DNA of 64,000 nt from an uncultured bacterium (GTDB lineage: Bacteria > Verrucomicrobiota > Kiritimatiellia > RFP12 > UBA1067). This document shows positions 1-64,000 of this stretch, piece after piece. The position numbers and the translations under genes were made by a program. The first letter of the stretch is position 1; every line of letters starts with the position of its first letter. Below the pieces are notes generated by a model that was not told where the DNA came from, ran no database searches, and worked only from the letters and a program-made list of their open reading frames with translations. Location: positions 1 to 64,000 of the forward strand of contig CACYQU010000003.1 in assembly GCA_902776615.1 (NCBI GenBank). Direction: 5' to 3'.

Positions 1-2
1 CT

Positions 3-95
3 GCTGGCGAGTGGGCGGTGACGGTCAAGCGCGTCGCCGCCGACGGCCGCGCCTACATCTCGAAGCCTGCGAAGGTGACGGTAAAGGCCGGCTAA
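3..95 (+). CDS. C-terminus of a truncated plus-strand protein, probably secreted
   Basis: The first 31 codons of this frame end in TAA at 93-95; the rest of the gene lies left of the window. The visible tail has alternating hydrophobic and charged residues (EWAVTVKRVAADGRAYIS, then KPAKVTVKAG at the end), as at the last beta strands of an immunoglobulin- or fibronectin-like extracellular domain. It is the only core-region gene read left to right here and converges on the minus-strand operon ending at 190, with a strong hairpin between them. Function cannot be assigned from 30 residues; the surface-protein reading is inference. Confidence 0.5.
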   Translation, partial: AGEWAVTVKRVAADGRAYISKPAKVTVKAG

Positions 96-107
96 GCCTT
101 AAGTGGG

Positions 108-144
108 CACTGGGGGAGCGGGCGAGACGCCCGCTCTACCAGTG
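108..144. repeat. REP-like hairpin between convergent genes, possible bidirectional terminator
   Basis: A near-perfect inverted repeat: an outer CACTGG/CCAGTG arm (108-113 with 139-144) encloses a perfect 9-bp stem GAGCGGGCG/CGCCCGCTC (116-124 with 128-136) with an AGA loop. It lies between a plus-strand stop at 95 and a minus-strand stop at 190, where a terminator would serve both genes, but there is no T-run, and the GC-rich palindrome resembles the hairpins beside the RAYT gene at 53.4 kb. A mobile REP-type repeat is at least as likely as an intrinsic terminator. Confidence 0.6.
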
Positions 145-189
145 ATGCTCGTGGGCGTGGGCATGCCCGCAGGGACAGTCCCGTTTGAC

Positions 190-597
190 TTAGCCGGGAG
201 ACAAAAAGTCGTCGATTGTCTTGAGCTCGGGGATGCGCTCCAGCGGATAGTGCACGCCAAAACGCTGCTCGGCCTCCATCACGAGGCGCAGATGGTTTAC
301 GCTGTCCCATTCGGGAATCGAACCGAAAGCCGTCCCGCCGGAGATGTTCTCGCGCGGCACTTTGAGCAAATCGGCGGCGAACGAAACGAACGCCTCGCGC
401 CACAGATCGCGCACCGTCCTCAGCTCCATAAACCTGTCTATCCCCGTGGGCGCGCGCCAGTCGTTCTCGAGCATTATCAGGAGACCGAAGGCCTTGAGCG
501 AACACCAACCCTCGGTTTCGCGGAAAGGCGTGTCGGGCGACAGCGCCTCCGGCGCAACCTCGAGAACCCCCGCGACCGCTTCTACAAACCTGTTCAC
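190..597 (-). CDS. Protein of two tandem acyl-carrier-protein domains
   Basis: 135 residues made of two carrier domains in tandem. The first (about 1-68) has the phosphopantetheine serine in WCSLKAF (Ser33), the second (about 70-135) in WDSVNHL (Ser99); both fit the D/x-S-L/V motif before helix II of carrier proteins. The GTG start is chosen because it overlaps the TGA of the upstream membrane-protein gene (GTGA, four bases), which implies coupled translation. Family knowledge says holo-carriers hold acyl or aminoacyl groups as thioesters for a partner enzyme. No condensing, transferase or adenylation gene is adjacent, so the cargo is unknown. The first motif lacks the usual Asp, so that site may be a poorer substrate for the pantetheinyl transferase. 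Confidence 0.72.
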   Translation of the reverse strand: MNRFVEAVAGVLEVAPEALSPDTPFRETEGWCSLKAFGLLIMLENDWRAPTGIDRFMELRTVRDLWREAFVSFAADLLKVPRENISGGTAFGSIPEWDSVNHLRLVMEAEQRFGVHYPLERIPELKTIDDFLSPG

Positions 598-2402
598 GAC
601 TTCACCGCTCCATATGCCGACGCACCTATGGTCCCCAAAAGCGACAGGACGCCGAGCCACGTCACGAATGTCACCGGCGGCGCGTCGGGCGCTTTCGGCG
701 GCACGGCCGGTGCGCCGGGCACTTCGAGGAGAATCGCGTTCGCCGTACTGCCGCTGGCCGCGCGCACGCCCTTCGGCGTCACGACGTAGGCGCCCACCGG
801 CTTGGCGTTCTTGGCCTTTATCCATGTCGCAATGCCTTTGTTCTTGAGCTGCTCGCCGCCCGCCCAGATGAACCTTATGTCGGGATCGCCGAGGTTCGGC
901 GTCATCTTTATGCGGCGCGCGGAGAAGCTCCAGGCGACAAGTCCGTTTCCGCCCTCCATGAGATCGGCGACCTTGCCGCCGCCGCGGTTCGCTATCTCTT
1001 CGGCGGCAGGATTCCTCGCCTGCACTATCGACAGATCTATTGCGGCGCAGTAAAGGCGGTCCACGCGGGCAAGGTCGAACGCCCCGAAAAGAACGACCGC
1101 GCACATCACGGCGCACGCTTTGCGGGACGACATTCGCCCGGTCGCCTCAAGCGCGGCGCGGACACTCTCCAGTCCAAACCCGGCGAGGACGCAAATGCAA
1201 AGTTCGGTAAGATGGTGCCACTTTACCGGGGCGCGAATCGAATCGCCGATAGGGAGCATGAACACCAGCCTGTAGACCGGCTCGCAATAGCGCCCCATCG
1301 ACAGCAGCCAGAACACAAGCGCCGCGCAGGCGAAGAACACCACTTCCGCCCGGCGCGAACCGAATGCCGGCGCGCCGTCTTTCGAGCGCCTTCCGCGAAG
1401 GGCGAAGAATACGCCTGCGACGGCAAGCAGGCATGTCACCCAGCCTACATAAAGCGAATGCTGGCGATAGTTGCCTTTCTTGGCGTCGATCGGACGCCCG
1501 AGCGCGCCCGAGTACGGACGCACCCCGGTGCGCTGGCTCTGGCCGAGGCCGAGAACCGACGGACAGCTGGTGTCACCATTGAGGCGCGGTATGAAAAACT
1601 CGAATGTCTCAAGCGGCGGAAGCGACCAGTTGGTCACGAATATCCAGCGCGCCTCGCGGTCATCGGCCTTCTCTCCGCCGGTCAGGGCCGTCCCCTTCGA
1701 TTCCTCTATCTGCCTGTCGCGTCCCGCCTTGTCGCCGTATGCGCCTACGAAACTCGGCGCGCCAATGGCCGCGAAAACCACCGCCGCAACCGCCACGCCC
1801 TTCCAGCACGGCAACTTGCGTTCGCGCACGCAGCACCAGATGAAGTAGGCGGCGGTGAATACCGTGAAGAGGAGCCAGAGGTCCGGCTGGTAGAAGCTCG
1901 CCCACGCTACACACGCGCCGAGCAGCACCCAATTCTTGAGCTTGTTCTTGCGCACGGCCCTGTCGGCCAGGCCGAATGCGAATACGCCGAAGGTCATCCA
2001 CCTGAACCAACCGGCGTGCCCCGCCGAGAAGAGAGAAAGCCAATATCCGCAAAAACCGAGGAGCAGTCCCGCGCCGTAGCCGGAAAGCCGCGACAGGCCG
2101 CGTCCGCGCAGATAGTATGCGAGCCCCAGCGCGGCGAAATACGCGGCAAGCGCGTATTGGAGCTCTTGCCAAAGATACGGCGAGCCGATGAAAGCCGTGA
2201 CATCCCACGGCACGAACTTGCCGTTGCCGATCCATGTACGCAGTACGTCGGCCACATACCCCTTCGCCGGGAACGTCATCCGCGCATCCGGCATGACCGG
2301 ACACGCGGAAAGGCTCCACGTTCCCCAAAAAACGAACCCCGCCAGAACCGCGAAAACCGCAGTAAAGGCGAGGAACCATGCCTTGCGTGGCGTCAGGCGC
2401 AT
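594..2402 (-). CDS. Polytopic inner-membrane protein, YfhO-like architecture
   Basis: 602 residues with an N-terminal membrane anchor (about 9-30), then a long run of hydrophobic helices, a soluble stretch around 450-565 and a last helix near the C-terminus. The layout (first helix, large periplasmic loop, many helices, C-terminal soluble part) recalls the YfhO/GT-C-like membrane proteins that modify envelope polymers, but I see no motif that fixes the activity. Its start abuts the stop of the V-ATPase proteolipid gene without a gap and its stop overlaps the start of the double carrier protein, so it is co-transcribed with both. A role with the carrier protein in moving an acyl or glycosyl group across the membrane is inference. 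Confidence 0.6.
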   Translation of the reverse strand: MRLTPRKAWFLAFTAVFAVLAGFVFWGTWSLSACPVMPDARMTFPAKGYVADVLRTWIGNGKFVPWDVTAFIGSPYLWQELQYALAAYFAALGLAYYLRGRGLSRLSGYGAGLLLGFCGYWLSLFSAGHAGWFRWMTFGVFAFGLADRAVRKNKLKNWVLLGACVAWASFYQPDLWLLFTVFTAAYFIWCCVRERKLPCWKGVAVAAVVFAAIGAPSFVGAYGDKAGRDRQIEESKGTALTGGEKADDREARWIFVTNWSLPPLETFEFFIPRLNGDTSCPSVLGLGQSQRTGVRPYSGALGRPIDAKKGNYRQHSLYVGWVTCLLAVAGVFFALRGRRSKDGAPAFGSRRAEVVFFACAALVFWLLSMGRYCEPVYRLVFMLPIGDSIRAPVKWHHLTELCICVLAGFGLESVRAALEATGRMSSRKACAVMCAVVLFGAFDLARVDRLYCAAIDLSIVQARNPAAEEIANRGGGKVADLMEGGNGLVAWSFSARRIKMTPNLGDPDIRFIWAGGEQLKNKGIATWIKAKNAKPVGAYVVTPKGVRAASGSTANAILLEVPGAPAVPPKAPDAPPVTFVTWLGVLSLLGTIGASAYGAVKS

Positions 2403-2855
2403 TTATCCGATCTTGCCGAGGGCGATCAGAGCGAAAACCATCGCAAAAATCGCGACCGTCTCGACGATGCCGAGCGCGGCGAGGTAGTTGGTGAAGCCCT
2501 GGTTGGTCTCGGCCTGCGCGTCGCACGCGGCGGCGCCGGCGCGTCCCTGGAAGAGCGCCGAGAGGCCGATCGCGAGGCCGGCGAAGATGCCCGAAACGAG
2601 AACGGGCACTCCTGCGTTCGGCACGTCGACCTTGCCGAGCATGATGAACATGAGAATCATTCCGTACAGGGTCTGCGTTATCGGCGCGCCCACAAACGAC
2701 AGGAGAAGGAACGGCGCCGGCTTGTTGGCGGCGTAGCACTTCTTCCACGCGCCTACGGCCGCGGCGGCCGCGAAGCCGGTACCAAACGCACTTCCCGCAC
2801 CCGCGAGACCCAGGCAGGCGATTGCGCCCGCGACTATCATTGCTGCATCACTCAT
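2403..2855 (-). CDS. ntpK: V-type ATPase proteolipid, subunit K (rotor ring)
   Basis: 150 residues forming four membrane helices, the 16-kDa double-hairpin type of V-ATPase ring subunit. The single ion-binding carboxylate is Glu132 (GIVETVAIF) in helix 4. Helix 2 has Thr60-Gln61 (PITQTLYG) and helix 3 Gln103 (LFQGR). These match the TQ, Q and E positions that ligate Na+ in the Enterococcus hirae NtpK ring, so sodium rather than proton coupling is predicted. Gly-rich AGAGSAFGTG in helix 1 is the usual packing motif. It follows subunit I by 12 bases and precedes the membrane-protein gene directly. Family assignment is firm; ion specificity is an inference from the ligand pattern. Confidence 0.93.
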   Translation of the reverse strand: MSDAAMIVAGAIACLGLAGAGSAFGTGFAAAAAVGAWKKCYAANKPAPFLLLSFVGAPITQTLYGMILMFIMLGKVDVPNAGVPVLVSGIFAGLAIGLSALFQGRAGAAACDAQAETNQGFTNYLAALGIVETVAIFAMVFALIALGKIG

Positions 2856-2867
2856 CTTGTTTCTCCT

Positions 2868-4514
2868 TTAGTTGTTTTTCCTGAATGGACTAAACCCGTA
2901 GCCAGACCACGACACGCCCTTGTGGTTGGAAAACTCGAGCGTGTTGAGGCGAACGGCGTGGACAAGTATCGAAAGGCCGGCCATCGCGAGGTTCAGGCCG
3001 TGGCCGACGACAAGTATCGCCACCATTGCGACGGACATGATCGCGTTCAGCCACCAGGCGTTCCCCGGGGAAACGAGGCCCGTGGCCATCGAGTTGAAGT
3101 TTTCCGCAACTTTGACGGAGGCCAAGCCAACCGCAAACAGGCGAACGTAGCTTATGATGTCGCCCAGCGCGCTCATGATGTTCAGCGGCAGCATGCCGAG
3201 CTCCGCCCCGCGCGTCTTCAGCTCGGACGGCTTTACGGAAAAGCCGAACACCGCCACCAGAGACGCGCCGAACATCCAAAACGCCCACGCAGGAATCGAC
3301 GGGAATATGCCTACGATGGAGTTCGTCACGAAATACATGAAGAGAAGAACCCCCGCCCAGCCGAATTCCGCAACTGCGGTGGAGTCGGGCAGGCGGCAGA
3401 CCGCGTTCCACAGGCGGGCCAGCATCAGATGCGAAACTCCTATCGTGAAGCACAGAAGCATCATGTTGCCGTAACTCGGGTCCGCAAGCCACTTCACCGT
3501 GGGCCAGTTCGCGCAGAACGGAATCTGCGCGCCGAACCATGTATTGGAAAGCGCGCCCCACAGCACCGTGGCGGACGAGAACACCGCAAGCATCACGAAC
3601 CAGCTGCGCGGCAGCTTGCGCCTCAAGAGGAGAGTGGTCGCGAGGAAAATCGCGCCGTACGCCCCGTCGCCTACGAGCATCGCGAAGAACAGCGAGAAAT
3701 AGCACATGAACGGCACCGACACATCCGACTCCGTATAGGCGGGCGCGATTCCAAGGCCGTCGAAAAGAGCCTTCACCGGCTTGAACAGTTTCGGCGGCTC
3801 TATGAGAGTGGGCGGCGTCTCGCCGTCGGCCGGTTCGCGCAGAAGCAGGCCCCAGCCGCTTTCGCGGGCCGCGGCCAGCACGGCGGCGCACCCGCTCTCC
3901 GGCACCCAACCCGAAACATACGCCACGGCGCCGCTTTCGGCCATCAGCTCCTTCGCGCATTCGAACGCAATCTTGTCGGCAAGCGCCGGATAATGCCTCA
4001 GTATCGCCTGCTCGTCGCACCCAGCGAGGCGCGCCGTCGCGGCGGCGATCCGGGTTTCGCGCTTCGCGAGCCTGGCGCGCATCTCGGAAAGCCTCATCTC
4101 CGGTAGCTTCTCCGGGAGTTCGGCGACAGAGGAAAGATCGACCCCCGCGTCCATTATCTTCTTCGCCAGCGCCGGATCGAAGTCGCCGTAAGGCTCGTAC
4201 TGCGCGATGAGGCGCTTCAACTCTTCGACCTCGCCCTTGAGCTGTTCGCGGTCGGCGTCGAGGGCGAGAACCTCCTCCACGGGATGGGGGCGCACCTCCA
4301 GCCCTTCGTTTTTGCTCACGCCCTCGCGCGCCTTGAGTATCAGCCTGACAGCTCTCTCGGCGTCTGCGGCCTCGCCCTTGGCGGCGGCGACCGCTGCGCC
4401 GGATGCGCTTCTCAAATCAAGGTGGACCGCCCCCAGCCCGCGAAGCCTGTCGAGAGTCGCCTCTTTCTCGGACGCCACGCAGACGAGATCGAGATGTCGC
4501 ATCTTCACTATCAT
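2868..4514 (-). CDS. ntpI: V-type ATPase subunit I (stator/a-subunit)
   Basis: 548 residues, somewhat short for the family (usually 600-700). The N-terminal half (about 1-290) is soluble with coiled-coil stretches such as DREQLKGEVEELKRLIAQYE and forms the peripheral stator. The C-terminal half has about seven helices, including the conserved AVGLASVKVAENFN segment, which contributes the half-channels against the K ring. The start overlaps the stop of subunit D by ATGA, so translation is coupled. With D and K this is the membrane and stalk part of the rotary ATPase; catalytic A and B subunits are not in the window. Confidence 0.92.
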   Translation of the reverse strand: MIVKMRHLDLVCVASEKEATLDRLRGLGAVHLDLRSASGAAVAAAKGEAADAERAVRLILKAREGVSKNEGLEVRPHPVEEVLALDADREQLKGEVEELKRLIAQYEPYGDFDPALAKKIMDAGVDLSSVAELPEKLPEMRLSEMRARLAKRETRIAAATARLAGCDEQAILRHYPALADKIAFECAKELMAESGAVAYVSGWVPESGCAAVLAAARESGWGLLLREPADGETPPTLIEPPKLFKPVKALFDGLGIAPAYTESDVSVPFMCYFSLFFAMLVGDGAYGAIFLATTLLLRRKLPRSWFVMLAVFSSATVLWGALSNTWFGAQIPFCANWPTVKWLADPSYGNMMLLCFTIGVSHLMLARLWNAVCRLPDSTAVAEFGWAGVLLFMYFVTNSIVGIFPSIPAWAFWMFGASLVAVFGFSVKPSELKTRGAELGMLPLNIMSALGDIISYVRLFAVGLASVKVAENFNSMATGLVSPGNAWWLNAIMSVAMVAILVVGHGLNLAMAGLSILVHAVRLNTLEFSNHKGVSWSGYGFSPFRKNN

Positions 4515-5128
4515 GCGGCGGTCTCCTCCTCTTTCACCTCGGGCGTGCGGCCCTTGGCTATTTTACCGCGCGTCACGGCGGCCGTCTGCTCGTCGCCCAA
4601 GGCGATCTTGATTACGCGTATCGCCTCTTTGCACTGGGGTATCTTTACCTTCTCGAAAAGATTCACGCGCTGCGAAGTCGTCTGCAGCTCTATCGTCACG
4701 AGGCGGCGCTGCTCTTCAAACACGGCTCGCTCGCACTGCAGCGAAAGTATCTCGGTCGTCGCCTTCACGGCGTCGTCCACCCAGGCGGGCGTCGCCCACA
4801 AATCGACATCCTTCACCTCGGTCTCGATGGACTCGAACGTCGGTATCGCCACGCCGGCGATGTTCGCCGACCCGGTGTTTACCGATTTCACGCCGACAAG
4901 CCCCGAAAGCAAATCCGCATCGGTGGCGAAAAGACCTACCCACCCGTCAAGCGCCGCGCGCGCCGCGCGCTCCTTCGCAGCGACTTCTTCCGCTTTGGCG
5001 GAAATGCCGGCTATCTCGCTCTGAAGCTGCTGCTTCTTGAGCTGAAGCATGGGCAGGAAGCGCTGAAACCTCTTCAGCGCGTCCGTCTGGGCCTTTAGCT
5101 CGGTCTTGGTCAGTTTTATCTTCGCCAT
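4511..5128 (-). CDS. ntpD: V-type ATPase subunit D (central stalk)
   Basis: 205 residues. The N-terminal MAKIKLTKTELKAQTDALKRF and two long terminal helices of heptad character are typical of the D subunit, the central rotor shaft that couples the A3B3 head to the K ring. It is the first gene of the operon D-I-K-membrane protein-double ACP. A TGGTATAAT box ends only 8 bases before the ATG and no Shine-Dalgarno sequence is visible, so the mRNA is predicted leaderless or nearly so. A, B, E, C, F and G subunits are not adjacent, so the V-ATPase genes are split between loci. Confidence 0.9.
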   Translation of the reverse strand: MAKIKLTKTELKAQTDALKRFQRFLPMLQLKKQQLQSEIAGISAKAEEVAAKERAARAALDGWVGLFATDADLLSGLVGVKSVNTGSANIAGVAIPTFESIETEVKDVDLWATPAWVDDAVKATTEILSLQCERAVFEEQRRLVTIELQTTSQRVNLFEKVKIPQCKEAIRVIKIALGDEQTAAVTRGKIAKGRTPEVKEEETAA

Positions 5129-5136
5129 CGCCGTGT

Positions 5137-5145
5137 ATTATACCA
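5137..5145 (-). promoter_or_regulatory. Extended -10 promoter of the V-ATPase D-I-K operon
   Basis: On the minus strand TGGTATAAT, a perfect extended -10 element. Its 3' end is 8 bases from the ntpD ATG, which places the transcription start at or within a couple of bases of the start codon. Confidence 0.75.
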
Positions 5146-5162
5146 CTTTTCCGCGGCGAATT

Positions 5163-8100
5163 TCAAACGCCTGTCTGCGCCACCGGCTTGACGGTTATCC
5201 TCGCGGCGCGGCCGTTCAGATCGACCGCCTCGCCCTCGGACGGCCCGAAAACGAGCTTGAGCGCCAGAATCTCGGTCTTGACGTAATCCGCATGGGCTTC
5301 GATCGCCGATCTCACCTCTGCGTCCGCGTCGACCACGACCTCGATGCGCTGCGTCACCTCGAAGTCGGCATCCTTGCGCATGGACTGCACATGGCTCACG
5401 AACTCGCGCGCCAGGCCTTCGGCCACCAGCTCCGGCGTGAGGGACGTCTCAAGCCCCACGACCGCCGCGCCTTCAGAGGCGACCACGAGGCCGGCCTTCG
5501 GAGTGCGGGTAACGACCACATCCTCGGCCGTCAGTTCCACGCCTTCGACCGTCGCCGAGCCATCGAAGCTCTTCATCGCGGCGATTGCGGCGGCGACGGC
5601 CTTCATCTTGGGACCGCACTTCTTTCCGAGCGTCTTGAAGTTCGCCTTGTAGCTTACGTCGCAAAGCGCCGTCTCGTCGGCGATGTGCTCGACGCTCTTC
5701 ACGTTGAGTTCGTCCACGATGAGATCCTCGAGTCCCTTCACGTCCGCGCCTGCGATTCTGATCTTGGCGAGCGGCTGGCGAACCTTCAGATCGTTGTCGG
5801 CGCGGAGGCGGCGGCCGAGTTCCACGACGGTCTGCACGGCCGCCATGCGGGATTCGAGCGCGAGGTCGCGAGCCGCCGCGTTCGCGGCCGGGAAATCGCA
5901 GAGATGCACGGATTCAGGATCGCCCGCGCCCTTGAGGTTGCGGTATATCTCCTCCGCGATGAACGGCGTGAACGGCGCGGCCACCTTCGCGAGCTGAACG
6001 AGAACGTAGCGCAGAGTACGGTAGGCGCACAGCTTGTCGCCGTCGTTCGTCGATTTCCAGAAGCGGCGACGCGAACGGCGTATGTACCAGTTGGTGAGGT
6101 CTTCGACGAACTTCACGAAAGGCCTCACGGAACGCTGCAGGTCGTACGCGTCCATCGCGGCGGTAACGTCGGCGATAAGCGTCTCCATCGAAGAGACGAT
6201 CCACTTGTCGAGCACGTTGCCGGACTCGGGATAGACCACCTCGGCATCCGCGAAGCCGTCGACGTTGGCGTATGTAACGAAGAACGAGTATGCGTTCCAC
6301 CAGGGTATCAGGAGGTCGCGCATGAGCTGCTTTACGCCGTTCTCGGAGAACTTGAGGTTCTCGGCCCTGACGACCGGCGAATAGATCATGTAAAGGCGTA
6401 TCGCGTCCGCGCCGTACGTATCGAGCATCTTGGTCGGATCGGGATAGTTCTTGAGGCGCTTCGACATCTTCTTGCCGTCTTCGGCGAGCACGAGCCCGTT
6501 GACGATGACGTTCTTGTATGGGCTCTTGCCGAAGAGGCAGGTTCCAAGCACCATGAGAGTGTAGAACCATCCGCGCGTCTGGTCGAGGCCTTCGGCGATG
6601 AAGTCGGCCGGGAAGAAATCGGAAACCGGGGCGTCTCCCATGTAGTGCTGCTGCGCATAAGGCATCGAGCCCGACTCGAACCAGCAGTCGAGAACCTCGG
6701 GGGTGCGGCGATAGGTTTTGCCGTCCTTCCTTATGAGAATCCTGTCGATGAAATGCTTGTGGAGGTCGGTCACCTTCTCGCCGGAAAGCTCTTCGAGCTC
6801 CTTCGCGGACCCGACGCAGATCATGTCGGACGGATCGGCCTCGTTGACCCACACCGGTATGCAGCTGCCCCAGAAGCGGTTGCGCGAAATGTTCCAGTCG
6901 CGCGCTTCGCCGAGCCAGTTGCCGAAACGCTTCTCGCCGACGTAGTCGGGCGTCCAGTGCACGGCGGAGTTGCTCTTCGCAAGGCGTTCGTGCAGGTCTT
7001 CGACGCGCACGTACCATGCGTCGATGGCGCGGTAGATGAGAGGGGTGTCGGTTCTGTCGCAGAACGGATACGAGTGGGTTATCGTAGCCTGGTGCACGAG
7101 TTTGCCGCCCGCCTTGAGCATCTTGATTATGTCTTTGTCGCAGTCCTTGCAGAAGCGGCCCTTGAATTCGGGAATCTCGCCGGTGAACGCGCATGCGTCG
7201 TCGAGCGGATCGACAAACGCCGTCATTCCCGCCTCGCGGCACACGCGGAAGTCGTCCTCGCCGTACGCCGGCGCGATGTGAACTATGCCGACGCCGTCGT
7301 CGGTCGTAACATAGTCGTCGTTCAGCACGCGGAACGCGCCCTCGGTTCTCTTGTCGGCAAAGTACGGGAATATCGGCTCGTACTCCATGCCCTTCATGTC
7401 CACGCCCTTGAATTCGGCGACGGTCTCGTACTGCTCGGGCTTCTTGAATATCGCCGAAAGCCGTGCCTTGGCCATCACATACACAGGGCGCGCGTCGTCG
7501 GTGAGGTCGCGAACGGCGACATAGTCTATGGACGCGCCGACGCACATCATGAGGTTCTCGGGCAAAGTCCACGGAGTCGTCGTCCACACGAGCAGGTATA
7601 CCGTCGGCTCCTTTGCGAGAAGATCCTTGAGCGCGGGTGTCTCGGCCGAAAGCGCCTTCGTCCTCACTGTCACGGTCGGGTCTTGAACGTCCTTGTAGTT
7701 GGAACCGGCCTCGAAGTTGGAAAGCGGAGTCGAAAGCTTCCAGCTGTATGGCATGATTCTGTGCGACTTGTAGACGCGCCCCTGCTCCCAGAGCTGCTTG
7801 AAGACCCACCACACGCTCTCCATGAAGCCGAAGTCCATCGTCTTGTAGTCGTGGTCGAAATCGACCCAGCGGCCCATGCGTGTGACGGTCTTGCGCCACT
7901 CGTTCACATACTTGAGAACCATCGAGCGGCACTGCTCGTTGAACTTCTCGACGCCGAGAGACTTGATTTCGGGCGCGCCCGAAACGCCGAGCGCGTCCTG
8001 CGCGAGCGCCTCGATCGGCAAACCGTGGGTATCCCAGCCGAAGCGACGCTCGACGTACTTGCCGCGCATGGTCTGGTAGCGCGGCACGATATCCTTGATG

Positions 8101-8300
8101 GTGCCCGCGAGAAGGTGTCCATAATGCGGCAGACCCGTTGCGAAAGGAGGCCCGTCGTAAAACTTGTAGCGCTCCTTGCCCTCGTTGCGCTTCAGCGACT
8201 TTGCAAAAGTGTCGTCTTTCTTCCAGAATTCGAGAACCGCCTCCTCCATTTTGGGGAAGGCGACCTTGTTTGATACCGGCTTGAACATTCCTGTCTCCAT
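5163..8300 (-). CDS. ileS: Isoleucyl-tRNA synthetase, long eukaryote-like type
   Basis: 1045 residues. Ligates isoleucine to tRNA-Ile. Class I signatures are HYGH (PHYGHLLAG, near residue 58) and KMSKR in GKKMSKRLKNYPDP. Between them lie the CP1 editing domain and, after the core, the anticodon-binding domain and a C-terminal extension. The HYGH form together with KMSKRLKNYPDP is characteristic of the second, eukaryote-like clade of bacterial IleS, a clade known to include mupirocin-insensitive enzymes. It has its own promoter (8323-8331) and a short leader with AAGG before the ATG. Its stop lies 20 bases upstream of the next promoter's -10 box. Confidence 0.97.
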   Translation of the reverse strand: METGMFKPVSNKVAFPKMEEAVLEFWKKDDTFAKSLKRNEGKERYKFYDGPPFATGLPHYGHLLAGTIKDIVPRYQTMRGKYVERRFGWDTHGLPIEALAQDALGVSGAPEIKSLGVEKFNEQCRSMVLKYVNEWRKTVTRMGRWVDFDHDYKTMDFGFMESVWWVFKQLWEQGRVYKSHRIMPYSWKLSTPLSNFEAGSNYKDVQDPTVTVRTKALSAETPALKDLLAKEPTVYLLVWTTTPWTLPENLMMCVGASIDYVAVRDLTDDARPVYVMAKARLSAIFKKPEQYETVAEFKGVDMKGMEYEPIFPYFADKRTEGAFRVLNDDYVTTDDGVGIVHIAPAYGEDDFRVCREAGMTAFVDPLDDACAFTGEIPEFKGRFCKDCDKDIIKMLKAGGKLVHQATITHSYPFCDRTDTPLIYRAIDAWYVRVEDLHERLAKSNSAVHWTPDYVGEKRFGNWLGEARDWNISRNRFWGSCIPVWVNEADPSDMICVGSAKELEELSGEKVTDLHKHFIDRILIRKDGKTYRRTPEVLDCWFESGSMPYAQQHYMGDAPVSDFFPADFIAEGLDQTRGWFYTLMVLGTCLFGKSPYKNVIVNGLVLAEDGKKMSKRLKNYPDPTKMLDTYGADAIRLYMIYSPVVRAENLKFSENGVKQLMRDLLIPWWNAYSFFVTYANVDGFADAEVVYPESGNVLDKWIVSSMETLIADVTAAMDAYDLQRSVRPFVKFVEDLTNWYIRRSRRRFWKSTNDGDKLCAYRTLRYVLVQLAKVAAPFTPFIAEEIYRNLKGAGDPESVHLCDFPAANAAARDLALESRMAAVQTVVELGRRLRADNDLKVRQPLAKIRIAGADVKGLEDLIVDELNVKSVEHIADETALCDVSYKANFKTLGKKCGPKMKAVAAAIAAMKSFDGSATVEGVELTAEDVVVTRTPKAGLVVASEGAAVVGLETSLTPELVAEGLAREFVSHVQSMRKDADFEVTQRIEVVVDADAEVRSAIEAHADYVKTEILALKLVFGPSEGEAVDLNGRAARITVKPVAQTGV

Positions 8301-8322
8301 GCTTTGCCTTAAAAGAGTGGAT

Positions 8323-8331
8323 ATTATACCA
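8323..8331 (-). promoter_or_regulatory. Extended -10 promoter of ileS
   Basis: Minus-strand TGGTATAAT preceded by TTT; the -10 hexamer ends 22 bases before the ileS ATG, leaving a leader of roughly 15 bases with an AAGG Shine-Dalgarno sequence. Confidence 0.75.
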
Positions 8332-8381
8332 AATCTCCCGCATCCGTGCGCATGGCACGGCTGCGAGAAGCCCGGCAGGTT

Positions 8382-9665
8382 TCAGCATCTGGTGATATTG
8401 GCGCCAAGCGCAGACAATGAATGCTCCACATCGACATATCCGCGGTCTACGGTTTCGGCGTTCTGTATCACGCTTTCGCCCTTCGCCGCCAGCGCAGCTA
8501 TCACCAGCGCTATGCCCGCGCGAATGTCCGGCGATGTTACGGTGCAGCCGGAAAGCTGGGCAGGGCCGGTCACCACTACGCGGTGAGGGTCGCACTGGAC
8601 TATTCTCGCACCCATCTGCCGCAGATGGTCGACGAAATACAGGCGGCTCTCGAACATCTTCTCGAAGAACAGGCATGTGCCGCGCGCCTGCGTGGCCAGC
8701 ACGATCAATATCGACATCAGATCCGACGGAAACGCAGGCCATGTGCCGTCCGACAAAGACGGTATTGCATCGCCCAGATCGTACTTCATCTTGAGCTTGC
8801 GCCGGGGCGAATACCTGAGCGTGCGCTCGTCCGGATCGATGCTCCAAGTAACGCCAAAGCGCGAAAACGCGCCCGCGAGGACTTCGAACGGTTCGGGATC
8901 GATCCCCTTCAAGACCAGCTCTCCGCCTGTTACGGCCGCGGCCGCTATGTAACTGCCCGCCTCGATGTAGTCGCATCCGACGCGTGCCTCGCATCCCTTC
9001 AGAACCTCTACGCCCTCGACGGCTATCCGGTTCGTGCCGACACCGGTTATCTTCGCGCCCATCGCATTGAGCATGCCGGCGAGGTCGCATATGTGAGGCT
9101 CGCACGCCGCGTTGTATATCTCCGTACGGCCGGGGGCCAAAACGCTGGCCATCAATATGTTCTCTGTGGCCGTCACGCTCGCCTCGTCGAGAAGTATGCG
9201 CGCTCCTTTCAGAGAACCGCTGAAACGCAATGTCTTCTTGCTGGCGACCGCCTTTGCGCCGAGTGCGCGAAAGCCCGCGAAGTGCGTGTCGAGGCGACGG
9301 TGGCCTATGGCGTCCCCGCCCGGAGGCGGCAGGGAAGCGCGGCCCGCGCGGGCGAGGAGCGGTCCGGCGAAAAGAAAACTCGTCCTTATCTTGGCGGCGG
9401 TCTCGGGCAGGATTTTGACGGACTTCAGCCGCGGCGTCACGAGGGTGACGGTCTTCGCCGCGCGGTCGCGCGAAATACGCGTTCCAAAGCCCTTCGCCAC
9501 CGAAAGCATCGTTTCGACATCGAGAATGTCGGGCACGTTCGAAAGCGTGACAGGCTCGCTCGTCAGAAGCGACGCCGCTATCATCGGGAGGACGGCGTTC
9601 TTGTTCCCCGCGACCTCGTACGAGCCCGATACCGCCCGCCTGCCCTGTATGAGAAAGCGACTCAT
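8382..9665 (-). CDS. murA: UDP-N-acetylglucosamine 1-carboxyvinyltransferase, Asp active-site variant
   Basis: 427 residues, full length. Transfers enolpyruvate from PEP to UDP-GlcNAc, the first committed step of peptidoglycan synthesis. The EPSP-synthase fold signatures are present, for example AGNKNAVLPMIAASLL near the N-terminus. The catalytic loop reads PPPGGDAIG, so the residue equivalent to E. coli Cys115 is Asp118. This Cys-to-Asp exchange is known from fosfomycin-insensitive MurA of Mycobacterium, Chlamydia and Borrelia and keeps activity. The gene starts 2 bases after the ktrA stop and ends the rnfE-to-murA operon. Confidence 0.96.
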   Translation of the reverse strand: MSRFLIQGRRAVSGSYEVAGNKNAVLPMIAASLLTSEPVTLSNVPDILDVETMLSVAKGFGTRISRDRAAKTVTLVTPRLKSVKILPETAAKIRTSFLFAGPLLARAGRASLPPPGGDAIGHRRLDTHFAGFRALGAKAVASKKTLRFSGSLKGARILLDEASVTATENILMASVLAPGRTEIYNAACEPHICDLAGMLNAMGAKITGVGTNRIAVEGVEVLKGCEARVGCDYIEAGSYIAAAAVTGGELVLKGIDPEPFEVLAGAFSRFGVTWSIDPDERTLRYSPRRKLKMKYDLGDAIPSLSDGTWPAFPSDLMSILIVLATQARGTCLFFEKMFESRLYFVDHLRQMGARIVQCDPHRVVVTGPAQLSGCTVTSPDIRAGIALVIAALAAKGESVIQNAETVDRGYVDVEHSLSALGANITRC

Positions 9666-9667
9666 CG

Positions 9668-10327
9668 TCAGGACAATTCGTCAAGCCGCTTCGTCTCGCC
9701 GAACACGATCAACCTGTCGTCCTCGCGAAGAACATCGGTCGCCTGCGGTATTATGACGGTGCGAGGCTCTTTGGAATCTTCGGCGGGACGGCGGATGCAA
9801 AGAACGGTAAGACCGGTGGCCGTGCGGAAGCTGGACTCGGCGAGGGTTTTGCCGCGAACATTCTCCGGAACGTCTATCTCGGCGATGGAATACCCCTCGG
9901 AGACTTCCAGGAAATCGACCACGTCGTGGTTGGCTATCGCCCTGGCGAGCCTGTGGGCGCTGTCGCGATCGGGGTATACGACGGAATCCGCGCCAATGCG
10001 CCTGAGTATCTTTCCGTGAAGTTCGCTCGACGCCTTGGCGATAACGGTCTCTACGCCCAGTTCCTTGCTGTTCGCCGTGGCCATCATGGACGCTTCTATG
10101 TTGGACCCTATCGCCACAACAACAACGTCGCATTCGCCGAAGCCGGCCTCCTCAAGCACATGAGGCTGCGTGGCATCGCCCTGAATCGCCGTGGCGAACT
10201 CGCTGGCCGACTGCATTGCGGGCCGGTTGCGATCGACCAGGACGACCTCCATTCCGGCATTCATCATCGACTCCGCAAGCGACATGCCGAACCTTCCGGC
10301 GCCGATTATGCCGATGCGCTTTTTCAT
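9668..10327 (-). CDS. ktrA: Potassium-uptake regulatory subunit (KtrA/TrkA, RCK protein)
   Basis: 219 residues. An N-terminal Rossmann RCK-N domain with GIIGAGRFG (residues 5-13) and an acidic residue at the end of beta 2 (VDRN) binds nucleotide; the RCK-C domain covers about 140-219. It is the cytoplasmic gating ring of a Ktr-type channel. Its membrane partner is encoded 22 kb away (31771-33084), so the pair is unlinked. The ATG overlaps the stop of the ABC ATPase gene by four bases. Confidence 0.9.
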   Translation of the reverse strand: MKKRIGIIGAGRFGMSLAESMMNAGMEVVLVDRNRPAMQSASEFATAIQGDATQPHVLEEAGFGECDVVVVAIGSNIEASMMATANSKELGVETVIAKASSELHGKILRRIGADSVVYPDRDSAHRLARAIANHDVVDFLEVSEGYSIAEIDVPENVRGKTLAESSFRTATGLTVLCIRRPAEDSKEPRTVIIPQATDVLREDDRLIVFGETKRLDELS

Positions 10328-11121
10328 GTTTCAAGCTCCATCTTGCGGGCTTCGCCGACCAGTTCCCTGGAATAGGGATGCTTCGGATTGCTGAAGAATT
10401 CCGCAGGGTTGCCGGATGTTTCGACGACGCGCCCGTTTTTCATCACAGCGAGCTTCGTGGCCATCTGCGAAACCACGCCCAGGTCGTGGGTTATGAGCAG
10501 CACGCCGGAATTCGCCTGATGCAGGCGCTTCATGAGACGCAACACCTGCGCCTGTATCGTCACGTCGAGAGCCGTCGTGGGCTCGTCGGCTATGACGAGA
10601 TCGGGACCGAGCATCAAACCCATCGCTATCATCACGCGCTGCTGCATGCCGCCGGAAAGTTCGTGCGGATACGCAAGCGCCCGCTGCTCTGGATCGGGTA
10701 TGCCCACTTTGCCGAGCCATTCAAGCGCATGCGCGCGAGCGGCCGGCTTGGACATCTGCTCGTGCAGAAGTATCGTTTCGACCAGCTGGTCGCCTATTCT
10801 GTGAAGCGGCGAAAGCGAGCCCATAGGGTCCTGGAACACCACGCCTATGCGCTTGCCGCGCAGTGCGCGCAAGTCGGCGAGCGGCATCGTAAGCGTATCC
10901 ACCCCGTCCAGCAGGATTCGCCCTTTGGGATAGAACGCCGGGGGGCTCGGCAGCAGCCGGGCCACACTCATCGATACGGAACTCTTGCCCGAACCGGATT
11001 CCCCCACGATACCGAGAACTTCGCCGCGTTCGAGCTCGAGGTTCACGTCCATTGCGGCCTTTGTGACCTCACCCTCGTCGTTGCGGAACGATACATCCAA
11101 ATCTTCAATTTTGAGAAGCAT
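10324..11121 (-). CDS. ABC transporter ATPase, OppD/DppD type
   Basis: 265 residues with Walker A GESGSGKSS (residue 40 onward), Q-loop VVFQDPMGSLSP, signature ELSGGMQQRV, Walker B LVIADEPT and H-loop LLITHDLG. The sequence and the ADEPTTALDVTIQAQ stretch are those of the oligopeptide/dipeptide/nickel family ATPases. No permease, binding protein or second ATPase is adjacent, so this is an orphan whose partners must lie elsewhere. It lacks the C-terminal oligopeptide extension (about 60 residues, sometimes with an iron-sulfur site) of many OppD proteins. It sits between the carboxypeptidase and ktrA in the same transcription unit. Confidence 0.88.
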   Translation of the reverse strand: MLLKIEDLDVSFRNDEGEVTKAAMDVNLELERGEVLGIVGESGSGKSSVSMSVARLLPSPPAFYPKGRILLDGVDTLTMPLADLRALRGKRIGVVFQDPMGSLSPLHRIGDQLVETILLHEQMSKPAARAHALEWLGKVGIPDPEQRALAYPHELSGGMQQRVMIAMGLMLGPDLVIADEPTTALDVTIQAQVLRLMKRLHQANSGVLLITHDLGVVSQMATKLAVMKNGRVVETSGNPAEFFSNPKHPYSRELVGEARKMELET

Positions 11122-11156
11122 GTGCCTTGCCTTTGCAGTTTGGCGTGAAAAGTTTG

Positions 11157-12047
11157 CTACCAGCTTAGCGCCGAAAGCGCGTCCGTCAGAAGATGCGCGG
11201 CGGAAGTGTCGCGCTCTTTTGCGGTGTTGGATCCGAGAACCACGACAACCGCGCGCGCCGCGCCGCGCTTGCCCGTAAGAACAATCGAACTTCCTCCAGC
11301 GTCGATGTAGCCGGTCTTGAGACCGTCGACGGCTTCGGAGCCGTCGGGGTTGATTACCTTCTGCTTGTTCTTCACCATGACATTGTTGTGGTTTACGAAC
11401 GAAAGCTTCTGCCCGCGACCGTCGGTCACGGCGCCGATCTTGAGCGAGGTGTACTTGAACACCTGCGGTCTTTTGACCAGCTCCAGGGCGAGCTTGAGCT
11501 GGTCGCGGCAGCTTGTGACGTTGAACGACTTCCAGGGATATTTGCGAGTTCTCCCGTTCGCGTGGGAGACAGGCGGCAGCCCGTTCGGGTTATAGTACTT
11601 CGTGCGCGTCATGCCGAGCTCGGCTGCGCGCGAGTTCATCCTGGCGACGAAAGCGTCGAAGGACCCGGCGGAGTTGATCCCGAGCGCGACTGCGGCGTCG
11701 TTCGCGCTCTTGACCATCAATGCGGTAAGAAGATCGTCGACCGAAATCTTTTCGCCCGGACGCAAATCCACCCAGCTCGGTTCGCTGAGGCGGGTCGCGT
11801 CTTCCGTGGCGACGACGCTGTCCGAAAGCGAGTATTTGCCGGCCTCGACATCCTCCAACACGAGAAGAAGCGTCATAAGCTTGGTCACGCTCGCGGGATA
11901 CGCCGGCGCGTCGGCGTTCTCCTCGAAGAGTATGCGCCCGGTTTTCGCGTCGGCCGAAAGAGCCCCCACATACGGAGAGGCCCGGTAGCCCGCTAACGCT
12001 GCGACGGACAGCGCGGCGACTGCAGCAAAAAGAACGGTCTTCTTCAT
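11157..12047 (-). CDS. D-alanyl-D-alanine carboxypeptidase (PBP5/6-like)
   Basis: 296 residues with a signal peptide (1-19, MKKTVLFAAV...ALAG). Active-site motifs of the serine peptidase S11 family are in order: SVTK (Ser53, Lys56), SAND in the SxN position near residue 114, and KTG (DGLKTGYID) near 250. It trims the terminal D-Ala of peptidoglycan stem peptides in the periplasm. The family's C-terminal membrane-anchoring domain is absent, so this looks like a soluble periplasmic version. It follows the zinc-ribbon/EIIA gene by 7 bases. Confidence 0.92.
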   Translation of the reverse strand: MKKTVLFAAVAALSVAALAGYRASPYVGALSADAKTGRILFEENADAPAYPASVTKLMTLLLVLEDVEAGKYSLSDSVVATEDATRLSEPSWVDLRPGEKISVDDLLTALMVKSANDAAVALGINSAGSFDAFVARMNSRAAELGMTRTKYYNPNGLPPVSHANGRTRKYPWKSFNVTSCRDQLKLALELVKRPQVFKYTSLKIGAVTDGRGQKLSFVNHNNVMVKNKQKVINPDGSEAVDGLKTGYIDAGGSSIVLTGKRGAARAVVVVLGSNTAKERDTSAAHLLTDALSALSW

Positions 12048-12054
12048 GCAAGGC

Positions 12055-12882
12055 CTACTTGAGAGTCGCCCGCGTCGCCTTTACTATCACCTTCCAAAGC
12101 GCGGCCTGATCCTGCGCGGCAAACGCCGCCTCGCGGTTCGCAGGCTTGTTGAAGGCCTGTGAAAGGGCGGACATCATCCGCAAATAGAACGCCGACACGG
12201 CTACGGGTATGGCGGAGAGGAACACTATGTTGACCTTTGTTCCGGCCCAGTCGATGCCTTTGCGCGAGACTCCCATGGCAAGCGTAAGCGAGCCGCCTTC
12301 GACTCCGCGAACGTGGGGAAACGCCAGCCCCTCGCCCATTGCGGTGGAAAGCACGGCCTCGCGATCCATCGCGGCTGTCACAAGGCTGTCGGCGTTCGAT
12401 ATGAAGCGACCCTGCTCCATCGCATTGGCCAACTTTGCGATCGCTTCTTCGCGCGAACAGTCGCCAAGATCGACAATCATGAGATTCTCGTCGCTGAAGC
12501 GGGCGATTCCGGTTTTCTGCTCGTCTCTGTCGCCCTTCTCGGCGACATTGCGCGCGGCATCGTCGCCATCGGCGAAAAGGATGCGCCCGCAGCTTGAGCA
12601 CGTGACGAGATGCTGGCCGAGCTTCACCTGCTGGCCCTGGGCGATCGGAACCTGCATGCCGCATGCCGCGCAGCAGCCGTTGGACATCGCCGCCATCACG
12701 ACATGTCCCTTCTTGTAGAGGCGGTCGTACACGCCCCTCACTTGCGGATTCAGCTGCGACTGAAGCTCGGCGATCTTGTCGCTCAAGTTGTCAAGCTGGC
12801 TTCCGTCGCCAGTCTGATGATGTTCGTCTCTGGTGAGAACAAGTTCCTGCAGCTTCCTGAGTGTATTGATCTGACTTTTCAT
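12055..12882 (-). CDS. Zinc-ribbon (CdsZ/DUF164) protein fused to a PTS EIIA-type domain
   Basis: 275 residues. The N-terminal part (1-55) is a coiled coil (MKSQINTLRKLQELV...), followed by a C4 zinc ribbon with CAAC around 71-74 and CSSC around 95-98, as in CdsZ. From about 128 to 275 the sequence matches the mannitol/fructose EIIA (PtsN) fold, with the phosphorylatable His in AFPHVRG. Separately, CdsZ-type proteins are linked to cell-envelope and secretion functions, and EIIA-Ntr proteins regulate nitrogen and potassium metabolism. In this operon the gene is followed by a carboxypeptidase and, further on, by ktrA; EIIA-Ntr control of potassium transport is known in E. coli, so a regulatory role towards Ktr is a reasonable but unproven guess. 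Confidence 0.75.
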   Translation of the reverse strand: MKSQINTLRKLQELVLTRDEHHQTGDGSQLDNLSDKIAELQSQLNPQVRGVYDRLYKKGHVVMAAMSNGCCAACGMQVPIAQGQQVKLGQHLVTCSSCGRILFADGDDAARNVAEKGDRDEQKTGIARFSDENLMIVDLGDCSREEAIAKLANAMEQGRFISNADSLVTAAMDREAVLSTAMGEGLAFPHVRGVEGGSLTLAMGVSRKGIDWAGTKVNIVFLSAIPVAVSAFYLRMMSALSQAFNKPANREAAFAAQDQAALWKVIVKATRATLK

Positions 12883-12900
12883 TTTCTGGCCTTGGGGTTT

Positions 12901-13260
12901 TCAGTGCTTTTCCGTAAAAATCCTGATCTTGTCCATCGTCTCCGCCGAAAGGATGTGCTCCATAAGGCACGCATCCCTGTCGGCCATGCGCTGGCCGACG
13001 CCAAGTTTCATGAGAAACGACGTGAGCAGTCTGTGGCGCGAAAGGACCGACTTGGCGACGCGCTTTCCCTTGGCGGTGAGATCGACGCCGCCGTAGGGCT
13101 CGTGCGTCACAAGGCCAAGCTTCATCAATTCGCGTATCGCCTTTACGACGCTCGGCATCGTAACCCCGAGCGACTTCGCTATGTCGCGCACCTGCGCGAC
13201 GCGGTTTTCGGTTATGAGCCGGTATATTGTTTCAAGATAATCCTCGAGACTTTGCGTCAT
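12901..13260 (-). CDS. DtxR/MntR-family metal-dependent regulator
   Basis: 119 residues. An N-terminal winged helix (MTQSLEDYLETIYRL, then RDIAKSLGVTMPSVVKAIREL as recognition region) is followed by the dimerisation helices with the metal ligands expected of the family (RHRLLTSFLMKLG, then EHILSAETMDKI). There is no C-terminal SH3-like domain, so it is the short MntR form that senses Mn(II) or Fe(II). The ATG at 13260 is preferred because GGAGG lies 5 bases upstream; a GTG at 13281 would overlap the previous stop but lacks a comparable ribosome site. Confidence 0.88.
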   Translation of the reverse strand: MTQSLEDYLETIYRLITENRVAQVRDIAKSLGVTMPSVVKAIRELMKLGLVTHEPYGGVDLTAKGKRVAKSVLSRHRLLTSFLMKLGVGQRMADRDACLMEHILSAETMDKIRIFTEKH

Positions 13261-13277
13261 GGTCGCCTCCGTGCACG

Positions 13278-14354
13278 TCACTTGCCAAACGGACTCGTCT
13301 TCTTCATCAGATGGGAGAACTTCACCGCCTCGATGGAATCTTCCAGCGCGATAGGGAAAGGCGCCGCCGTGCGAACGGTATCGTATACATGCTTCCAGAA
13401 CGCTGAGATTCCGTGCATAGTGCCTTTCGGCAACTGAAACGGAATGTCGACCACGTTGAACGACTCGTGGAGATCCTTTATCTCCGGGGTGCGAACCGAA
13501 GAGCGCCGGCGCGGGAAGGAGAAAGCCGGGTCTATGACGGTGAGAGTACCCTCCGTCGCGCCGGGGCGCACCTTGAAAACGCCTCTGTCGCCGCGAATCT
13601 CGAACGACGGCCCCCTCTCGGGTTCAAGAACGCCGCCGTTGAATTCTATGTCGGCGGATACAGCCCCTCTGGTCTTTAGGCTGACGTGGACATAATCCTC
13701 GGCGTCGCCAAGAGAAGCAACGCGCTTCAGCTCGCTCCACATCTGTATCGGCTGCATCGGCAAAAGCCTAAGCGCCTGCAATATGAGATCAGGCATTGCA
13801 TAGTAGGCGGCACCGCCGCCCATGCGTTTTACGGCCTGCCAGTCGTCGCGGCGAATGTAGTCTTCCCTGCGAACCTTTATCTGGTACAGTTCGCCCAGGC
13901 GGGAATCGGACATCGCGAGCTTCGCAAGCTGGAAGTCGGCGTCGAACAGGCCGCGATGCATCACTATGAGCCTGTTCTTGGCCTTCATCGCAGCGCCGCG
14001 CAATATCTGGGCGTCGTCGAACGTCAATGACATCGGCGACTCCAGAAGCGTCCAGAACCCCTTGGAAAGGGATGCGAGCGCATGCTTGACATGGTCGTTC
14101 GAGCATGTGGCGATGTCCACCAAGTCTATGTCTCGCTCGTCAAGGAGGTCCTTGTACTGGCGAAACATGCGGCAGTTGGGGAAATCGACCGCGATTCTGT
14201 CGCGTCGCTCCTTCAGAAGGTCGCACGCGGCGACGACTTTGAACATCGCCGGATGGGCCTTGAACACGGCATAGTGGTCTTCAAGCATCGCGCGCCCGAG
14301 ACCTATGAGCGCGACCCGCACTGGCGGACGCTGGTAATCAACCTTGTTCGTCAT
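13278..14354 (-). CDS. Gfo/Idh/MocA-family oxidoreductase
   Basis: 358 residues. An NAD(P)-binding Rossmann domain opens with VRVALIGLGRAMLEDH (around residues 10-25), followed by the C-terminal alpha/beta dimerisation domain that builds the substrate pocket. The typical EKP motif (Lys catalytic) is replaced by LESPMSLT, so either the reaction is different or the catalytic residue lies elsewhere. The ATG overlaps the nrdR TGA (ATGA), fixing the start. Substrates of this family are sugars, cyclitols or their derivatives; nothing nearby identifies this one. Confidence 0.83.
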   Translation of the reverse strand: MTNKVDYQRPPVRVALIGLGRAMLEDHYAVFKAHPAMFKVVAACDLLKERRDRIAVDFPNCRMFRQYKDLLDERDIDLVDIATCSNDHVKHALASLSKGFWTLLESPMSLTFDDAQILRGAAMKAKNRLIVMHRGLFDADFQLAKLAMSDSRLGELYQIKVRREDYIRRDDWQAVKRMGGGAAYYAMPDLILQALRLLPMQPIQMWSELKRVASLGDAEDYVHVSLKTRGAVSADIEFNGGVLEPERGPSFEIRGDRGVFKVRPGATEGTLTVIDPAFSFPRRRSSVRTPEIKDLHESFNVVDIPFQLPKGTMHGISAFWKHVYDTVRTAAPFPIALEDSIEAVKFSHLMKKTSPFGK

Positions 14355-14794
14355 TTCTTCACTATCTCCGTTATGGCCGACAGGAACTGGGCAACATCCG
14401 TAAACTGGCGGTAGACGCTTGCAAAGCGGATGTAGGCCACCTCGTCCACTTTGTGCAATTCGGCCATTACCAGTTCGGCTATCTTGTCTGCTGGAATCTC
14501 CTCTCCGTCGAGATTGGACACAACATTGTCTATCATCGTGCGTATCTGGGCGTCGCTCACGGGCCGCTTTCCGCACGCGCGCCTTATGGACTTGTCGACC
14601 TTCGAGCGGTCGAAAGGCTGGCGCGAACCGTCTTTCTTCACGACCAGCACCTCGTCGCGGTCGATCTCTTCATATGTGGTGAAACGGTGGGCGCACTTCG
14701 TGCACTCGCGCCTGCGCCGTATCGCCGCACCGTCCCTGGCGCTGCGGGAATCGAGCACCTTGTCGTCGTCAGCTCCGCATTTTGGACACTTCAT
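14351..14794 (-). CDS. nrdR: Transcriptional repressor NrdR of ribonucleotide reductase genes
   Basis: 147 residues, the normal length. The N-terminal zinc ribbon has CPKC (3-6) and CTKC (31-34); the ATP-cone follows (VVKKDGSRQPFDRSKVDKSI). NrdR binds ATP/dATP and represses nrd operons at NrdR boxes. The ATG shares one base with the TGA of rnfE (TGATG), so the two are translated together. Confidence 0.96.
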   Translation of the reverse strand: MKCPKCGADDDKVLDSRSARDGAAIRRRRECTKCAHRFTTYEEIDRDEVLVVKKDGSRQPFDRSKVDKSIRRACGKRPVSDAQIRTMIDNVVSNLDGEEIPADKIAELVMAELHKVDEVAYIRFASVYRQFTDVAQFLSAITEIVKK

Positions 14795-15477
14795 CAAGGC
14801 TTCTTTCCATTTCCGCACATGGTGCAGTGGCGGCAATCTAGGTTTACGGGAAGCGGCGCGGGTGCGCCGCGGCGACGGGCGCTCCACTCGCCGATTCTGT
14901 TGATCAGCGCGAGAAGCAGCCCAAGCGTTATGAATCCGCCGGCCGGCAGAATCGCGAGCGTGACTGGGCCGGGGTTGATGCCCTTTACGGCGATGTCGCC
15001 CCACACCGTCAGCGTACCGGCGCCGACAATCTCGCGCACGGACGCTATCAGCGCGAGCGCGAGCGTGAAGCCCACCCCGCTGCCAAGGCCGTCGGCAAGA
15101 GAGTCGATGACGCCGTTCTTGGACGCGAACGCCTCGGCGCGGCCGAGGATGATGCAGTTGACGACAATCAACGGTATGAAGATGCCGAGCGAGGCGGAAA
15201 GATCGGGCAGGTACGCCTGCATGAGAAGGTCGATCGCCGTCACGAACGTTGCGATGATCACGATGTAGCACGGTATGTGCACGGCCGCCGGAATGACCTT
15301 GCGCAAGGCCGATACCAGGCCGTTCGAGCATATCAGCACGAATGTCGCCGCCATACCCATGCCAAGCGCATTCTCAAGACTGGTCGTAACAGCCAATGTC
15401 GGGCACATCCCAAGCACCAACCTGAAGATCGGGTTGTTGCGGAAAATTCCATACCAAAAAGCAAGCCAAGTTTTCAT
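14794..15477 (-). CDS. rnfE: Rnf complex subunit RnfE with a cysteine-rich tail
   Basis: 227 residues with six hydrophobic helices. The two cysteines that hold the intramembrane iron-sulfur cluster between RnfA and RnfE are present, in LGMCPTLAVTTS and VVNCIILGRAEAFA. Rnf couples ferredoxin:NAD+ electron transfer to Na+ or H+ pumping. The C-terminus after the last helix is unusual: DCRHCTMCGNGKKP, a CxxCxxC tail not needed for the canonical fold. No other rnf gene is adjacent, so it is either detached from the main rnf locus or a paralogue. A TATAAT box ends 9 bases before the ATG and there is no clear ribosome site, suggesting a leaderless mRNA. Confidence 0.9.
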   Translation of the reverse strand: MKTWLAFWYGIFRNNPIFRLVLGMCPTLAVTTSLENALGMGMAATFVLICSNGLVSALRKVIPAAVHIPCYIVIIATFVTAIDLLMQAYLPDLSASLGIFIPLIVVNCIILGRAEAFASKNGVIDSLADGLGSGVGFTLALALIASVREIVGAGTLTVWGDIAVKGINPGPVTLAILPAGGFITLGLLLALINRIGEWSARRRGAPAPLPVNLDCRHCTMCGNGKKP

Positions 15478-15486
15478 AACGAGGCA

Positions 15487-15492
15487 ATTATA
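15487..15492 (-). promoter_or_regulatory. -10 box of the rnfE-nrdR operon
   Basis: Minus-strand TATAAT (preceded by TTG), ending 9 bases before the rnfE ATG at 15477. The predicted transcription start falls 1-3 bases before the start codon. Confidence 0.65.
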
Positions 15493-15521
15493 CAATATAT
15501 AGAGCGGAAAAGCAAGTGCCC

Positions 15522-17054
15522 TCAGAAAAAAAGATCGCGCTCGCCGCGGCACGTCGCTTCGTACTGTTTCATCACCGTGGGATAGAACTTCGGCAGCCAC
15601 TCCTTGATGCCGGCGAGTTCCTTTTCGATAAGGCGTTCGCCTATCGCCCGCGTTTCGTCGCTCGCGAAGTCGTCCAGCCACTCGCGGAACGTAAGCACCG
15701 CGTTGATCTTGCAGAACTTGCCCTCGCGGCCGGTCTTCAGCGCGTCCATGATGCAGCCTCCCGTTCGACCGCAGCGGTAGCCGGCCGTGCAGAACGAGGT
15801 GATCGTGCCGCGCGACGCGAGATACCTCACCATCTCGTCGATCGACCTGTTGTCGCCGAGCATGAACTGCTGGCGCTCCTTTTCCTGGTGGGCCTCGTTC
15901 GCAAAATCGCTGTAGCCCTTGATCGCGATGTTCGACGAGCAGTCGAGCTGGGTCATGCCGTGGTCAAGCACGCGGTTGCGGCTCGCCGGCGACTCGCGAG
16001 CCGTCACGATCATGCCGGTGTAGGGAACGGAAAGGCGCGCGATTACGAGGATGCGCGCGAAAGTATCGTCGTCGATCAGCCAAGGCGACTCCTCGGGCAC
16101 GCGCGTGCCGCTCGCAGGCTCGAGACGGGGAAACGACAGCGTGTGCGGACCGATGTTGAACCACCGTTCGAGGTCGCGCGCATGCATTACCGTCGCAAGA
16201 AGCTCGAAACGCCAGTCGCAAAGTCCATAGAGAACGCCCAGACCCACATCGTCAACCCCCGCTTCGAGACAGCGGTGGAAGCATGTCGTGCGCCAGTCGT
16301 AGTTGCCCTTCACGCTCCAGGCCGGATGCATCTGCTCGTACAGCTTGCGGTTGTACGTCTCCTGGAAAACCTGGAACGTGCCGATGCCGACCTTCTTCAG
16401 AACCTTGAGATCCTCCACCGGAAGCGGCGCGGCGTTCACGTTCACGCGGCGAATCCCCACAGGCGCGCCGGTGCGCGGCGCCTTCACCTGACGCGCGTAG
16501 CAAGTCTCGATCGTCTCGGCGATGTATTCGGTGGATGTCGAGGGGTGCTCGCCATAGACGGCTATGAGACGCTTGTGGCCTATGCGCCCCGCGAGAACGT
16601 CGATCTCCTCCTTCAGTTCGTCCATGGTCAGCACGCGGCGCTTCTGAAGCGAGTTGCCTTCGCGGAAGCCACAGTACCTGCAGCCGTTCACGCAGAGGTT
16701 CGACATGTACAGCGGCGCAAACATCACAATACGGTTGTCGTAGACCTTGTGCTTTATACGGTCTGCCGCGGCTCGCATCTCCTCGAAGAGCGCAGGGTCT
16801 TCGACCTGCATGAGCACGGCAGTCTCTTCCGGCTCGAGCGTTTCGCAGGTGGATTCGCTCTTGGCTATTATCTCGCGCACGCGAACCGGATCGGCCGGCT
16901 TGCCGTCTATGCCGGCGATGATCCTCTCTATGCGCTCCTCGTCGATGAAATGCCGTCCGCCGGGGAGATATTTGTCGATCTCCTCCTGTACTATGAACCG
17001 CTTTGTGTAATCGGCCGCGTCCGTGAACTTGCGTATGCTTGATGTGTCAGCCAT
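15522..17054 (-). CDS. hydG: [FeFe]-hydrogenase maturase HydG, variant auxiliary-cluster motif
   Basis: 510 residues. A radical-SAM enzyme that splits tyrosine to make the CO and CN ligands of the H-cluster. The radical-SAM cluster motif is C121-x3-C125-x2-C128 (CVNGCRYC). The C-terminal region aligns with the HydG auxiliary-cluster motif CTACYRxGRTG...FC, but here reads CTAGYRCGRTGGC...FC: Cys422 and Cys448 are kept at the canonical spacing of 26, the middle Cys is Gly425, and new cysteines appear at 428 and 434. The overall length and C-terminal helices fit HydG rather than ThiH. Start: the ATG at 17054 has GGAG 10 bases upstream; a TTG three codons earlier is less likely. No hydE, hydF or hydrogenase gene is near. 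Confidence 0.88.
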   Translation of the reverse strand: MADTSSIRKFTDAADYTKRFIVQEEIDKYLPGGRHFIDEERIERIIAGIDGKPADPVRVREIIAKSESTCETLEPEETAVLMQVEDPALFEEMRAAADRIKHKVYDNRIVMFAPLYMSNLCVNGCRYCGFREGNSLQKRRVLTMDELKEEIDVLAGRIGHKRLIAVYGEHPSTSTEYIAETIETCYARQVKAPRTGAPVGIRRVNVNAAPLPVEDLKVLKKVGIGTFQVFQETYNRKLYEQMHPAWSVKGNYDWRTTCFHRCLEAGVDDVGLGVLYGLCDWRFELLATVMHARDLERWFNIGPHTLSFPRLEPASGTRVPEESPWLIDDDTFARILVIARLSVPYTGMIVTARESPASRNRVLDHGMTQLDCSSNIAIKGYSDFANEAHQEKERQQFMLGDNRSIDEMVRYLASRGTITSFCTAGYRCGRTGGCIMDALKTGREGKFCKINAVLTFREWLDDFASDETRAIGERLIEKELAGIKEWLPKFYPTVMKQYEATCRGERDLFF

Positions 17055-17085
17055 AAAAGGCAATCTCCATTTCCATTAAAAGGAC

Positions 17086-17094
17086 ATTATACCG
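17086..17094 (-). promoter_or_regulatory. -10 promoter element of hydG
   Basis: Minus-strand CGGTATAAT overlapping the 3' end of the glycosyltransferase gene; the hexamer 17086-17091 ends 31 bases before the hydG ATG, leaving room for the GGAG ribosome site. Confidence 0.65.
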
Positions 17095-18316
17095 CTTTTC
17101 CGTCCTGCGAGCCGACATGCGGTATGGGTTTCCACCGGCGCGTGGGCAGCACGAGCGTGTACAGCACCGCGGCGGACAGTACGAGCGAAAAAACCGGAAA
17201 CGTCAAGATGGCGATCCAGCGCGGGCGTCGCTTCCTCTGCGAAAGGGCCGTAGCCGCCAGCGCGGTAAACCAGCCCATCACGCAGACGAATGCAAGAACG
17301 CCGAAAAAGAACGTATACGCCCTGCTTCCGGCCGCTCCGCAGCAAAGCTTGGCGATGAAAGTTATGACGTTGAAAAGAAGAACGAACGCGACCGACATGC
17401 CCGTCAGTATTGCGAAATATATGTCGAACAGCCTGAGCGACGGGTGTTTGGCAAGCGCACAGATCCACGGCAGCATGTAAAGCCGGGCCACCTGCCAGCC
17501 GCCCGTGGCCCACCGCCGCAGCTGGCGCCACATGTATCTTGCGGCAACAGGCTGCTCGTCGGCATAGTCCGCTTCAGGCACGTACGCTATTCGACGGCCG
17601 ACGATGTTGCACTGCACAGTGAACTCGACATCCTCCACCATGGTTCTGGTCTTCCAGCCGTCAGGCCCGAGCGCGGAAACGAGGAACGCGAAACCGGTGC
17701 CTGTCAGCTTTGCGGAAAGCCCCAGGTTGGTACGCACCCTGTTCGAAAGCTCGTTCATGATGTTCCAATACACGGTGTACCAGCCTGCGATCGAATTGGC
17801 CTTTGCGTTTGACGAATGGCGGCGCCCGGTCACGACGCATTCGCCGTCCTGAAGCGCGTCGTTGACCGTGTCCAGCCAATTGTCGGCTACGATGTTGTCG
17901 GAATCGAACACCGCAATCGCGTCGAAACCGCCGTGGGCGAGCACGCGCTCCACGCCCCACGCGAGAACGTCGCCCTTTCCGCCGCTCGGGGTTTTCTTCT
18001 CCCAAACCGTCGCTCCAGCCGCCCAGGCGCACTCTGCCGTTCGGTCTGTGCAGTTGTCGGCCAGCACGATCACTTCGCGGCGGTCGGCGGGGTATTTGCC
18101 CATCGCGATGCTTTTCACCGGCATGCGTATCACCGCCTCTTCGTTCCTCGCGCATATCAAGACGGCGAAGCGCATCTTCCTCTGCGCGGCAGGATGGCGG
18201 CGCGGACTTTTCAAAAGGCCCAGCAGCACTATAAGCGTGGACCACAGGAAGACGCAGCTCAACAGGCAGCAAACCAGGTCGAGCGTCAGCACAAACGTCG
18301 GATTGTTCACCTCCAC
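17087..18316 (-). CDS. Membrane-bound family 2 glycosyltransferase
   Basis: 409 residues. One helix at the N-terminus (about 9-32), a GT-A domain with nucleotide-sugar motifs (ICARNEEAVI; the DxD-like FDSDN; the acceptor-site region TMVEDVEF) and the QLRRWATG motif (QxxRW) of processive transferases, then about four C-terminal helices. Such proteins polymerise or transfer sugars at the cytoplasmic face of the membrane. It overlaps the 3' end of the acyltransferase gene by 10 bases, so an envelope glycolipid or polysaccharide is the plausible product; the sugar is not identifiable. Confidence 0.87.
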   Translation of the reverse strand: MEVNNPTFVLTLDLVCCLLSCVFLWSTLIVLLGLLKSPRRHPAAQRKMRFAVLICARNEEAVIRMPVKSIAMGKYPADRREVIVLADNCTDRTAECAWAAGATVWEKKTPSGGKGDVLAWGVERVLAHGGFDAIAVFDSDNIVADNWLDTVNDALQDGECVVTGRRHSSNAKANSIAGWYTVYWNIMNELSNRVRTNLGLSAKLTGTGFAFLVSALGPDGWKTRTMVEDVEFTVQCNIVGRRIAYVPEADYADEQPVAARYMWRQLRRWATGGWQVARLYMLPWICALAKHPSLRLFDIYFAILTGMSVAFVLLFNVITFIAKLCCGAAGSRAYTFFFGVLAFVCVMGWFTALAATALSQRKRRPRWIAILTFPVFSLVLSAAVLYTLVLPTRRWKPIPHVGSQDGKAV

Positions 18317-19122
18317 CTCCTATGTGCCCAAAGATACTGCTCGGGGTACTTGCGTATCGCCTCGCCTAGACGGTCGTTGAGGATCTGCGTGCACTTCGCG
18401 AGGTCGTCGCCGCGCGAAAACCTCAGAGGCGCGCCGCCGACCAGTCTGTAGCGGTATGGCGCGACCCTCACGAACGATCCCACTACGACAGGGTAGCCGG
18501 TTCTCATGGCGAGGCGCGTGACGGATGTGAACGTCTTCGCCGGGCGCCCCAGAAACTCGAGCTTCAAGCCGCCGCTCGTGTGCTGATCCATGAGAATCGT
18601 CATCGCCGCGCGCTCGTCCTTCCACTGGCGCATGATTTCCGGCGTGAAGCCGTTCTTCTTGTCAATCACCGTAACAGGTCCGCGGAAGTGGTGGTTCTTC
18701 ATCCACTTCGCGACCAGCTTGTTGTTCATCACCCGCGCGATTGCTATCATCGGGCGCGCGAAGGAGATTACGTTCGTCGCAGCCTCCCACACGCCATGAT
18801 GCGCACTCGCAAGTATTATTGGAGTGTCTGGCGATTCCAAGAGCAGCTTCACGGCTTCCGGCGACGCCTCGGTTTCAACATCCAGATGCTCGCGCCAGTT
18901 TTCCGCGTTCACTACGCATGGCACGCAAAGCGCCTCGCATACATGGCCGGCAAGATGGCAGAACGATTTCCTGGCGATGCGTCGAGCCTCTTTCGGGTCT
19001 GTCGCCACGCCGCACTTGAGCACATTCTCCACCGCAATCCTGCGGCGCTTCGGCATCACCGCCCACACCAGCGCGGCGAAACCGGCTCCAAAGTCATATG
19101 CATGGCGATGCAAGAAGTTCAT
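18307..19122 (-). CDS. Lipid A late acyltransferase-like protein (LpxL/HtrB family)
   Basis: 271 residues. The catalytic H-x4-E motif is HHGVWE; downstream are the family's DQHTSGGLKLEFLGR and a C-terminal WAHRRWR. An N-terminal hydrophobic segment (MNFLHRHAYDFGAGFAALVWAVMP) anchors it at the inner face of the inner membrane. These enzymes add secondary acyl chains to lipid A precursors or related glycolipids. It ends inside the start of the GT2 gene and follows hisD by 17 bases, downstream of fabF and fabZ that make acyl chains. Confidence 0.85.
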   Translation of the reverse strand: MNFLHRHAYDFGAGFAALVWAVMPKRRRIAVENVLKCGVATDPKEARRIARKSFCHLAGHVCEALCVPCVVNAENWREHLDVETEASPEAVKLLLESPDTPIILASAHHGVWEAATNVISFARPMIAIARVMNNKLVAKWMKNHHFRGPVTVIDKKNGFTPEIMRQWKDERAAMTILMDQHTSGGLKLEFLGRPAKTFTSVTRLAMRTGYPVVVGSFVRVAPYRYRLVGGAPLRFSRGDDLAKCTQILNDRLGEAIRKYPEQYLWAHRRWR

Positions 19123-19139
19123 GCGGAAACCGCTCGGCG

Positions 19140-20423
19140 CTACAAAAACCTTATTGTTGCGGCGCGACCGTGTCCGTCAAGACCCTCGACGGACGCAAAC
19201 GCCTCGATCGCTCCGCGCGTCTCGCGCAGATCGCCTTCTGTGAAGGCCACGAAACTGTGGCGACGGCGGAAGTCGTCCGGCGTGAGGCCGCTGAACATGT
19301 TCGCGGCGCCGCCCGTGGGCAGCACGTGGCTTGGCCCAGCGACAAAATCGCCGACGGATTCCGGCGTCCACGGTCCGACGAAGACGGCACCGGCCGAGCG
19401 CACTCCCTTCATAAGGCGGGCGGCGTTCTTCGTCATTATCTCGAAATGCTCCGGGGCAAAGCGGTTCACGACTTCAAGCCCCTCGTCGAGGTTCTTGGCG
19501 ACCACTATCAAAATTCCGTTGCGGTCGATCACACGCTGCACGAGGGCCTTTCGCGAAAGGGTTTCGGTCTGGCGAAGAACCTCGGCTTTGATTTCCGCGG
19601 CCAGTCTGCGCGATGTGCAGACGCAAAGCGACTTCTCCCAGCCGCTCCCGTGCTCCGCCTGCGAAAGAAGGTCCGCCGCGATCCAGCGAACGTCCACCGA
19701 GCCGTCGGTCAATACGGCGATCTCGCTCGGCCCTGCGACCTGATCTATCGCCACGTATCCGTAGACCTGCCTCTTCGCGGCCGTGACAAACGCATTTCCC
19801 GGCCCGGCGATTTTCTGCACCTTGCGGCACGTTTTAGTGCCGAACGCCATCATGCCAATCGCCTGTATGCCGCCTACGCGGTACACTTCTGTCGCGCCTG
19901 CAAGACCGAGCGCATAGAGCAGAACGGGGTTCACCTCGCCGGTCTTGCCGGCCGGAGTGCAGGCGACGATTTCCTTCACTCCCGCGGCTTTGGCGAGAGT
20001 GACTGTCATTATGGAAGTCGACGCGAGCGGCGCGGTTCCTCCGGGCACATATACGCCAACGCGATCCATGGGAGAGAAGAACTCGCCGGCCGAGCCGCCG
20101 CGGGGCGTCTTCATCGACCACGGCTTTCTGAGCGACGCCGCCGAGAACTTCCTCACTCGCCTGTGGGCGTCTTCCACGGCGCGGCGTATCGCCGGAGGAA
20201 CTTTCGCGGCAGCGGCCGCCATCTCGCCGTCGCCAACCCTGAAGCGCTTCGCCGGAAGCTTCGCCCCCTCGAACTTCGCCACATACTTCGCAACCGCAGC
20301 ATCGCCGCCCTTGCGAATTGCAGCGAGAACCTCTGCGGCCGCCTTCTCCGCTTCTTCAGGAAAAGCCGGCCGCGCGCCGAAGCGCTCGACGGCCGGGCTT
20401 GCGGAATCTACGATGTGTATCAT
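19140..20423 (-). CDS. hisD: Histidinol dehydrogenase
   Basis: 427 residues, standard length. Oxidises L-histidinol to L-histidine with two NAD+, the last two steps of histidine synthesis. Landmarks are the family signatures KIAGPGNAFVTAAKRQVYG and VAGPSEIAVLTD and the conserved RFAPEHFEI stretch holding Zn/substrate residues. No other his gene is adjacent; it sits between fabZ (3 bases upstream) and the acyltransferase gene, in a lipid-synthesis operon. Confidence 0.96.
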   Translation of the reverse strand: MIHIVDSASPAVERFGARPAFPEEAEKAAAEVLAAIRKGGDAAVAKYVAKFEGAKLPAKRFRVGDGEMAAAAAKVPPAIRRAVEDAHRRVRKFSAASLRKPWSMKTPRGGSAGEFFSPMDRVGVYVPGGTAPLASTSIMTVTLAKAAGVKEIVACTPAGKTGEVNPVLLYALGLAGATEVYRVGGIQAIGMMAFGTKTCRKVQKIAGPGNAFVTAAKRQVYGYVAIDQVAGPSEIAVLTDGSVDVRWIAADLLSQAEHGSGWEKSLCVCTSRRLAAEIKAEVLRQTETLSRKALVQRVIDRNGILIVVAKNLDEGLEVVNRFAPEHFEIMTKNAARLMKGVRSAGAVFVGPWTPESVGDFVAGPSHVLPTGGAANMFSGLTPDDFRRRHSFVAFTEGDLRETRGAIEAFASVEGLDGHGRAATIRFL

Positions 20424-20426
20424 GGC

Positions 20427-20891
20427 CTACTTTTCGCCGAGCATGCATTTGACCGTGCAGTCGCATGCAAGCTGCCCGTTGACATAGCCCTTGAGCCCGA
20501 ACACGCCGAGCTTGGAGCGTATTTTTACGTTCTCGACTACGGTGGTCATCTTGTCCCCCGGACGCACCGGGCTGCGGAAACGCGCGTTCTCGACCGCCGC
20601 CAGAACGAACACGGGCTCTTTGTCGGGATCGGCCGCAAGCGCCCCGCGCGCGACGATTCCGGCGCCTGCCACCTGCGCCATCGACTCCACGAGCACCACT
20701 CCGGGCACTATCGGATTACCGGGGAAATGGCCCTTGAAGAAATCGTTCTTCTCCTCCGTATACGTATATTCGCCAACGGCGCCGGTCTCGTCGGCCGAAA
20801 GCAGCGTATCGACGAAGAGGAACGGCGGTCGGTGCGGCAGAAGCTCGACGCCGGGTTTGTTGTACACATTCTTGAAAACAGGGAATTCCAT
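20427..20891 (-). CDS. fabZ: (3R)-hydroxyacyl-ACP dehydratase
   Basis: 154 residues, hot-dog fold. The FabZ active-site helix region HFPGNPIVPGVVLVESMAQ is intact (His and Glu catalytic). Removes water from 3-hydroxyacyl-ACP in fatty-acid elongation. The ATG at 20891 (MEFPVFKN) is used; the open frame continues upstream but is out of phase with the fabF gene, which ends 5 bases earlier. Confidence 0.95.
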   Translation of the reverse strand: MEFPVFKNVYNKPGVELLPHRPPFLFVDTLLSADETGAVGEYTYTEEKNDFFKGHFPGNPIVPGVVLVESMAQVAGAGIVARGALAADPDKEPVFVLAAVENARFRSPVRPGDKMTTVVENVKIRSKLGVFGLKGYVNGQLACDCTVKCMLGEK

Positions 20892-20895
20892 TGCA

Positions 20896-22179
20896 TCAGA
20901 CCTTCTTGAAAACCAGTATTCCGTTGTGTCCGCCAAAGCCGAGCGAGCTTGAAAGCGCAACGCGTATATCGCGGGCGACGCCAACGTTGGGCGTGTAATT
21001 GAGATCGAGCGGCGTCTCGCCCTTCTCGACATCTACCTCGAGATCCGGCTTTTCGTAGTTGATTGTCGGCGGCACGAAGCCTTCCTTTATGGCAAGGGCA
21101 GTGATGGCAGCTTCTAGAGCGCCCGTTCCGCCGAGCAGGTGGCCGTGCATGGACTTGGTGGACGACACGTTGATCTTCTTGGCCCCTTCCTCGCCGAAGA
21201 CGCGCTTGAAGGCCTTGGTCTCCATCTGGTCGTTGAGATGGGTCGAGGTTCCGTGGGCGTTGATGTAGTCTACGGTGGAGAGGTCTTCCACGCCAGCATC
21301 CTTGAGCGCGATGTCGATCGCCTTCACCGCACCGTCGCCGGACGGATCGGGCGCTGTGATGTGGAACGCGTCGGCGGTTGCGCCGTAGCCCGCGAGCTCG
21401 CAGTAGATGCGAGCCCCACGCGCCTTCGCATGCTCTTCGGATTCAAGTATGAGAACAGCCGCGCCTTCGCCCATCACGAATCCGTCGCGATCGGCGTTGA
21501 ACGGACGCGACGACTTCTCGGGCGTGTCGTTGAAATGGGTGGAGAGGGCTTTCATCTTCATGAAACCGCCGATTGTGAACTCGAGAATCGACGCTTCGGT
21601 TCCGCCCGCGACCACTACGTCAGCTCGCCCGGCGCGAATCATATCCATCGCAAGGCCGAGCGCATCGGTGGAGCTGGCGCACGCCGTTACGACAACTTGG
21701 GCAGGTCCCTTGGTGCCGAGCGCGATGGAAACATTGCCGGCAGCCTCGTTCGGAATGAGTTCCGGCACTGCAAGCGGCGAAAGTCTGTCGGGGCCGCGAT
21801 CGAAAAGGATCTTGTAGTTGTCGCCGGTTATGTCGAGGCCGCCGATTCCATTGCCGATCATCGTGCCGACGCGATCCATGTCGGGCTTGTTGTCTTCGGT
21901 AAAGCCGGCGTCGCGCCACGCCTCTACGGCGGCCGCCACCGCATATTGGGAAAACAATGCCATGTGGCGCGCCTCGCGCTTGTCGATAAGGCCGCCATCA
22001 ATGGCATACGCCTGAAAATCCTTCACCTCGCCGGCGACCTGGCAAGTGCAACGCGACGGGTCGAACTTGGCGATTCGGGAGATCCCCGACTTGCCAGACT
22101 TCACCGCATTCCAAACGGCATCTTTACCATTGCCACATCCACAGAGCATGCCAATGCCCGTTATCATCACTTTCTTCAT
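20896..22179 (-). CDS. fabF: Beta-ketoacyl-ACP synthase II
   Basis: 427 residues. Thiolase-fold condensing enzyme of fatty-acid elongation with the Cys-His-His triad: Cys in VTACASSTDALG, His in NAHGTSTH and His in SMHGHLLGG. First gene of fabF-fabZ-hisD-lpxL-like-GT2. An extended -10 box lies 49 bases upstream, with a GGGAG ribosome site before the ATG. Confidence 0.97.
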   Translation of the reverse strand: MKKVMITGIGMLCGCGNGKDAVWNAVKSGKSGISRIAKFDPSRCTCQVAGEVKDFQAYAIDGGLIDKREARHMALFSQYAVAAAVEAWRDAGFTEDNKPDMDRVGTMIGNGIGGLDITGDNYKILFDRGPDRLSPLAVPELIPNEAAGNVSIALGTKGPAQVVVTACASSTDALGLAMDMIRAGRADVVVAGGTEASILEFTIGGFMKMKALSTHFNDTPEKSSRPFNADRDGFVMGEGAAVLILESEEHAKARGARIYCELAGYGATADAFHITAPDPSGDGAVKAIDIALKDAGVEDLSTVDYINAHGTSTHLNDQMETKAFKRVFGEEGAKKINVSSTKSMHGHLLGGTGALEAAITALAIKEGFVPPTINYEKPDLEVDVEKGETPLDLNYTPNVGVARDIRVALSSSLGFGGHNGILVFKKV

Positions 22180-22228
22180 TGTGTACGTTCTCCCATTTCC
22201 GCCTTTAGAGTGGAATCTTTTGGCGCAT

Positions 22229-22237
22229 ATTATACCA
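22229..22237 (-). promoter_or_regulatory. Extended -10 promoter of the fabF operon
   Basis: Minus-strand TTTTGGTATAATATG; the hexamer (22229-22234) ends 49 bases before the fabF ATG. It lies in the gap after the polA stop. Confidence 0.75.
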
Positions 22238-22286
22238 AAATTTCACATAGCCCGCCGAACACCCCGCTACAGGCGGCGAGATTGAA

Positions 22287-25007
22287 TCAATGGGCCGAGA
22301 GCCAGTCGCGGCCTACGCCTATGCCGACCTCAAGCGGAACGCCGAAATCCAGCGCCGTCGTCATCTCGCGGCGGACGATCTCTTTCAAACGCTCCACCTC
22401 GTCGAGCGGAGTATCAAACACGAGTTCGTCGTGTATCTGCAAAACCATCTTCGCGCGCAACCGTTCCGCCTTTATGGCACGGTCCACCTTGACCATCGCT
22501 ACCTTTATCAAATCAGCCGCAGAACCTTGGATTGGCGTATTTATGGCATCGCGCTCAGCCGCCTGACGCGCAGTCGCGTTTCGCGAATTAATGTCGCGCA
22601 AGGTTCGCCGTCGCCCGAGAACCGTCGTGGCGAATCCGTTTTCGCGAGCCTTGGCGATAGCAAAATCCATGTACTCGCGAACCTTCGGATAAAGCTTGAA
22701 ATATGTCTCTATGAGATCGCCCGCCTCGCGTCTCGAAACACCCAGTCTCTGCGAAAGTCCAAACGCCGATATGCCGTAGATTATGCCGAAGTTGACCATC
22801 TTGCACTTCGCGCGCATCTCCGGCGTTACGAAAGCAGGCATTACGTCGTACACACGGCTGGCGGTGTCGCGATGGATGTCTTCACCGTTTCTGAACGCGG
22901 CGAGCATTGCCTCGTCCTTGGAGAACGCGGCCATCAGCCTCAACTCTATCTGCGAATAGTCCGCCGACACTATCGCGTGACGCTCGTCGCGCGCGACGAA
23001 CGCCTTTCTGATCATCTTGCCGCGCTCGGTGCGGATTGGTATGTTCTGCAGGTTCGGGTCGGACGAACTCAAGCGCCCGGTCTCCGTGAACGCCTGCGAA
23101 TATGTCGTGTGCACGCGTCCATTCTCGTCTATCAGCGTCGGCAGCTTGTCCACGTATGTCGACTTGAGCTTGGCACACGCACGATACTCCAGGATCTTCT
23201 TGACTACAGGATGGTCGTTGACGAGCTTGGCAAGAGTCTTTTCGTCAGTCGACCAATTTCCCGTCGACGTCTTCTTCGATGCGCCAGAATTCAGCCCCAG
23301 CCGCCCGAAGAGGAACTCGCCGAGCTGCTTTGGACTATCCACATTTAGACCCGGTCCGGCATACTGGAGGATATCCTGCACAAGGCCAAGTATCTCGCGA
23401 TCCAGCGCTTCGCCGTATTCCTTCAGAGCATCGACGTCGATCTTAACGCCCTCGCGCTCCATATCGATGAGCACCTTCACAAGCGGCTCTTCGACTTCGG
23501 CGAGCGCCTTCGCCGCCCCGGACTCTTCAACCTTCGGGCGCAGCGCGTCGTCGAGTCTGAGCGTGACATCGGCGTCTTCGGCGGCGTAGTCGCGAATCTC
23601 CTCCGGCTTTAGCGCCGCCATCGAAAGCTGGCTCTTGCCGCGTCCGCGCTCGCCTATCAAAGCCTCGATAGGTATGGGCTTGTAGCCGAGAAACTGCACA
23701 GCGAGCGCGTCCATACCGTGACGCGCGGCAGCATCAAGGCAATAGTGCTCGAGCATAGTGTCGCGCGGGATGGACGCGAAACCGATTCCGTATCGGTGAA
23801 GAACGGATCTGTCGAATTTCACATTGTGGCCGACAAAAACCTTCGTCGGGTCGGCGAAGAGCGGACGGAACACGTCTATCTGGTCTGCCGTGACATACCA
23901 CGCCTTCCCAGGCTCCGTGGCGAACGAAAAGCCCACAAGCTTGCAGAAGTGGGCCTCTGTGGAGTCGTGGTCCTCGACCGCAGCAGTCTCGGTGTCGAAC
24001 GCGATCCGCGACTCCTTCATAAGCTCCACCAGAAGCTCCCTGGCGCCAGCCTCGTCGCTGACTAGCCGATAGTCGTGCGGAAACTCCGCGAGCGACGCGA
24101 CCTTCGCCGAGCCCGGCTCCGCGGACGCTTCAGGCGCGGCGTCGCCGAGGAGCGCCTTCGCAAGGCGCGTCAGCTCGAACTTTGCGCACACGGCGGCGAG
24201 CTTTTCGGGATCTGCCCCTGCGAAGCGGTAGTCGTTCCAATCAGGCTCTATCGGCACGTCGGTGCGTATCGTCGCGAGGAATTTCGACATACGCGCGTCT
24301 TCTACCCCGAGCGCCACCTTTTCGCCGAGTTTCCCCTTTATCTTCTGCGCGCCCGCGATTATGCCCTCTACGTCGCCGAAGCGCGAAAGAAGGTCGGCCG
24401 CAGTCTTCTCGCCGACCCCGCGTATTCCCGGTATGTTGTCTGATGAATCGCCCGCGAGCGCGAGATAGTCGATCATCTGTCGCGGCTCGCGCAGATGCCA
24501 ATGTCCGCAGACCTTTGCCGTATCGTATATCTCGGCGTCTTCGCCGGCGTGAGACGGACGATACAGGCTTACGCCCGGACGGACAAGCTGTGCCGCGTCT
24601 TTGTCAGGCGTGGCCATGTATACGTCGAATCCGGCTTCCGCGCCTTTCACGGCCAGAGTGCCCATTACATCGTCGGCCTCGAAACCTTCGACCCGCACCA
24701 CCGGTATTCGCAAGGCCTCGGCCAGTTCGAATGCGTAGGGAATGGACGCTGCGAGATCTTCGGGCATCTTCTGGCGTTGCGCCTTGTAGGGCGGATACGC
24801 CTCATGGCGGAACGTAGGCCCGCCAGGATCCATCGCAAGCACCACATGCGTCGGCCGCTCCTTCTTCAGTATGGACGTCAACCCGCTCGCAAGGCCCAGC
24901 AACGCCGACGTGTTGATGCCGCTCGATGTCATGCGCGGATTCCTGAGGAACACGAAATGCCCCTTGTAGAGAAACGGCATCATGTCGATTATGAAGAGCT
25001 TGTTCAT
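22287..25007 (-). CDS. polA: DNA polymerase I with proofreading
   Basis: 906 residues. Three domains: 5'-3' exonuclease (1-290, with LALAGDSSDNIPGI), 3'-5' exonuclease (about 320-490) and polymerase (500-906). The proofreading residues are all there: FDTET, GHNVKFD and YAAEDAD, so unlike several Gram-positive enzymes the exonuclease should be active. Polymerase motifs are DYSQIELR, the O-helix RRVNFGIIYG-like stretch KMVNFGIIYGIS, and QIHDELVFD. The ATG at 25007 overlaps the prepilin peptidase stop (ATGA), fixing the start. Confidence 0.97.
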   Translation of the reverse strand: MNKLFIIDMMPFLYKGHFVFLRNPRMTSSGINTSALLGLASGLTSILKKERPTHVVLAMDPGGPTFRHEAYPPYKAQRQKMPEDLAASIPYAFELAEALRIPVVRVEGFEADDVMGTLAVKGAEAGFDVYMATPDKDAAQLVRPGVSLYRPSHAGEDAEIYDTAKVCGHWHLREPRQMIDYLALAGDSSDNIPGIRGVGEKTAADLLSRFGDVEGIIAGAQKIKGKLGEKVALGVEDARMSKFLATIRTDVPIEPDWNDYRFAGADPEKLAAVCAKFELTRLAKALLGDAAPEASAEPGSAKVASLAEFPHDYRLVSDEAGARELLVELMKESRIAFDTETAAVEDHDSTEAHFCKLVGFSFATEPGKAWYVTADQIDVFRPLFADPTKVFVGHNVKFDRSVLHRYGIGFASIPRDTMLEHYCLDAAARHGMDALAVQFLGYKPIPIEALIGERGRGKSQLSMAALKPEEIRDYAAEDADVTLRLDDALRPKVEESGAAKALAEVEEPLVKVLIDMEREGVKIDVDALKEYGEALDREILGLVQDILQYAGPGLNVDSPKQLGEFLFGRLGLNSGASKKTSTGNWSTDEKTLAKLVNDHPVVKKILEYRACAKLKSTYVDKLPTLIDENGRVHTTYSQAFTETGRLSSSDPNLQNIPIRTERGKMIRKAFVARDERHAIVSADYSQIELRLMAAFSKDEAMLAAFRNGEDIHRDTASRVYDVMPAFVTPEMRAKCKMVNFGIIYGISAFGLSQRLGVSRREAGDLIETYFKLYPKVREYMDFAIAKARENGFATTVLGRRRTLRDINSRNATARQAAERDAINTPIQGSAADLIKVAMVKVDRAIKAERLRAKMVLQIHDELVFDTPLDEVERLKEIVRREMTTALDFGVPLEVGIGVGRDWLSAH

Positions 25008-25867
25008 TTGAAGAGTCCCAGATACCAGGTGACGAGTTCGGCGCCGAAGAACATCCACGCCAGACAGCCGAGGCAGATGTAAGGCCCGTAAGGAATCGCG
25101 ACGAACCGGCCGAACTTCGCCTTAGAAGCGAGAATCATTCCAAGACCGACAATCGAGCCGAACACCGAAGAAAGCATGATAACCGCCAAAACCGCCTCTG
25201 GACCGAACAAAGCGCCAACAGCCCCCATGAGCAGAACATCACCCATCCCCATCGCCTCTCGCTTGAAGGCTTTCGAGCCAAGCCATCTCACAAGCCACAT
25301 TAGCCCGAAGCCGAAGGCTAGCCCGACGAGGGAGTGGATGATTGGCGCGAGTTTGGCCCACACCGATGCACCGAGACCCGAGCCATATGCGAAATTGAAG
25401 CCACTAAACACCGCAGCTTCGGCGACGCCGAGAATCATACCGCCGACTGTCGTGAAGTCTGGCAGAAGCTGCAGGTCGAAGTCTATGAACGAGCCGACGA
25501 TCATCAGCGATATCCATATCCACATCACCAGCAGATGCACTACCGAAATCCATATTGGAACCTGCGGCATCCACAGCCGCAGAAACGCCGCGAGGAAAAG
25601 CGCGCCGCCAAGAGCCTCGACGCATACGTAGCGCGGCGAAATCGGCTCGCGGCACGCGGCGCATCTGCCGCGCAAGGCGAGCCACGATATTATAGGAATG
25701 TTCTGCCACCACTTTATCGGCGCGTTGCATTTCGGACAATGGGACGGCGGACTCACTATCGACTCGCCGCGCGGCACGCGCCATATTACGACGTTGAGGA
25801 ACGACGCTATGCAGGCGCCAAGCCAGAAGGAGAAGAACGCGAGAACAGGTATCAATTCACGCACCAT
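25004..25867 (-). CDS. pilD: Prepilin peptidase / N-methyltransferase
   Basis: 287 residues. An aspartic membrane protease with eight hydrophobic segments. The cytoplasmic zinc-binding loop has CPKC and CAAC; the catalytic aspartates are in GSFIDFDLQLLPD and AMGMGDVLLMG. It cleaves and methylates type IV prepilins or type II pseudopilins. No pilus genes are adjacent. It is coupled to polA by a four-base overlap and follows gpsA by 5 bases. Confidence 0.94.
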   Translation of the reverse strand: MVRELIPVLAFFSFWLGACIASFLNVVIWRVPRGESIVSPPSHCPKCNAPIKWWQNIPIISWLALRGRCAACREPISPRYVCVEALGGALFLAAFLRLWMPQVPIWISVVHLLVMWIWISLMIVGSFIDFDLQLLPDFTTVGGMILGVAEAAVFSGFNFAYGSGLGASVWAKLAPIIHSLVGLAFGFGLMWLVRWLGSKAFKREAMGMGDVLLMGAVGALFGPEAVLAVIMLSSVFGSIVGLGMILASKAKFGRFVAIPYGPYICLGCLAWMFFGAELVTWYLGLFK

Positions 25868-25872
25868 CACTG

Positions 25873-26859
25873 CTACTCGCTCTTCAGCGACCTGCTCATG
25901 ACCGTCTCGGCAGCCTTTCGCGCATCGGCGTTCTGATAGCATACCGCGTAGACAAGGTCGCATATCGGCATCTCTACGCCGAGCCGCGACGAGAGGTCGT
26001 GGACGACTTTCGAGTTCCACACGCCCTCGGCCACCATCTGCATCGAGCCGAGGATGTCGCCTATCTTCTCGCCGCGTCCGAGACGCTCGCCGACGGAGTG
26101 GTTTCGCGAATGCACCGACGTGCACGTTACTATCAAATCGCCGATTCCCGCAAGTCCCGAAAGCGTCTCGGGGCTGCCGCCGTAAGCGAGAACGAACCGC
26201 TTCATCTCTGCTAGGCCGCGAGTGATCAGCGCCGCACGGGTGTTGTCGCCGAAGCCCATTCCATCCGAGCAGCCTACGGCTATCGCTATCACGTTCTTCA
26301 CCGCGCCGCCGATCTCTACGCCCGCCGGATCGCGCGACGTGTACACGCGGAAGGTCGGCCCGGACCAAAGCTCCTGCACGCGCTTCGCCTTCGCCTCGTC
26401 CGCACACGCGGCGACTATAGCCGTTGGTATTCCGCGACTCACCTCTTCGGCATGTGTCGGGCCGGCGAGCGCCACTACATCCTTTACGCCGAGTATCTCG
26501 GACGCTAGAACGGTCATGCGCTTGTCGGTCTTCTCGCAAAGCCCCTTCGTGAGCGATACGACAAGATGACGTTCGTCCACGAGCCCCTTGAAACCCTCTG
26601 CGACGGACGCGAAATACTTCGACGGCGGCGCCAGTACTACAACCTCCGCGCCGGCCACCGCCTCTGCACGGTCAGCAGTGAGCTTGAGCGAATTAGGCAG
26701 TTCGACACCCTTCAGAAACTTCTCGTTGCGACGCGTGCGGCGCATCTCGTCGACATAGTCCGGAAACGCGCCCCAGAGCGTCACATCATGTCCGCGACCG
26801 CAGAGAAGCATCGCATTTGCGGTTCCCCACCCTCCGTCGCCTATTACCGCAATCTTCAT
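25873..26859 (-). CDS. gpsA: Glycerol-3-phosphate dehydrogenase [NAD(P)+]
   Basis: 328 residues. Reduces dihydroxyacetone phosphate to sn-glycerol 3-phosphate for phospholipid synthesis. The dinucleotide motif is IGDGGWGTANAM (family GxGxWGT) and the catalytic Lys lies in GAVKNVIAIAVG. The ATG at 26859 overlaps the ribBA TGA by four bases. Confidence 0.96.
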   Translation of the reverse strand: MKIAVIGDGGWGTANAMLLCGRGHDVTLWGAFPDYVDEMRRTRRNEKFLKGVELPNSLKLTADRAEAVAGAEVVVLAPPSKYFASVAEGFKGLVDERHLVVSLTKGLCEKTDKRMTVLASEILGVKDVVALAGPTHAEEVSRGIPTAIVAACADEAKAKRVQELWSGPTFRVYTSRDPAGVEIGGAVKNVIAIAVGCSDGMGFGDNTRAALITRGLAEMKRFVLAYGGSPETLSGLAGIGDLIVTCTSVHSRNHSVGERLGRGEKIGDILGSMQMVAEGVWNSKVVHDLSSRLGVEMPICDLVYAVCYQNADARKAAETVMSRSLKSE

Positions 26860-28052
26860 AGCAGGTGCCCCATCTTTTCTTTTTTCGTGTCGAGATAGCG
26901 CTTGTCGTGCGCATTCGCGGGTATGACTATCGGGACACGTTCGGTTATCTCTATTCCGTAGCCGCAAAGCCCCTTGACCTTGCAGGGATTGTTCGTCATG
27001 AGCCTCACCTTCTTCAGCCCGAGATCCGCGAGAATCTGCGCGCCTTCGCCGTAGTCGCGAAGATCCGGCGCGAAGCCGAGCGCGATGTTGGCCTCGACGG
27101 TATCCATCCCCTGCTCCTGCTTTTTGTAGGCGTGCAGTTTGTTCGCAAGGCCTATCCCGCGTCCTTCCTGGCGCATGTAGAGAACGACTCCGCGCCCCGC
27201 CTTCTCGACCATCTCCATTGCGGCGTGAAGCTGCGGACCGCAATCGCAGCGCTCGCTTCCCAGCACGTCGCCGGTGAAGCATTCCGAATGCACTCGCACA
27301 AGCGCCGGTTCATCGCCCGAAAGATCGCCCTTCACAAGCGCGAGGTGCTCAAGCCCCGTGATTCGGCTGCGGTACATCTTGAGCCTGAAGTGTCCGTGGT
27401 CGGTCGGCAGGTCAACCTCCTCGACCGGTTCCACGAGCCTATCGCGGTGACGACGATAGGCGATAAGATCGGCGATGCACATGAGCTTGAGTTTGTGCGT
27501 CTTCGCAAACTCCGCTATGTCGGGCAGTCGCGCCATAGTACCGTCGTCCTTCATGACCTCGCAGCACAGGCCGACTTCCTCCAGTCCGGCGAGACGGCAA
27601 AGATCCACCGTCGCCTCGGTGTGTCCGGCACGCTTCAAAACGCCGCCAGCCCGCGCTTCAAGCGGAAACATGTGGCCGGGCCTGCGGAAATCCTCCGGCT
27701 TTGCGCCCTCGCGTATGCACGCGCGGGCAGTCACGGCGCGCTCCTCGGCGGAAATGCCCGTTGTGGTCGAAACGGCGTCGATCGAAACCGTGAATGCGGT
27801 CGAATGGTTGTCTGTGTTCTCGGCCACCATCTGGGGCAGGTCGAGCCGCCTGCACCACTCGGCGCTCATCGGCATGCATATCAGCCCTTTGGCGTAGCTC
27901 GCCATGAAGTTCACGTTCTCGCGCGTCGCAAAACGCGCCGCGCAGACGCAGTCGCCCTCGTTCTCGCGGTCGGCGTCGTCGGTGACAAGAATTATCTCGC
28001 CGTTCCTCAGCGCCTCAAGGCACTCTTCGACTGTGTTGAAGTCAACGTCCAT
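26856..28052 (-). CDS. ribBA: 3,4-dihydroxy-2-butanone 4-phosphate synthase / GTP cyclohydrolase II
   Basis: 398 residues, a bifunctional riboflavin-synthesis enzyme. The RibB half (1-200) has DDADRENEGD and the GHTEATVDL motif; the RibA half has the zinc cysteines CFTGDVLGSERCDC and the RQEGRGIGL motif. Both halves look catalytically complete. It follows rnhC by 6 bases; other rib genes are absent. Confidence 0.97.
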   Translation of the reverse strand: MDVDFNTVEECLEALRNGEIILVTDDADRENEGDCVCAARFATRENVNFMASYAKGLICMPMSAEWCRRLDLPQMVAENTDNHSTAFTVSIDAVSTTTGISAEERAVTARACIREGAKPEDFRRPGHMFPLEARAGGVLKRAGHTEATVDLCRLAGLEEVGLCCEVMKDDGTMARLPDIAEFAKTHKLKLMCIADLIAYRRHRDRLVEPVEEVDLPTDHGHFRLKMYRSRITGLEHLALVKGDLSGDEPALVRVHSECFTGDVLGSERCDCGPQLHAAMEMVEKAGRGVVLYMRQEGRGIGLANKLHAYKKQEQGMDTVEANIALGFAPDLRDYGEGAQILADLGLKKVRLMTNNPCKVKGLCGYGIEITERVPIVIPANAHDKRYLDTKKEKMGHLL

Positions 28053-28058
28053 TCCTGT

Positions 28059-29132
28059 TCAATTCCCTTCTGCACTCTTGCCGCCGTTCTTGCGCCCGTA
28101 GCTTCCGTTCGCCACGGCGGATGTGACGCGGCCTTCAGGCGGCAGGTCTTCACGCGATTTTCCGCACGCGGCAAGAACCTTGTCGGTTGTCTGGAAATGC
28201 GTCTTGCAGTGGTTCATCAACCACACCGGCCCCTCCTTGCGAACCATTTCCTCGGCGAGCGCCCTCACGCGCGGGTCGCTCGACCCGGCGGGCACGTTCT
28301 CGCGGCCCTCCGCCGGAGGGCCAAACACCTCCTCGCCCATTTTGGCGATGTCCCGCAAAAACAGTTCGCGCGCTATGACCGACGCAGCGGCCACTGCGAT
28401 GTCGCTTTCGGCCTTATGGCGCTGCTCGACCGTGGCCTTTTTGCCGAGCGGCTTCAGCGCGCGCTTGATCGTCGCTTCGGTCGGCGCGAACTGGTCCACC
28501 ACCACGCGATTGCACCCCTGGCGCTTCTCGAGAAGCTCTTCGATCGCGGTTCCGTGCGCCCAGGCGAGCATCCGGTTTATGTTGTGCATCTTGGCGTAAA
28601 GGCGGTTGTACGCCGCGGGGCCGAGCTTCACCACCGCATATCCCGATTGGCCAAGCAGCGCGCGCAGTTTCGCGCCGGTCGTCAACACGGCCTTGTCGCT
28701 CATCTGCTTGCAGTCCCTCACGCCGAGTTTCTGCATCTCGGCGGAAAGCGCCTCGTCGGTGTAGGCGCAGCATACGACCAACGGCCCGAAATAGTCGCCC
28801 TTTCCCGATTCGTCGCTTCCGGCGTGAGCCGAGACGAGCTCGGGGTTCAGAACCGTCTCGTAGCCGAGCGTAGCCGACATGAGCACATTCGGCTCCAGCA
28901 CGAAAAGCACAAAGTCCTCGGCCTTGGAACCTTGTATGCAAAGCTTGCGCCGGCCATGCTTCTCCTTGGAATAAAGCGTGGCGTTGAAGTGATCGCCCTC
29001 TATGGACCAAAGGGAGTATGGGACCTCGCGCCTGCGATAGTTGCCGTTGACCATGATTCCAAGCAGAATCTCCTGCTGGTCTTCGGTCAGCTCGTAGGTA
29101 AACGTCGTTTTCTTTGTCTGTTCGGAATCCAT
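28059..29132 (-). CDS. rnhC: Ribonuclease HIII
   Basis: 357 residues. Type-2 RNase H with the HIII-specific N-terminal substrate-binding domain (about 1-110) and the acidic active site starting SDESGKGDYFGPL (the DEDE/DExG signature of HIII). It degrades RNA in RNA:DNA hybrids. The C-terminal tail is Gly/Arg/Lys-rich (GSYGRKNGGK). The ATG at 29132 lies 15 bases after a TGGTATCAT box; an upstream alternative start would lie inside the promoter. Confidence 0.93.
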   Translation of the reverse strand: MDSEQTKKTTFTYELTEDQQEILLGIMVNGNYRRREVPYSLWSIEGDHFNATLYSKEKHGRRKLCIQGSKAEDFVLFVLEPNVLMSATLGYETVLNPELVSAHAGSDESGKGDYFGPLVVCCAYTDEALSAEMQKLGVRDCKQMSDKAVLTTGAKLRALLGQSGYAVVKLGPAAYNRLYAKMHNINRMLAWAHGTAIEELLEKRQGCNRVVVDQFAPTEATIKRALKPLGKKATVEQRHKAESDIAVAAASVIARELFLRDIAKMGEEVFGPPAEGRENVPAGSSDPRVRALAEEMVRKEGPVWLMNHCKTHFQTTDKVLAACGKSREDLPPEGRVTSAVANGSYGRKNGGKSAEGN

Positions 29133-29147
29133 CACACTTGAGATGTA

Positions 29148-29156
29148 ATGATACCA
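29148..29156 (-). promoter_or_regulatory. Extended -10 promoter of rnhC-ribBA-gpsA-pilD-polA
   Basis: Minus-strand TGGTATCAT, an extended -10 with one mismatch in the hexamer, 15 bases before the rnhC ATG. Confidence 0.65.
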
Positions 29157-29207
29157 TATTCCCGCGTGCGCACGCAAGTGCAGCGGCCCGTCGAGCCGCG
29201 CCACCGC

Positions 29208-30533
29208 TCATGCAGGGACGGCGACGAGTGTCTGCGCGTGAGCCTCGGTTATGCGCAGCCTGACGATGGAACCGGCCCTCGGCGGAACCTCCCCCGGCGG
29301 AACCTCCCACACCACAATCCGGTTGCCGCCGTCGCGACCGGACCAACGCGCCTTGTTGCGCTTCGACGGACCCTCCGCCATCACTTCACGCACCGTCCCC
29401 ACAAGCAGCGAATTTCTCTCCAGCCCGCGACGCTCCTGGTCGGCGAGCAGCACCTGGTCGCGGCGTTCCTTCTCCGCCATCGGCACATCGTCCGGCCGGG
29501 CCGCACTGCGCGTTCCAGGGCGGGGCGAATACTTGAAGATGAACGAATTGTCGAATCCGGCCTCGTCCATAAGCGACCTGGTAGCCTCGAAATCCTCTTC
29601 AGTTTCGCCCGGATAGCCCACGATCACATCCGTCGTAAGCGCAAACTCCGCATCGAATTCCCTCAGTTTTGCAACCGCCGCCAGATACTCGGCGCGAGTG
29701 TAGTGGCGGCCCATGTCCGCAAGTATGCGGTCGCTGCCGGACTGCACCGGCAGGTGCAGATGGCGGCATATCTGCGGAAACTCCCTGTACGCCCTCACAA
29801 GCTCGTCGGTGCATCCCTTTGGATGGGCCGATGTGAAGCGTATGCGCCGAAGTCCGTCGATGGCGGCCAGCGCCTCCAGCAGGCGAGGGAACGCCTCGGC
29901 ATAACCCCCGGGGCTGGGCGCGTCGGATCCGTCCCATGCGGCGTTCCTCACCCCGTAGCGAAGAACGCTCTGCCCCAGAAGACACACTTCCTTCACGCCG
30001 TGCGCAACGAGCGAACGCACCTCCGCCACAATCTCTCGCGCGGGACGCGAATACTCGTGGCCTCGAACGTCTGGCACGATGCAATAACTGCACCTGTTGT
30101 CGCAACCTACAAGTATTGTTACGAACGCCTGCACACCTCCCTCTACATGAGAGGCAAGAGCCTCGGACATCATCTCCTCGCCCAGCTCCAGCCGCGGGAA
30201 GCATCCGTCGGCGACGATTTTCGGTATAAGGCCAATCGCCCGCGGACCAACTGCGAAGTCCAGCCTAGGCAGGCGCTTGAAGACGTCTTCGCCGAGCCTC
30301 TTCACGGCGCATCCCATGAGACCCGTCAGCTTCCCGGCGGCGCAGAGGTTGCCAGTCTTGCCGACGGCTTTCTCTTCGGCCTTCTGGCGCACGGTGCAGC
30401 TGTTCACGATCACAAGCTCCGCCTCGGCCTCGCTCGCCGCCTTTTCGTGTCCGGCGGCGACAAGCATGGCTTCAACGGCCTCCGAGTCGCGCACGTTCAT
30501 CTGGCAGCCGTACGTATGCACGAGAAACTTCAT
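29208..30533 (-). CDS. miaB: tRNA-2-methylthio-N6-dimethylallyladenosine synthase
   Basis: 441 residues. UPF0004 domain with three cluster cysteines (YGCQMN, NSCTVR, MGCAVKR), radical-SAM domain with C-x3-C-x2-C in GCDNRCSYC, and a C-terminal TRAM domain. MiaB methylthiolates A37 of tRNAs reading UNN codons. The usual LLGQNVNSYG after the radical-SAM core reads LLGQSVLRYG, a mild divergence. The ATG overlaps the proA stop by four bases. Confidence 0.93.
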   Translation of the reverse strand: MKFLVHTYGCQMNVRDSEAVEAMLVAAGHEKAASEAEAELVIVNSCTVRQKAEEKAVGKTGNLCAAGKLTGLMGCAVKRLGEDVFKRLPRLDFAVGPRAIGLIPKIVADGCFPRLELGEEMMSEALASHVEGGVQAFVTILVGCDNRCSYCIVPDVRGHEYSRPAREIVAEVRSLVAHGVKEVCLLGQSVLRYGVRNAAWDGSDAPSPGGYAEAFPRLLEALAAIDGLRRIRFTSAHPKGCTDELVRAYREFPQICRHLHLPVQSGSDRILADMGRHYTRAEYLAAVAKLREFDAEFALTTDVIVGYPGETEEDFEATRSLMDEAGFDNSFIFKYSPRPGTRSAARPDDVPMAEKERRDQVLLADQERRGLERNSLLVGTVREVMAEGPSKRNKARWSGRDGGNRIVVWEVPPGEVPPRAGSIVRLRITEAHAQTLVAVPA

Positions 30534-31744
30534 CTGACAACTCCGTCGCCGGTCACAACGTATTTGTATGTCGTAAGTTCTTCCAGGCCCATCGGCCCGC
30601 GGGCGTGAAGTTTGTCGGTCGAAATGCCGATTTCGGCGCCCATTCCGAACTCTGCGCCATCGGTGAAGCGCGTCGAGACGTTGTGGTATACGCACGCCGA
30701 ATCGACGTCGCGCATAAACTCCGCCGCGCGAGCCTCGTCGCTCGTCACGATGCAGTCGGAATGGTGGGACGAGTTGGCGTTTATGAAGTCTATCGCAGCG
30801 CGATAGTCGGCAACCGTCGCAACATTCAAGTCGAGCGAGAGGTACTCCACTCCTGCGCCATCTTCGTGCAACGCAACTCCGCTGCCCTTCGCCCACGCCC
30901 TGACCATCGGCAGGAACAGCGGCGCGAGCTTCTCGTGCACGAGCAGGCATTCCGCCGCGTTGCATGCGGAGGGACGCTGGACCTTTGCGTTGTCGAGAAT
31001 CGAAAGCGCCATCGCGAGATCGGCCTTGTCGTCAACATAGATGTGGCACACCCCCTTGTAGTGCTTCAAGACAGGTATCAGCGCGGCTTCGCACATTGCG
31101 CGTATCAGCCGCTCGCCGCCGCGCGGTATCGCCACGTCCACAAGCCCGACGGCTCTCACAAGTTCTGCCACTATCGCGTGGTCGGTGGTCTCCACAAGCT
31201 GAACGGCGTTCGCGATTCCGCCCGGCCTCGCCGCAAGCGCGGCGGCGACGACCTTGGCGAGGGCCTTGTTTGAGCGAAGCGCCTCCTTGCCGCCGCGAAG
31301 GATTATCGCATTCCCCGTCTTCAGGCACAGCGCTGCCGTATCGACGAACACGTTCGGACGCGACTCGAAGACTACCGCCACAACGCCGAACGGCTCTCTC
31401 ACCTTCCGAATCGTAATGCCGCTCGGCCGCTCCCTCGTCCAGATCGTTTCGCCCACGGGGTCAGGCAGCCCGGCGACCTGCCTCACGCCGTCCACCATCG
31501 AGCCGTAGCGCGCGTCGGTGAGCGTAAGCCTGTCGACCATCGCTTCGCTTATGCCGGCGGATCTCGCGCTGGCGACGTCTTCGGCATTGGCGGCGAAGAC
31601 GTCCCCCTTGGCCGCGTCGAGCGCGTCGGCTATCGCGAGCAGAGCCGCGTTCTTTTCCGCCGAATCCAGTCTGCGAAGCGCCGCGGCGGCCGCGCGCGCC
31701 TTGAGCGCCATTTCATGGACAATCTGGTTTGCCGTTTCCTGCAT
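30530..31744 (-). CDS. proA: Gamma-glutamyl phosphate reductase
   Basis: 404 residues, aldehyde-dehydrogenase fold. Reduces gamma-glutamyl phosphate to the semialdehyde in proline synthesis. The catalytic Cys is in RPSACNAAECLLVH; the N-terminal cofactor region VVAVVFESRPNV is typical. The ATG at 31744 (MQETANQ) gives the family's usual N-terminus. proB is not adjacent; it follows ktrB by 26 bases. Confidence 0.96.
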   Translation of the reverse strand: MQETANQIVHEMALKARAAAAALRRLDSAEKNAALLAIADALDAAKGDVFAANAEDVASARSAGISEAMVDRLTLTDARYGSMVDGVRQVAGLPDPVGETIWTRERPSGITIRKVREPFGVVAVVFESRPNVFVDTAALCLKTGNAIILRGGKEALRSNKALAKVVAAALAARPGGIANAVQLVETTDHAIVAELVRAVGLVDVAIPRGGERLIRAMCEAALIPVLKHYKGVCHIYVDDKADLAMALSILDNAKVQRPSACNAAECLLVHEKLAPLFLPMVRAWAKGSGVALHEDGAGVEYLSLDLNVATVADYRAAIDFINANSSHHSDCIVTSDEARAAEFMRDVDSACVYHNVSTRFTDGAEFGMGAEIGISTDKLHARGPMGLEELTTYKYVVTGDGVVR

Positions 31745-31770
31745 GATGCCGTTCCTTTCTGCGCCACCGT

Positions 31771-33084
31771 CTAACCGATGACAAGTTCCTCCTGCGGATA
31801 TCGTATGTGTCTTGCCGACTCGCGGTCGCCGATCATCATTACGACCGCAAGCGCGCCCAGGCGCCCAACGAACATCGCGCACATTATGACGCATTTGCCC
31901 GCCGTCGAGAGGCGCGCCGTGGTGTCGCCCATCGAAAGCCCTGTTGTCGTCATGGCCGATACAGCCTCGAAAAACAGCGCGTCCAGCGTAAGCCCCGTGC
32001 TGTCTTCCGTCACCAGCAACGCCCCCACCACGACTCCGGTGAAAGCGATGAGTGCCATGAAAATGACGAGCGATTCGCGCACAATCTCCGTCGGCACTGT
32101 CCGGCGGTCGATCACCGTCTCGGCCTCTCCGCGGCAGAGCGCGACAAGCGTGTATATAAGCACGGCGAGAGTTGTAACCTTCATTCCGGCGGCGGCAGAG
32201 CCGGGCGCGCCGCCGATGAACATCAAAAGCGTGTACACGTGGCGAGTAAGCGGACGAAGCGACTCCGTAGGCGTTATGCAGAATCCGCACGTACGCGGCG
32301 TTACCGCCTGGTAGAAGCCCGTGGTTAGCTTCTCCACGAAAGGCATGCCGGCGAGGGCGGCGTTCCACTCCACCACCATGAACGCGACGAACGCAATCGC
32401 CAACAGGCAAAACGAAAAGCGCAGCACTACCCGCGAATGAAGCGTAAGTCGCCCGCGCGCGCCAGAGGGACGGCGGAGAAACTTGAACGTGCAAAGATTG
32501 TACAGAACCAGAAAGCCCACGCTGCCGAGGATCGTCTCCACGGCCAGCGTCACCACGATCAGCGGGTCTTTCGCAAAGGACGCGATCGAGCCGGGCAGTA
32601 TGCTGAAGCCTGCATTACAAAAACCCATCACTGAATAGAATATGCTCAGGTACGCATCGTGCAGACGCGTGTAGAGAATCGCCGCGCCGACGCCTTCCAT
32701 CACGAGCATCGACCCCACTACCCAGCATATCAGCCCCTTCACGCCGCGAACCTCAGCCACGCCGTACGCATTCATGAGCGTGAACTCGCGCGACAGCGAC
32801 AGCCGCCTGCCTATCGCGACCATGAGGAACGTACTGACGGTCATCAATCCCAGGCAGCCGATCTCGACCAGCACCAGAAGCGCGATCTGCCCAGCAAATG
32901 AAAACTCCGATGCGACATCCACCACGCTGAGACCTGTCACGCACACCGCCGAGCACGAGGTAAACAGCGACGTCATGAGCGGACCCCATGCGCCGTCGGC
33001 CCGCGCCCACGGAGAAGCCAGTATGAACGCGCCGACTGCAATCAAGGCGAGAAAGCCGAGCGCGACGGAGAACCGCCCCTTCAT
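31771..33084 (-). CDS. ktrB: Potassium channel subunit KtrB/TrkH
   Basis: 437 residues with the fourfold M1-P-M2 architecture. The four filter regions are TGLSVVD, CNAGFS, TPRTCGF and TTTGLSMG, each with the conserved central Gly. It imports K+, with Na+ dependence in the Ktr group, and requires a KtrA ring (9668-10327). The ATG overlaps the tatC stop (ATGA). Confidence 0.93.
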   Translation of the reverse strand: MKGRFSVALGFLALIAVGAFILASPWARADGAWGPLMTSLFTSCSAVCVTGLSVVDVASEFSFAGQIALLVLVEIGCLGLMTVSTFLMVAIGRRLSLSREFTLMNAYGVAEVRGVKGLICWVVGSMLVMEGVGAAILYTRLHDAYLSIFYSVMGFCNAGFSILPGSIASFAKDPLIVVTLAVETILGSVGFLVLYNLCTFKFLRRPSGARGRLTLHSRVVLRFSFCLLAIAFVAFMVVEWNAALAGMPFVEKLTTGFYQAVTPRTCGFCITPTESLRPLTRHVYTLLMFIGGAPGSAAAGMKVTTLAVLIYTLVALCRGEAETVIDRRTVPTEIVRESLVIFMALIAFTGVVVGALLVTEDSTGLTLDALFFEAVSAMTTTGLSMGDTTARLSTAGKCVIMCAMFVGRLGALAVVMMIGDRESARHIRYPQEELVIG

Positions 33085-33821
33085 GCACGCTCCCTAAGCC
33101 ATACGGCCCATATAGAAAGCTCGTACAGCAGGCACAAAGGAACAGCCATCATAAGCTGGCTCATTGGATCCGGCGGCGTGAGGAACATCGCCACGACAAA
33201 CGCAATCACTATCGCCGGACGCCTCTTCGCACGCAGCCCCGCGCTCGTCACAAGACCAAACCATCCGAGAACAAACAGCACCAGCGGCAACTGAAACACA
33301 AGACCGAAGGCTATCACCGTCTTCAGCACTATCGATATGTAGCCCTCTATGCGAATCGTCGTAACCGGAAGGCCAACCCACTCGTTTATCGATTGGAACG
33401 CGGTGACCACGAGAGGAAGCGTCTTTCCGTAGGCCAGTCCTACGCCAACCGTGAACAGAGTCGAGCCTGCCACAAGAACCGTAAGCAGAATCGCCTTTTC
33501 GCGCCTGGTCAGGGCAGGAAACACGAATCTCAGGACGGCATACGCCAGAAACGGAAACGAAAGCGCGGTGCCGCCCCAAAGGGCTATCGACATCATCGTC
33601 GAGAAGCCGCTTGTGAGGTCTAGTCCCTGAAGCATGTCTTCGCTCGCGGCGGCGGGGCTTTTAAGCCACGCGAGTATCTGCGGAGAGAATACGCACGCCG
33701 CAATCACGCACACCGCCCATGCCACCGAAGCGAACACGAGCATGTCGCGAAGCGCCATGAGGTGCTCCAGCAGAGGGCGCGGAGGATCGTTGCGCTCGTC
33801 AGGATTCTTTATGATCGGCAT
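33081..33821 (-). CDS. tatC: Twin-arginine translocase subunit TatC
   Basis: 246 residues, six helices. The signal-peptide-binding N-terminus has PLLEHLMALRD with the conserved Glu, and the second cytosolic loop is preserved. Exports folded proteins across the inner membrane. It overlaps the 3' end of the TatA/B gene by 23 bases. Confidence 0.95.
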   Translation of the reverse strand: MPIIKNPDERNDPPRPLLEHLMALRDMLVFASVAWAVCVIAACVFSPQILAWLKSPAAASEDMLQGLDLTSGFSTMMSIALWGGTALSFPFLAYAVLRFVFPALTRREKAILLTVLVAGSTLFTVGVGLAYGKTLPLVVTAFQSINEWVGLPVTTIRIEGYISIVLKTVIAFGLVFQLPLVLFVLGWFGLVTSAGLRAKRRPAIVIAFVVAMFLTPPDPMSQLMMAVPLCLLYELSIWAVWLRERA

Positions 33822-34125
33822 CGCCGCCCTCCTCCGCCTGCGCCGAACCGGCCACGGCCGACGGCTCGGGCTCAGGGTCAGGCTCTACGGTGAACGCGTC
33901 CTCAAGCTGGTTCTCCACATCTGCCGCAACATTGTCAAACCCTGAATCCATGTCCATCAGCTGGCGTTTGAACGAATCGGCCGCTCTGCGCATGCGCGCA
34001 TACCACCTGCCGACGGTGCGTGCCGTCTCTGGAAGGCGCTTCGGTCCAACCACAACAAGCACGACGGCGAGTAGCACAAACCACTCGCCGACGCCTACAT
34101 CGTTGAAGATGAACGCGAACGCCAT
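33799..34125 (-). CDS. TatA/TatB-type translocase subunit
   Basis: 108 residues: one N-terminal helix (FVLLAVVLVVVG), the hinge GPKRLPE, an amphipathic helix (RTVGRWYARMRRAADSFKRQL) and an acidic, proline-rich tail. GPKRLPE resembles TatB more than TatA, but with only one such gene next to tatC it may serve both roles, as in minimal Tat systems. It lies 6 bases after pal. Confidence 0.88.
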   Translation of the reverse strand: MAFAFIFNDVGVGEWFVLLAVVLVVVGPKRLPETARTVGRWYARMRRAADSFKRQLMDMDSGFDNVAADVENQLEDAFTVEPDPEPEPSAVAGSAQAEEGGDADHKES

Positions 34126-34131
34126 CCGCCG

Positions 34132-34698
34132 TTACTTCTGGTAAATGCCGAACTCGCCGCGGCGGTTCACCGACCAGGCCGACTCGTCATGCCCCTCGGC
34201 GGCAGGCTTCTCCTCGCCGTAGCTGCGGGTCTGGATTCTGTCGGCCGAAATGCCGCTCTGCACCATATAGTTGCGAATGATGGTGGAACGGTTCTCGCCA
34301 AGCGCAAGGTTATACTCGTTGGAGCCACGCTCGTCGCAATGACCCTCGACTACGACGACGCGATCGGTGCGGGCCGTAAGGTGCTCCACAACGGCATCGA
34401 TCTTGCCGAGCTCGCCCTGGGGAACAACGGTGGAGTCAAAGCCGAAGTAGACTGGCGCGAATGCGACGTCGGTGCACTTCGTGTACATATCCTCGAAGTT
34501 GCCGGAAACACCTGCGGCGGATATGTCGCCCTCGTCGACATCCTGCGACGAAATGTCAGTACCGTCGATGTCGGCGCCAATCGAGGTGGCATCGCCCTCG
34601 CCATTGGTCGCGCCGCCAGCAGCGTTGTCGTACTTGCAGCCAGTCGCCGCAAAGGCGATTGCAACCGCGAAAACTGCCATAATGCTAGAGAACTTCAT
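34132..34698 (-). CDS. pal: Peptidoglycan-associated lipoprotein (OmpA-like)
   Basis: 188 residues. Lipoprotein signal with lipobox AATGC (Cys21), a flexible Asp/Gly/Ser-rich linker to about residue 75, then an OmpA-C domain: YFGFDSTVV, VEGHCDERGSNEYNLALGENRS and a typical NRRGEF end. Anchored in the outer membrane, it binds peptidoglycan through the domain. tolA/tolB are not adjacent. A -10 box and an AAGGAG ribosome site precede it. Confidence 0.92.
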   Translation of the reverse strand: MKFSSIMAVFAVAIAFAATGCKYDNAAGGATNGEGDATSIGADIDGTDISSQDVDEGDISAAGVSGNFEDMYTKCTDVAFAPVYFGFDSTVVPQGELGKIDAVVEHLTARTDRVVVVEGHCDERGSNEYNLALGENRSTIIRNYMVQSGISADRIQTRSYGEEKPAAEGHDESAWSVNRRGEFGIYQK

Positions 34699-34733
34699 TT
34701 GACTACTCCTTATATTGGTTAAATTTGGATAAT

Positions 34734-34739
34734 ATGATA
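34734..34739 (-). promoter_or_regulatory. -10 box upstream of pal
   Basis: Minus-strand CGGTATCAT; the hexamer ends 35 bases before the pal ATG. The 34699-34809 gap holds only this promoter and the AAGGAG ribosome site. Confidence 0.55.
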
Positions 34740-34809
34740 CCGAATATCGCCGCAGAAATCAAGCGGCAACTTTTCTGAGAGAGAGTTGGGTGCGCTCTCC
34801 CAGGAAGGT

Positions 34810-35580
34810 TCACTCCATTGGTCGCGGTCTCATGCCGCGATGCGACGATTCGGTCGCATCGAATATATCTTTTATAGTCTCGGCGAGCTCCACCGCGTCG
34901 TCGCCCTCAAGCCCGATTGCGGACGCCGTCTGCATAAGAAGGCTGTCGCGCTCCTCGGTGCCGAGCCGACGAAGCTCGTGGTCGGAGTTGCGCATCTGCT
35001 CGAACAGGCTCATGCGCTCCTCGTCGGAGAGATTGGGATTGTGTATTTGCTCTTCGAGATCGTCCCGCATGGCGATGGCGTTCTGCAGTGCCTGATGCGT
35101 CTTTCTCGAGGAAGCATTCATACCAGACGTGTCGATGGACGACAAAAAGTCTATCTTGAGCGCGGCGCGTTCTCGGCGGAAATTGCGGATGCGCGCAAAA
35201 TGGTTCGTCATCTGCGCAAAGCGAACGGGATCCTCCTTTTCCATTCGCGCCATGCGTTCGCGAATCTCCGCGCCGGTCGGCGGCCCCCTTCTCTCGCCGC
35301 GATCGCCCGCCGCGCGCTCCAAACTACCGGCGGCTTTCGCCGATGCCTCGTCCAGACCGCCTGCACTGCGGCCGCGCGCGGTCAACATTCCCTCAAGTTC
35401 CGCAATGCGAGCCCTCAGCGCAGCCACGCTCGCGGATTCGCCCTTGTTCTCCATAAGCGGCTTTGCCGTCTCGGCCTCGGCAGGCTCCGTCGGCGCAGGC
35501 GACTCGCCGGGCTTGACGAAATAGCCGATCGCCACGCCAGAGATGAGCGCCGCGAATATGAACATCTGTGTCTTGACCAT
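34810..35580 (-). CDS. Membrane-anchored coiled-coil protein of unknown function
   Basis: 256 residues. One N-terminal helix (MFIFAALISGVAIGYFV) followed by a Pro/Ala/Glu-rich linker, a heptad stretch (VAALRARIAELEGML) and a charged alpha-helical remainder rich in Met, Arg and Glu, for example ERMSLFEQMRNSDHELRRLG. The layout resembles periplasmic CpxP/Spy-like helical proteins, but the diagnostic LTxxQ motif is absent. Codon 1 is the ATG at 35580, two bases after the rdgB stop. No family recognised. Confidence 0.6.
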   Translation of the reverse strand: MVKTQMFIFAALISGVAIGYFVKPGESPAPTEPAEAETAKPLMENKGESASVAALRARIAELEGMLTARGRSAGGLDEASAKAAGSLERAAGDRGERRGPPTGAEIRERMARMEKEDPVRFAQMTNHFARIRNFRRERAALKIDFLSSIDTSGMNASSRKTHQALQNAIAMRDDLEEQIHNPNLSDEERMSLFEQMRNSDHELRRLGTEERDSLLMQTASAIGLEGDDAVELAETIKDIFDATESSHRGMRPRPME

Positions 35581-35581
35581 A

Positions 35582-36145
35582 TCAAACTCCAATTTTAGCG
35601 CGGGCCTCGGCAAGCGCCCGACCCCTGTGGGAAATCGCGTTCTTTTCGCCGGCCGACAGTTCGGCAAACGAGCGGTCGAACCCGTCCGGGACAAATAGCG
35701 GGTCATACCCGAAACCGGCTACTCCGCTTGGCGCCTCGGCGATGCGGCCGTAGCACCTACCTTCGACGACGCATTCTTCGCCTTCGGGCGACACAAGCGC
35801 CACCGCGCACGTGAAGTTCGCGCGGCGGTCTTTTGCGCCTTCGAGGTTCTTCAGCAGAAGCGCGTTGTTTGCTGGCGTGTTGGACGGCTCGCCTGCATAG
35901 CGGGCGCTTCTCACGCCGGGCGCGCCGTCGAGCGCAGCCACCTCAAGACCGGAATCGTCGGCCATGCACCACGAGCCAGTGTGGCGCGATGCGATCGCGC
36001 GCACTTTTATGAGAGCGTTCCCCGCGAAATCGGGAGCGTCCTCAATTACGCCTTCGGGGTCGTCGGGGACGATTTCGAACGACGGCAGTATCTGGGAAAT
36101 CTCGCGAACCTTGTGCGCGTTATGGGTCGCAACGAACAGTTTCAT
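35582..36145 (-). CDS. rdgB: XTP/dITP pyrophosphatase (RdgB/HAM1)
   Basis: 187 residues. Hydrolyses ITP, dITP and XTP to keep deaminated purines out of nucleic acids. Signatures: ATHNAHKVREI at the N-terminus, MADDSGLEVAALDGAPGVRSARYAG in the active site and FGYDPLFV. It overlaps the upstream membrane-protein stop by four bases. Confidence 0.95.
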   Translation of the reverse strand: MKLFVATHNAHKVREISQILPSFEIVPDDPEGVIEDAPDFAGNALIKVRAIASRHTGSWCMADDSGLEVAALDGAPGVRSARYAGEPSNTPANNALLLKNLEGAKDRRANFTCAVALVSPEGEECVVEGRCYGRIAEAPSGVAGFGYDPLFVPDGFDRSFAELSAGEKNAISHRGRALAEARAKIGV

Positions 36146-36636
36146 TTCGCCACGACCTTTCCGGCATCGCGGAGCAGCTCGTAGAATCCGCTAACCCCAG
36201 TGTGATGCCAGTTGTCGAGCGTAACCTTTGCGCCGTCGCGCAGCCGAAGCTTCAATATGCCCTTCTTCTTCCACTGCGAAACATCGACCGACGCCACGTC
36301 GTCAATGGCATAGCGCCTGCCCTGAAAGGAAAAGCCGCGCTCGCGGTATGTGAAGCTGAATCGCGCCGCGCGAAAGACTCCGAGTCCGATTGCCGCCGCG
36401 CCTATCAGGCACAGAACCATGAACTGCTTCTGGCGCGGAATCGCGTTCGCATACACCTTCTCCGCGGCTTCGGGCGTAGGCGGCTGGCTATGCTCGATAA
36501 GCTCGTAAAGCGCATCGGGCGTCATCGACGGATACGTGACATAGCCGTCGTAGCCGAACCATCCCGCCATTCCAACGAGAAGCGCCGCCACGAAAATGTG
36601 GCGAGTCGCAAACTCCTTGTTAAGTTTGAGTCTCAT
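36142..36636 (-). CDS. Small two-helix membrane protein with a PH-like domain
   Basis: 164 residues with helices near 13-30 and 73-92 and a C-terminal cytosolic beta-rich part (RERGFSFQGRRYAIDDVASVDVSQWKKKG, LKLRLRDGAKVTLDNW) that looks like a bacterial PH-type fold. It sits between coaD and rdgB and overlaps the latter. Function unknown. Confidence 0.65.
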   Translation of the reverse strand: MRLKLNKEFATRHIFVAALLVGMAGWFGYDGYVTYPSMTPDALYELIEHSQPPTPEAAEKVYANAIPRQKQFMVLCLIGAAAIGLGVFRAARFSFTYRERGFSFQGRRYAIDDVASVDVSQWKKKGILKLRLRDGAKVTLDNWHHTGVSGFYELLRDAGKVVAK

Positions 36637-36654
36637 GGCGGCGACCTCCTTTGA

Positions 36655-37140
36655 CTATCTGCCGACAAGCCGCCGCTGCACCGCGGCGGTCACAAACGGT
36701 GCAGTATCGCCGCCATAGCGGGCGATCTCGCGCACCGTGGACGCAGTTACATAGGCCAGACTTTCGCTCGGCATCATGAAAAGCGTCTCGATCTCCGGCG
36801 CAAGGCGTCGGTTGGTCAGCGCCATCTGGAACTCGTATTCGAAGTCGCTGTAAACGCGCACTCCGCGAATCACAACGCGCGCTCCCTCGCGCCGGCAGAA
36901 ATCGACGAGAAGAGTATCAAGCAGCTTCACCTCGACGTTCGCGATTCCGGCGAGCGCCACGTCTTCGCGTATCATCGCCAGCCTCTCGTCTGCCGGAAAC
37001 ATCGCGCCTTCCTTTGAGCTCGTTGCCGCAACTGCCACTATAAGGCGGTCGTAGAGCCGCGCCGATCTTTCGATGAGGTCGAAATGGCCCTTTGTCATCG
37101 GGTCGAAAGTTCCGGGATAAACCGCAATCTTCTCTGCCAT
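36655..37140 (-). CDS. coaD: Phosphopantetheine adenylyltransferase
   Basis: 161 residues. Penultimate step of coenzyme A synthesis. The T/HxGH motif is TKGH within YPGTFDPMTKGHFDLI, and the C-terminal signature is ASTVREIARYGGD in place of ISSTxVRE. It lies 6 bases after lpxD. Confidence 0.96.
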   Translation of the reverse strand: MAEKIAVYPGTFDPMTKGHFDLIERSARLYDRLIVAVAATSSKEGAMFPADERLAMIREDVALAGIANVEVKLLDTLLVDFCRREGARVVIRGVRVYSDFEYEFQMALTNRRLAPEIETLFMMPSESLAYVTASTVREIARYGGDTAPFVTAAVQRRLVGR

Positions 37141-37146
37141 GGCGTA

Positions 37147-38169
37147 TTATTTCAACCTCGCCTTGACTTCCTTGATGTCGGCCTTGAGCTTCGCCACCGT
37201 GCGCGGCAGAAGCGTGCGTGCGCCAAAATCGCGCATGCTTTCGGCGGGCGCCCCCAAGACGTACCGCACAGAACCGTCGAGCGACTGCGACACGCCCGCC
37301 TGCGGGCCGACCTGCACGCCATCCGCTATCTTGATGTGGCCTGACACGCCCGCCTGCGCCCATATGAGGCAGCCGTAGCCGATTTCTGTCGACCCCGCGA
37401 CGCCGCTCTGGGCGATAAGGCCGGAGTAGCCTTTCACTTTCACATTGTGGCCGATCTGCACGAGGTTGTCGATCTTGGTCATCGGGCCGATATACGTGCG
37501 CCCGATGCGCGCGCGGTCGATTGTCGTGTTCGACCCGATCTCCACGCCGTCGCCAATTTCCACGATGCCAAGCTGCGGTATCTTCTCTATGAACACCGAC
37601 CCGTCCTCGCGACGCCCGTTGTTGAATCCGTAGCCGTCGCCACCGAGCCGCACGCCACAGTGGATTATGCAATCCTTGCCTATGATCGTGCCCTCTCGCA
37701 ACGTGACTTGCGGATAGATGTGCGTCTTGGCACCGACCTTGCATCCTTCGCCTATGAACACCTGCGCCTCGATCACCGCGCCGTCGCCGATCTCGGCGCC
37801 CTTCTCGATGACCGTGAACGCACCAATATGCACGCCTTCGCCAATCTTCGCAGTCGGGGCGACAACCGCCATCGGGTGCACACCTGGCGCGCGGGCGGGT
37901 TCCGGCGGGGCGAAAAGCCGCGCTGCGGCCATGCACGCGCGGTTCGGATCCGACACGCGGATGACAGTGCACGGCGCGCCGCGGTCCCACTCTGGCGGCA
38001 AAAGAACCGCGCTCGCCTTGGTGGCCTGCACCAGCTTGACGTGCTTCGTGTCTTTGCAGAAGCTCAAATCGCCGGGGCGGGCTTCTTCAAGACCGCCGCA
38101 CGCGATTATCTCGACGTCTTCGCCTTCAAGGACGCCGCCCAGGATTCCGGCCAGTTCACTTGCCTTCAT
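37147..38169 (-). CDS. lpxD: UDP-3-O-acylglucosamine N-acyltransferase
   Basis: 340 residues. Third step of lipid A synthesis. N-terminal uridine-binding domain (1-100), then left-handed beta helix of hexapeptide repeats with the catalytic His in LVQIGHNV, and a C-terminal helix. Its start lies inside the end of the skp gene (14-base overlap), the classical bamA-skp-lpxD order of diderm bacteria. Confidence 0.96.
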
Positions 38170-38728
38170 TCGAGGAGTCCTTTGGACCTTTTGCGGTCGC
38201 AGGATCGACGCCCATCGCTTTGAGAATCTCAGGCGTCACGTCGAGCGACTTCTTGGAATACGGCGCGGCCGCGACGTCTATAATGAGATCGTAGCCTTCC
38301 TTCTCGGCAAAGGTGTCGATTCTCTTGTGAAGGTCTTCCGTTGTGGCCTTGAGAAGCCGCCCTTCGAGAGCTTGAAGATCCTGCTGGGACCGCGCCATCT
38401 CGCTTCGTATGGACTGCTGCCCGGCGAGGAATTTGTTCTGCACGTCGAGAAGGTCCTTTTCAAGCTTGGCCTTCGCCGAAGCCGCAAGCATTGGGTTGCG
38501 CAGCTGCTCGGTGAGGCTCTTGCCCTCCTCCTGCACGTCTTCCAGCTCGGATTTCATGCGATCGACCTTCTTGGCGTAGTCCTTCTCGGTCTCGTTGAGG
38601 AGCTTCTTGTTGGGCTCGTAGCTGGAGTGGTTGCGCACGAGCATGATCATGTCTACCGTACCTATCTTGAGGTCGGCAATTGCCGTTGCGGCGGAAACAA
38701 TCGCCGCGACTAAAACAAGCTTCTTCAT
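38156..38728 (-). CDS. Periplasmic chaperone of the Skp/OmpH family
   Basis: 190 residues. Signal peptide ([18 protein letters not shown]), the family start [11 protein letters not shown], and a long coiled coil (about 45-130), as in the tentacles of Skp. It escorts outer-membrane proteins to the BAM complex. The ATG at 38728 is chosen because AAAGGA lies 6 bases upstream; earlier ATGs at 38734 and 38743 lack this spacing. Confidence 0.9.
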
Positions 38729-38764
38729 CTGCATTCCTTTCATGTATGCTGGCACGCGCCAGAG

Positions 38765-41173
38765 TTAGAAATCGTATCCGACCGAGAACGAGAACACTTC
38801 CTTGTCGGCGTTGTCAGGCGTCTCTATGGGGGCGGCAAAGTCGAGCCTGATCGGGAACATCGGCAGGTCAATCCTGAAACCGACGCCGGCCGACCACGCG
38901 AACGTGTCGCCCAGATCCGTGTCGAACTCGTCCTCGCCGACCGAGCCCAGATCGCTGAAGAGCGCGAGGCGCAGCATCTTGACGATCGGAATCGTGTACT
39001 CGAAGTTCACGCAGAACAGCGTCTGACCGCCCCAAGGCAAGTCGTCATGGGTGTCGATGCGCTTGGCGAACGGCGACACGTGGCGGTATTCGAAGCCGCG
39101 AATCGTGCGGGGACCGCCGAGGAACATGCGGTCGTAGATCGGGATGTCGTCCGAGATGCCGTCGATGGTCTCGTAGCGGATGCCGGCCATGAACACGTGC
39201 CTGTAGCGTTCCCAGACGGTCCAGTAGTGGCGGTGGTTGAAGCCGGCGCGCCAGTATTCGTTGTCGCCGCCGGCGGTGATGTCGAAGAACAGCTGAGTAC
39301 GACCGCCCTTGGTGGGCATACGGAAGTTGTCGCGCGTGTCGCGCGTCCAGAACAGCCTCACGACCGACTCCACGGCGTCGCCGTATTCGCGCTCTTCCTC
39401 GCGGAGCGAGACGGTGCGATCCTTGTAAGTCCACTCGCCCTTTTCGACATCGTCGAACTGCACGTATTCGAGCGTGTAGCGTATGCCAAAGCGCCCGAAA
39501 GGATCCCACGTGGGCCAGAACTTCACCGGATACGAAAGCGTCGCCGCCGCGCCGCTGCGGTAGATGTCGTACTGGTCGAACCAGCGTCCGCGGCGGTAGC
39601 CCTCAACCGTGAACTCAAGCATGCGGTCGAAGAGATGTGGCTCGGTCACGCTGGCCTCCATCGTCTGGATCCTCGGGCCCCACTGCACGTACGCGCGACC
39701 CTTCTGCCCCGCACCTCTGAACCACTTGTCCGGAGCGAACAGGTCGAAGTTGGACTGCGTCACCTCGGCGGACACGAACACCGAATCGACAGAGCTCGCG
39801 CCGACGCCGACCATGAACGAGCCAGTGTTCTTCTCTTCCACTTCGTAGACGAGGTTGCGATACTCCGCGCCGTTCTCGTCTAGGCCGCGATCGGTCTTTT
39901 CGAGATAGTACCTCACGCGGGAGAAGTAGTCCAGATTCTCGAGACGCTTCTGGCTGCGTTCGGCGCGATCCTCCAGCATCCGGTCGCCTGGTCCGAGCGC
40001 AATCTCGCGGCGGATGACTTTGTCCATGGTGTAGTCGTTGCCGCGTATCACGATGTCGTTGATCACCACCGGAACGCCCTCGTACACCTTGAACACAAGG
40101 TCGAGCGTCTGAGGATCGTCCATACGAGGTATGCGCTTCACGTCCACGCGCGTGTCGGCCAGGCCCGAATCGCCAGAGCCTACCGTGACAGCTATTCTGT
40201 GCGCCGCATCATCAAGATCCTTTTGCCCGGCGACGGTTCCCGCGGCGGGAATGTCGCTCTTCTCGCGCACCACGCCTTCAGGATATCTCGTAAGGCCCTC
40301 TATCTTCGTTTCGCCAACGACGTAGCGCAAGCCTTCCCTGACCTGGAAGCAGAGGTTCACCTTTTCGGGATCGTCCTCGCACTCCTCGCGGCCCGGCATC
40401 GCGACCTTGACGTCGAGATAGCCGTGGTTCCTGTATATCTCCTCTATCTTCGAGACGCATATCGCAAGCTGCTCGTCGGTGATCGGCGCGTCGTTGAACC
40501 AGCCGATCGGGTTCCACCACGGATAGTCGCCGATCGCGTCGCGCACCTCGTCTTCGTCGATATTGCCCTCGGCGGGTTCCCACCAGGCTGGCGACCACCA
40601 GGGGCTCTTTTCGAGATGCGGCGCGTCTTCGAACACATAGCCACGCACCTTGCGGCGCGGGCCTTCTTCGATCTCGAACGTAACCGTGCATCCGCTGCCG
40701 CCTTCGATGGCCTTCGCGCTCGCGGAAACCTTCGCATCGAGGAAGTACTTCTTCTGGTACGCCGTGCGCACTTTGTCCGCCGCGGCCGCGAGATCGCCCT
40801 CGCCGTAGAGGTAGCCGTCCTTCAGCTCGCTATCCTTGGCGACGCGGGACTCTGCGAAGTAGTCGCAGCCCTTTACGACAAGCGGCGAGTGGTAGCGCAT
40901 CTTGCGCTTGACGGAGAATGTAACCGCCACGCCTTCGCCGTCGCGGTCCGCGTTGACGCGGATATCCTCGAACTCGCCCGAATCCCTGAGCGTCGTGACG
41001 TCGCGCGTTACGGTAACAGGATCGTACGCCGCGCCTTTTTTGGTCTGGCAGCGGTTGAGAACCGCCCCTACGTCACCCCCGAAGGAGTCAAGCACTTCAA
41101 CCTTGACATCGGTCACTTCCGCTGCGAATGCGGATGCACCGATCATGGCAAACAAGACTAGCAGTTTTTTCAT
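38765..41173 (-). CDS. bamA: Outer-membrane assembly factor BamA with a Trp-rich insertion
   Basis: 802 residues. Signal peptide (1-18), a string of POTRA domains (about 20-425) and a 16-strand barrel ending in GYDF, the usual aromatic C-terminus. The barrel contains GGPRTIRGFEYR, equivalent to the VRGF/Y lid-lock motif. Between POTRA segments, residues 189-228 carry an unusual tryptophan-rich stretch (PWWSPAWWEP and PWWNPIGWF, two related copies). It inserts beta-barrel proteins into the outer membrane. It is followed by skp and lpxD. Confidence 0.94.
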   Translation of the reverse strand: MKKLLVLFAMIGASAFAAEVTDVKVEVLDSFGGDVGAVLNRCQTKKGAAYDPVTVTRDVTTLRDSGEFEDIRVNADRDGEGVAVTFSVKRKMRYHSPLVVKGCDYFAESRVAKDSELKDGYLYGEGDLAAAADKVRTAYQKKYFLDAKVSASAKAIEGGSGCTVTFEIEEGPRRKVRGYVFEDAPHLEKSPWWSPAWWEPAEGNIDEDEVRDAIGDYPWWNPIGWFNDAPITDEQLAICVSKIEEIYRNHGYLDVKVAMPGREECEDDPEKVNLCFQVREGLRYVVGETKIEGLTRYPEGVVREKSDIPAAGTVAGQKDLDDAAHRIAVTVGSGDSGLADTRVDVKRIPRMDDPQTLDLVFKVYEGVPVVINDIVIRGNDYTMDKVIRREIALGPGDRMLEDRAERSQKRLENLDYFSRVRYYLEKTDRGLDENGAEYRNLVYEVEEKNTGSFMVGVGASSVDSVFVSAEVTQSNFDLFAPDKWFRGAGQKGRAYVQWGPRIQTMEASVTEPHLFDRMLEFTVEGYRRGRWFDQYDIYRSGAAATLSYPVKFWPTWDPFGRFGIRYTLEYVQFDDVEKGEWTYKDRTVSLREEEREYGDAVESVVRLFWTRDTRDNFRMPTKGGRTQLFFDITAGGDNEYWRAGFNHRHYWTVWERYRHVFMAGIRYETIDGISDDIPIYDRMFLGGPRTIRGFEYRHVSPFAKRIDTHDDLPWGGQTLFCVNFEYTIPIVKMLRLALFSDLGSVGEDEFDTDLGDTFAWSAGVGFRIDLPMFPIRLDFAAPIETPDNADKEVFSFSVGYDF

Positions 41174-41178
41174 GGTTG

Positions 41179-42273
41179 TTATTTTATCATATTTAGGGCC
41201 TGTTTCATAGTATCCCTGTCGATTTCTTCGACAATGGATCCGCCAAGTCCGTTCGGAACCACAAGCTTCTCGGACCCGGTCGAAAGCCTCCACGCGTCAA
41301 GGCCGCGCATCACAGCATCGGTCTGGGCGACAAGATGGCGGCTGTGCATGGCGCCGTCCATCGCGCCGCAATCCTCTAGGGCGCGCATTACGACGGCGCG
41401 GTCCTGCTCTGACATAAACCCGCGCAGCTGTGCGTACGCGGTATCCACCGCAACGCCTATTGCAATCGCATAGCCGTGGGGCAGCTTGTAGCCGCTCATC
41501 GCCTCAAGGCGCAGCGCGGACCACAGGCCGAAGTCGGATCCGCCGCACTTTCTGCGCGCGGCGACCGACCCTTTCACCGTCTCGACCATCGCGTCGTCGC
41601 TGCGGCGGCTGTACTCCAGTGCTATCTCCGCGAGGCGATTCATGAGGCTTGCGTCGGCTATCGTCGCTATGCGCACAGCCTCTGAAAAGCCCGCGCGCCA
41701 AACACCGTCGAGAACCGTCGAAGCGAAGCGCGTGTCAATTATGACAGCCGCCGGACGGCATGCAATCTTGAGCGCATCCTTTACGCATGCGCTGTCGAGT
41801 GCCGCAAATTCGGCGAAGCCGGCCTCTATCATCGCGGCGACGGTGGTCGGCACGCGAACGACTTTTATGCCGCCGCGCGTCTGCGCGGCCGCCCAGCCGG
41901 CAACATCCATTACAGTGCCGCCACCAAGCGCGAGGATGCAATCGCCCACGCCTATCTTGGCGTCGATCGCGGCGTTGGTCACACGCATTGCGCAGTGAAG
42001 GTTGTCGCATTTTATCTTTTCCCCGCCAGGCAGCACCACGGGGTTGTCCACAAGCTCTATTCCGTTGGACTTTACATACCGGCCTATTTTCGTGCCGAGT
42101 CCCTCCGTGTGCTGCACCACGTTCATGTCGGCGACGAGCATAATCCTCGGATTCTCGGATCCAGTCACGCTGCGCAGCGCGTCCGCCAAAGCGACGTTTC
42201 CGTCACCAAACACGTCTTCAGTCAATACAACGGGGCAATCGCCTCCGTCGCTACCGCTTTTTGATGTTTTCAT
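41179..42273 (-). CDS. Sugar-phosphate cyclase-like protein (dehydroquinate synthase/EboD relative) lacking zinc ligands
   Basis: 364 residues. The NAD-binding landmarks of the dehydroquinate-synthase superfamily are clear: VVLPGGEKIK, ALGGGTVMDVAGWAAA and RVPTTV. The second half is closer to EboD-type proteins (DFGLWSALRLEAMSGY). However, the zinc-site FGHxxGH is FGLWSAL, so both histidines are Leu, HGE is HGY, and the DSSVGGKT lysine segment is absent. Only the Glu of GFSEAVRI and the third His remain. Either the enzyme uses a different chemistry or it is non-catalytic. The first 23 bases overlap recN. Expected products in the superfamily are dehydroquinate or valiolone-type cyclitols; none can be claimed. 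Confidence 0.72.
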   Translation of the reverse strand: MKTSKSGSDGGDCPVVLTEDVFGDGNVALADALRSVTGSENPRIMLVADMNVVQHTEGLGTKIGRYVKSNGIELVDNPVVLPGGEKIKCDNLHCAMRVTNAAIDAKIGVGDCILALGGGTVMDVAGWAAAQTRGGIKVVRVPTTVAAMIEAGFAEFAALDSACVKDALKIACRPAAVIIDTRFASTVLDGVWRAGFSEAVRIATIADASLMNRLAEIALEYSRRSDDAMVETVKGSVAARRKCGGSDFGLWSALRLEAMSGYKLPHGYAIAIGVAVDTAYAQLRGFMSEQDRAVVMRALEDCGAMDGAMHSRHLVAQTDAVMRGLDAWRLSTGSEKLVVPNGLGGSIVEEIDRDTMKQALNMIK

Positions 42274-43927
42274 GGTTGTTCATCCTTTGTGACAAAAGTT
42301 CCTGTGCGTGTCTGGCGACAACTCCCGAAGCGCCGCCAAGCATTCTGGCCAACTCCCGAACCCTGGCCTCGCCGTCCACCGCCACGATTTTTGTGCGCGT
42401 ACGCCCGGCGCTGACCGCCTTCGATACGACGAGATGCCTGTCACCGCATGCGGCGCACTGCGGAAGATGGGTTATCGATATCACCTGGTGGTCGCGCGCG
42501 ACGGCCAGCATCTTCTGGCCGACCACCCGTCCAGCCTCGCCGCCGACATTCGCGTCTATCTCGTCGAACACCAGCACGTCTGTCGCGTCGTGCGCCGACA
42601 AAACCTTCTTGAGCGCCAGCATGACACGCGCAGCCTCGCCGGAACTTGCTATGGACGAGAGAGGGCGCGCCGCCTCGCCGGGATTCGGCCCGAACATGTA
42701 CACCACCATGTCGCATCCGTGGGCGTCCGGCTCGCGAGGCTCGATGGCGACGGAGAACTCGGCCTGCAGAAACCCGAGGTCGTGCAGCTCGCGCGTCACC
42801 GCCTTGGAGAGGCTGGCCGCGGCGGTCTTGCGCTTCTTCGAAATCGCCGCGCCGCACCGCCTCACCTCGGCGGCGGCACGCTCGACCTCCGCCCTGACTT
42901 CGGCGATGCGCTCGTCTCGGCGCTCGAGATCTTCGAGCCGCGCCCGCTTCGCATCGAGAAGCGCGATGAGCGATTTCGCGTCGGCGCAGCCGTGCCTGCG
43001 CTTCAGCCTGTTCACCACGGCCAGCCGCTCGTCAAGCGCGGCAAGCGTCTCGGGATCGGCGTCGATCGCGCTTGCGGCGTCGGCGATAGAGCGCGAAAGC
43101 TCCTGAAGCCGCAGTGTCACATCCTCCACCTCTTCCGCCCAGGCTTCCGCCGCAGGCATCCTCTTCGCCATCTGCGCAAAGAGCGGACGAAGCCGTATAA
43201 GAGTCTCCGCCGCGCCTTCGTCGCCGCCGAGGGCTTCTGTCGCCGTGTTGGCGGCATCGACGATCTCGCCGGCGTGCGCGGCGGTCGCGTGCCGCTCGGC
43301 AATAGTGTCGTCATCCTCGGTTATCGCTGCGGACTCAAGCTCGCCGACTTGATATCGAAGCATGTCGAGCTCGTCGGCTGACGCCGTTTCGCCTTCGAGC
43401 GCCTCAAGACGCGCGCGTACATCGCACAGGGCGCGCCACGCCTTCGCATACGCAGCCGCGTCCAAATCGGCGAACGAATCAAGCGCCTCGCGCTGGAAGC
43501 TCTCCTCGAGAATGCTCTGGTTGGCGCGTGGACCGTGTATATCGACAAGCATCGCGCCGAGCCTCTTCAATGTAGCGACGGTGGACGGCGAATCGTTTAT
43601 CCAAACCCTGCCCGATCCGTTGGCCGCGACCATCCGCCTGACAACGAGCGTAGCTCCGTCGAAATCGATTCCAAGGTCGTCGAGAACTTCGCGAACCGCG
43701 TCGGCGCGACGGCCATTCAGCGCGAACTCAGCCTCTACGCGGGCCTCCTTCTCGCCTTCGCGCACCACGCTGGAATCCGCCCGCGCCCCAGTGACAAGCT
43801 CCAATGCGCCCATCAGCACGGACTTCCCCGCGCCGGTTTCGCCAGTAAGAATATTCAAGCCAGAGGCGAATTCCACCTCTGCCTTTTCCACTATAGCAAG
43901 ATTCGAGACTGTCAATCTATTGAGCAT
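42251..43927 (-). CDS. recN: DNA repair protein RecN
   Basis: 558 residues. SMC-like ATPase of double-strand-break repair: Walker A GETGAGKS (residue 30 onward), a long coiled coil, then Walker B and D-loop in LVFDEIDANVGGEAG, followed by ISITHLPQCAACGDRH. The ATG at 43927 gives the normal N-terminus (MLNRLTVSNLAIVE). Confidence 0.96.
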   Translation of the reverse strand: MLNRLTVSNLAIVEKAEVEFASGLNILTGETGAGKSVLMGALELVTGARADSSVVREGEKEARVEAEFALNGRRADAVREVLDDLGIDFDGATLVVRRMVAANGSGRVWINDSPSTVATLKRLGAMLVDIHGPRANQSILEESFQREALDSFADLDAAAYAKAWRALCDVRARLEALEGETASADELDMLRYQVGELESAAITEDDDTIAERHATAAHAGEIVDAANTATEALGGDEGAAETLIRLRPLFAQMAKRMPAAEAWAEEVEDVTLRLQELSRSIADAASAIDADPETLAALDERLAVVNRLKRRHGCADAKSLIALLDAKRARLEDLERRDERIAEVRAEVERAAAEVRRCGAAISKKRKTAAASLSKAVTRELHDLGFLQAEFSVAIEPREPDAHGCDMVVYMFGPNPGEAARPLSSIASSGEAARVMLALKKVLSAHDATDVLVFDEIDANVGGEAGRVVGQKMLAVARDHQVISITHLPQCAACGDRHLVVSKAVSAGRTRTKIVAVDGEARVRELARMLGGASGVVARHAQELLSQRMNNHENIKKR

Positions 43928-43984
43928 CGTCCAAAGCCGCCGGTTTCCAATGCACGGCTGAAACAAACAAATTCTACTTCAATC

Positions 43985-44013
43985 AAAATGATGACGCGGC
44001 AAGGCGCCGCATC
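43985..44013 (-). terminator. Probable terminator of the tRNA unit
   Basis: On the minus strand GATGCGGC, a short loop, then GCCGCGTCATC (paired with a small bulge), followed by TTTT. It lies 11 bases after the CCA of tRNA-Gly and before recN. Confidence 0.55.
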
Positions 44014-44023
44014 TCCCTGAGTA

Positions 44024-44097
44024 TGGAGCGGGCGATGGGAATCGAACCCACGTAAGAAGCTTGGGAAGCTCCTATTCTGCCATTGAATTACGCCCGC
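44024..44097 (-). tRNA. tRNA-Gly (anticodon CCC)
   Basis: 74 nt with the CCA end encoded. Acceptor GCGGGCG/CGCCCGC with U73, D stem AUUC/GAAU, anticodon stem GGAGC/GCUUC around loop UUCCCAA (anticodon CCC), T arm GUGGG-UUCGAUU-CCCAU. All four arms pair. Confidence 0.95.
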
Positions 44098-44112
44098 AGA
44101 GCGCGACATATT

Positions 44113-44204
44113 TGGCGGAGAGAGAGGGATTCGAACCCCCGATACCCTTGCGGGTATGCATGATTTCGAGTCATGTGCATTCAACCAGGCTCTGCCATCT
44201 CTCC
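44113..44204 (-). tRNA. tRNA-Ser (anticodon CGA)
   Basis: 92 nt with CCA encoded. Acceptor GGAGAGA/UCUCUCC with G73, anticodon stem CAUGA/UCAUG around loop CUCGAAA (anticodon CGA), and a long class II variable arm (ACCC GCAA GGGU core). It lies 15 bases upstream of tRNA-Gly under a shared promoter. Confidence 0.95.
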
Positions 44205-44219
44205 TAGCAACAGACGCGT

Positions 44220-44249
44220 ATAATATCAAAAAATGCCGTCACCTGTCAA
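44220..44249 (-). promoter_or_regulatory. Sigma70-type promoter of the tRNA-Ser/tRNA-Gly unit
   Basis: Minus strand: a perfect -35 TTGACA (44244-44249), an 18-base spacer, and -10 TATTAT (44220-44225), 15 bases before tRNA-Ser. The only promoter in the window with a consensus -35. Confidence 0.8.
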
Positions 44250-44350
44250 CGGAGCCGCGTCGCAAACGACGGCAAATCAAGTGCGCAAAGAGATTTGCCG
44301 ATGAGCGAACGCAGTCGGGACGCACTCGCTCTCACAGAGACACCGGCCAT

Positions 44351-45478
44351 TTACTTCGCCAGGCGCTGGACGCGTGTGCCGAGCGAGCAGATTATATCGT
44401 AGGCGTGAGTGCCTTTGAGCCGCGCCCAGTCGTCGGGGGTTACTACATGTCGGCCGCTTCTGCCGAGGCACACCACCTCATCGCCGGCACTCACTCCCGT
44501 TGCACCAGTTGCATCCACCGTCGCATAGTCCATCGATATGCGCCCGACAACAGGACACACCGCGCCGTTTATCAGCACATGCCCACGATTCGTGAGCGCA
44601 AGCGGCAGCCCGTCGGCGTAGCCTGCGGAAATCGTCGCTATTCGCGTCGGCTCGCGCAGACACCATGTGCGGCCGTAGCCGAGAGTGGTTCCCGCCGGAA
44701 GCGATCTCACCTGAGCGACCCGCGTCTTGAGCGCAAGCACCGGCTCCACTTTGAGAGCCTTGCGTCCGTTCGGGTCGAAACTGCCGTGAAGGTTGATGCC
44801 CGTTCGCACCATGTTGAACGGACTCTTCGCACACTGCGGAAAATTGTTTATCGCGTCGCTCGCCGCGATGTGGACCTTTCTGAAAGCGACGCCCTCGCGC
44901 CGCGCTTCGGCGAGGAACCTCTTGAATGCTTCGATCTGGCGGAGCGTAAAGGGATCTTCCGGATCGTACGCCATCGGGAAGTGCGAAAAGACGCCTTCGA
45001 TATCCAAGCCAGGCAGAGCAGCGATTTCGCGAAGAACCGCCGGCGCGTCCGCGACGGGCACGCCGAGCCGTCCCATTCCTGTATCAAGCTTGAGGTGCAC
45101 CTTCGCCGTCTTGCGCCGGCGGACCGCCGCAGACGATATTAGCCTGGCGGTCGCCACGTCGATCGCGGGCAGCGTGACGCCAGCCTTCACCATCTCGTCT
45201 ATTTCGTCAGGGAGGATCGAACTGAGAATCTGCACGTCCTTCGACGCACCAAGCCGGCGCAGGACCTTCTGAAGTTCCAGCGCCTCGAAAGGCTCCGCCA
45301 CGCCGAATCCGGCGCAGTCGGTTTCGGCGAGCGCCCGCGCGTAGTCTGCGACTCCAAGACCGTAGGCGTTTGCCTTTAGCACGCAGAGCACTTTAGCGGG
45401 CTTCGCGTGCGCCGCTATCTTCGCATAGTTGCGCCGCAGCGCATCGAGATCGATTTCAACCCATACTCTTCTTTTCAT
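44351..45478 (-). CDS. alr: Alanine racemase
   Basis: 375 residues. PLP enzyme making D-alanine for peptidoglycan. The PLP lysine is in VLKANAYGLG, the second catalytic Tyr in RISMDYATVD, and GYGRTW is the usual C-domain motif. Stand-alone; tRNA genes follow 146 bases downstream. That gap holds the tRNA promoter only. Confidence 0.96.
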   Translation of the reverse strand: MKRRVWVEIDLDALRRNYAKIAAHAKPAKVLCVLKANAYGLGVADYARALAETDCAGFGVAEPFEALELQKVLRRLGASKDVQILSSILPDEIDEMVKAGVTLPAIDVATARLISSAAVRRRKTAKVHLKLDTGMGRLGVPVADAPAVLREIAALPGLDIEGVFSHFPMAYDPEDPFTLRQIEAFKRFLAEARREGVAFRKVHIAASDAINNFPQCAKSPFNMVRTGINLHGSFDPNGRKALKVEPVLALKTRVAQVRSLPAGTTLGYGRTWCLREPTRIATISAGYADGLPLALTNRGHVLINGAVCPVVGRISMDYATVDATGATGVSAGDEVVCLGRSGRHVVTPDDWARLKGTHAYDIICSLGTRVQRLAK

Positions 45479-45530
45479 GGTTCTCTATAGCTTCTCTTTC
45501 TGCGCGAGACATTCAACTGACGATACTTGG

Positions 45531-48500
45531 CTAATATCTCTTCAGCAGTTCAAGCAGTTGCTTGTCGAGCTTGTGGCCGCGGTAGTCTTCGTACTCCACG
45601 TCGTCCCGCTCGGAATCGAGGATGCCGAAACCTCCGTAAAGGCCCCAAAGCGCCCAGCCGCAGTTGAGCTCGCGCCAGAGCCTCAGTTGGTCTTCCAAAA
45701 GACCGAGCGCGATGTCGTGGCGCGTCTTCTTCCACACGCCGAACTCGCCTACGTATACGAACGCACCCTTGCCGATGACCTCGTTCCAATCCTTCGAAGT
45801 GTAGATATCCTTTATGAGCCACTTGCGAGGATTGGTAGAATCAACGGGCCAGCGCGGCGTTTCGCTGACGCTCTCTGGATCGTTCCACGGCGTCTGGTGG
45901 TGGGTCACGAAGAAAGGATCGTAGCAGTGCCATCCGAAGCCGAGACCATTTACGCCGCAGAGCGACGTCGGCGCTATGCGCCCGTAGCCGAGACCGTCGG
46001 CGACGATGAACCGCCCGGGATCCTTCGCGCGTATCGCCGCGACGAGTTCGCGCACGACGGGCGCGTACTTCCTCTCGCGCATGTAGTCCGGCTCGTTGAA
46101 GAGGTTGAACGAAAGTTCCTTGTTGGGGACGCCTTTGTAGCGCGCGGCGAGCGTCGCCCAGTGGAGGCACGCCGCCTTCAGCGTCGCACCGTCGTCGAAG
46201 ATGCTCGTCGGCTCGGCGGGGGTTCCGGAAGTGTAGCCGGGTATGCGGTGCAGGCAGAGCTGCACATGTATATTGTGGCGGCGACCCATCTCGATGGCCT
46301 GATCCAGGAACTTGAGGCCGTCTTCGTCAAATTCGGTCCAGCGGGCGCGGTCGTGGCCTTTCACAAAGTAGCGGTAGTCGAGCGGGAGCCGCGCAAAGTT
46401 GAAGCCGAAGTCTTCGAGGATTTCAAAGTCCTCCTCTTTGAAGCCCCCCTTCTCGTTGTAATCGACGGAGAGCATGTCGAGCAGGTTCACGCCGCGCCAG
46501 CGTTTTTCCGGCCGACCGTCAACGACTTCATCTGCAAGCTGCACGCGCTCGAGGCGCGGCTCAAGCAGAAGACCGGAAAGCGAGACAACCGCGAGCCTCT
46601 GCGCAAACTCTTCGGCCGAGATGCTTTCGCCCGCTTTCGGCGTAAAGCATACCGTAGCATTCCGCCCAGGCAGAAGCGTAAAGCAGTTGTCGTCGAACTC
46701 GCCGCGAACGCCGCGCACGTCGAGCCATGCGAAAAACGCGGGGCGGTCGGTCGAAAGCTCTACCTTGAATGCACCGTCGCCAGAGGGGACGGGGCTCGCA
46801 GTCACGCGCGCCTTCGCGAGCTTTGCTTCGCGGTACGGCACGAAATGCCATTCGCAACGCGACACGCCACGATCCGTGCGCAGGGTGATTGCGGCGAACT
46901 CGTCGCCGCGAAGCGCGCGTTCGGACGGTTTGAGCTCCGCAAGCGGCGTCGCGCCTTCGGGCGCGAGCGCAACCACCTTCTTGCGCGACGAGGCGCACTT
47001 TGCGCCGTCGTAGGGCCAGTACTCGACCTCAAGCTCGCCGCGAATCTCATCCGCCGTATCGTCAAGCCCGAAAACTTCCACCACACCGTCTTCGCGCGGA
47101 CGCGCCACAACCGCGACCGGCTCGAAGAAGCGGCGCGCCATGTATTGAAGCGGCTTCCACTTGCCGCCGTACTCCACAGAAGACCAGCTCGCGACCGGCC
47201 AGTTGTCGTTGAGCTGCCAGAAGAGCGTTCCCATGCAGCGCGGCATCGCCGCGCGCCACGCCTCTACGGCGGTTCTTATCGCCATCGCCTGCTGGAACTG
47301 CGAAAGGACGAGTTCGCTTTCGAAGTCTTTCGCCGCCCCGAAATACCTGACCATCGTTTCTCGTATGCGCCTGTTTCCGCCGGGGTTCTTCTGGTGCCAC
47401 TCGAAGTCTTCGCAAGGGCCTTTCGCGAATGTCGCCGCGACCTCGGGCGACGAAAACGACTGGTAGCCGAACTCCGAGCAGAAGCGCGGACGGTACTTGT
47501 AGTATTTGGAGAACGGAGCGTTCTCGTGCCAGACATCCCAATTGTGCATGTCGCCCTTGGAGTCGTCCTTCCAAGCGTCGCCGAAATCCCCCGGACCGCA
47601 GCAAGGCGACGACGGCCAGTATGTGCGCGTGGGGTCGAATTTCGCAACAAGCTCGCCCTGCCTCTTCGAGCGGGCGATCCAGGCGGACTTGTAGAAATCA
47701 TAATTCTCGCGAGTCTCCTTGAACCACCGTATCGCGCCGAGGCATTCGTTGTCGCCGCACCACAGCGCTATCGAGGCGTGGTCGCGCAGACGCCTCAGCT
47801 GGTGCGAAAGCTCGCCCTCTATCTCGCCGAGGAACGCGTCGTCCGCCGGATATACCGCGCACGCGTGCATCATGTCGTGCCAGACGAGAAGGCCGAGTTC
47901 GTCGCAGAGATCGTAAAAGACGTCCTTCTCGTACTGACCGCCACCCCATACGCGAATCATGTTCATGTTCGCAGCCTTCGCGCTTTCAAGGAGGTCGCGG
48001 TAGCGCTCGGGCGTTTGGCGCGTTTCGAGCGCATCGCACGGAATCCAGTTCGCGCCCTTCATGAAGAGGCGCCTGTTGTTGACGCGGAATACCAGCGAAA
48101 GCTCTTCCTTGCCTTCGGGCGAAACGGTGCGCTCGTTCAGCACCTCCAGCTTTCTCAGACCGATGCGCCTCGTGATCTTTTCGCCGTTGACGTCTACGGT
48201 GAAGGTGTAAAAGTTCTGGGCGCCTGCTCCGTTCGGCCACCAGAGCGGGGGATTGTCGATTTCGATGCGGTTCGTCACAGTGGTTCCGTCGGAAAGGTCG
48301 GCGAACACATCGAGCGTGCAGTGGCCGAGATCGTCGGAGAAAGTCTGAGTCGTGTAGACGTAATCGACGCGCGGTCTGTCCGAGGCGAGCAGCTTCACAG
48401 TGCCGCAAAAGCCGATCGACTCCACTTCGGGACCCCAGTCCCATCCGGCGTGGCAGGCAGGCTTGCGGATGAGCGCCTGGTTTTTCGCCCACTCTGCGTT

Positions 48501-50264
48501 GGACATCGGATAGGCCCTGCCTATCGCGACGCGGCGCTCGTCGGCCTCGACGACCGGACTTCTGAACACGCCCTCGATGGTGTTTTCTCCCTCCTTCAAA
48601 AACGGCCTCGCGTCGAAGTCGTAGCGCCTGAAGCGGTTTGACGTGCGCCCGATTTCGCGTCCGTTGATTTTCACCGTGCAGAACGTATCGCAGTCCTCAA
48701 GCCGCAGAACGATCTTGTCCCGCCGCAGAAAAGCGCCGTCTGCGTTGAACTTGCGCGAGAAGGTCCAGTCCCTGCGGGCTACCCAGAGGCTCTTTTTTTC
48801 GTTCGCGCCCCAGTAGATGTCGTCTATCGCGCCAACCTTCAAAAGCGCGTCGTGGACTCCGCCCGGCACGACCGCGTCCACAGTGCGCTCGCAGTCAGAA
48901 ACCTGCCATGTTCCGGCGAGGTCGATTTCGGCCTTGGCGGCGCACGGCGGCGCGGCGCAGGCAGGCGGCGCGGGCGACCCGCCGGAAAGCCGCGCCTTGA
49001 GGTCGGCCCATCTGTAGAATGCGCCGTAGACGGTTTCGAGTCCGCGCAGACGCGTCTCGCCCTCGTTGAACAGGACCTTTACAATCACATCTCCAGCACC
49101 GTTACGGTAAAAGATCATCTGGACGTTCGCCGCCATCGGCATGGCCGATATTATTTCCTCGTGGTCGGCGGCCTCGGCCATGGGGACGCTGTCGCCCGCG
49201 CCCTCCACGCCAAGCCGACAGACGAACGGCCAGAGCGCCGCGTCATGCCCGAAGCGCAGATCCGCCGCAATGCCGCCGTGCGTGATCGCCTCGTCCGCCT
49301 TGACCGCAAAGTCCTCCGCGAGCGGCGCCGCGCATGAAACGACGCAGTCGCCGAACTCCGCCGAGTTCCCCATAAGCGCGTACCACCTCGCATCCATCAT
49401 CCGCGCGACTGTCACAAGCTCGTCCTTGGTGAAGCAGTCGTCTATCGTAAGCCCGGCAAGCTCGACCTCAAGCGGACGGCACGCCGCGAACATGTAAAAC
49501 AGGCTTCTGATGAACAGCGACGATTCACCGGCCATCTCGTCCGCGCGGGCCGTGTCGGTAAAGAGCCGCGCCATGAACGCCCGCCTGTCGAACGTCGCGC
49601 TCAAAATGCGCTCGGCGGCAGCCGTGCCGTCCTCAAGAGCCTTTTTGCGCTTCGGCGAACTGCTGAGCAGTTTGGACATAAGCCGCTCGCCCGTCTTGAA
49701 TTCAAAGTCAAGCACGGGGGCAAGCCCCTTCAGCTCGCACGCGAAATTGGCAAGGCTCATGTTGCAGCGCGTGAACGTGCTCGTCTCGCAGCGCACCTTC
49801 CTGCCGGCGCGGAACACTTCAGGGACGCGCTCGAACATCCGCCGCGCTATTCCTCTGTGCTCCGCCGCGCCGCGGGCGGAAAGCTCGCCGTACATCCCTG
49901 CATGCGCATCGCGTATGACCTTGAGCTTCTTGAAAAGCGCACGGCCCTCGTCCGTAAGAATTCCCGCGGCGTCGGCCTTCGCCATGACTCTGGCCGCATA
50001 GCAGTTGTCGCGCTCCGACTGATAACGGCTTCCGTGGCGGCCGTAGTGGCTTATATAGAAAGGATGATATCCTGCCGGCGCGAACGTCTCATGAGTCGCG
50101 ACCGGCTTGTAGCGGCGGAATATCACCGTGCTCAGTTCGGGGTCGCCGGCGACCGCCGACGCGAAGTCGCGCGGCGCGCCGTCCGCCCACGCGCCAGCCG
50201 CGATCGACAAGGCGGCGACCAGCGCGGCGGCGCAGATTCCACCGGCGTTGGGAAGGCGGCTCAT
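45531..50264 (-). CDS. Secreted three-domain enzyme: histidine phosphatase, GH2 beta-mannosidase, GH5 glycosidase
   Basis: 1577 residues. Signal peptide (1-27). Domain 1 (about 35-440) is a histidine acid phosphatase: HYGRHGSRYQ (RHGxR, near 76) and the proton-donor motif RFGHDAALWP (HD, near 338). Domain 2 (about 445-1245) is a GH2 enzyme of the beta-mannosidase type: WDWGP, acid/base Glu in WCGDNECLG (near 839) and nucleophile Glu in CSEFGYQSF (near 930). Domain 3 (about 1250-1577) is GH5: acid/base in FNLFNEPDY (near 1390), nucleophile in YVGEFGVW (near 1505). All three active sites look intact and the frame is continuous. It follows galM by 6 bases. Predicted use: stripping phosphate and beta-mannosyl or beta-glucosyl units from one phosphorylated glycan; the substrate is inference. 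Confidence 0.88.
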   Translation of the reverse strand: MSRLPNAGGICAAALVAALSIAAGAWADGAPRDFASAVAGDPELSTVIFRRYKPVATHETFAPAGYHPFYISHYGRHGSRYQSERDNCYAARVMAKADAAGILTDEGRALFKKLKVIRDAHAGMYGELSARGAAEHRGIARRMFERVPEVFRAGRKVRCETSTFTRCNMSLANFACELKGLAPVLDFEFKTGERLMSKLLSSSPKRKKALEDGTAAAERILSATFDRRAFMARLFTDTARADEMAGESSLFIRSLFYMFAACRPLEVELAGLTIDDCFTKDELVTVARMMDARWYALMGNSAEFGDCVVSCAAPLAEDFAVKADEAITHGGIAADLRFGHDAALWPFVCRLGVEGAGDSVPMAEAADHEEIISAMPMAANVQMIFYRNGAGDVIVKVLFNEGETRLRGLETVYGAFYRWADLKARLSGGSPAPPACAAPPCAAKAEIDLAGTWQVSDCERTVDAVVPGGVHDALLKVGAIDDIYWGANEKKSLWVARRDWTFSRKFNADGAFLRRDKIVLRLEDCDTFCTVKINGREIGRTSNRFRRYDFDARPFLKEGENTIEGVFRSPVVEADERRVAIGRAYPMSNAEWAKNQALIRKPACHAGWDWGPEVESIGFCGTVKLLASDRPRVDYVYTTQTFSDDLGHCTLDVFADLSDGTTVTNRIEIDNPPLWWPNGAGAQNFYTFTVDVNGEKITRRIGLRKLEVLNERTVSPEGKEELSLVFRVNNRRLFMKGANWIPCDALETRQTPERYRDLLESAKAANMNMIRVWGGGQYEKDVFYDLCDELGLLVWHDMMHACAVYPADDAFLGEIEGELSHQLRRLRDHASIALWCGDNECLGAIRWFKETRENYDFYKSAWIARSKRQGELVAKFDPTRTYWPSSPCCGPGDFGDAWKDDSKGDMHNWDVWHENAPFSKYYKYRPRFCSEFGYQSFSSPEVAATFAKGPCEDFEWHQKNPGGNRRIRETMVRYFGAAKDFESELVLSQFQQAMAIRTAVEAWRAAMPRCMGTLFWQLNDNWPVASWSSVEYGGKWKPLQYMARRFFEPVAVVARPREDGVVEVFGLDDTADEIRGELEVEYWPYDGAKCASSRKKVVALAPEGATPLAELKPSERALRGDEFAAITLRTDRGVSRCEWHFVPYREAKLAKARVTASPVPSGDGAFKVELSTDRPAFFAWLDVRGVRGEFDDNCFTLLPGRNATVCFTPKAGESISAEEFAQRLAVVSLSGLLLEPRLERVQLADEVVDGRPEKRWRGVNLLDMLSVDYNEKGGFKEEDFEILEDFGFNFARLPLDYRYFVKGHDRARWTEFDEDGLKFLDQAIEMGRRHNIHVQLCLHRIPGYTSGTPAEPTSIFDDGATLKAACLHWATLAARYKGVPNKELSFNLFNEPDYMRERKYAPVVRELVAAIRAKDPGRFIVADGLGYGRIAPTSLCGVNGLGFGWHCYDPFFVTHHQTPWNDPESVSETPRWPVDSTNPRKWLIKDIYTSKDWNEVIGKGAFVYVGEFGVWKKTRHDIALGLLEDQLRLWRELNCGWALWGLYGGFGILDSERDDVEYEDYRGHKLDKQLLELLKRY

Positions 50265-50270
50265 ACCGCA

Positions 50271-51368
50271 TCACCTCGCAGAGAAGCGGAACTCGGTCGT
50301 CGAACGGTAGGTCTCGCCCGCCTTGACGAACGTCGTCGGCCACTGGGGCTTGTTGGGCGAGTCGGGCGCGTGCTGGGTCTCAAGCGCGACGCCGCAGCGG
50401 AACGACAGATGCTCGCCGCCCTTCGCCTTCTGGTCGTAGCTCGCCCAGTTGGCGGTGTAGACCTGCAGGCAGGGTTCGGTAGTCCACACCTCGACGGCGC
50501 GTCCGTTTAGCGGGCAGTACAGTCCGCCGGCCTTTACGAGGCCTCCCTTTCCGCCAGCCATCACGCCTTCGTCGAGAATCCAGTTGTGATCATAGCCTTT
50601 GCCGATTTCAAGCTGTTCGTCGCCTTCGTTGATCCTCTCGCCGATTCGCATGCCGCGGCGGAAGTCGAAGGGGGTACCGTCCACCTTGGCGATTTCGCCC
50701 GTGGGAATCTGCCCCTTGTCGGTCGGCGTAACCGCGCTGGCGGCGATGGTCATGATATGGTCTTCGATCGTGCCGCCTGCCTCGCCCTTGAAGTTGAAGT
50801 AGACATGCTGCGTCATGTTGATCGGCGTCTCTTTGTCGGGCACAGCCTCGTAATCGACGCGCCACACGTTGTCCTTCGTAAGAGTGTACGTGACCTTTAC
50901 CTCGACCTTGCCGGGGAAGCCCTCGTCGCCGTCAGGCGAGACGTGGGTGAAGACGACGCCCACGTCGTCGCCCTTCACGAACGGCTCCGCGCCCCACACG
51001 TAGGCGTTCCACCCGCGCGCGCCGCCATGCAGGTTGCAGCCGATTCCGCCGGGCGCGTTGTTGAGCGCCGGCAGTTTGTATTCGACGCCGTTCATCGTAA
51101 AGCGTCCGTTGGCGATTCTGTTTCCGTAGCGCCCGATGATGCAGCCCCAGTAGGCGTCGCCTTCGTCCCAGCCGGCCGGGGAGTCGAAGCCAACGACGAC
51201 GTCCTTCATCTTTCCTTCGCGGTCGGCCGTGAAGAGCCGCACCACCTTGCCGCCGTAGTCGCTTACCTCCAGCACGACGCCGCCGGCGCCGTTCAGGGTG
51301 AACTTTCGCGCCTTCTCGCCGTACTTCGTTGTTCCGAAATCGCTTACCTCGTAGCTTGGGCTGGACAT
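50271..51368 (-). CDS. galM: Aldose 1-epimerase (mutarotase)
   Basis: 365 residues. Interconverts anomers of aldohexoses. Active-site elements: NRIANGRF, the first His in NLHGGARGWN, the second in MTQHVYFNF and the Glu near the C-terminus. No signal peptide. AAGGAG lies upstream of the ATG. It is first in a two-gene unit with the mannosidase fusion, which fits anomer handling of released sugars. Confidence 0.93.
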   Translation of the reverse strand: MSSPSYEVSDFGTTKYGEKARKFTLNGAGGVVLEVSDYGGKVVRLFTADREGKMKDVVVGFDSPAGWDEGDAYWGCIIGRYGNRIANGRFTMNGVEYKLPALNNAPGGIGCNLHGGARGWNAYVWGAEPFVKGDDVGVVFTHVSPDGDEGFPGKVEVKVTYTLTKDNVWRVDYEAVPDKETPINMTQHVYFNFKGEAGGTIEDHIMTIAASAVTPTDKGQIPTGEIAKVDGTPFDFRRGMRIGERINEGDEQLEIGKGYDHNWILDEGVMAGGKGGLVKAGGLYCPLNGRAVEVWTTEPCLQVYTANWASYDQKAKGGEHLSFRCGVALETQHAPDSPNKPQWPTTFVKAGETYRSTTEFRFSAR

Positions 51369-51419
51369 GACTGACTCCTTTTTGATGTTGTGTTGGTTGT
51401 TGAAGCTGGTTCTGCATTC

Positions 51420-51665
51420 CTACATTCTGCGGCTCGTCACCTCGATGACGTTCACCTGGTTCCTGAGCTGCAGGATTATCTGCTCGACGACCTTGTCCGT
51501 TCCGAGAATGTCGATCTTCATCCGCGAGACGGTTCCATCCTCGGTCGGGCCGACGTTTAGCGTCTGGATGTTGTAGCCGCGCCCGGAGATGAGCCCCACG
51601 ATCCGCGCCAGCACGCCCGGCTTGTTTTCCACGTAGCAGTTGAGCCTGTGTGTCTGTTCGTTCAT
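51420..51665 (-). CDS. ilvN: Acetolactate synthase regulatory subunit, minimal ACT-domain form
   Basis: 81 residues. One ACT domain only (RLNCYVENKPGVLARIVGLISGRGYNI), starting 20 bases after ilvB. It matches the N-terminal half of IlvH and the short IlvN; the C-terminal domain of IlvH is absent. Feedback inhibition by valine is the expected role. Confidence 0.9.
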   Translation of the reverse strand: MNEQTHRLNCYVENKPGVLARIVGLISGRGYNIQTLNVGPTEDGTVSRMKIDILGTDKVVEQIILQLRNQVNVIEVTSRRM

Positions 51666-51685
51666 TTTAAGCGTACTCCTTCGCC

Positions 51686-53419
51686 TCACTTGAAAACCAT
51701 TTCGCTCACGGGCTTGCCGGCGGGAATCATCGGATAGACGTTGGCGCGCGGCTCGACGATCACTTCGACGACGGTCGTTTTCTTCGACTTTACCGCCTTC
51801 GCGATCGTGGCGTCGAGCTTGGCCGGGTCGATGACGCGGTAGGCCTCGGCGCCATGCGCCTCGGCGAGCTTCACGAAATCGGGCAGATAGTCGTATTTGA
51901 GATCCTGCTCGAGCCGCTCGTTCGCGGCGCGGCCGCGCACAGTCAGAATCGAGCCCGAGTAGTTCTTGCCGTAAAAGAGCTCCTGCCACTGGCGCACCAT
52001 GCCTAGGCAGCCGTTGTTTATTATGACGAACGTTACCGGAAGCTTGTGCTCGACGGCGACCACCACCTCCTCGAAGGTCATCTGCGCGCCGCCGTCGCCG
52101 CACACCGCGACCGTCTTGTGGTCGGGACGCGCGATTGCCGCGCCGATCGCGGCGGGAATTCCGAAGCCCATCGTTCCCATTCCGCCGGACGTGAGGAAGT
52201 GGCGCGGAATCGAATAGCGGAAGTGCTGCGCGGCCCACATCTGGTGCTGGCCGACGTCTGTAACCATCACGGCGCGGCCGCTCGTGGCCTTGTCTATCGC
52301 CTCCATCACGGCCTGCGGCATGATCACTTTCGGGTGCATCTGGCGCCATGTGACGGGGTGGCTCTTCTTCCAGCCGTCGATTTTGGCGATCCACTCGGGA
52401 TGGGTCGCGGACTTCACGCGCGAAAGCACGGTAGTCAGAACGTCTTTCACATCCGCCACGATTCCGAGCGCGACGGAGACGTTCTTGCCGATGGACGCCG
52501 GGTCGCAATCGACATGCACGATCCTCGCCTTCGGCGCGTATTTGGAAATCTTGCCGGTGACACGGTCTGAGAAGCGCACGCCGAGCGCGATTATGAGGTC
52601 GGCTTCATTCATCGCCCAGTTGGCGGCGGGAGTACCGTGCATGCCGGCCATTCTGAGGGAGAGCGGGTCGCGCTCGTCGAAGCTGCCGAGACCCATGAGC
52701 GTAGTCGCGACGGGAATCCCCGCCCTGTGCGCGAGCGTCGCCACGTCCTTCGCCGCGCCGGACGCAATCACGCCGCCGCCTGCGTATATCACGGGGCGCT
52801 CGGCCTCGTTGATGAGCTTGGCGAGGCGGGTCATCTGCGCCGAAGTGGCCGCGCTTTCGGGATGGTACGCGCGAAGGGAGACGCGCTCGGGATACTGAGC
52901 GGAGGTCAGGCCCTGCTGGCAGTTCTTCGGGATGTCGATCACCACGGGGCCAGGCTTGCCGTGAGTCGCGATGTAAAAGGCCTCGGCGACAATCTCGGGG
53001 ATCTCGTCCGCGCTCTGCACGAGGAAGCAGTGCTTCGACACGCCGCGCGCGACACCGGTCGTGTCCGCCTCTTGGAAAGCGTCGGTCCCGATAAGCGACA
53101 TTGGGACCTGGCCTGTGATGACGACGAGCGGTATGCCGTCGATGTTCGCCGTGGCAAGGCCCGTTATGGTGTTTGTCGCGCCGGGGCCGGAGGTAACCAG
53201 GCACACGCCAGGCTTGCCGGTCGAGCGGGCATAGCCGTCAGCCATGTGGACGCAGCCCTGCTCGTGACGCCCGAGAACAAACGGGAACTTTGCGTCTGTA
53301 AGACAATTGAATATGTCAAGCGCCTGTCCGCCTGGATAGCCGAACAGCACTTCCGTACCCGCCTTGGCGAGCGATTCGACGAGAGCCTGCGCACCCGTTC
53401 TCTTTGCATTCTGGTTCAT
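51686..53419 (-). CDS. ilvB: Acetolactate synthase catalytic subunit
   Basis: 577 residues. ThDP enzyme of branched-chain amino-acid synthesis. N-terminal FGYPGGQALD and the catalytic Glu in GRHEQG; ThDP/Mg motif GDGGAQMTFEE...IINN. Also the GVRFSDRVTGK FAD-binding region. The ATG lies 10 bases after a perfect TGGTATAAT with no Shine-Dalgarno site, so the transcript is predicted leaderless. The classical leader-peptide attenuator of ilv operons is therefore absent. Confidence 0.97.
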   Translation of the reverse strand: MNQNAKRTGAQALVESLAKAGTEVLFGYPGGQALDIFNCLTDAKFPFVLGRHEQGCVHMADGYARSTGKPGVCLVTSGPGATNTITGLATANIDGIPLVVITGQVPMSLIGTDAFQEADTTGVARGVSKHCFLVQSADEIPEIVAEAFYIATHGKPGPVVIDIPKNCQQGLTSAQYPERVSLRAYHPESAATSAQMTRLAKLINEAERPVIYAGGGVIASGAAKDVATLAHRAGIPVATTLMGLGSFDERDPLSLRMAGMHGTPAANWAMNEADLIIALGVRFSDRVTGKISKYAPKARIVHVDCDPASIGKNVSVALGIVADVKDVLTTVLSRVKSATHPEWIAKIDGWKKSHPVTWRQMHPKVIMPQAVMEAIDKATSGRAVMVTDVGQHQMWAAQHFRYSIPRHFLTSGGMGTMGFGIPAAIGAAIARPDHKTVAVCGDGGAQMTFEEVVVAVEHKLPVTFVIINNGCLGMVRQWQELFYGKNYSGSILTVRGRAANERLEQDLKYDYLPDFVKLAEAHGAEAYRVIDPAKLDATIAKAVKSKKTTVVEVIVEPRANVYPMIPAGKPVSEMVFK

Positions 53420-53429
53420 TAGGTTAGGT

Positions 53430-53438
53430 ATTATACCA
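53430..53438 (-). promoter_or_regulatory. Extended -10 promoter of ilvBN
   Basis: Minus-strand TTTGGTATAAT; the hexamer (53430-53435) ends 10 bases before the ilvB ATG and overlaps the TAA stop of the RAYT gene. Confidence 0.75.
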
Positions 53439-54525
53439 AACTACGCATAACAGGGCTAGCCCCCTCGCCGCGAGCGGCTCGATTCGGCGAGTACCTGCCC
53501 ATCGCTTTCATCATCGTCGCGAGCATTCCGTTTGGCGCGATGTCGCCGACCCATATCTCGTCGGCGTGGCGAAGAACGTATTCATTGCACCATGCGGCGA
53601 CTTTCTTGTTGAGGCGTGATCCGGGCCGCTGCGGCGAAATAAAAAGAATGCGACCTTCGGCCAAGGCTGCGAGAAGATCGTTCGAGAGCTCGCTTTCGAG
53701 GGGCAGCCCCTGGGGGACGACCTTGATTGCCGAGCGGCCTTTGGCAAGAGCGCGGCGCAGAGCCTCGCGCTCCTGCGCGCTCGTGAATGTCGATATGATC
53801 GGCATGTCGTGCGGGGCTGAAGCCCCGCGGACCGAGACAGCCGCCCCTCCCATATCGGAGCGGCCGACTTCACGCCTCCAAACCATTTTCGGCTTAAGAT
53901 CGCTCGCCCAGAAACCATGGGAAGCGACGAAGGCGATTCGCGGGCCGTTGAGCAGATCGAGGTTGCCGAGCGAGTACTGGGTCACTGCGCCGAAGCGGTC
54001 GCGAGTCCAGTTCGCCGGGTTTTCGCGAATGTAGCGGCGGAAGGCGGCGAGCTGCTGCTCGCTCGTAACGATCTTGTCCCAATAGTCGAACTGCCAAAGA
54101 TGGTCGCCGATGTCATCGACCTCGCCCGCGCGGCGCATCTTGCCGTAGATATAGCCGGTTCCGCCCTTGAAGCGGCCCAGCAGAAAGCCGAGGTGATGCT
54201 CCTTGTTCGTTGGACGGAACTTGATTCGCACGATGGCGTGGAAGTGGTTGGGCATGACGACAAACTCGTCAAGCTCCAGCTCGGGGTATTTCGCCGGCAA
54301 CTCGCGCCAGTATGCCTCGACCCTGCGCCCGAGCTCGTTCAGCTCGCACCGGTCGCCCACGATCGCGCCGAATATCGACTTGTTGTGCGCAGTCTGCCAC
54401 GTGACGAAGAACCAGCCGTTGCGATAGTTGATGTTCGCGTTGCGAAGCGACTTTCGAAAGCGCGGCACCTCTGCCGCGCTTCCACGACGCTCGCCCGCAT
54501 CATCTCTCGCCGATCTCACGCACAT
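53431..54525 (-). CDS. REP-associated tyrosine transposase fused to a Rossmann-like domain
   Basis: 364 residues. The N-terminal part (about 1-190) is a Y1/IS200-type HUH nuclease: VVMPNHFHAIV supplies the HUH pair and AFRRYIRENP the likely nucleophilic Tyr, as in RAYT proteins. The C-terminal part (about 215-350) is unusual for RAYTs: STFTSAQEREALRRAL, AIKVVPQGLP, and ILFISPQRPGSRL with HADEIWVGDIAPNG read like a DprA/LOG-type Rossmann fold. A REP-like hairpin at 53811-53828 lies in the coding sequence between the two parts. Start: the ATG at 54525 lies 6 bases after TGGTATAAT, so the mRNA is predicted leaderless. REP-like hairpins and a 17-bp repeat array lie upstream. Confidence 0.78.
   Translation of the reverse strand: MCVRSARDDAGERRGSAAEVPRFRKSLRNANINYRNGWFFVTWQTAHNKSIFGAIVGDRCELNELGRRVEAYWRELPAKYPELELDEFVVMPNHFHAIVRIKFRPTNKEHHLGFLLGRFKGGTGYIYGKMRRAGEVDDIGDHLWQFDYWDKIVTSEQQLAAFRRYIRENPANWTRDRFGAVTQYSLGNLDLLNGPRIAFVASHGFWASDLKPKMVWRREVGRSDMGGAAVSVRGASAPHDMPIISTFTSAQEREALRRALAKGRSAIKVVPQGLPLESELSNDLLAALAEGRILFISPQRPGSRLNKKVAAWCNEYVLRHADEIWVGDIAPNGMLATMMKAMGRYSPNRAARGEGASPVMRSLV
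53811..53828. repeat. REP-like hairpin inside the RAYT gene
   Basis: GCGGGGCT-GA-AGCCCCGC: 8-bp perfect stem with a 2-base loop. Same design as the hairpin at 54655-54672, and it falls in the linker between the two domains of the encoded protein. Confidence 0.7.
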
Positions 54526-54531
54526 GCCGAA

Positions 54532-54540
54532 ATTATACCA
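54532..54540 (-). promoter_or_regulatory. Extended -10 promoter of the RAYT gene
   Basis: Minus-strand TGGTATAAT; the hexamer ends 6 bases before the ATG at 54525. Confidence 0.7.
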
Positions 54541-54559
54541 CAATTCCTGCCCTCGCGCC

Positions 54560-54659
54560 CATATCGGACCGACGCCCATATCGCCGATGCGCTCATATCA
54601 ACACGGCGCTTGCATCGACACGGCGCTTGTATCGGTCCGCGCTCATATCGGTCCGGCGG
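54560..54659. repeat. Degenerate tandem repeat of about 17 bp, six units
   Basis: Units start at 54560, 54577, 54594, 54613, 54630 and 54644, most with CATATC or CATCG/TATCG, followed by variable GC-rich bases; CACGGCGCTTG occurs twice in units 3 and 4 and ATCGGTCCG twice in units 5 and 6. It lies directly upstream of the RAYT promoter. The 54526-54977 stretch carries this array, a hairpin, a surface-protein remnant and a promoter but no intact gene. Confidence 0.65.
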
Positions 54660-54672
54660 ACTTTAGTCCGCC
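54655..54672. repeat. REP-like hairpin beside the RAYT gene
   Basis: GGCGGACT-TT-AGTCCGCC: 8-bp perfect stem, 2-base loop, overlapping the end of the 17-bp array. RAYTs are known to mobilise short palindromes of this kind. Confidence 0.7.
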
Positions 54673-54679
54673 ATTTCAT

Positions 54680-54905
54680 CTCCACCCCGACCATGAAGAA
54701 CCGATCGAGCGCGTTGGTGGGCGAGTGCCATTCTTCGCCCGACTCCAGCCCCGCCTTGCCATAGATGGTGTACCGTCTCCGCGACTCCTCCGCCGCGCTC
54801 AGCTTCGGCGACCATTCGACGACCGGCGCGCCGCCGACCATCGTAATCGTCGCGGCGAACACCGAGTTCGTGTCGCTCGGGTCACGCGCCAGCGCCCTGC
54901 CACAG
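54680..54905 (-). pseudogene. Surface-protein C-terminal remnant, copy 1
   Basis: The minus strand encodes DPSDTNSVFAATITMV...GAPVVEWSPKL...RRRYTIYGKAGL...SPTNALDRFFMVGVEMK with no start codon or N-terminal part; the frame runs on past the expected end to a stop near 54593. It is the end of a beta-rich extracellular module. The 204 bases 54680-54883 match 56112-56315 without gaps and with about 19 mismatches by hand count. Confidence 0.65.
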
Positions 54906-54921
54906 ATGCAACATTATTTGG

Positions 54922-54927
54922 TATAAT
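54922..54927 (+). promoter_or_regulatory. -10 promoter of the Y1 transposase gene
   Basis: Plus-strand TTTGGTATAAT, 50 bases before the ATG. The 27-bp repeat with its palindrome lies in the leader. Confidence 0.65.
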
Positions 54928-54936
54928 TCCTGCACG

Positions 54937-54963
54937 GAAGGTCTGACCTTCTTTGCAATGTTT
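54937..54963. repeat. Left 27-bp direct repeat of the Y1 element
   Basis: Begins GAAGGTC-T-GACCTTC (perfect 7-bp arms) followed by TTTGCAATGTTT; identical over 27 bases to 56048-56074. It marks the left end of the element in the 5' leader of the transposase. Confidence 0.75.
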
Positions 54964-54977
54964 TGCAGGGAGAAACA

Positions 54978-56057
54978 ATGTCACATTCAAACAACCGTGT
55001 AAAAGAACACGAGACTGTGCATCATCTTATCAGCAGAATAGCGCACCGCGTCTATTTTCTGAAAGACGACGAACGCAAGGATTTCCTGGAGATCGCCCGC
55101 CGGGCAGCGCAGTTTTCGGGCGTACAGCTGCTTGGCTGGTGCGTCATGGGGAATCATTTCCATCTGCTTGTGTTCTTGCCGACGCCACGGTTTGTGGACG
55201 AACAGGAAGTAATTGAACGATACGGAGCGCTAAAGGGACAGCTGGCGGCCTCGTCAATTACGGAAATGTTCATTGAATGGCGCAAGCAAGGCGAAACGGG
55301 AGAGCGTCGCGTGTCCGAATGGCTTGATGCACAAAGACGTCGCATGTATGACGTAGGCATATTCATGAAAATCGTCAAACAGTGGTTCACAACAGAATAC
55401 AACCGCCGAAACGGACACAAGGGAACACTATGGGAGTCGACGTATTTCGACAGGGTTGTTCCGCGATGCTTGTCAGAAATGGCGAAGTGCCTTGCCTACA
55501 TTCACCTGAATCCAATACGTGCTGCTGCCTCGGACAAATTCGATGGATATGCGTGGAGCAGCTACTCGGCGTTTCGGAAAGGCGATCCGACCGCGACAGC
55601 CGGAATGCATTTCATTTACGGGAAAGAGGAATCCGATGATGCTATCGCCGGAAGGCATGAGTTTCTTCTCGAGGAATTGCTCGAGAAGGAGAAACTGCGC
55701 CGTGCGGAGGAAATCGCTCGAAAGCGAGCAGCGGGATATGAAGTGCCGACGGATCCACTTACGGACGAGGCGCTCGTGGCACAGCGGGCAGCCCATCTTG
55801 CCGAAGTACAGAAAGCATCTGTCGAACTGCGCGAAGCCCGAAACTACGAGAAGCGGCGTAGCGAGAGAGGTGCGTTGCGCGAAAAGGAAACACTATCCCT
55901 TCTCGAGGCAAATCCGGAAATGAACGCAGCCCTGCTGTCCGAACGGCTGGGCGTTGGCGTTCGCACGGCCTACTGCATCCTGAAACAACTGAAAGACAAA
56001 GGCGTCATACAGCAAGAAGCCGGCCGTTGGCGCACAAACATTGCAAAGAAGGTCTGA
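54978..56057 (+). CDS. Y1 (HUH) transposase with C-terminal winged helix
   Basis: 359 residues. The N-terminal Y1_Tnp domain has the HUH motif GWCVMGNHFHLLVFL and a candidate catalytic Tyr in QWFTTEYNRRNG; conserved LAYIHLNPIRA and YAWSSY are typical of the family. A charged helical linker (about 215-305) leads to a winged-helix end (LLEANPEMNAALLSERLGVGVRTAYCI). The ATG at 54978 follows AGGGAG. The stop codon sits inside the right-hand palindrome. One of the few plus-strand genes. Confidence 0.9.
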   Translation: MSHSNNRVKEHETVHHLISRIAHRVYFLKDDERKDFLEIARRAAQFSGVQLLGWCVMGNHFHLLVFLPTPRFVDEQEVIERYGALKGQLAASSITEMFIEWRKQGETGERRVSEWLDAQRRRMYDVGIFMKIVKQWFTTEYNRRNGHKGTLWESTYFDRVVPRCLSEMAKCLAYIHLNPIRAAASDKFDGYAWSSYSAFRKGDPTATAGMHFIYGKEESDDAIAGRHEFLLEELLEKEKLRRAEEIARKRAAGYEVPTDPLTDEALVAQRAAHLAEVQKASVELREARNYEKRRSERGALREKETLSLLEANPEMNAALLSERLGVGVRTAYCILKQLKDKGVIQQEAGRWRTNIAKKV

Positions 56058-56069
56058 CCTTCTTTGCAA
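56041..56069. terminator. 29-bp perfect palindrome at the transposase 3' end
   Basis: TTGCAAAGAAGGTC-T-GACCTTCTTTGCAA, 14-bp arms, followed by TGTTT. It includes the stop codon, can act as a terminator on either strand, and shares its core with the left repeat. Confidence 0.7.
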
Positions 56070-56074
56070 TGTTT
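56048..56074. repeat. Right 27-bp direct repeat of the Y1 element
   Basis: Identical over 27 bases to 54937-54963; overlaps the transposase stop codon. Confidence 0.75.
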
Positions 56075-56102
56075 GCCGTGGAATGAGACTTACCATGCGC
56101 GG

Positions 56103-56315
56103 CTACCGCAACTCCACCCCGACCATGAAGAACCGGTCGAGAGCGTTGGTCGGCAAGTGCCATTCTTCGCCCGACTCCAGCCCCGCCCTGCCGTAGATGG
56201 TGTACCGCCGCCGCGACTCCTCCGCCGCGCCCAGCTTCGGCGACCATTCTACGACCGGCGCACCGTCAACCATCGTTATCATCGCGATGAACACCGAGTT
56301 TGTGTCGGTCGGGTC
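56103..56315 (-). pseudogene. Surface-protein C-terminal remnant, copy 2
   Basis: Encodes DPTDTNSVFIAMITMVDGAPVVEWSPKL...RYTIYGRAGL...LPTNALDRFFMVGVELR and a stop at 56103. It has the proper module end but no N-terminal part, and starts at the same point as copy 1. The novel operon's last gene ends 12 bases upstream. The 56058-56326 stretch contains nothing else but the right repeat of the Y1 element. Confidence 0.65.
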
Positions 56316-56326
56316 GGTGCAAACAA

Positions 56327-56563
56327 TCACTTTTTACGTAGTGCACGTCCTATAAGCCATGCGATCAAAACAACAGCTCCCCATGCGAACACGCTCCCAA
56401 ATGAATCAAAATTCTTCTCAGAAAGAAAATCGTTGAAAAACCAACTAAATATCCCCCCTATGATCTCGAATACCCATACGACCGCTTTTACAACCAGCCA
56501 TCCAACGACAACTATTAAAGCAAGGACAGCACCACCTTTTACTATGTCGATTAGGTTACGCAT
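56327..56563 (-). CDS. Small two-helix membrane protein, last gene of the unknown operon
   Basis: 78 residues: a hydrophobic segment at about 11-45 (LALIVVVGWLVVKAVVW and on), a polar loop (FLSEKNFDSFG) and a second helix at about 57-72, with a basic end RALRKK. Positive-inside prediction puts both ends in the cytoplasm. It follows the 66-residue Cys-rich gene by 26 bases. No family recognised; with the large PH-like protein it would be the membrane component. Confidence 0.62.
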   Translation of the reverse strand: MRNLIDIVKGGAVLALIVVVGWLVVKAVVWVFEIIGGIFSWFFNDFLSEKNFDSFGSVFAWGAVVLIAWLIGRALRKK

Positions 56564-56589
56564 GACTCATTCCGTTCAGATGACTTCGA

Positions 56590-56790
56590 TTAAATCCGAG
56601 ACCATTTCGCCCAATAAGCGCAGTTTGCACCAGGTGTACTCATAGACCCAGCTTTAACACAACAAGGTTGTCGGGCCGAATCACACCGAACAACTTTTGC
56701 GCTTCCAAGATTCTCAAGCTTGCGCATCCCTTTCCAGTTTTTACATGTGGCACAAGCACGACTCTCTACCCTAATAGTAGTGCAACCCAT
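56590..56790 (-). CDS. Small Cys-rich protein with a WxKW tail (paralogue B)
   Basis: 66 residues with Cys at 3, 13, 16, 36, 43, 44 and 57. CATCKNWKG and NCAYWAKWSRI match CATCKWWRG and DCAAW...WSKWERI of the adjacent gene, so the two are paralogues. The pairs look like metal-binding knuckles. The ATG at 56790 is chosen for a perfect GAGGAGG ribosome site 5 bases upstream; the longer frame is rejected. Confidence 0.68.
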   Translation of the reverse strand: MGCTTIRVESRACATCKNWKGMRKLENLGSAKVVRCDSARQPCCVKAGSMSTPGANCAYWAKWSRI

Positions 56791-56800
56791 ACGAACCTCC

Positions 56801-57007
56801 TCATATTCTTTCCCATTTTGACCATCGGTTACAAGTATGTGTCGCGCCACGCTCCACGCGCCACGCAGCACAATCGTTGCCACGAGGCATAATGCCGTCA
56901 ACCGTAACATACTTCGGCTCACGTGCGCCAACGAAATTCACTTCGCGGCTTCCGCGCCACCACTTGCATGTGGCACAGACTTTTCTTGCTATTGGTACAT
57001 TGTACAT
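56801..57007 (-). CDS. Small Cys-rich protein with a WxKW tail (paralogue A)
   Basis: 68 residues with Cys at 11, 14, 46 and 59 and the end RWSKWERI. Shares CATCKxW and the aromatic tail with the next gene. GGAG lies 8 bases before the ATG at 57007, one base after the stop of the preceding gene. Four Cys could bind one metal ion; function unknown. Confidence 0.66.
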   Translation of the reverse strand: MYNVPIARKVCATCKWWRGSREVNFVGAREPKYVTVDGIMPRGNDCAAWRVERGATHTCNRWSKWERI

Positions 57008-57008
57008 A

Positions 57009-57215
57009 TTACTTTCTCCATTTTGGCCATTCACCTAGACTCGCAGATGTTTCATCAACATCATGCTCAGAAGAATTACACCTACGCAATTCATCGCCTA
57101 TGTCATCAAATTCATGGCTTAGATCCTGTAAGCCTGTTACAATCCTATGTGCGGCATCGCCAAACACATAACGTCCTAGCGCACCTACCAATGCGCCTGC
57201 TATTTCTTCCGACAT
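57009..57215 (-). CDS. Small acidic protein with a WxKW tail
   Basis: 68 residues. The N-terminal part has a weak amphipathic/hydrophobic helix (EEIAGALVGALGRYVF), the middle is acidic (LSHEFDDIGDEL), and the end is GEWPKWRK, echoing the WxKW tails of the two downstream proteins. It begins 3 bases after the stop of the large gene. No family recognised. Confidence 0.6.
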   Translation of the reverse strand: MSEEIAGALVGALGRYVFGDAAHRIVTGLQDLSHEFDDIGDELRRCNSSEHDVDETSASLGEWPKWRK

Positions 57216-57218
57216 TAC

Positions 57219-60200
57219 CTACCTCCTTCTGGTTTTAGAAACGACATTTATGTAACTACAAAGCTTTTCGAGGCTATCAACAGGGATGTTAATCAACTGA
57301 CAGACCTTCGAATTGATGGTTATGGCATTTTTTTGAGCCTCCACGCTCTCTATACTTTCAAAAGGAACTCGAACAGGGTCTTCCATGAAGTTTTTGAAGT
57401 ACACCGCATCATTGGTGACAAGCATACCCTCCTTAGCACTACCGAAGACAGTTGAATCAATCAAGAAACGAACAGAGTCGATGGGCTCCCGCACTTTCAT
57501 TGAAACGAATGCGTTCCGAAGTTTCTTCTCAGGGATACTTCCTTCCACAAAGAGGCAACTGCACGGAGATTTTGCAAATTCCGCTATATCCGGAGTGTCG
57601 GCAGATTGTCCATCAGTTTTTACTGCGGATAACCGATCAAGACATGTTGATTCTTTAGCGAAAGCAACTAATTTAACGAGCGTATCTCTACAGGCATCTG
57701 CATCGCCATTGGAATTGGTAAAGTCGAACACAACCCCTTTCTCAAAAGTTATTTCGCCACGATTCGGTTTTGACGGGGAGTCAAGCGAAGCAAGCTCTTT
57801 CCACGAATACGCATTACGAGCAGTTTCCACCGTATCGTTCTTCCATATGACACCCCATCGCGATACGACAAGCCCGATTTTTGCCGAACCAAAGATCGTT
57901 GTGTCAACTATGGCGAAAACGCCGTCGTCCTGTACACCAGAAAGATATGTTCTCGCACCTACAAGTTTCTTGGGTGGGATGCCGTCTTTGAAATAGAAGC
58001 CATTGTCATTTGATGAAGTTATTGCAGCTTCAACCGCTGCGAAGAACGCCTCGGACGAATCACGTTTTGCCGCAGCCTCTTCGCGGGTTTGATACTCTAT
58101 GCCAAAAGCTGTTCGCGCAAGTTTGTCAAACCGCTCCAATTCTCTGTTCACGCGCTCAAGTTTCCAAGTGCCATCAATGCCAAGTCGCGTCGCCATTGCA
58201 ATAATATCCGATTTAAGTTTGATGGCAGATGCTTCGTCGGTAATCGTGCAGCTTTTCTCGAAATCAACAAGCTCTCGCTGCTTGGCAGCTTCTTCCCGGG
58301 TTTCGAAAATTCTGTCTCCTGCTCTTCTTGCTGCTTTGTCAAAACATTCAAGCGCCTGTGTGACACGCTCCATTTTCCACGCGCCGTCAACTCCAAGCTT
58401 TTTTATGAACTTCTCTAATTTAGCTTTAGCTTCTATGGCTGACTCTTCGCTTGACAGATCTAGTTCTGCCTCATATGCAGAAAGTTTCCTTTGTTTGTCG
58501 GCTTCATCACGGGTGGGGAACTCCCTGCCGTCAACCGTACGGTATTCACAGTCAAGCCGTTTTAAAGCAGCATCTATCACTGCAAGATCTTCAGATATGT
58601 CGAGTTCCAATTCCCCTGCTGCCTTCACAATCCTATCTCGATAATCATGAGCACTACTCTCGGCGGACAAATCCGCATCACCGACTATTTTTTTCAGCAA
58701 CTCTCTCTTTAACGGATTGACATCGACTCGTGCCGCGCGCGCGATATCATTGATAGGACCTTTCCCGTTGTCATCCAAGTAGCAATAGCTGACCACATCT
58801 TTTTTGAACGGGCAGAACTGAAGCATTTTTAACTTTGCTTCGTCTCGCCCTGTATCTGCGAAGTTACCGTTCCCTATCTCATCGTTTTCTAATAGTTCTA
58901 GAATGTCCGAGGCCGCATCTTCATTGTCTGAAACTCCGCTTTCACCTAGTGTCCACCCATTTTCTTCTATCATCCTTCGAAGAAAATCTTTGGTGGAATT
59001 CACTGTCGAACAAATCTGGACGAATATTCCAAAATGCAGTTTCCGCATTATCATGTCGGCATATGTTTCCTTATCAACGTCATAGTCTCCAGAAACGAAA
59101 ATTGCCATCATTTCATCTATTTCATCCCCAACAGTTTTCACATTATTCAATAACTTTGAGATGAAATTGTCGGCCTCTCTGTGACAGTCATCGGGTAAAT
59201 CAAATAGCTTTAATTCCCATTCAACGTGGCGTCTAAGATCCTTCTCCGCCTCCTTGAGGATGCTCTTCCAGCTATGAGCGGCTTCGTCCGGCGAAATGTC
59301 TCTATATTTTGGAGGAGCTTTTTCTTCGTCGGCACATTCCTGATCTCCATATTCTGCGAGGTCCTTCCAAAATGACCAGAAACTCCAATTGGCATATTCT
59401 GGCAGTCCATTTTTTACGATGCCTCCGTAAATTGCAACTTCGCCAGCTTTAGGTTTAGACGAGTTGACGGATTTTTCCTTTTTTTTGTTTTTCTTACCAG
59501 GCTTCAGCTTGTTTATGGCAATTGCCGCTTCAGACGCTTCGCACATGGAATTTTTCTTATCTTTTTCATCATCCCGGCGATGTCTGTTGCTGCGACTTTT
59601 GGATGATGAAACGATTCCGCCGATATCCTCTGAAGTCAACTTTTCGTTCAATTTCTCTATGTCTATTTTTGCTTCTCGAACTATATCATTAATTGGACCT
59701 TTGCCGCCATCGTCAAGATAACAATACGCCACTACCTCGTCATTGAACGGACATAATTGCAACATTTTCAATTTTGCTTCTTCAATAGTCGTGTCCTTAA
59801 AATCTCCTTTCCCGATTTCGCCGTCCTTCAGCAATTTCAAAATCGTTAATGCCGAATCTTCTTCTTCGCCATTCCCTATTTCACCAAGTGGGTATCCATT
59901 ACTATCAATCACTTTTCTGACACAATCTTTCGTTGCATTCATAGCCCAGCAGATTTGCACATAGATGCCATAATACATCTTCTTCATCACTTTTTCGACA
60001 AAGTCATCCTTATCACCATCAAAATCGCCTGATGCGAACTCTTCCATTATAGCATTTACTTCCTGCCCAGCCTGTTCCACATTGTTCATATAAGACACTA
60101 TACATTCCTTGACTTTCTCTCTATCTAGCTCTGGGATATCAAATAACTCTAATTCCGTTCTTGCATAAAGCCAAAGCCGCTTTGTCGCATCCTTGAGAAT

Positions 60201-60482
60201 GTCTTCCCAACGTAGCGCTGCATCCATATGATTTAGGTCGCGATACTTCGGCGGAATCTCTTCTTCGTCTGCACATTCTTGATTCCCATATTCGTTAAGA
60301 TTCTTCCAAATAGACCAGAACGCCCAATTATTACGTTCACGTTCGCCACATTTTACGATACCACCATATATTGCAACTTCACCGTCTTTCAAGCGAGATG
60401 CTTTTTGCGATTTCGAGCCGCTTTTCTTCGGCTTCTTCACTCCTGTAGGCGCATTACCTGTTTGCTTTGCTATTTTAGGCAT
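57219..60482 (-). CDS. Large repeat protein with two PH-like domains, unknown family
   Basis: 1087 residues, no signal peptide or membrane helix. Order: basic tail (1-32); repeat A (about 33-285) and repeat B (about 346-590), clearly duplicated, both starting GEVAIYGGIVK, both with ADEE.. PPKYRD and both ending YCYLDD-x-GKGPINDI; a Lys/Arg-rich linker between them; three helical repeats (about 610-825) with EFPTRDEADKQR, IFETREEAAKQR and EYQTREEAAAKR; two PH-like domains (about 828-960 and 977-1087) with TIFGSAKIGLVV and TVFGSAKEGMLV. A GGAAG ribosome site precedes the ATG at 60482. First gene of a five-gene operon behind a structured leader. AT-richer than its surroundings, suggesting transfer. 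No enzyme motif seen; a scaffold is the likeliest role. Confidence 0.7.
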   Translation of the reverse strand: MPKIAKQTGNAPTGVKKPKKSGSKSQKASRLKDGEVAIYGGIVKCGERERNNWAFWSIWKNLNEYGNQECADEEEIPPKYRDLNHMDAALRWEDILKDATKRLWLYARTELELFDIPELDREKVKECIVSYMNNVEQAGQEVNAIMEEFASGDFDGDKDDFVEKVMKKMYYGIYVQICWAMNATKDCVRKVIDSNGYPLGEIGNGEEEDSALTILKLLKDGEIGKGDFKDTTIEEAKLKMLQLCPFNDEVVAYCYLDDGGKGPINDIVREAKIDIEKLNEKLTSEDIGGIVSSSKSRSNRHRRDDEKDKKNSMCEASEAAIAINKLKPGKKNKKKEKSVNSSKPKAGEVAIYGGIVKNGLPEYANWSFWSFWKDLAEYGDQECADEEKAPPKYRDISPDEAAHSWKSILKEAEKDLRRHVEWELKLFDLPDDCHREADNFISKLLNNVKTVGDEIDEMMAIFVSGDYDVDKETYADMIMRKLHFGIFVQICSTVNSTKDFLRRMIEENGWTLGESGVSDNEDAASDILELLENDEIGNGNFADTGRDEAKLKMLQFCPFKKDVVSYCYLDDNGKGPINDIARAARVDVNPLKRELLKKIVGDADLSAESSAHDYRDRIVKAAGELELDISEDLAVIDAALKRLDCEYRTVDGREFPTRDEADKQRKLSAYEAELDLSSEESAIEAKAKLEKFIKKLGVDGAWKMERVTQALECFDKAARRAGDRIFETREEAAKQRELVDFEKSCTITDEASAIKLKSDIIAMATRLGIDGTWKLERVNRELERFDKLARTAFGIEYQTREEAAAKRDSSEAFFAAVEAAITSSNDNGFYFKDGIPPKKLVGARTYLSGVQDDGVFAIVDTTIFGSAKIGLVVSRWGVIWKNDTVETARNAYSWKELASLDSPSKPNRGEITFEKGVVFDFTNSNGDADACRDTLVKLVAFAKESTCLDRLSAVKTDGQSADTPDIAEFAKSPCSCLFVEGSIPEKKLRNAFVSMKVREPIDSVRFLIDSTVFGSAKEGMLVTNDAVYFKNFMEDPVRVPFESIESVEAQKNAITINSKVCQLINIPVDSLEKLCSYINVVSKTRRR

Positions 60483-60499
60483 TTTCCACTTCCTTTCAT

Positions 60500-60682
60500 G
60501 TTGCCGCACAAAGACAACAAAGTCCCCGCGTGCGTACCGCAGAGGCGACTGGTATGCCCGAAAGGAAACGCGACGCGGGGACGAAATCGGCATAGTGCGC
60601 CCAGTGGACGCGCCAAGACAATTTATCTTTGCGTTGTGCCTTCCTTTCAAGATGATTACCAGTCTTCCTGCGGGTTGGCAAC
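60500..60682 (-). ncRNA. Structured 5' leader, candidate RNA switch
   Basis: Read on the minus strand. Base helix GUUGCC (60677-60682) with GGCAAC (60500-60505). A 10-bp helix GUCCCCGCGU/ACGCGGGGAC (60573-60582 with 60522-60531). Another helix GACUGGUA/UACCAGUC (60657-60664 with 60547-60554) continuing as GAAAGGAA/UUCCUUUC (60641-60648 with 60560-60567); this crosses the 10-bp helix, so they form a pseudoknot or alternate. The ribosome site (60489-60498) repeats the TGAAAGGAAG of 60640-60649, so UUCCUUUC can pair with either. The predicted transcription start from the -10 box falls at the first base of the base helix. No known RNA class recognised. Confidence 0.55.
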
Positions 60683-60689
60683 TGACGGT

Positions 60690-60695
60690 ATTATA
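60690..60695 (-). promoter_or_regulatory. -10 promoter of the leader and unknown operon
   Basis: Minus-strand TTGCTATAAT (extended -10, TGC before the hexamer). Expected start at 60682-60683, the 5' end of the structured leader. The gap 60696-60840 shows no gene. Confidence 0.65.
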
Positions 60696-60840
60696 GCAAA
60701 ATTCGCCGCTTCTGTGCGAGCGGACTTCACCTCACGCCGCCAGCCGCCTCTTTCGGACAACCAGCCACCGTAATATTACACGCAGGAGACGCGAGAGAAT
60801 GACAGCAGAGACGAATTTCAGTAAAAGTCTGAACCAAAGG

Positions 60841-62016
60841 TCAGAAAAACCTATCCACCGCGCACGAAAAGAACATCTCCGGAGACATGCCTTGCCCTCC
60901 TATTAGATATGGTTTTGCACGAGCATACTTGGCCTTGAATTCCTTCATCCCCGAAACACTGTCCGCATCTGCTGTCTTGACCTCCATCGCGACTAGTCCA
61001 TCGCCTTTGCTAAGGACGAAATCAACCTCCTTGTTTCCGACGTTCCAATATCGCAACTGAATATCATTTCTGCGGCAGCTTGGTATAAGACGCGCACCAA
61101 CGGCAGACTCAAAGGCATGCCCCCATAATTCATGCCTCGAACGGAGTTCGTTGAATCCGTATGGTAGCATCGCCGTCATCAACGCCGTGTTGCAGACCAC
61201 CAGTTTAGGGCTGGACGCCTTGACGCGAACAACCTCTTCGTAGTATTTCTCTATTCCCACGACCAGCCCCGCCTCGCCAAGGAGTGCAAGATAATGCGCA
61301 AGCGTAGTGGCATTTCCTGCGTCTTGGAGCTGTCCAAGCATTTTCTGATAGGACATAATCTTGCCCGAATACGTGCAGGCCAGCGCAAAGAGCTGACGGA
61401 GAAGCGCTGGCTTTGAAATGCGCTCAAGCTGGATTATGTCACGACTTATGCTCGGCTCTATGATTGAATCCCTCAGATAAGTCCTCCATCGCTCCTCATC
61501 TCGAATGTATGGGACGGCTCCGGGATACCCTCCAAACATCACAAAATCCTCAATTGAAAAACCAAATGCCTCATGCATCTGCTCGTAAGACCAGTGCCAT
61601 GCCTCAACAAGCTCGAACCTTCCCTCAAGGCTCTCATTCAAACCCTTCTGAAGCAGGAGACGGGAACTTCCCAGAATCAAAACCTTCAAAGAAATGTCTT
61701 CAAATGAGTCTTCGTCCCAGAGTCGCTTGACAACCTCAGACCATCCGACAATCTTCTGTATTTCATCGACAACAAGAAGATACTCCCCAAGAGACTTTGC
61801 CTGAAGTCGGGCTTGCTGCCATTCGCTCTCCAACCACGCAAGGGGATTTACGCCCAGACCCCCCGCAAGACGGTATGTAAACGGCTTGGCATAATGCTTC
61901 AAGGCCTGCTTGACGGCCGTCGTCTTGCCCACTTGTCTGGGCCCAGCAACAACCTGAATTCGAAGCCGTTTCTCATTTAAACGACTCGCTACTACATTTA
62001 ACCAATGGCAATTCAT
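60841..62016 (-). CDS. AAA+ ATPase with DUF4143 domain
   Basis: 391 residues. Walker A GPRQVGKTTAVKQ (residues 25-37), Walker B YLLVVDEIQKI, sensor ILGSSRLLL, then the DUF4143 nuclease-like C-terminus (NKEVDFVLSKGDGLVAMEVKTAD). This family is patchily distributed and abundant in anaerobes, sometimes with toxin-antitoxin or transposon context; its function is not settled. It has its own promoter with palindromes and is AT-rich like the operon downstream. No evident partner. Confidence 0.9.
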   Translation of the reverse strand: MNCHWLNVVASRLNEKRLRIQVVAGPRQVGKTTAVKQALKHYAKPFTYRLAGGLGVNPLAWLESEWQQARLQAKSLGEYLLVVDEIQKIVGWSEVVKRLWDEDSFEDISLKVLILGSSRLLLQKGLNESLEGRFELVEAWHWSYEQMHEAFGFSIEDFVMFGGYPGAVPYIRDEERWRTYLRDSIIEPSISRDIIQLERISKPALLRQLFALACTYSGKIMSYQKMLGQLQDAGNATTLAHYLALLGEAGLVVGIEKYYEEVVRVKASSPKLVVCNTALMTAMLPYGFNELRSRHELWGHAFESAVGARLIPSCRRNDIQLRYWNVGNKEVDFVLSKGDGLVAMEVKTADADSVSGMKEFKAKYARAKPYLIGGQGMSPEMFFSCAVDRFF

Positions 62017-62036
62017 ACATAATTATTCGCTCCACT

Positions 62037-62061
62037 GAACAAATTTGTTCACTTCGGTGAA
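62037..62061. promoter_or_regulatory. Overlapping palindromes, probable operator of the ATPase gene
   Basis: GAACAAATTTGTTC (62037-62050) is a perfect 14-bp palindrome; it overlaps a second inverted repeat, TTCAC-TTCG-GTGAA (62048-62061). They occupy the space between the -10 box and the ATG at 62016, where a repressor site or an mRNA hairpin would act. Confidence 0.55.
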
Positions 62062-62062
62062 T

Positions 62063-62068
62063 AGTATA
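62063..62068 (-). promoter_or_regulatory. -10 box of the AAA+/DUF4143 gene
   Basis: Minus-strand TATACT, with the expected start about 62056, inside the palindromes. The remaining gap to 62165 shows no gene, only a small ACAAACT/AGTTTGT inverted repeat near 62140. Confidence 0.5.
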
Positions 62069-62165
62069 AATTTCAGAGCCGATTCAGTCAAGTGCCAGGC
62101 GGGTTGAAAGATTGAAACGGGAGCAACAGCACATCACAAACTATACCGAAAGCAGTTTGTAGGCG

Positions 62166-62774
62166 TCAAAACTCATTCTCAATCGCGGCGATCATGCGCT
62201 CAACACGGGTCTTTATCTGCGAGACGGAGTTGCGCGGAATGTTGAACTCGGCGGCGACCTCGCCTATCGGACGCTCCTCAAGCACATATGCGCGATAAAC
62301 CGCTTTTGACTGCGTAGAAAGCGCCGTCTTTGTAAGCGCCCACTCGACAGCCGCCCTGCGCCGCGCAAGCCGCCACTTTGCGTCGATCGCCGCAGCCGTT
62401 TCGGATTCGACAGCCGCCTCGACGCCCGATTCGGGGTCGTCAAGCGAAACGCACACTCCCTCTCCGCGCGTCACACGCTTGCGCCATCGACTGACAAGTT
62501 CATTTCTCACAAGCGTCGCGAGATACCGGCGGAACTTGCCAGAATCACCGCCCACCTTCACGCGCCCTTCCCGCAAGACTTCCACGAGCCGCATGAAAAT
62601 CTCCTGAACCACATCCTCGCTCTCGTCTTCGCTTCCGCGCTCCTCGGCAAACGCCTTGATCGCAGGTGCATACAGCTCGAAGAGTCGCGTCCATCCGGCT
62701 TCGTCGCGTATGCCAGTCTTGTCCGACGCAAGCCGAACGAGTAGCAAAACCGGTGTATCGGGAAAGTTCGCCAT
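62166..62774 (-). CDS. ECF-family RNA polymerase sigma factor
   Basis: 202 residues. Sigma-2 region with EDVVQEIFMRLVEVL and sigma-4 helix-turn-helix IGEVAAEFNIPRNSVSQIKTRVERM. Between them RKFRRYLATLVRNELVSRWR-type region 2.4. The ATG at 62774 overlaps the kinase stop by one base (TGATG), so it is co-translated with the kinase. Sigma factors of this type are often governed by the adjacent Ser/Thr kinase; no anti-sigma gene is present. Confidence 0.9.
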   Translation of the reverse strand: MANFPDTPVLLLVRLASDKTGIRDEAGWTRLFELYAPAIKAFAEERGSEDESEDVVQEIFMRLVEVLREGRVKVGGDSGKFRRYLATLVRNELVSRWRKRVTRGEGVCVSLDDPESGVEAAVESETAAAIDAKWRLARRRAAVEWALTKTALSTQSKAVYRAYVLEERPIGEVAAEFNIPRNSVSQIKTRVERMIAAIENEF

Positions 62775-64000
62775 CACTCCTTCCCCAGCGCGAGCCTCAG
62801 CGTGCTGTTCCATCCCCATTCGCCGACAAGCGACTTCTCGGCAATGCCATCCGGCCCGAGTTGGATGTGTTTCGGCCTGCCTTTTTCATCTGCCCCTTCC
62901 GTCTCGCGGCAGATCGTCCGCCCCTGTCCAACGATATCGTAGACGCCCCAGGCGTTCGGCGGCTTCGTCCGGACTCTACACGGCATCTTCGCCATAATGC
63001 TTTCCCACTTGACACCCTTCTCGGCGGCGAGCGCCTTCTTGTCCGCGACAGACGGACCCTCCACGCCGAGCGCAGACGCGTCCGCCGCGTTCGCGCCACC
63101 AGCCGTTGACGCAATGGCGAGTTCGTTCGTCGACGGAAGCCTGAATATGCATCCTCGCGGCAGATGCGCAGCGAAACGGCGGTTGAGTTCGTCGATGAAT
63201 CTCACAATATCCGTCATGGACATAGCGATAGCCGGCTCATCGTCCGCGCCATCGCGCCTATTTCCTGTGACGCGCCACCACTCGGCGTTAGTAACATGGC
63301 TTGCACCGATCCAAAACGGCGCGTCCGATGAATCGCGGCATTCGACCATCTCGATGCGCACGCCATCACCAAGATCGAAGGTGAGTGGGGGAGTTTCGTT
63401 TGGCCATGCAGAGCGTGTAGAATAGAACACCAAAGTAGCCGCGATTACGGCGCAGATGGAGCCGATAAATGCAAGGCGCGTCAAAACATTCCTGTGCGGA
63501 CGAACTGCGTTCGTCCGCGCTTTTCGCAGAAACTCGACAAGCTTCACCGGTCTTACCGCCGGGTCGTCAGAAAGCATCGCCGGAAGTATTTTGTCCCAAG
63601 GCCCCTCAAGCGGTTCCAGAAGCCGCAGAGCATCTGTTCCAGGCTCGTACCATATGCCGGTCAGCAGGCGAAAGAACACTACGCCGAGCGCATATACGTC
63701 GGACGCCGCGCTCGCCTCTTCGCCTCTCTTGATTTCCGGCGCGAGATATCCACCCGTTCCCATGACAAGCCGCCGCGCCGATTCCTCGTATCCTGCGACG
63801 ATGGTCTTCTCGACTCCGATCTCGCGCTTGATGCGTCCATGCTCGTAGCGGGAGATTCCGAAGTCGACGAGAACAGCGTCGTTCTTCGCATCGAGAAGAA
63901 TGTTCGATGCCTTTACGTCGCGATGGACTATTCCTTCGGCGTGTATGCAGTCGAGCGCGGACGCTATCGACTCCATCCAGCGAAGACGGTCGGCGTCCGT
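62774..64000 (-). CDS. Ser/Thr kinase fused to an FGE-sulfatase-like domain (N-terminus outside window)
   Basis: At least 408 residues visible; the gene continues past the right edge, which holds the N-lobe. The catalytic loop is IVHRDVKASN, DFG is DFGISRY, the activation segment has GTGGYLAPEI, and DVYALGVVFFRLLTG is subdomain IX. A single helix (about FIGSICAVIAATLVFY) separates the kinase from a C-terminal FGE-sulfatase (SUMF1) fold: PFWIGASHVTNAEWWRVTG. Kinase inside, FGE-like domain outside the membrane is the predicted topology, so it could sense an extracytoplasmic signal and act on the sigma factor. Confidence 0.88.
   Translation of the reverse strand, partial: TDADRLRWMESIASALDCIHAEGIVHRDVKASNILLDAKNDAVLVDFGISRYEHGRIKREIGVEKTIVAGYEESARRLVMGTGGYLAPEIKRGEEASAASDVYALGVVFFRLLTGIWYEPGTDALRLLEPLEGPWDKILPAMLSDDPAVRPVKLVEFLRKARTNAVRPHRNVLTRLAFIGSICAVIAATLVFYSTRSAWPNETPPLTFDLGDGVRIEMVECRDSSDAPFWIGASHVTNAEWWRVTGNRRDGADDEPAIAMSMTDIVRFIDELNRRFAAHLPRGCIFRLPSTNELAIASTAGGANAADASALGVEGPSVADKKALAAEKGVKWESIMAKMPCRVRTKPPNAWGVYDIVGQGRTICRETEGADEKGRPKHIQLGPDGIAEKSLVGEWGWNSTLRLALGKE

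Follow-up and report, generated by a model that had tools for sequence, protein, structure and literature searches.

What does a tight run of five genes of no recognised family do, and what controls it? The genes lie in a stretch of 64,000 nucleotides (hereafter, the window) from an uncultured bacterium, and a sequence-only reading had singled them out as the best candidate for a new system. Here, we find that the operon, an accessory module, is rare and that the part of the locus most worth following, more so than the operon, is the leader that precedes it, which belongs to an undescribed class of structured RNA. The best overall explanation, and in our judgement a likely one, is that of a rare accessory operon placed behind a new, attenuator-like class of leader RNA.

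An unrecognised five-gene operon

The five reading frames, their order, all on the minus strand, and the gaps of 3, 1, 10 and 26 bases between them agreed exactly with the earlier description of the operon. Its GC content is 41-51%, as compared to 57-64% in most flanking kilobases, so that it is indeed AT-richer than its surroundings. The flanking genes are also those claimed: a DUF4143 ATPase (PADLOC PDC-S01, E 5.6e-159) upstream, and two RAYT-type Y1 transposase genes downstream, some 5 kb from the leader. An ECF sigma factor and Ser/Thr kinase pair is found upstream as well. Searches of Pfam, NCBIfam and PHROGs with all five proteins gave no significant match, and in this sense the operon is rightly called unrecognised. 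Just upstream of the leader is an extended -10 promoter element, TGCTATAAT (60690..60698, minus strand), identified by its match to the consensus only; TGnTA-type boxes are similarly placed at the loci with the closest leader members (L023, L024, L025, L029 and L039).

The first gene codes for P0001, a protein of 1087 residues (57219..60482, minus strand). As proposed before, P0001 contains a duplication: a helical domain of about 270 residues is present in two copies, 50% identical, at residues 31-310 and 345-660. TREEA-type repeats follow, at about residues 655-850, and then two further C-terminal domains. A sequence search against the PDB gave no match for P0001, and an AlphaFold2 model of the helical domain (mean pLDDT 75) found none in the PDB with Foldseek. 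The C-terminal region had been taken to hold two PH-like domains; this was not confirmed, as its AlphaFold2 model (mean pLDDT 63) had no PDB match at E <= 0.001 with Foldseek. Residues 978-1057 (57312..57551, minus strand), however, match the PADLOC profile PDLC03833 for BnzA (E 7.9e-23); the best stretch aligns with positions 21-99 of 544, that is, the N-terminal part of BnzA. Homologues of P0001 are rare. One, of 658 residues, lies behind a TM2/zinc-ribbon gene at locus L042 (genome G012), another is found at locus L080 (genome G146), and one more genome, G137, codes for the C-terminal domain.

Small proteins and their neighbours

The remaining genes, also on the minus strand, code for P0002 (68 residues; 57009..57215), P0003 (68 residues; 56801..57007), P0004 (66 residues; 56590..56790) and P0005 (78 residues; 56327..56563). 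The first three had been grouped by a shared WxKW end. This motif is literally present in all three, but kinship was found only between P0003 and P0004, which are paralogues. P0002 is an orphan for which no relative was found, and it was excluded from the WxKW family, to which no sequence relation could be detected. P0003 and P0004 are members of a new, small 4-Cys family with the signature CATCxWWxGxR ... C ... C.RW.KWEKL. P0005 is hydrophobic and probably has two transmembrane helices. That these small frames are genuine genes, as had been assumed, is borne out by the relatives of P0003, which occur in eight genera and in 17 of the 95 genomes searched in the order, and by the joint retention of P0004 (E 7e-36) and P0005 (E 5.8e-40) at L080 in G146.

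At L080 the gene order is leader, FRG protein (PADLOC PDC-S15, E 2.8e-44), a 112-residue protein, a 1108-residue protein, P0004 and P0005. The 1108-residue protein, the homologue of P0001, combines a DUF1232 domain with several BnzA-like stretches (BnzA match, E 2.1e-26). The comparison of the two operons thus indicates that P0004 and P0005 are conserved partners, and that the large protein is variable.

Elsewhere, genes of the 4-Cys family are found beside TerB-like genes and dynamin-like GTPases matching LeoA/LeoBC (L023 and L027). At L026 the neighbour is a HerA-type ATPase, and L025 carries a similar large protein. Reading of the neighbourhoods by eye added a second FRG protein and a vWA protein (L028), an Hsp70-like protein (L024), a NERD-type helicase (L032) and another dynamin-like GTPase (L039). 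At nine of 19 loci of the P0003 family the leader lies upstream, in the same orientation and no more than about 1 kb away, a count in which the window is entered by the leader upstream of the operon containing P0003 rather than of P0003 itself. With about ten leader copies per genome the rate expected by chance is well under 1%, and therefore the association between the leader and the 4-Cys family is real.

What the operon may do

A role in defence against phages is plausible for the operon because of the BnzA-type C-terminus of P0001, the FRG protein (PDC-S15) encoded by the sister operon, and the LeoA/LeoBC-, HerA- and TerB-like genes in operons with 4-Cys family genes. We regard it as possible, if somewhat short of an even chance, that P0001 acts together with the 4-Cys proteins and P0005 in defence or stress, as a module that is intracellular or associated with the membrane and kin to a toolkit of BnzA, FRG, TerB and dynamin proteins. 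Genes of the Leo-type dynamin, HerA and FRG (PDC-S15) kinds share operons with 4-Cys family genes or with the leader (L023, L027, L026, L025 and L080), but none is part of the window operon. The earlier picture of a scaffold acting with metal-binding proteins and a membrane effector was not substantiated.

A more specific version, in which the five genes make up a Bunzi-like system against phages whose N-terminal module is new, is rather doubtful. It draws on the BnzA matches in P0001 and in its homologue at L080, on the FRG partner at the latter locus and on the DUF4143 gene (PDC-S01) adjoining the operon. The Bunzi system, formed by BnzA and BnzB, has been linked to TerB (PMC10952713); however, models for BnzB and TerB had no match in any of the five operon proteins, and relatives of P0001 occur in very few genomes. 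Moreover, the likeness to BnzA is confined to the C-terminal 80 residues of P0001, about 80 of the 544 BnzA positions being matched in the best stretch and the others unmatched, whereas the duplicated helical domain and the repeats of P0001 are additional to BnzA. By the tests run, which returned neither a full-length BnzA nor a BnzB partner, the operon is not a Bunzi system.

It is unlikely that the operon is instead a module for envelope or cell-surface stress, unrelated to defence. The hydrophobic nature of P0005, the ECF sigma factor and Ser/Thr kinase pair upstream, and the secreted or lipoprotein-like products of many leader-controlled genes would fit such a role, but no periplasmic or outer-membrane domain was recognised in the five proteins, and the genomic context of the P0003 family consists mostly of cytoplasmic, defence-like genes.

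The leader is a structured RNA

The leader of the operon, about 190 nt long, had been described as structured, and its predicted fold fully agrees with this (minimum free energy, MFE, of -86.2 kcal/mol, z = -4.4; none of 200 shuffled sequences was equally stable). What had been missed is that the leader is the widespread, conserved element of the locus. Its core (60535..60675, minus strand; 100.2 bits, E 3e-24 with the covariance model CM R2) is a rod formed by helix P1, an AA/GCC internal loop, helix P2, a GGGC internal loop, helix P3 and an apical hairpin. In P1, a covarying helix, the 5' strand CCGCAGG (60667..60673) pairs with the 3' strand UCUGCGG (60537..60543), the latter placed by analysis of P1 pairing in the family. 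The loop between P1 and P2 opposes AA (60665..60666), invariant in the unanchored alignment A4, to GCC (60544..60546), found as GCC in 52 of 59 further members and of which CC is part of an alignment anchor. P2, also supported by covariation, is formed by GACUGGUA (60657..60664) and UACCAGUC (60547..60554). The strands of P3 (60641..60651 and 60557..60567) are placed by the MFE fold and by covariation of the helix, the register of which differs among members. The family consensus is UCN4GA-AA-P2 / P2'-GCC-UCN4GA.

Of the 300 nt that precede P0001, 259 nt align at 90% identity with a stretch of genome G062 (L023) that precedes a relative of P0003; the window and L023 carry different sets of downstream genes, so that the leader is conserved where the genes after it differ. 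When five leaders were aligned, the 5' and 3' strands paired and compensatory changes were present. The CM R1, seeded from these five loci, detected the leader in 27 of 162 genomes of the order, and the CM R2, built later, after an alignment of 23 members, detected it in 96 of the 162, including 31 of the 48 good genomes, and in 17 of 33 genera, with up to 14 sites per genome. In a sample of the phylum, 50 of 388 genomes had a match with CM R2, 15 of them in other orders of the class and seven outside the class. Specificity was judged by the 338 phylum genomes without a match and by the score gap in the genome of the window itself, where 11 sites have E values below 1e-6 and the next has 0.017; since the rod is nearly self-complementary, a few of these sites are called on the strand opposite the true element.

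In the 23-member alignment both sides had changed in 19 of 22 pairs, and the both-side changes amounted to 88 cells, as compared to 25.8 +/- 4.4 in shuffled alignments and 13-30 in slid controls. P1, the AA/NCC loop and P2 were kept in all 59 further hits that were fetched, the lowest score among which was 11.5 against a highest of 9.0 in 2360 dinucleotide shuffles; these hits lie outside the training set of CM R2, yet were found with it, a model of the same structure. Among 74 distinct members, P1 is formed by 60 different strands that still pair, and the variable pairs (2-5 of P1; 0, 1 and 3 of P2) are paired in 99-100% of cases as opposed to 38-44% in shuffles. Because members were trimmed on the AA and CC anchors by best pairing, these values are somewhat inflated, although the shuffles that served as null went through an identical search; for the same reason, the invariance of AA and CC rests on alignment A4. 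G-U pairs are included among the compensatory changes.

A permissive Rfam search with the leader of the window and with 12 further member loci returned only chance matches below threshold. Named contigs with the same leader subtype are from gut metagenome-assembled genomes (goat, sheep, yak and others), labelled Kiritimatiellae, Lentisphaerae, Verrucomicrobia or unassigned, and no exact match to the subtype was found in viral contigs. Acido-Lenti-1 RNA (RF01687) is likewise a structured RNA, reported from Lentisphaerae, but it is listed as not cis-regulatory (PMC2864571), and its Rfam model fails to match the leaders. Open-access papers contained none that we could find on a riboswitch or structured RNA of Kiritimatiellota, which is weak evidence. 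The leader is thus a strongly supported, undescribed class of structured RNA of the phylum.

The leader lies just upstream of diverse genes

A long open reading frame lies just downstream at 84% of the leader sites, as compared to 24% in the mirrored direction, and the median distance to the next gene start is 45 nt. Naive calls of open reading frames downstream of the leaders gave 49 on the same strand and eight on the opposite one, with little bias upstream (29 and 23). With a covariation-backed structure and a same-strand position just 5' of genes, the leader has the features of a cis-regulatory RNA. Pfam domains among 113 downstream proteins include FGE-sulfatase (nine), Sel1 (seven), zinc ribbons (four) and TPRs, with single matches to SNF2, GmrSD, Eco57I, NERD, Hsp70 and phage-integrase; many of the genes code for secreted or lipoprotein-like products. 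The copies in the genome of the window precede, as read by eye, a methylase-like gene, a gene for a secreted protein and others. PADLOC matched a DrmD-like helicase, a type II methylase, an FRG protein and others; these are raw matches from which no enrichment in defence genes is claimed. The leader was also considered as a marker of defence operons only, which was ruled out, the downstream genes being mostly of other kinds or uncharacterised. So varied a regulon does not point to any particular ligand.

A terminator-like stem overlaps the rod

A GC-rich stem around the 3' strands of P1 to P3, with a U-rich run after it, was found in 42 of 52 members. In the window, the 5' arm, GUCCCCGCGU (60573..60582), and the 3' arm, ACGCGGGGAC (60522..60531), pair over 10 bp, with the 3' strands of P1, P2 and P3 lying between them, and the run UUUGUUGUCUUU (60510..60521), all on the minus strand, counts as a U-tract, although a weak one here. 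With arms defined by the U-tract (an earlier version with long arms was uninformative), pairing was on average stronger in cis, at -19.2 kcal/mol, than across loci, at -14.6 kcal/mol; however, cis pairing was in the best 5% for only 12 of the 42 members, and for several was no better than cross-locus pairing. Because the 5' arm closely precedes the 3' strand of P3 and the 3' arm closely follows that of P1, the geometry is such that the rod, of about 25 bp, and the terminator hairpin should not coexist. This expected exclusion makes transcription attenuation the most likely role of the leader. For the copy in the window, folding favours the rod over the terminator fold by 7.8 kcal/mol, and in predicted folds of truncated leaders, taken as growing transcripts, the rod also forms first. 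By these predictions the copy in the window may be mostly on, with read-through as the default.

From the paired folds we infer both termination with antitermination and the direction of control. The operon would be transcribed through a leader of a new, phylum-wide cis-regulatory RNA class, and the leader would alternate between the rod and a GC-rich hairpin with a U-rich run, which would hold the 3' strands of P1 to P3 in its loop. The rod would let polymerase read into the operon and the terminator fold would stop transcription; a putative signal, sensed through the conserved internal loops, would tip the balance. In its position in the 5' untranslated region, its conserved helices and internal loops and its overlapping terminator-like stem, the leader resembles crcB- and pfl-type riboswitches and attenuators (PMC2864571). 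It differs from these in having no Rfam match from 13 sources, a consensus of its own and a heterogeneous regulon, and it was found in one phylum, that to which the search was confined.

Two candidate readers of the leader may be considered under attenuation. That a trans-acting RNA-binding protein or the transcription machinery reads it, by antitermination, in global control of accessory genes is quite possible, though below an even chance: the very diverse regulon and the many copies are as for antitermination or stress regulators, and the link with the P0003 family is strong, but no candidate gene for such a reader was identified. The P0003 family is not the general reader, because it is absent near most copies and is present in only 17 of the 95 genomes. 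Somewhat unlikely, in our view, is a riboswitch in which a metabolite or ion bound at the AA/GCC and GGGC loops would stabilise P1-P3 against the terminator. Conserved internal loops within freely covarying helices, a terminator resembling an expression platform and the many copies per genome upstream of genes speak for it. Riboswitch classes usually govern a recognisable pathway, however, and the regulon (FGE-sulfatase-like, Sel1, TPR, zinc-ribbon and defence-type genes, many others uncharacterised) suggests no common metabolite. Finally, it is highly improbable that the leader is a mobile palindromic DNA repeat, of the REP/RAYT type or a transposon end, lying near genes by chance, as its multiple copies and the nearby RAYT-type transposase genes could suggest, because its orientation is fixed toward the downstream reading frame, the compensatory changes include G-U pairs, a U-rich run follows the outer stem and the helix sequences vary among copies of one genome, as those of recently moved repeats do not, so that neither the gene-independent orientation nor the near-identical copies of REP/RAYT elements are found.

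Implications

The leader occurs in most of the genomes sampled from an order of gut bacteria, is scattered through the phylum and lacks an Rfam entry, which makes it a strong candidate novel class of riboswitch or attenuator. The class defines a regulon of mostly uncharacterised genes and offers a regulatory handle on uncultured rumen bacteria, and the 4-Cys family of P0003 and P0004 provides a second new marker, for conflict-type operons. The leader also makes the joint switching, at the RNA level, of anti-phage and surface arsenals a testable idea. It could be, although we hold this to be improbable, that the class acts as a phylum-wide master attenuator of conflict and surface genes, through which one signal, sensed by the AA/GCC and GGGC loops, would open many accessory operons together; its targets would then include the genes for the DrmD-like SNF2 helicase, GmrSD, the Eco57I methylase, the LeoA-type dynamin, HerA, FRG and BnzA-like proteins. 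If true, this would amount to control of a defence repertoire at the level of RNA.

Genes behind the leader

Between L024 and L025, two loci from related genomes, the leader and P3 (the four-Cys protein family of P0003 and P0004, not helix P3 of the RNA) are nearly identical, and the genes behind P3 differ, being Hsp70-like in L024 but HerA-type in L025; leader and P3 thus behave as a constant head unit whose cargo can be swapped. The commonest product downstream of the leader is a family of secreted proteins starting ...(M/Y)PTKxE(I/L)xxAxxLV (in L075, L076, L077, L079, L081, L083, L084, L087, L089, L090 and L092), several members of which have FGE-sulfatase-like domains. In the vicinity of P3-family loci, a small DUF1232-like protein turns up repeatedly (L032, at 10088-10504; L035, L036, L037, L038 and L023), and in the sister operon L080 the DUF1232-like part is present as a fusion within the large protein.

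In many members of the leader, a further short 5' hairpin, e.g. TTGCG-TTAT-CGCAA, lies upstream of the core, directly before P1 (L135-L138, L128, L129 and L145), and seems to covary among them; it is not obvious in the leader of the window.

Flanks of the operon

On the downstream side of the operon, two RAYT-type Y1 transposase genes (53431-54579, minus strand; 54963-56057, plus strand), which differ from each other, lie within 3 kb. Adjoining them are two mutually similar short frames, 54593-54862 and 56103-56330, both with FFMVGVE. The latter (minus strand; ...FIAMITMVDGAPVVEWSPKL...) follows P0005, the last gene of the operon, and a close relative also directly follows the L080 operon; this frame may be left over from a surface protein, or it may belong to the cassette boundary.

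Upstream of the operon lies an ECF sigma factor and Ser/Thr kinase pair (62166-63976, minus strand). Because homologous pairs adjoin the P3-family loci L023, L024, L025 and L038, the position beside such a pair may be a preferred site for the P3 cassette.
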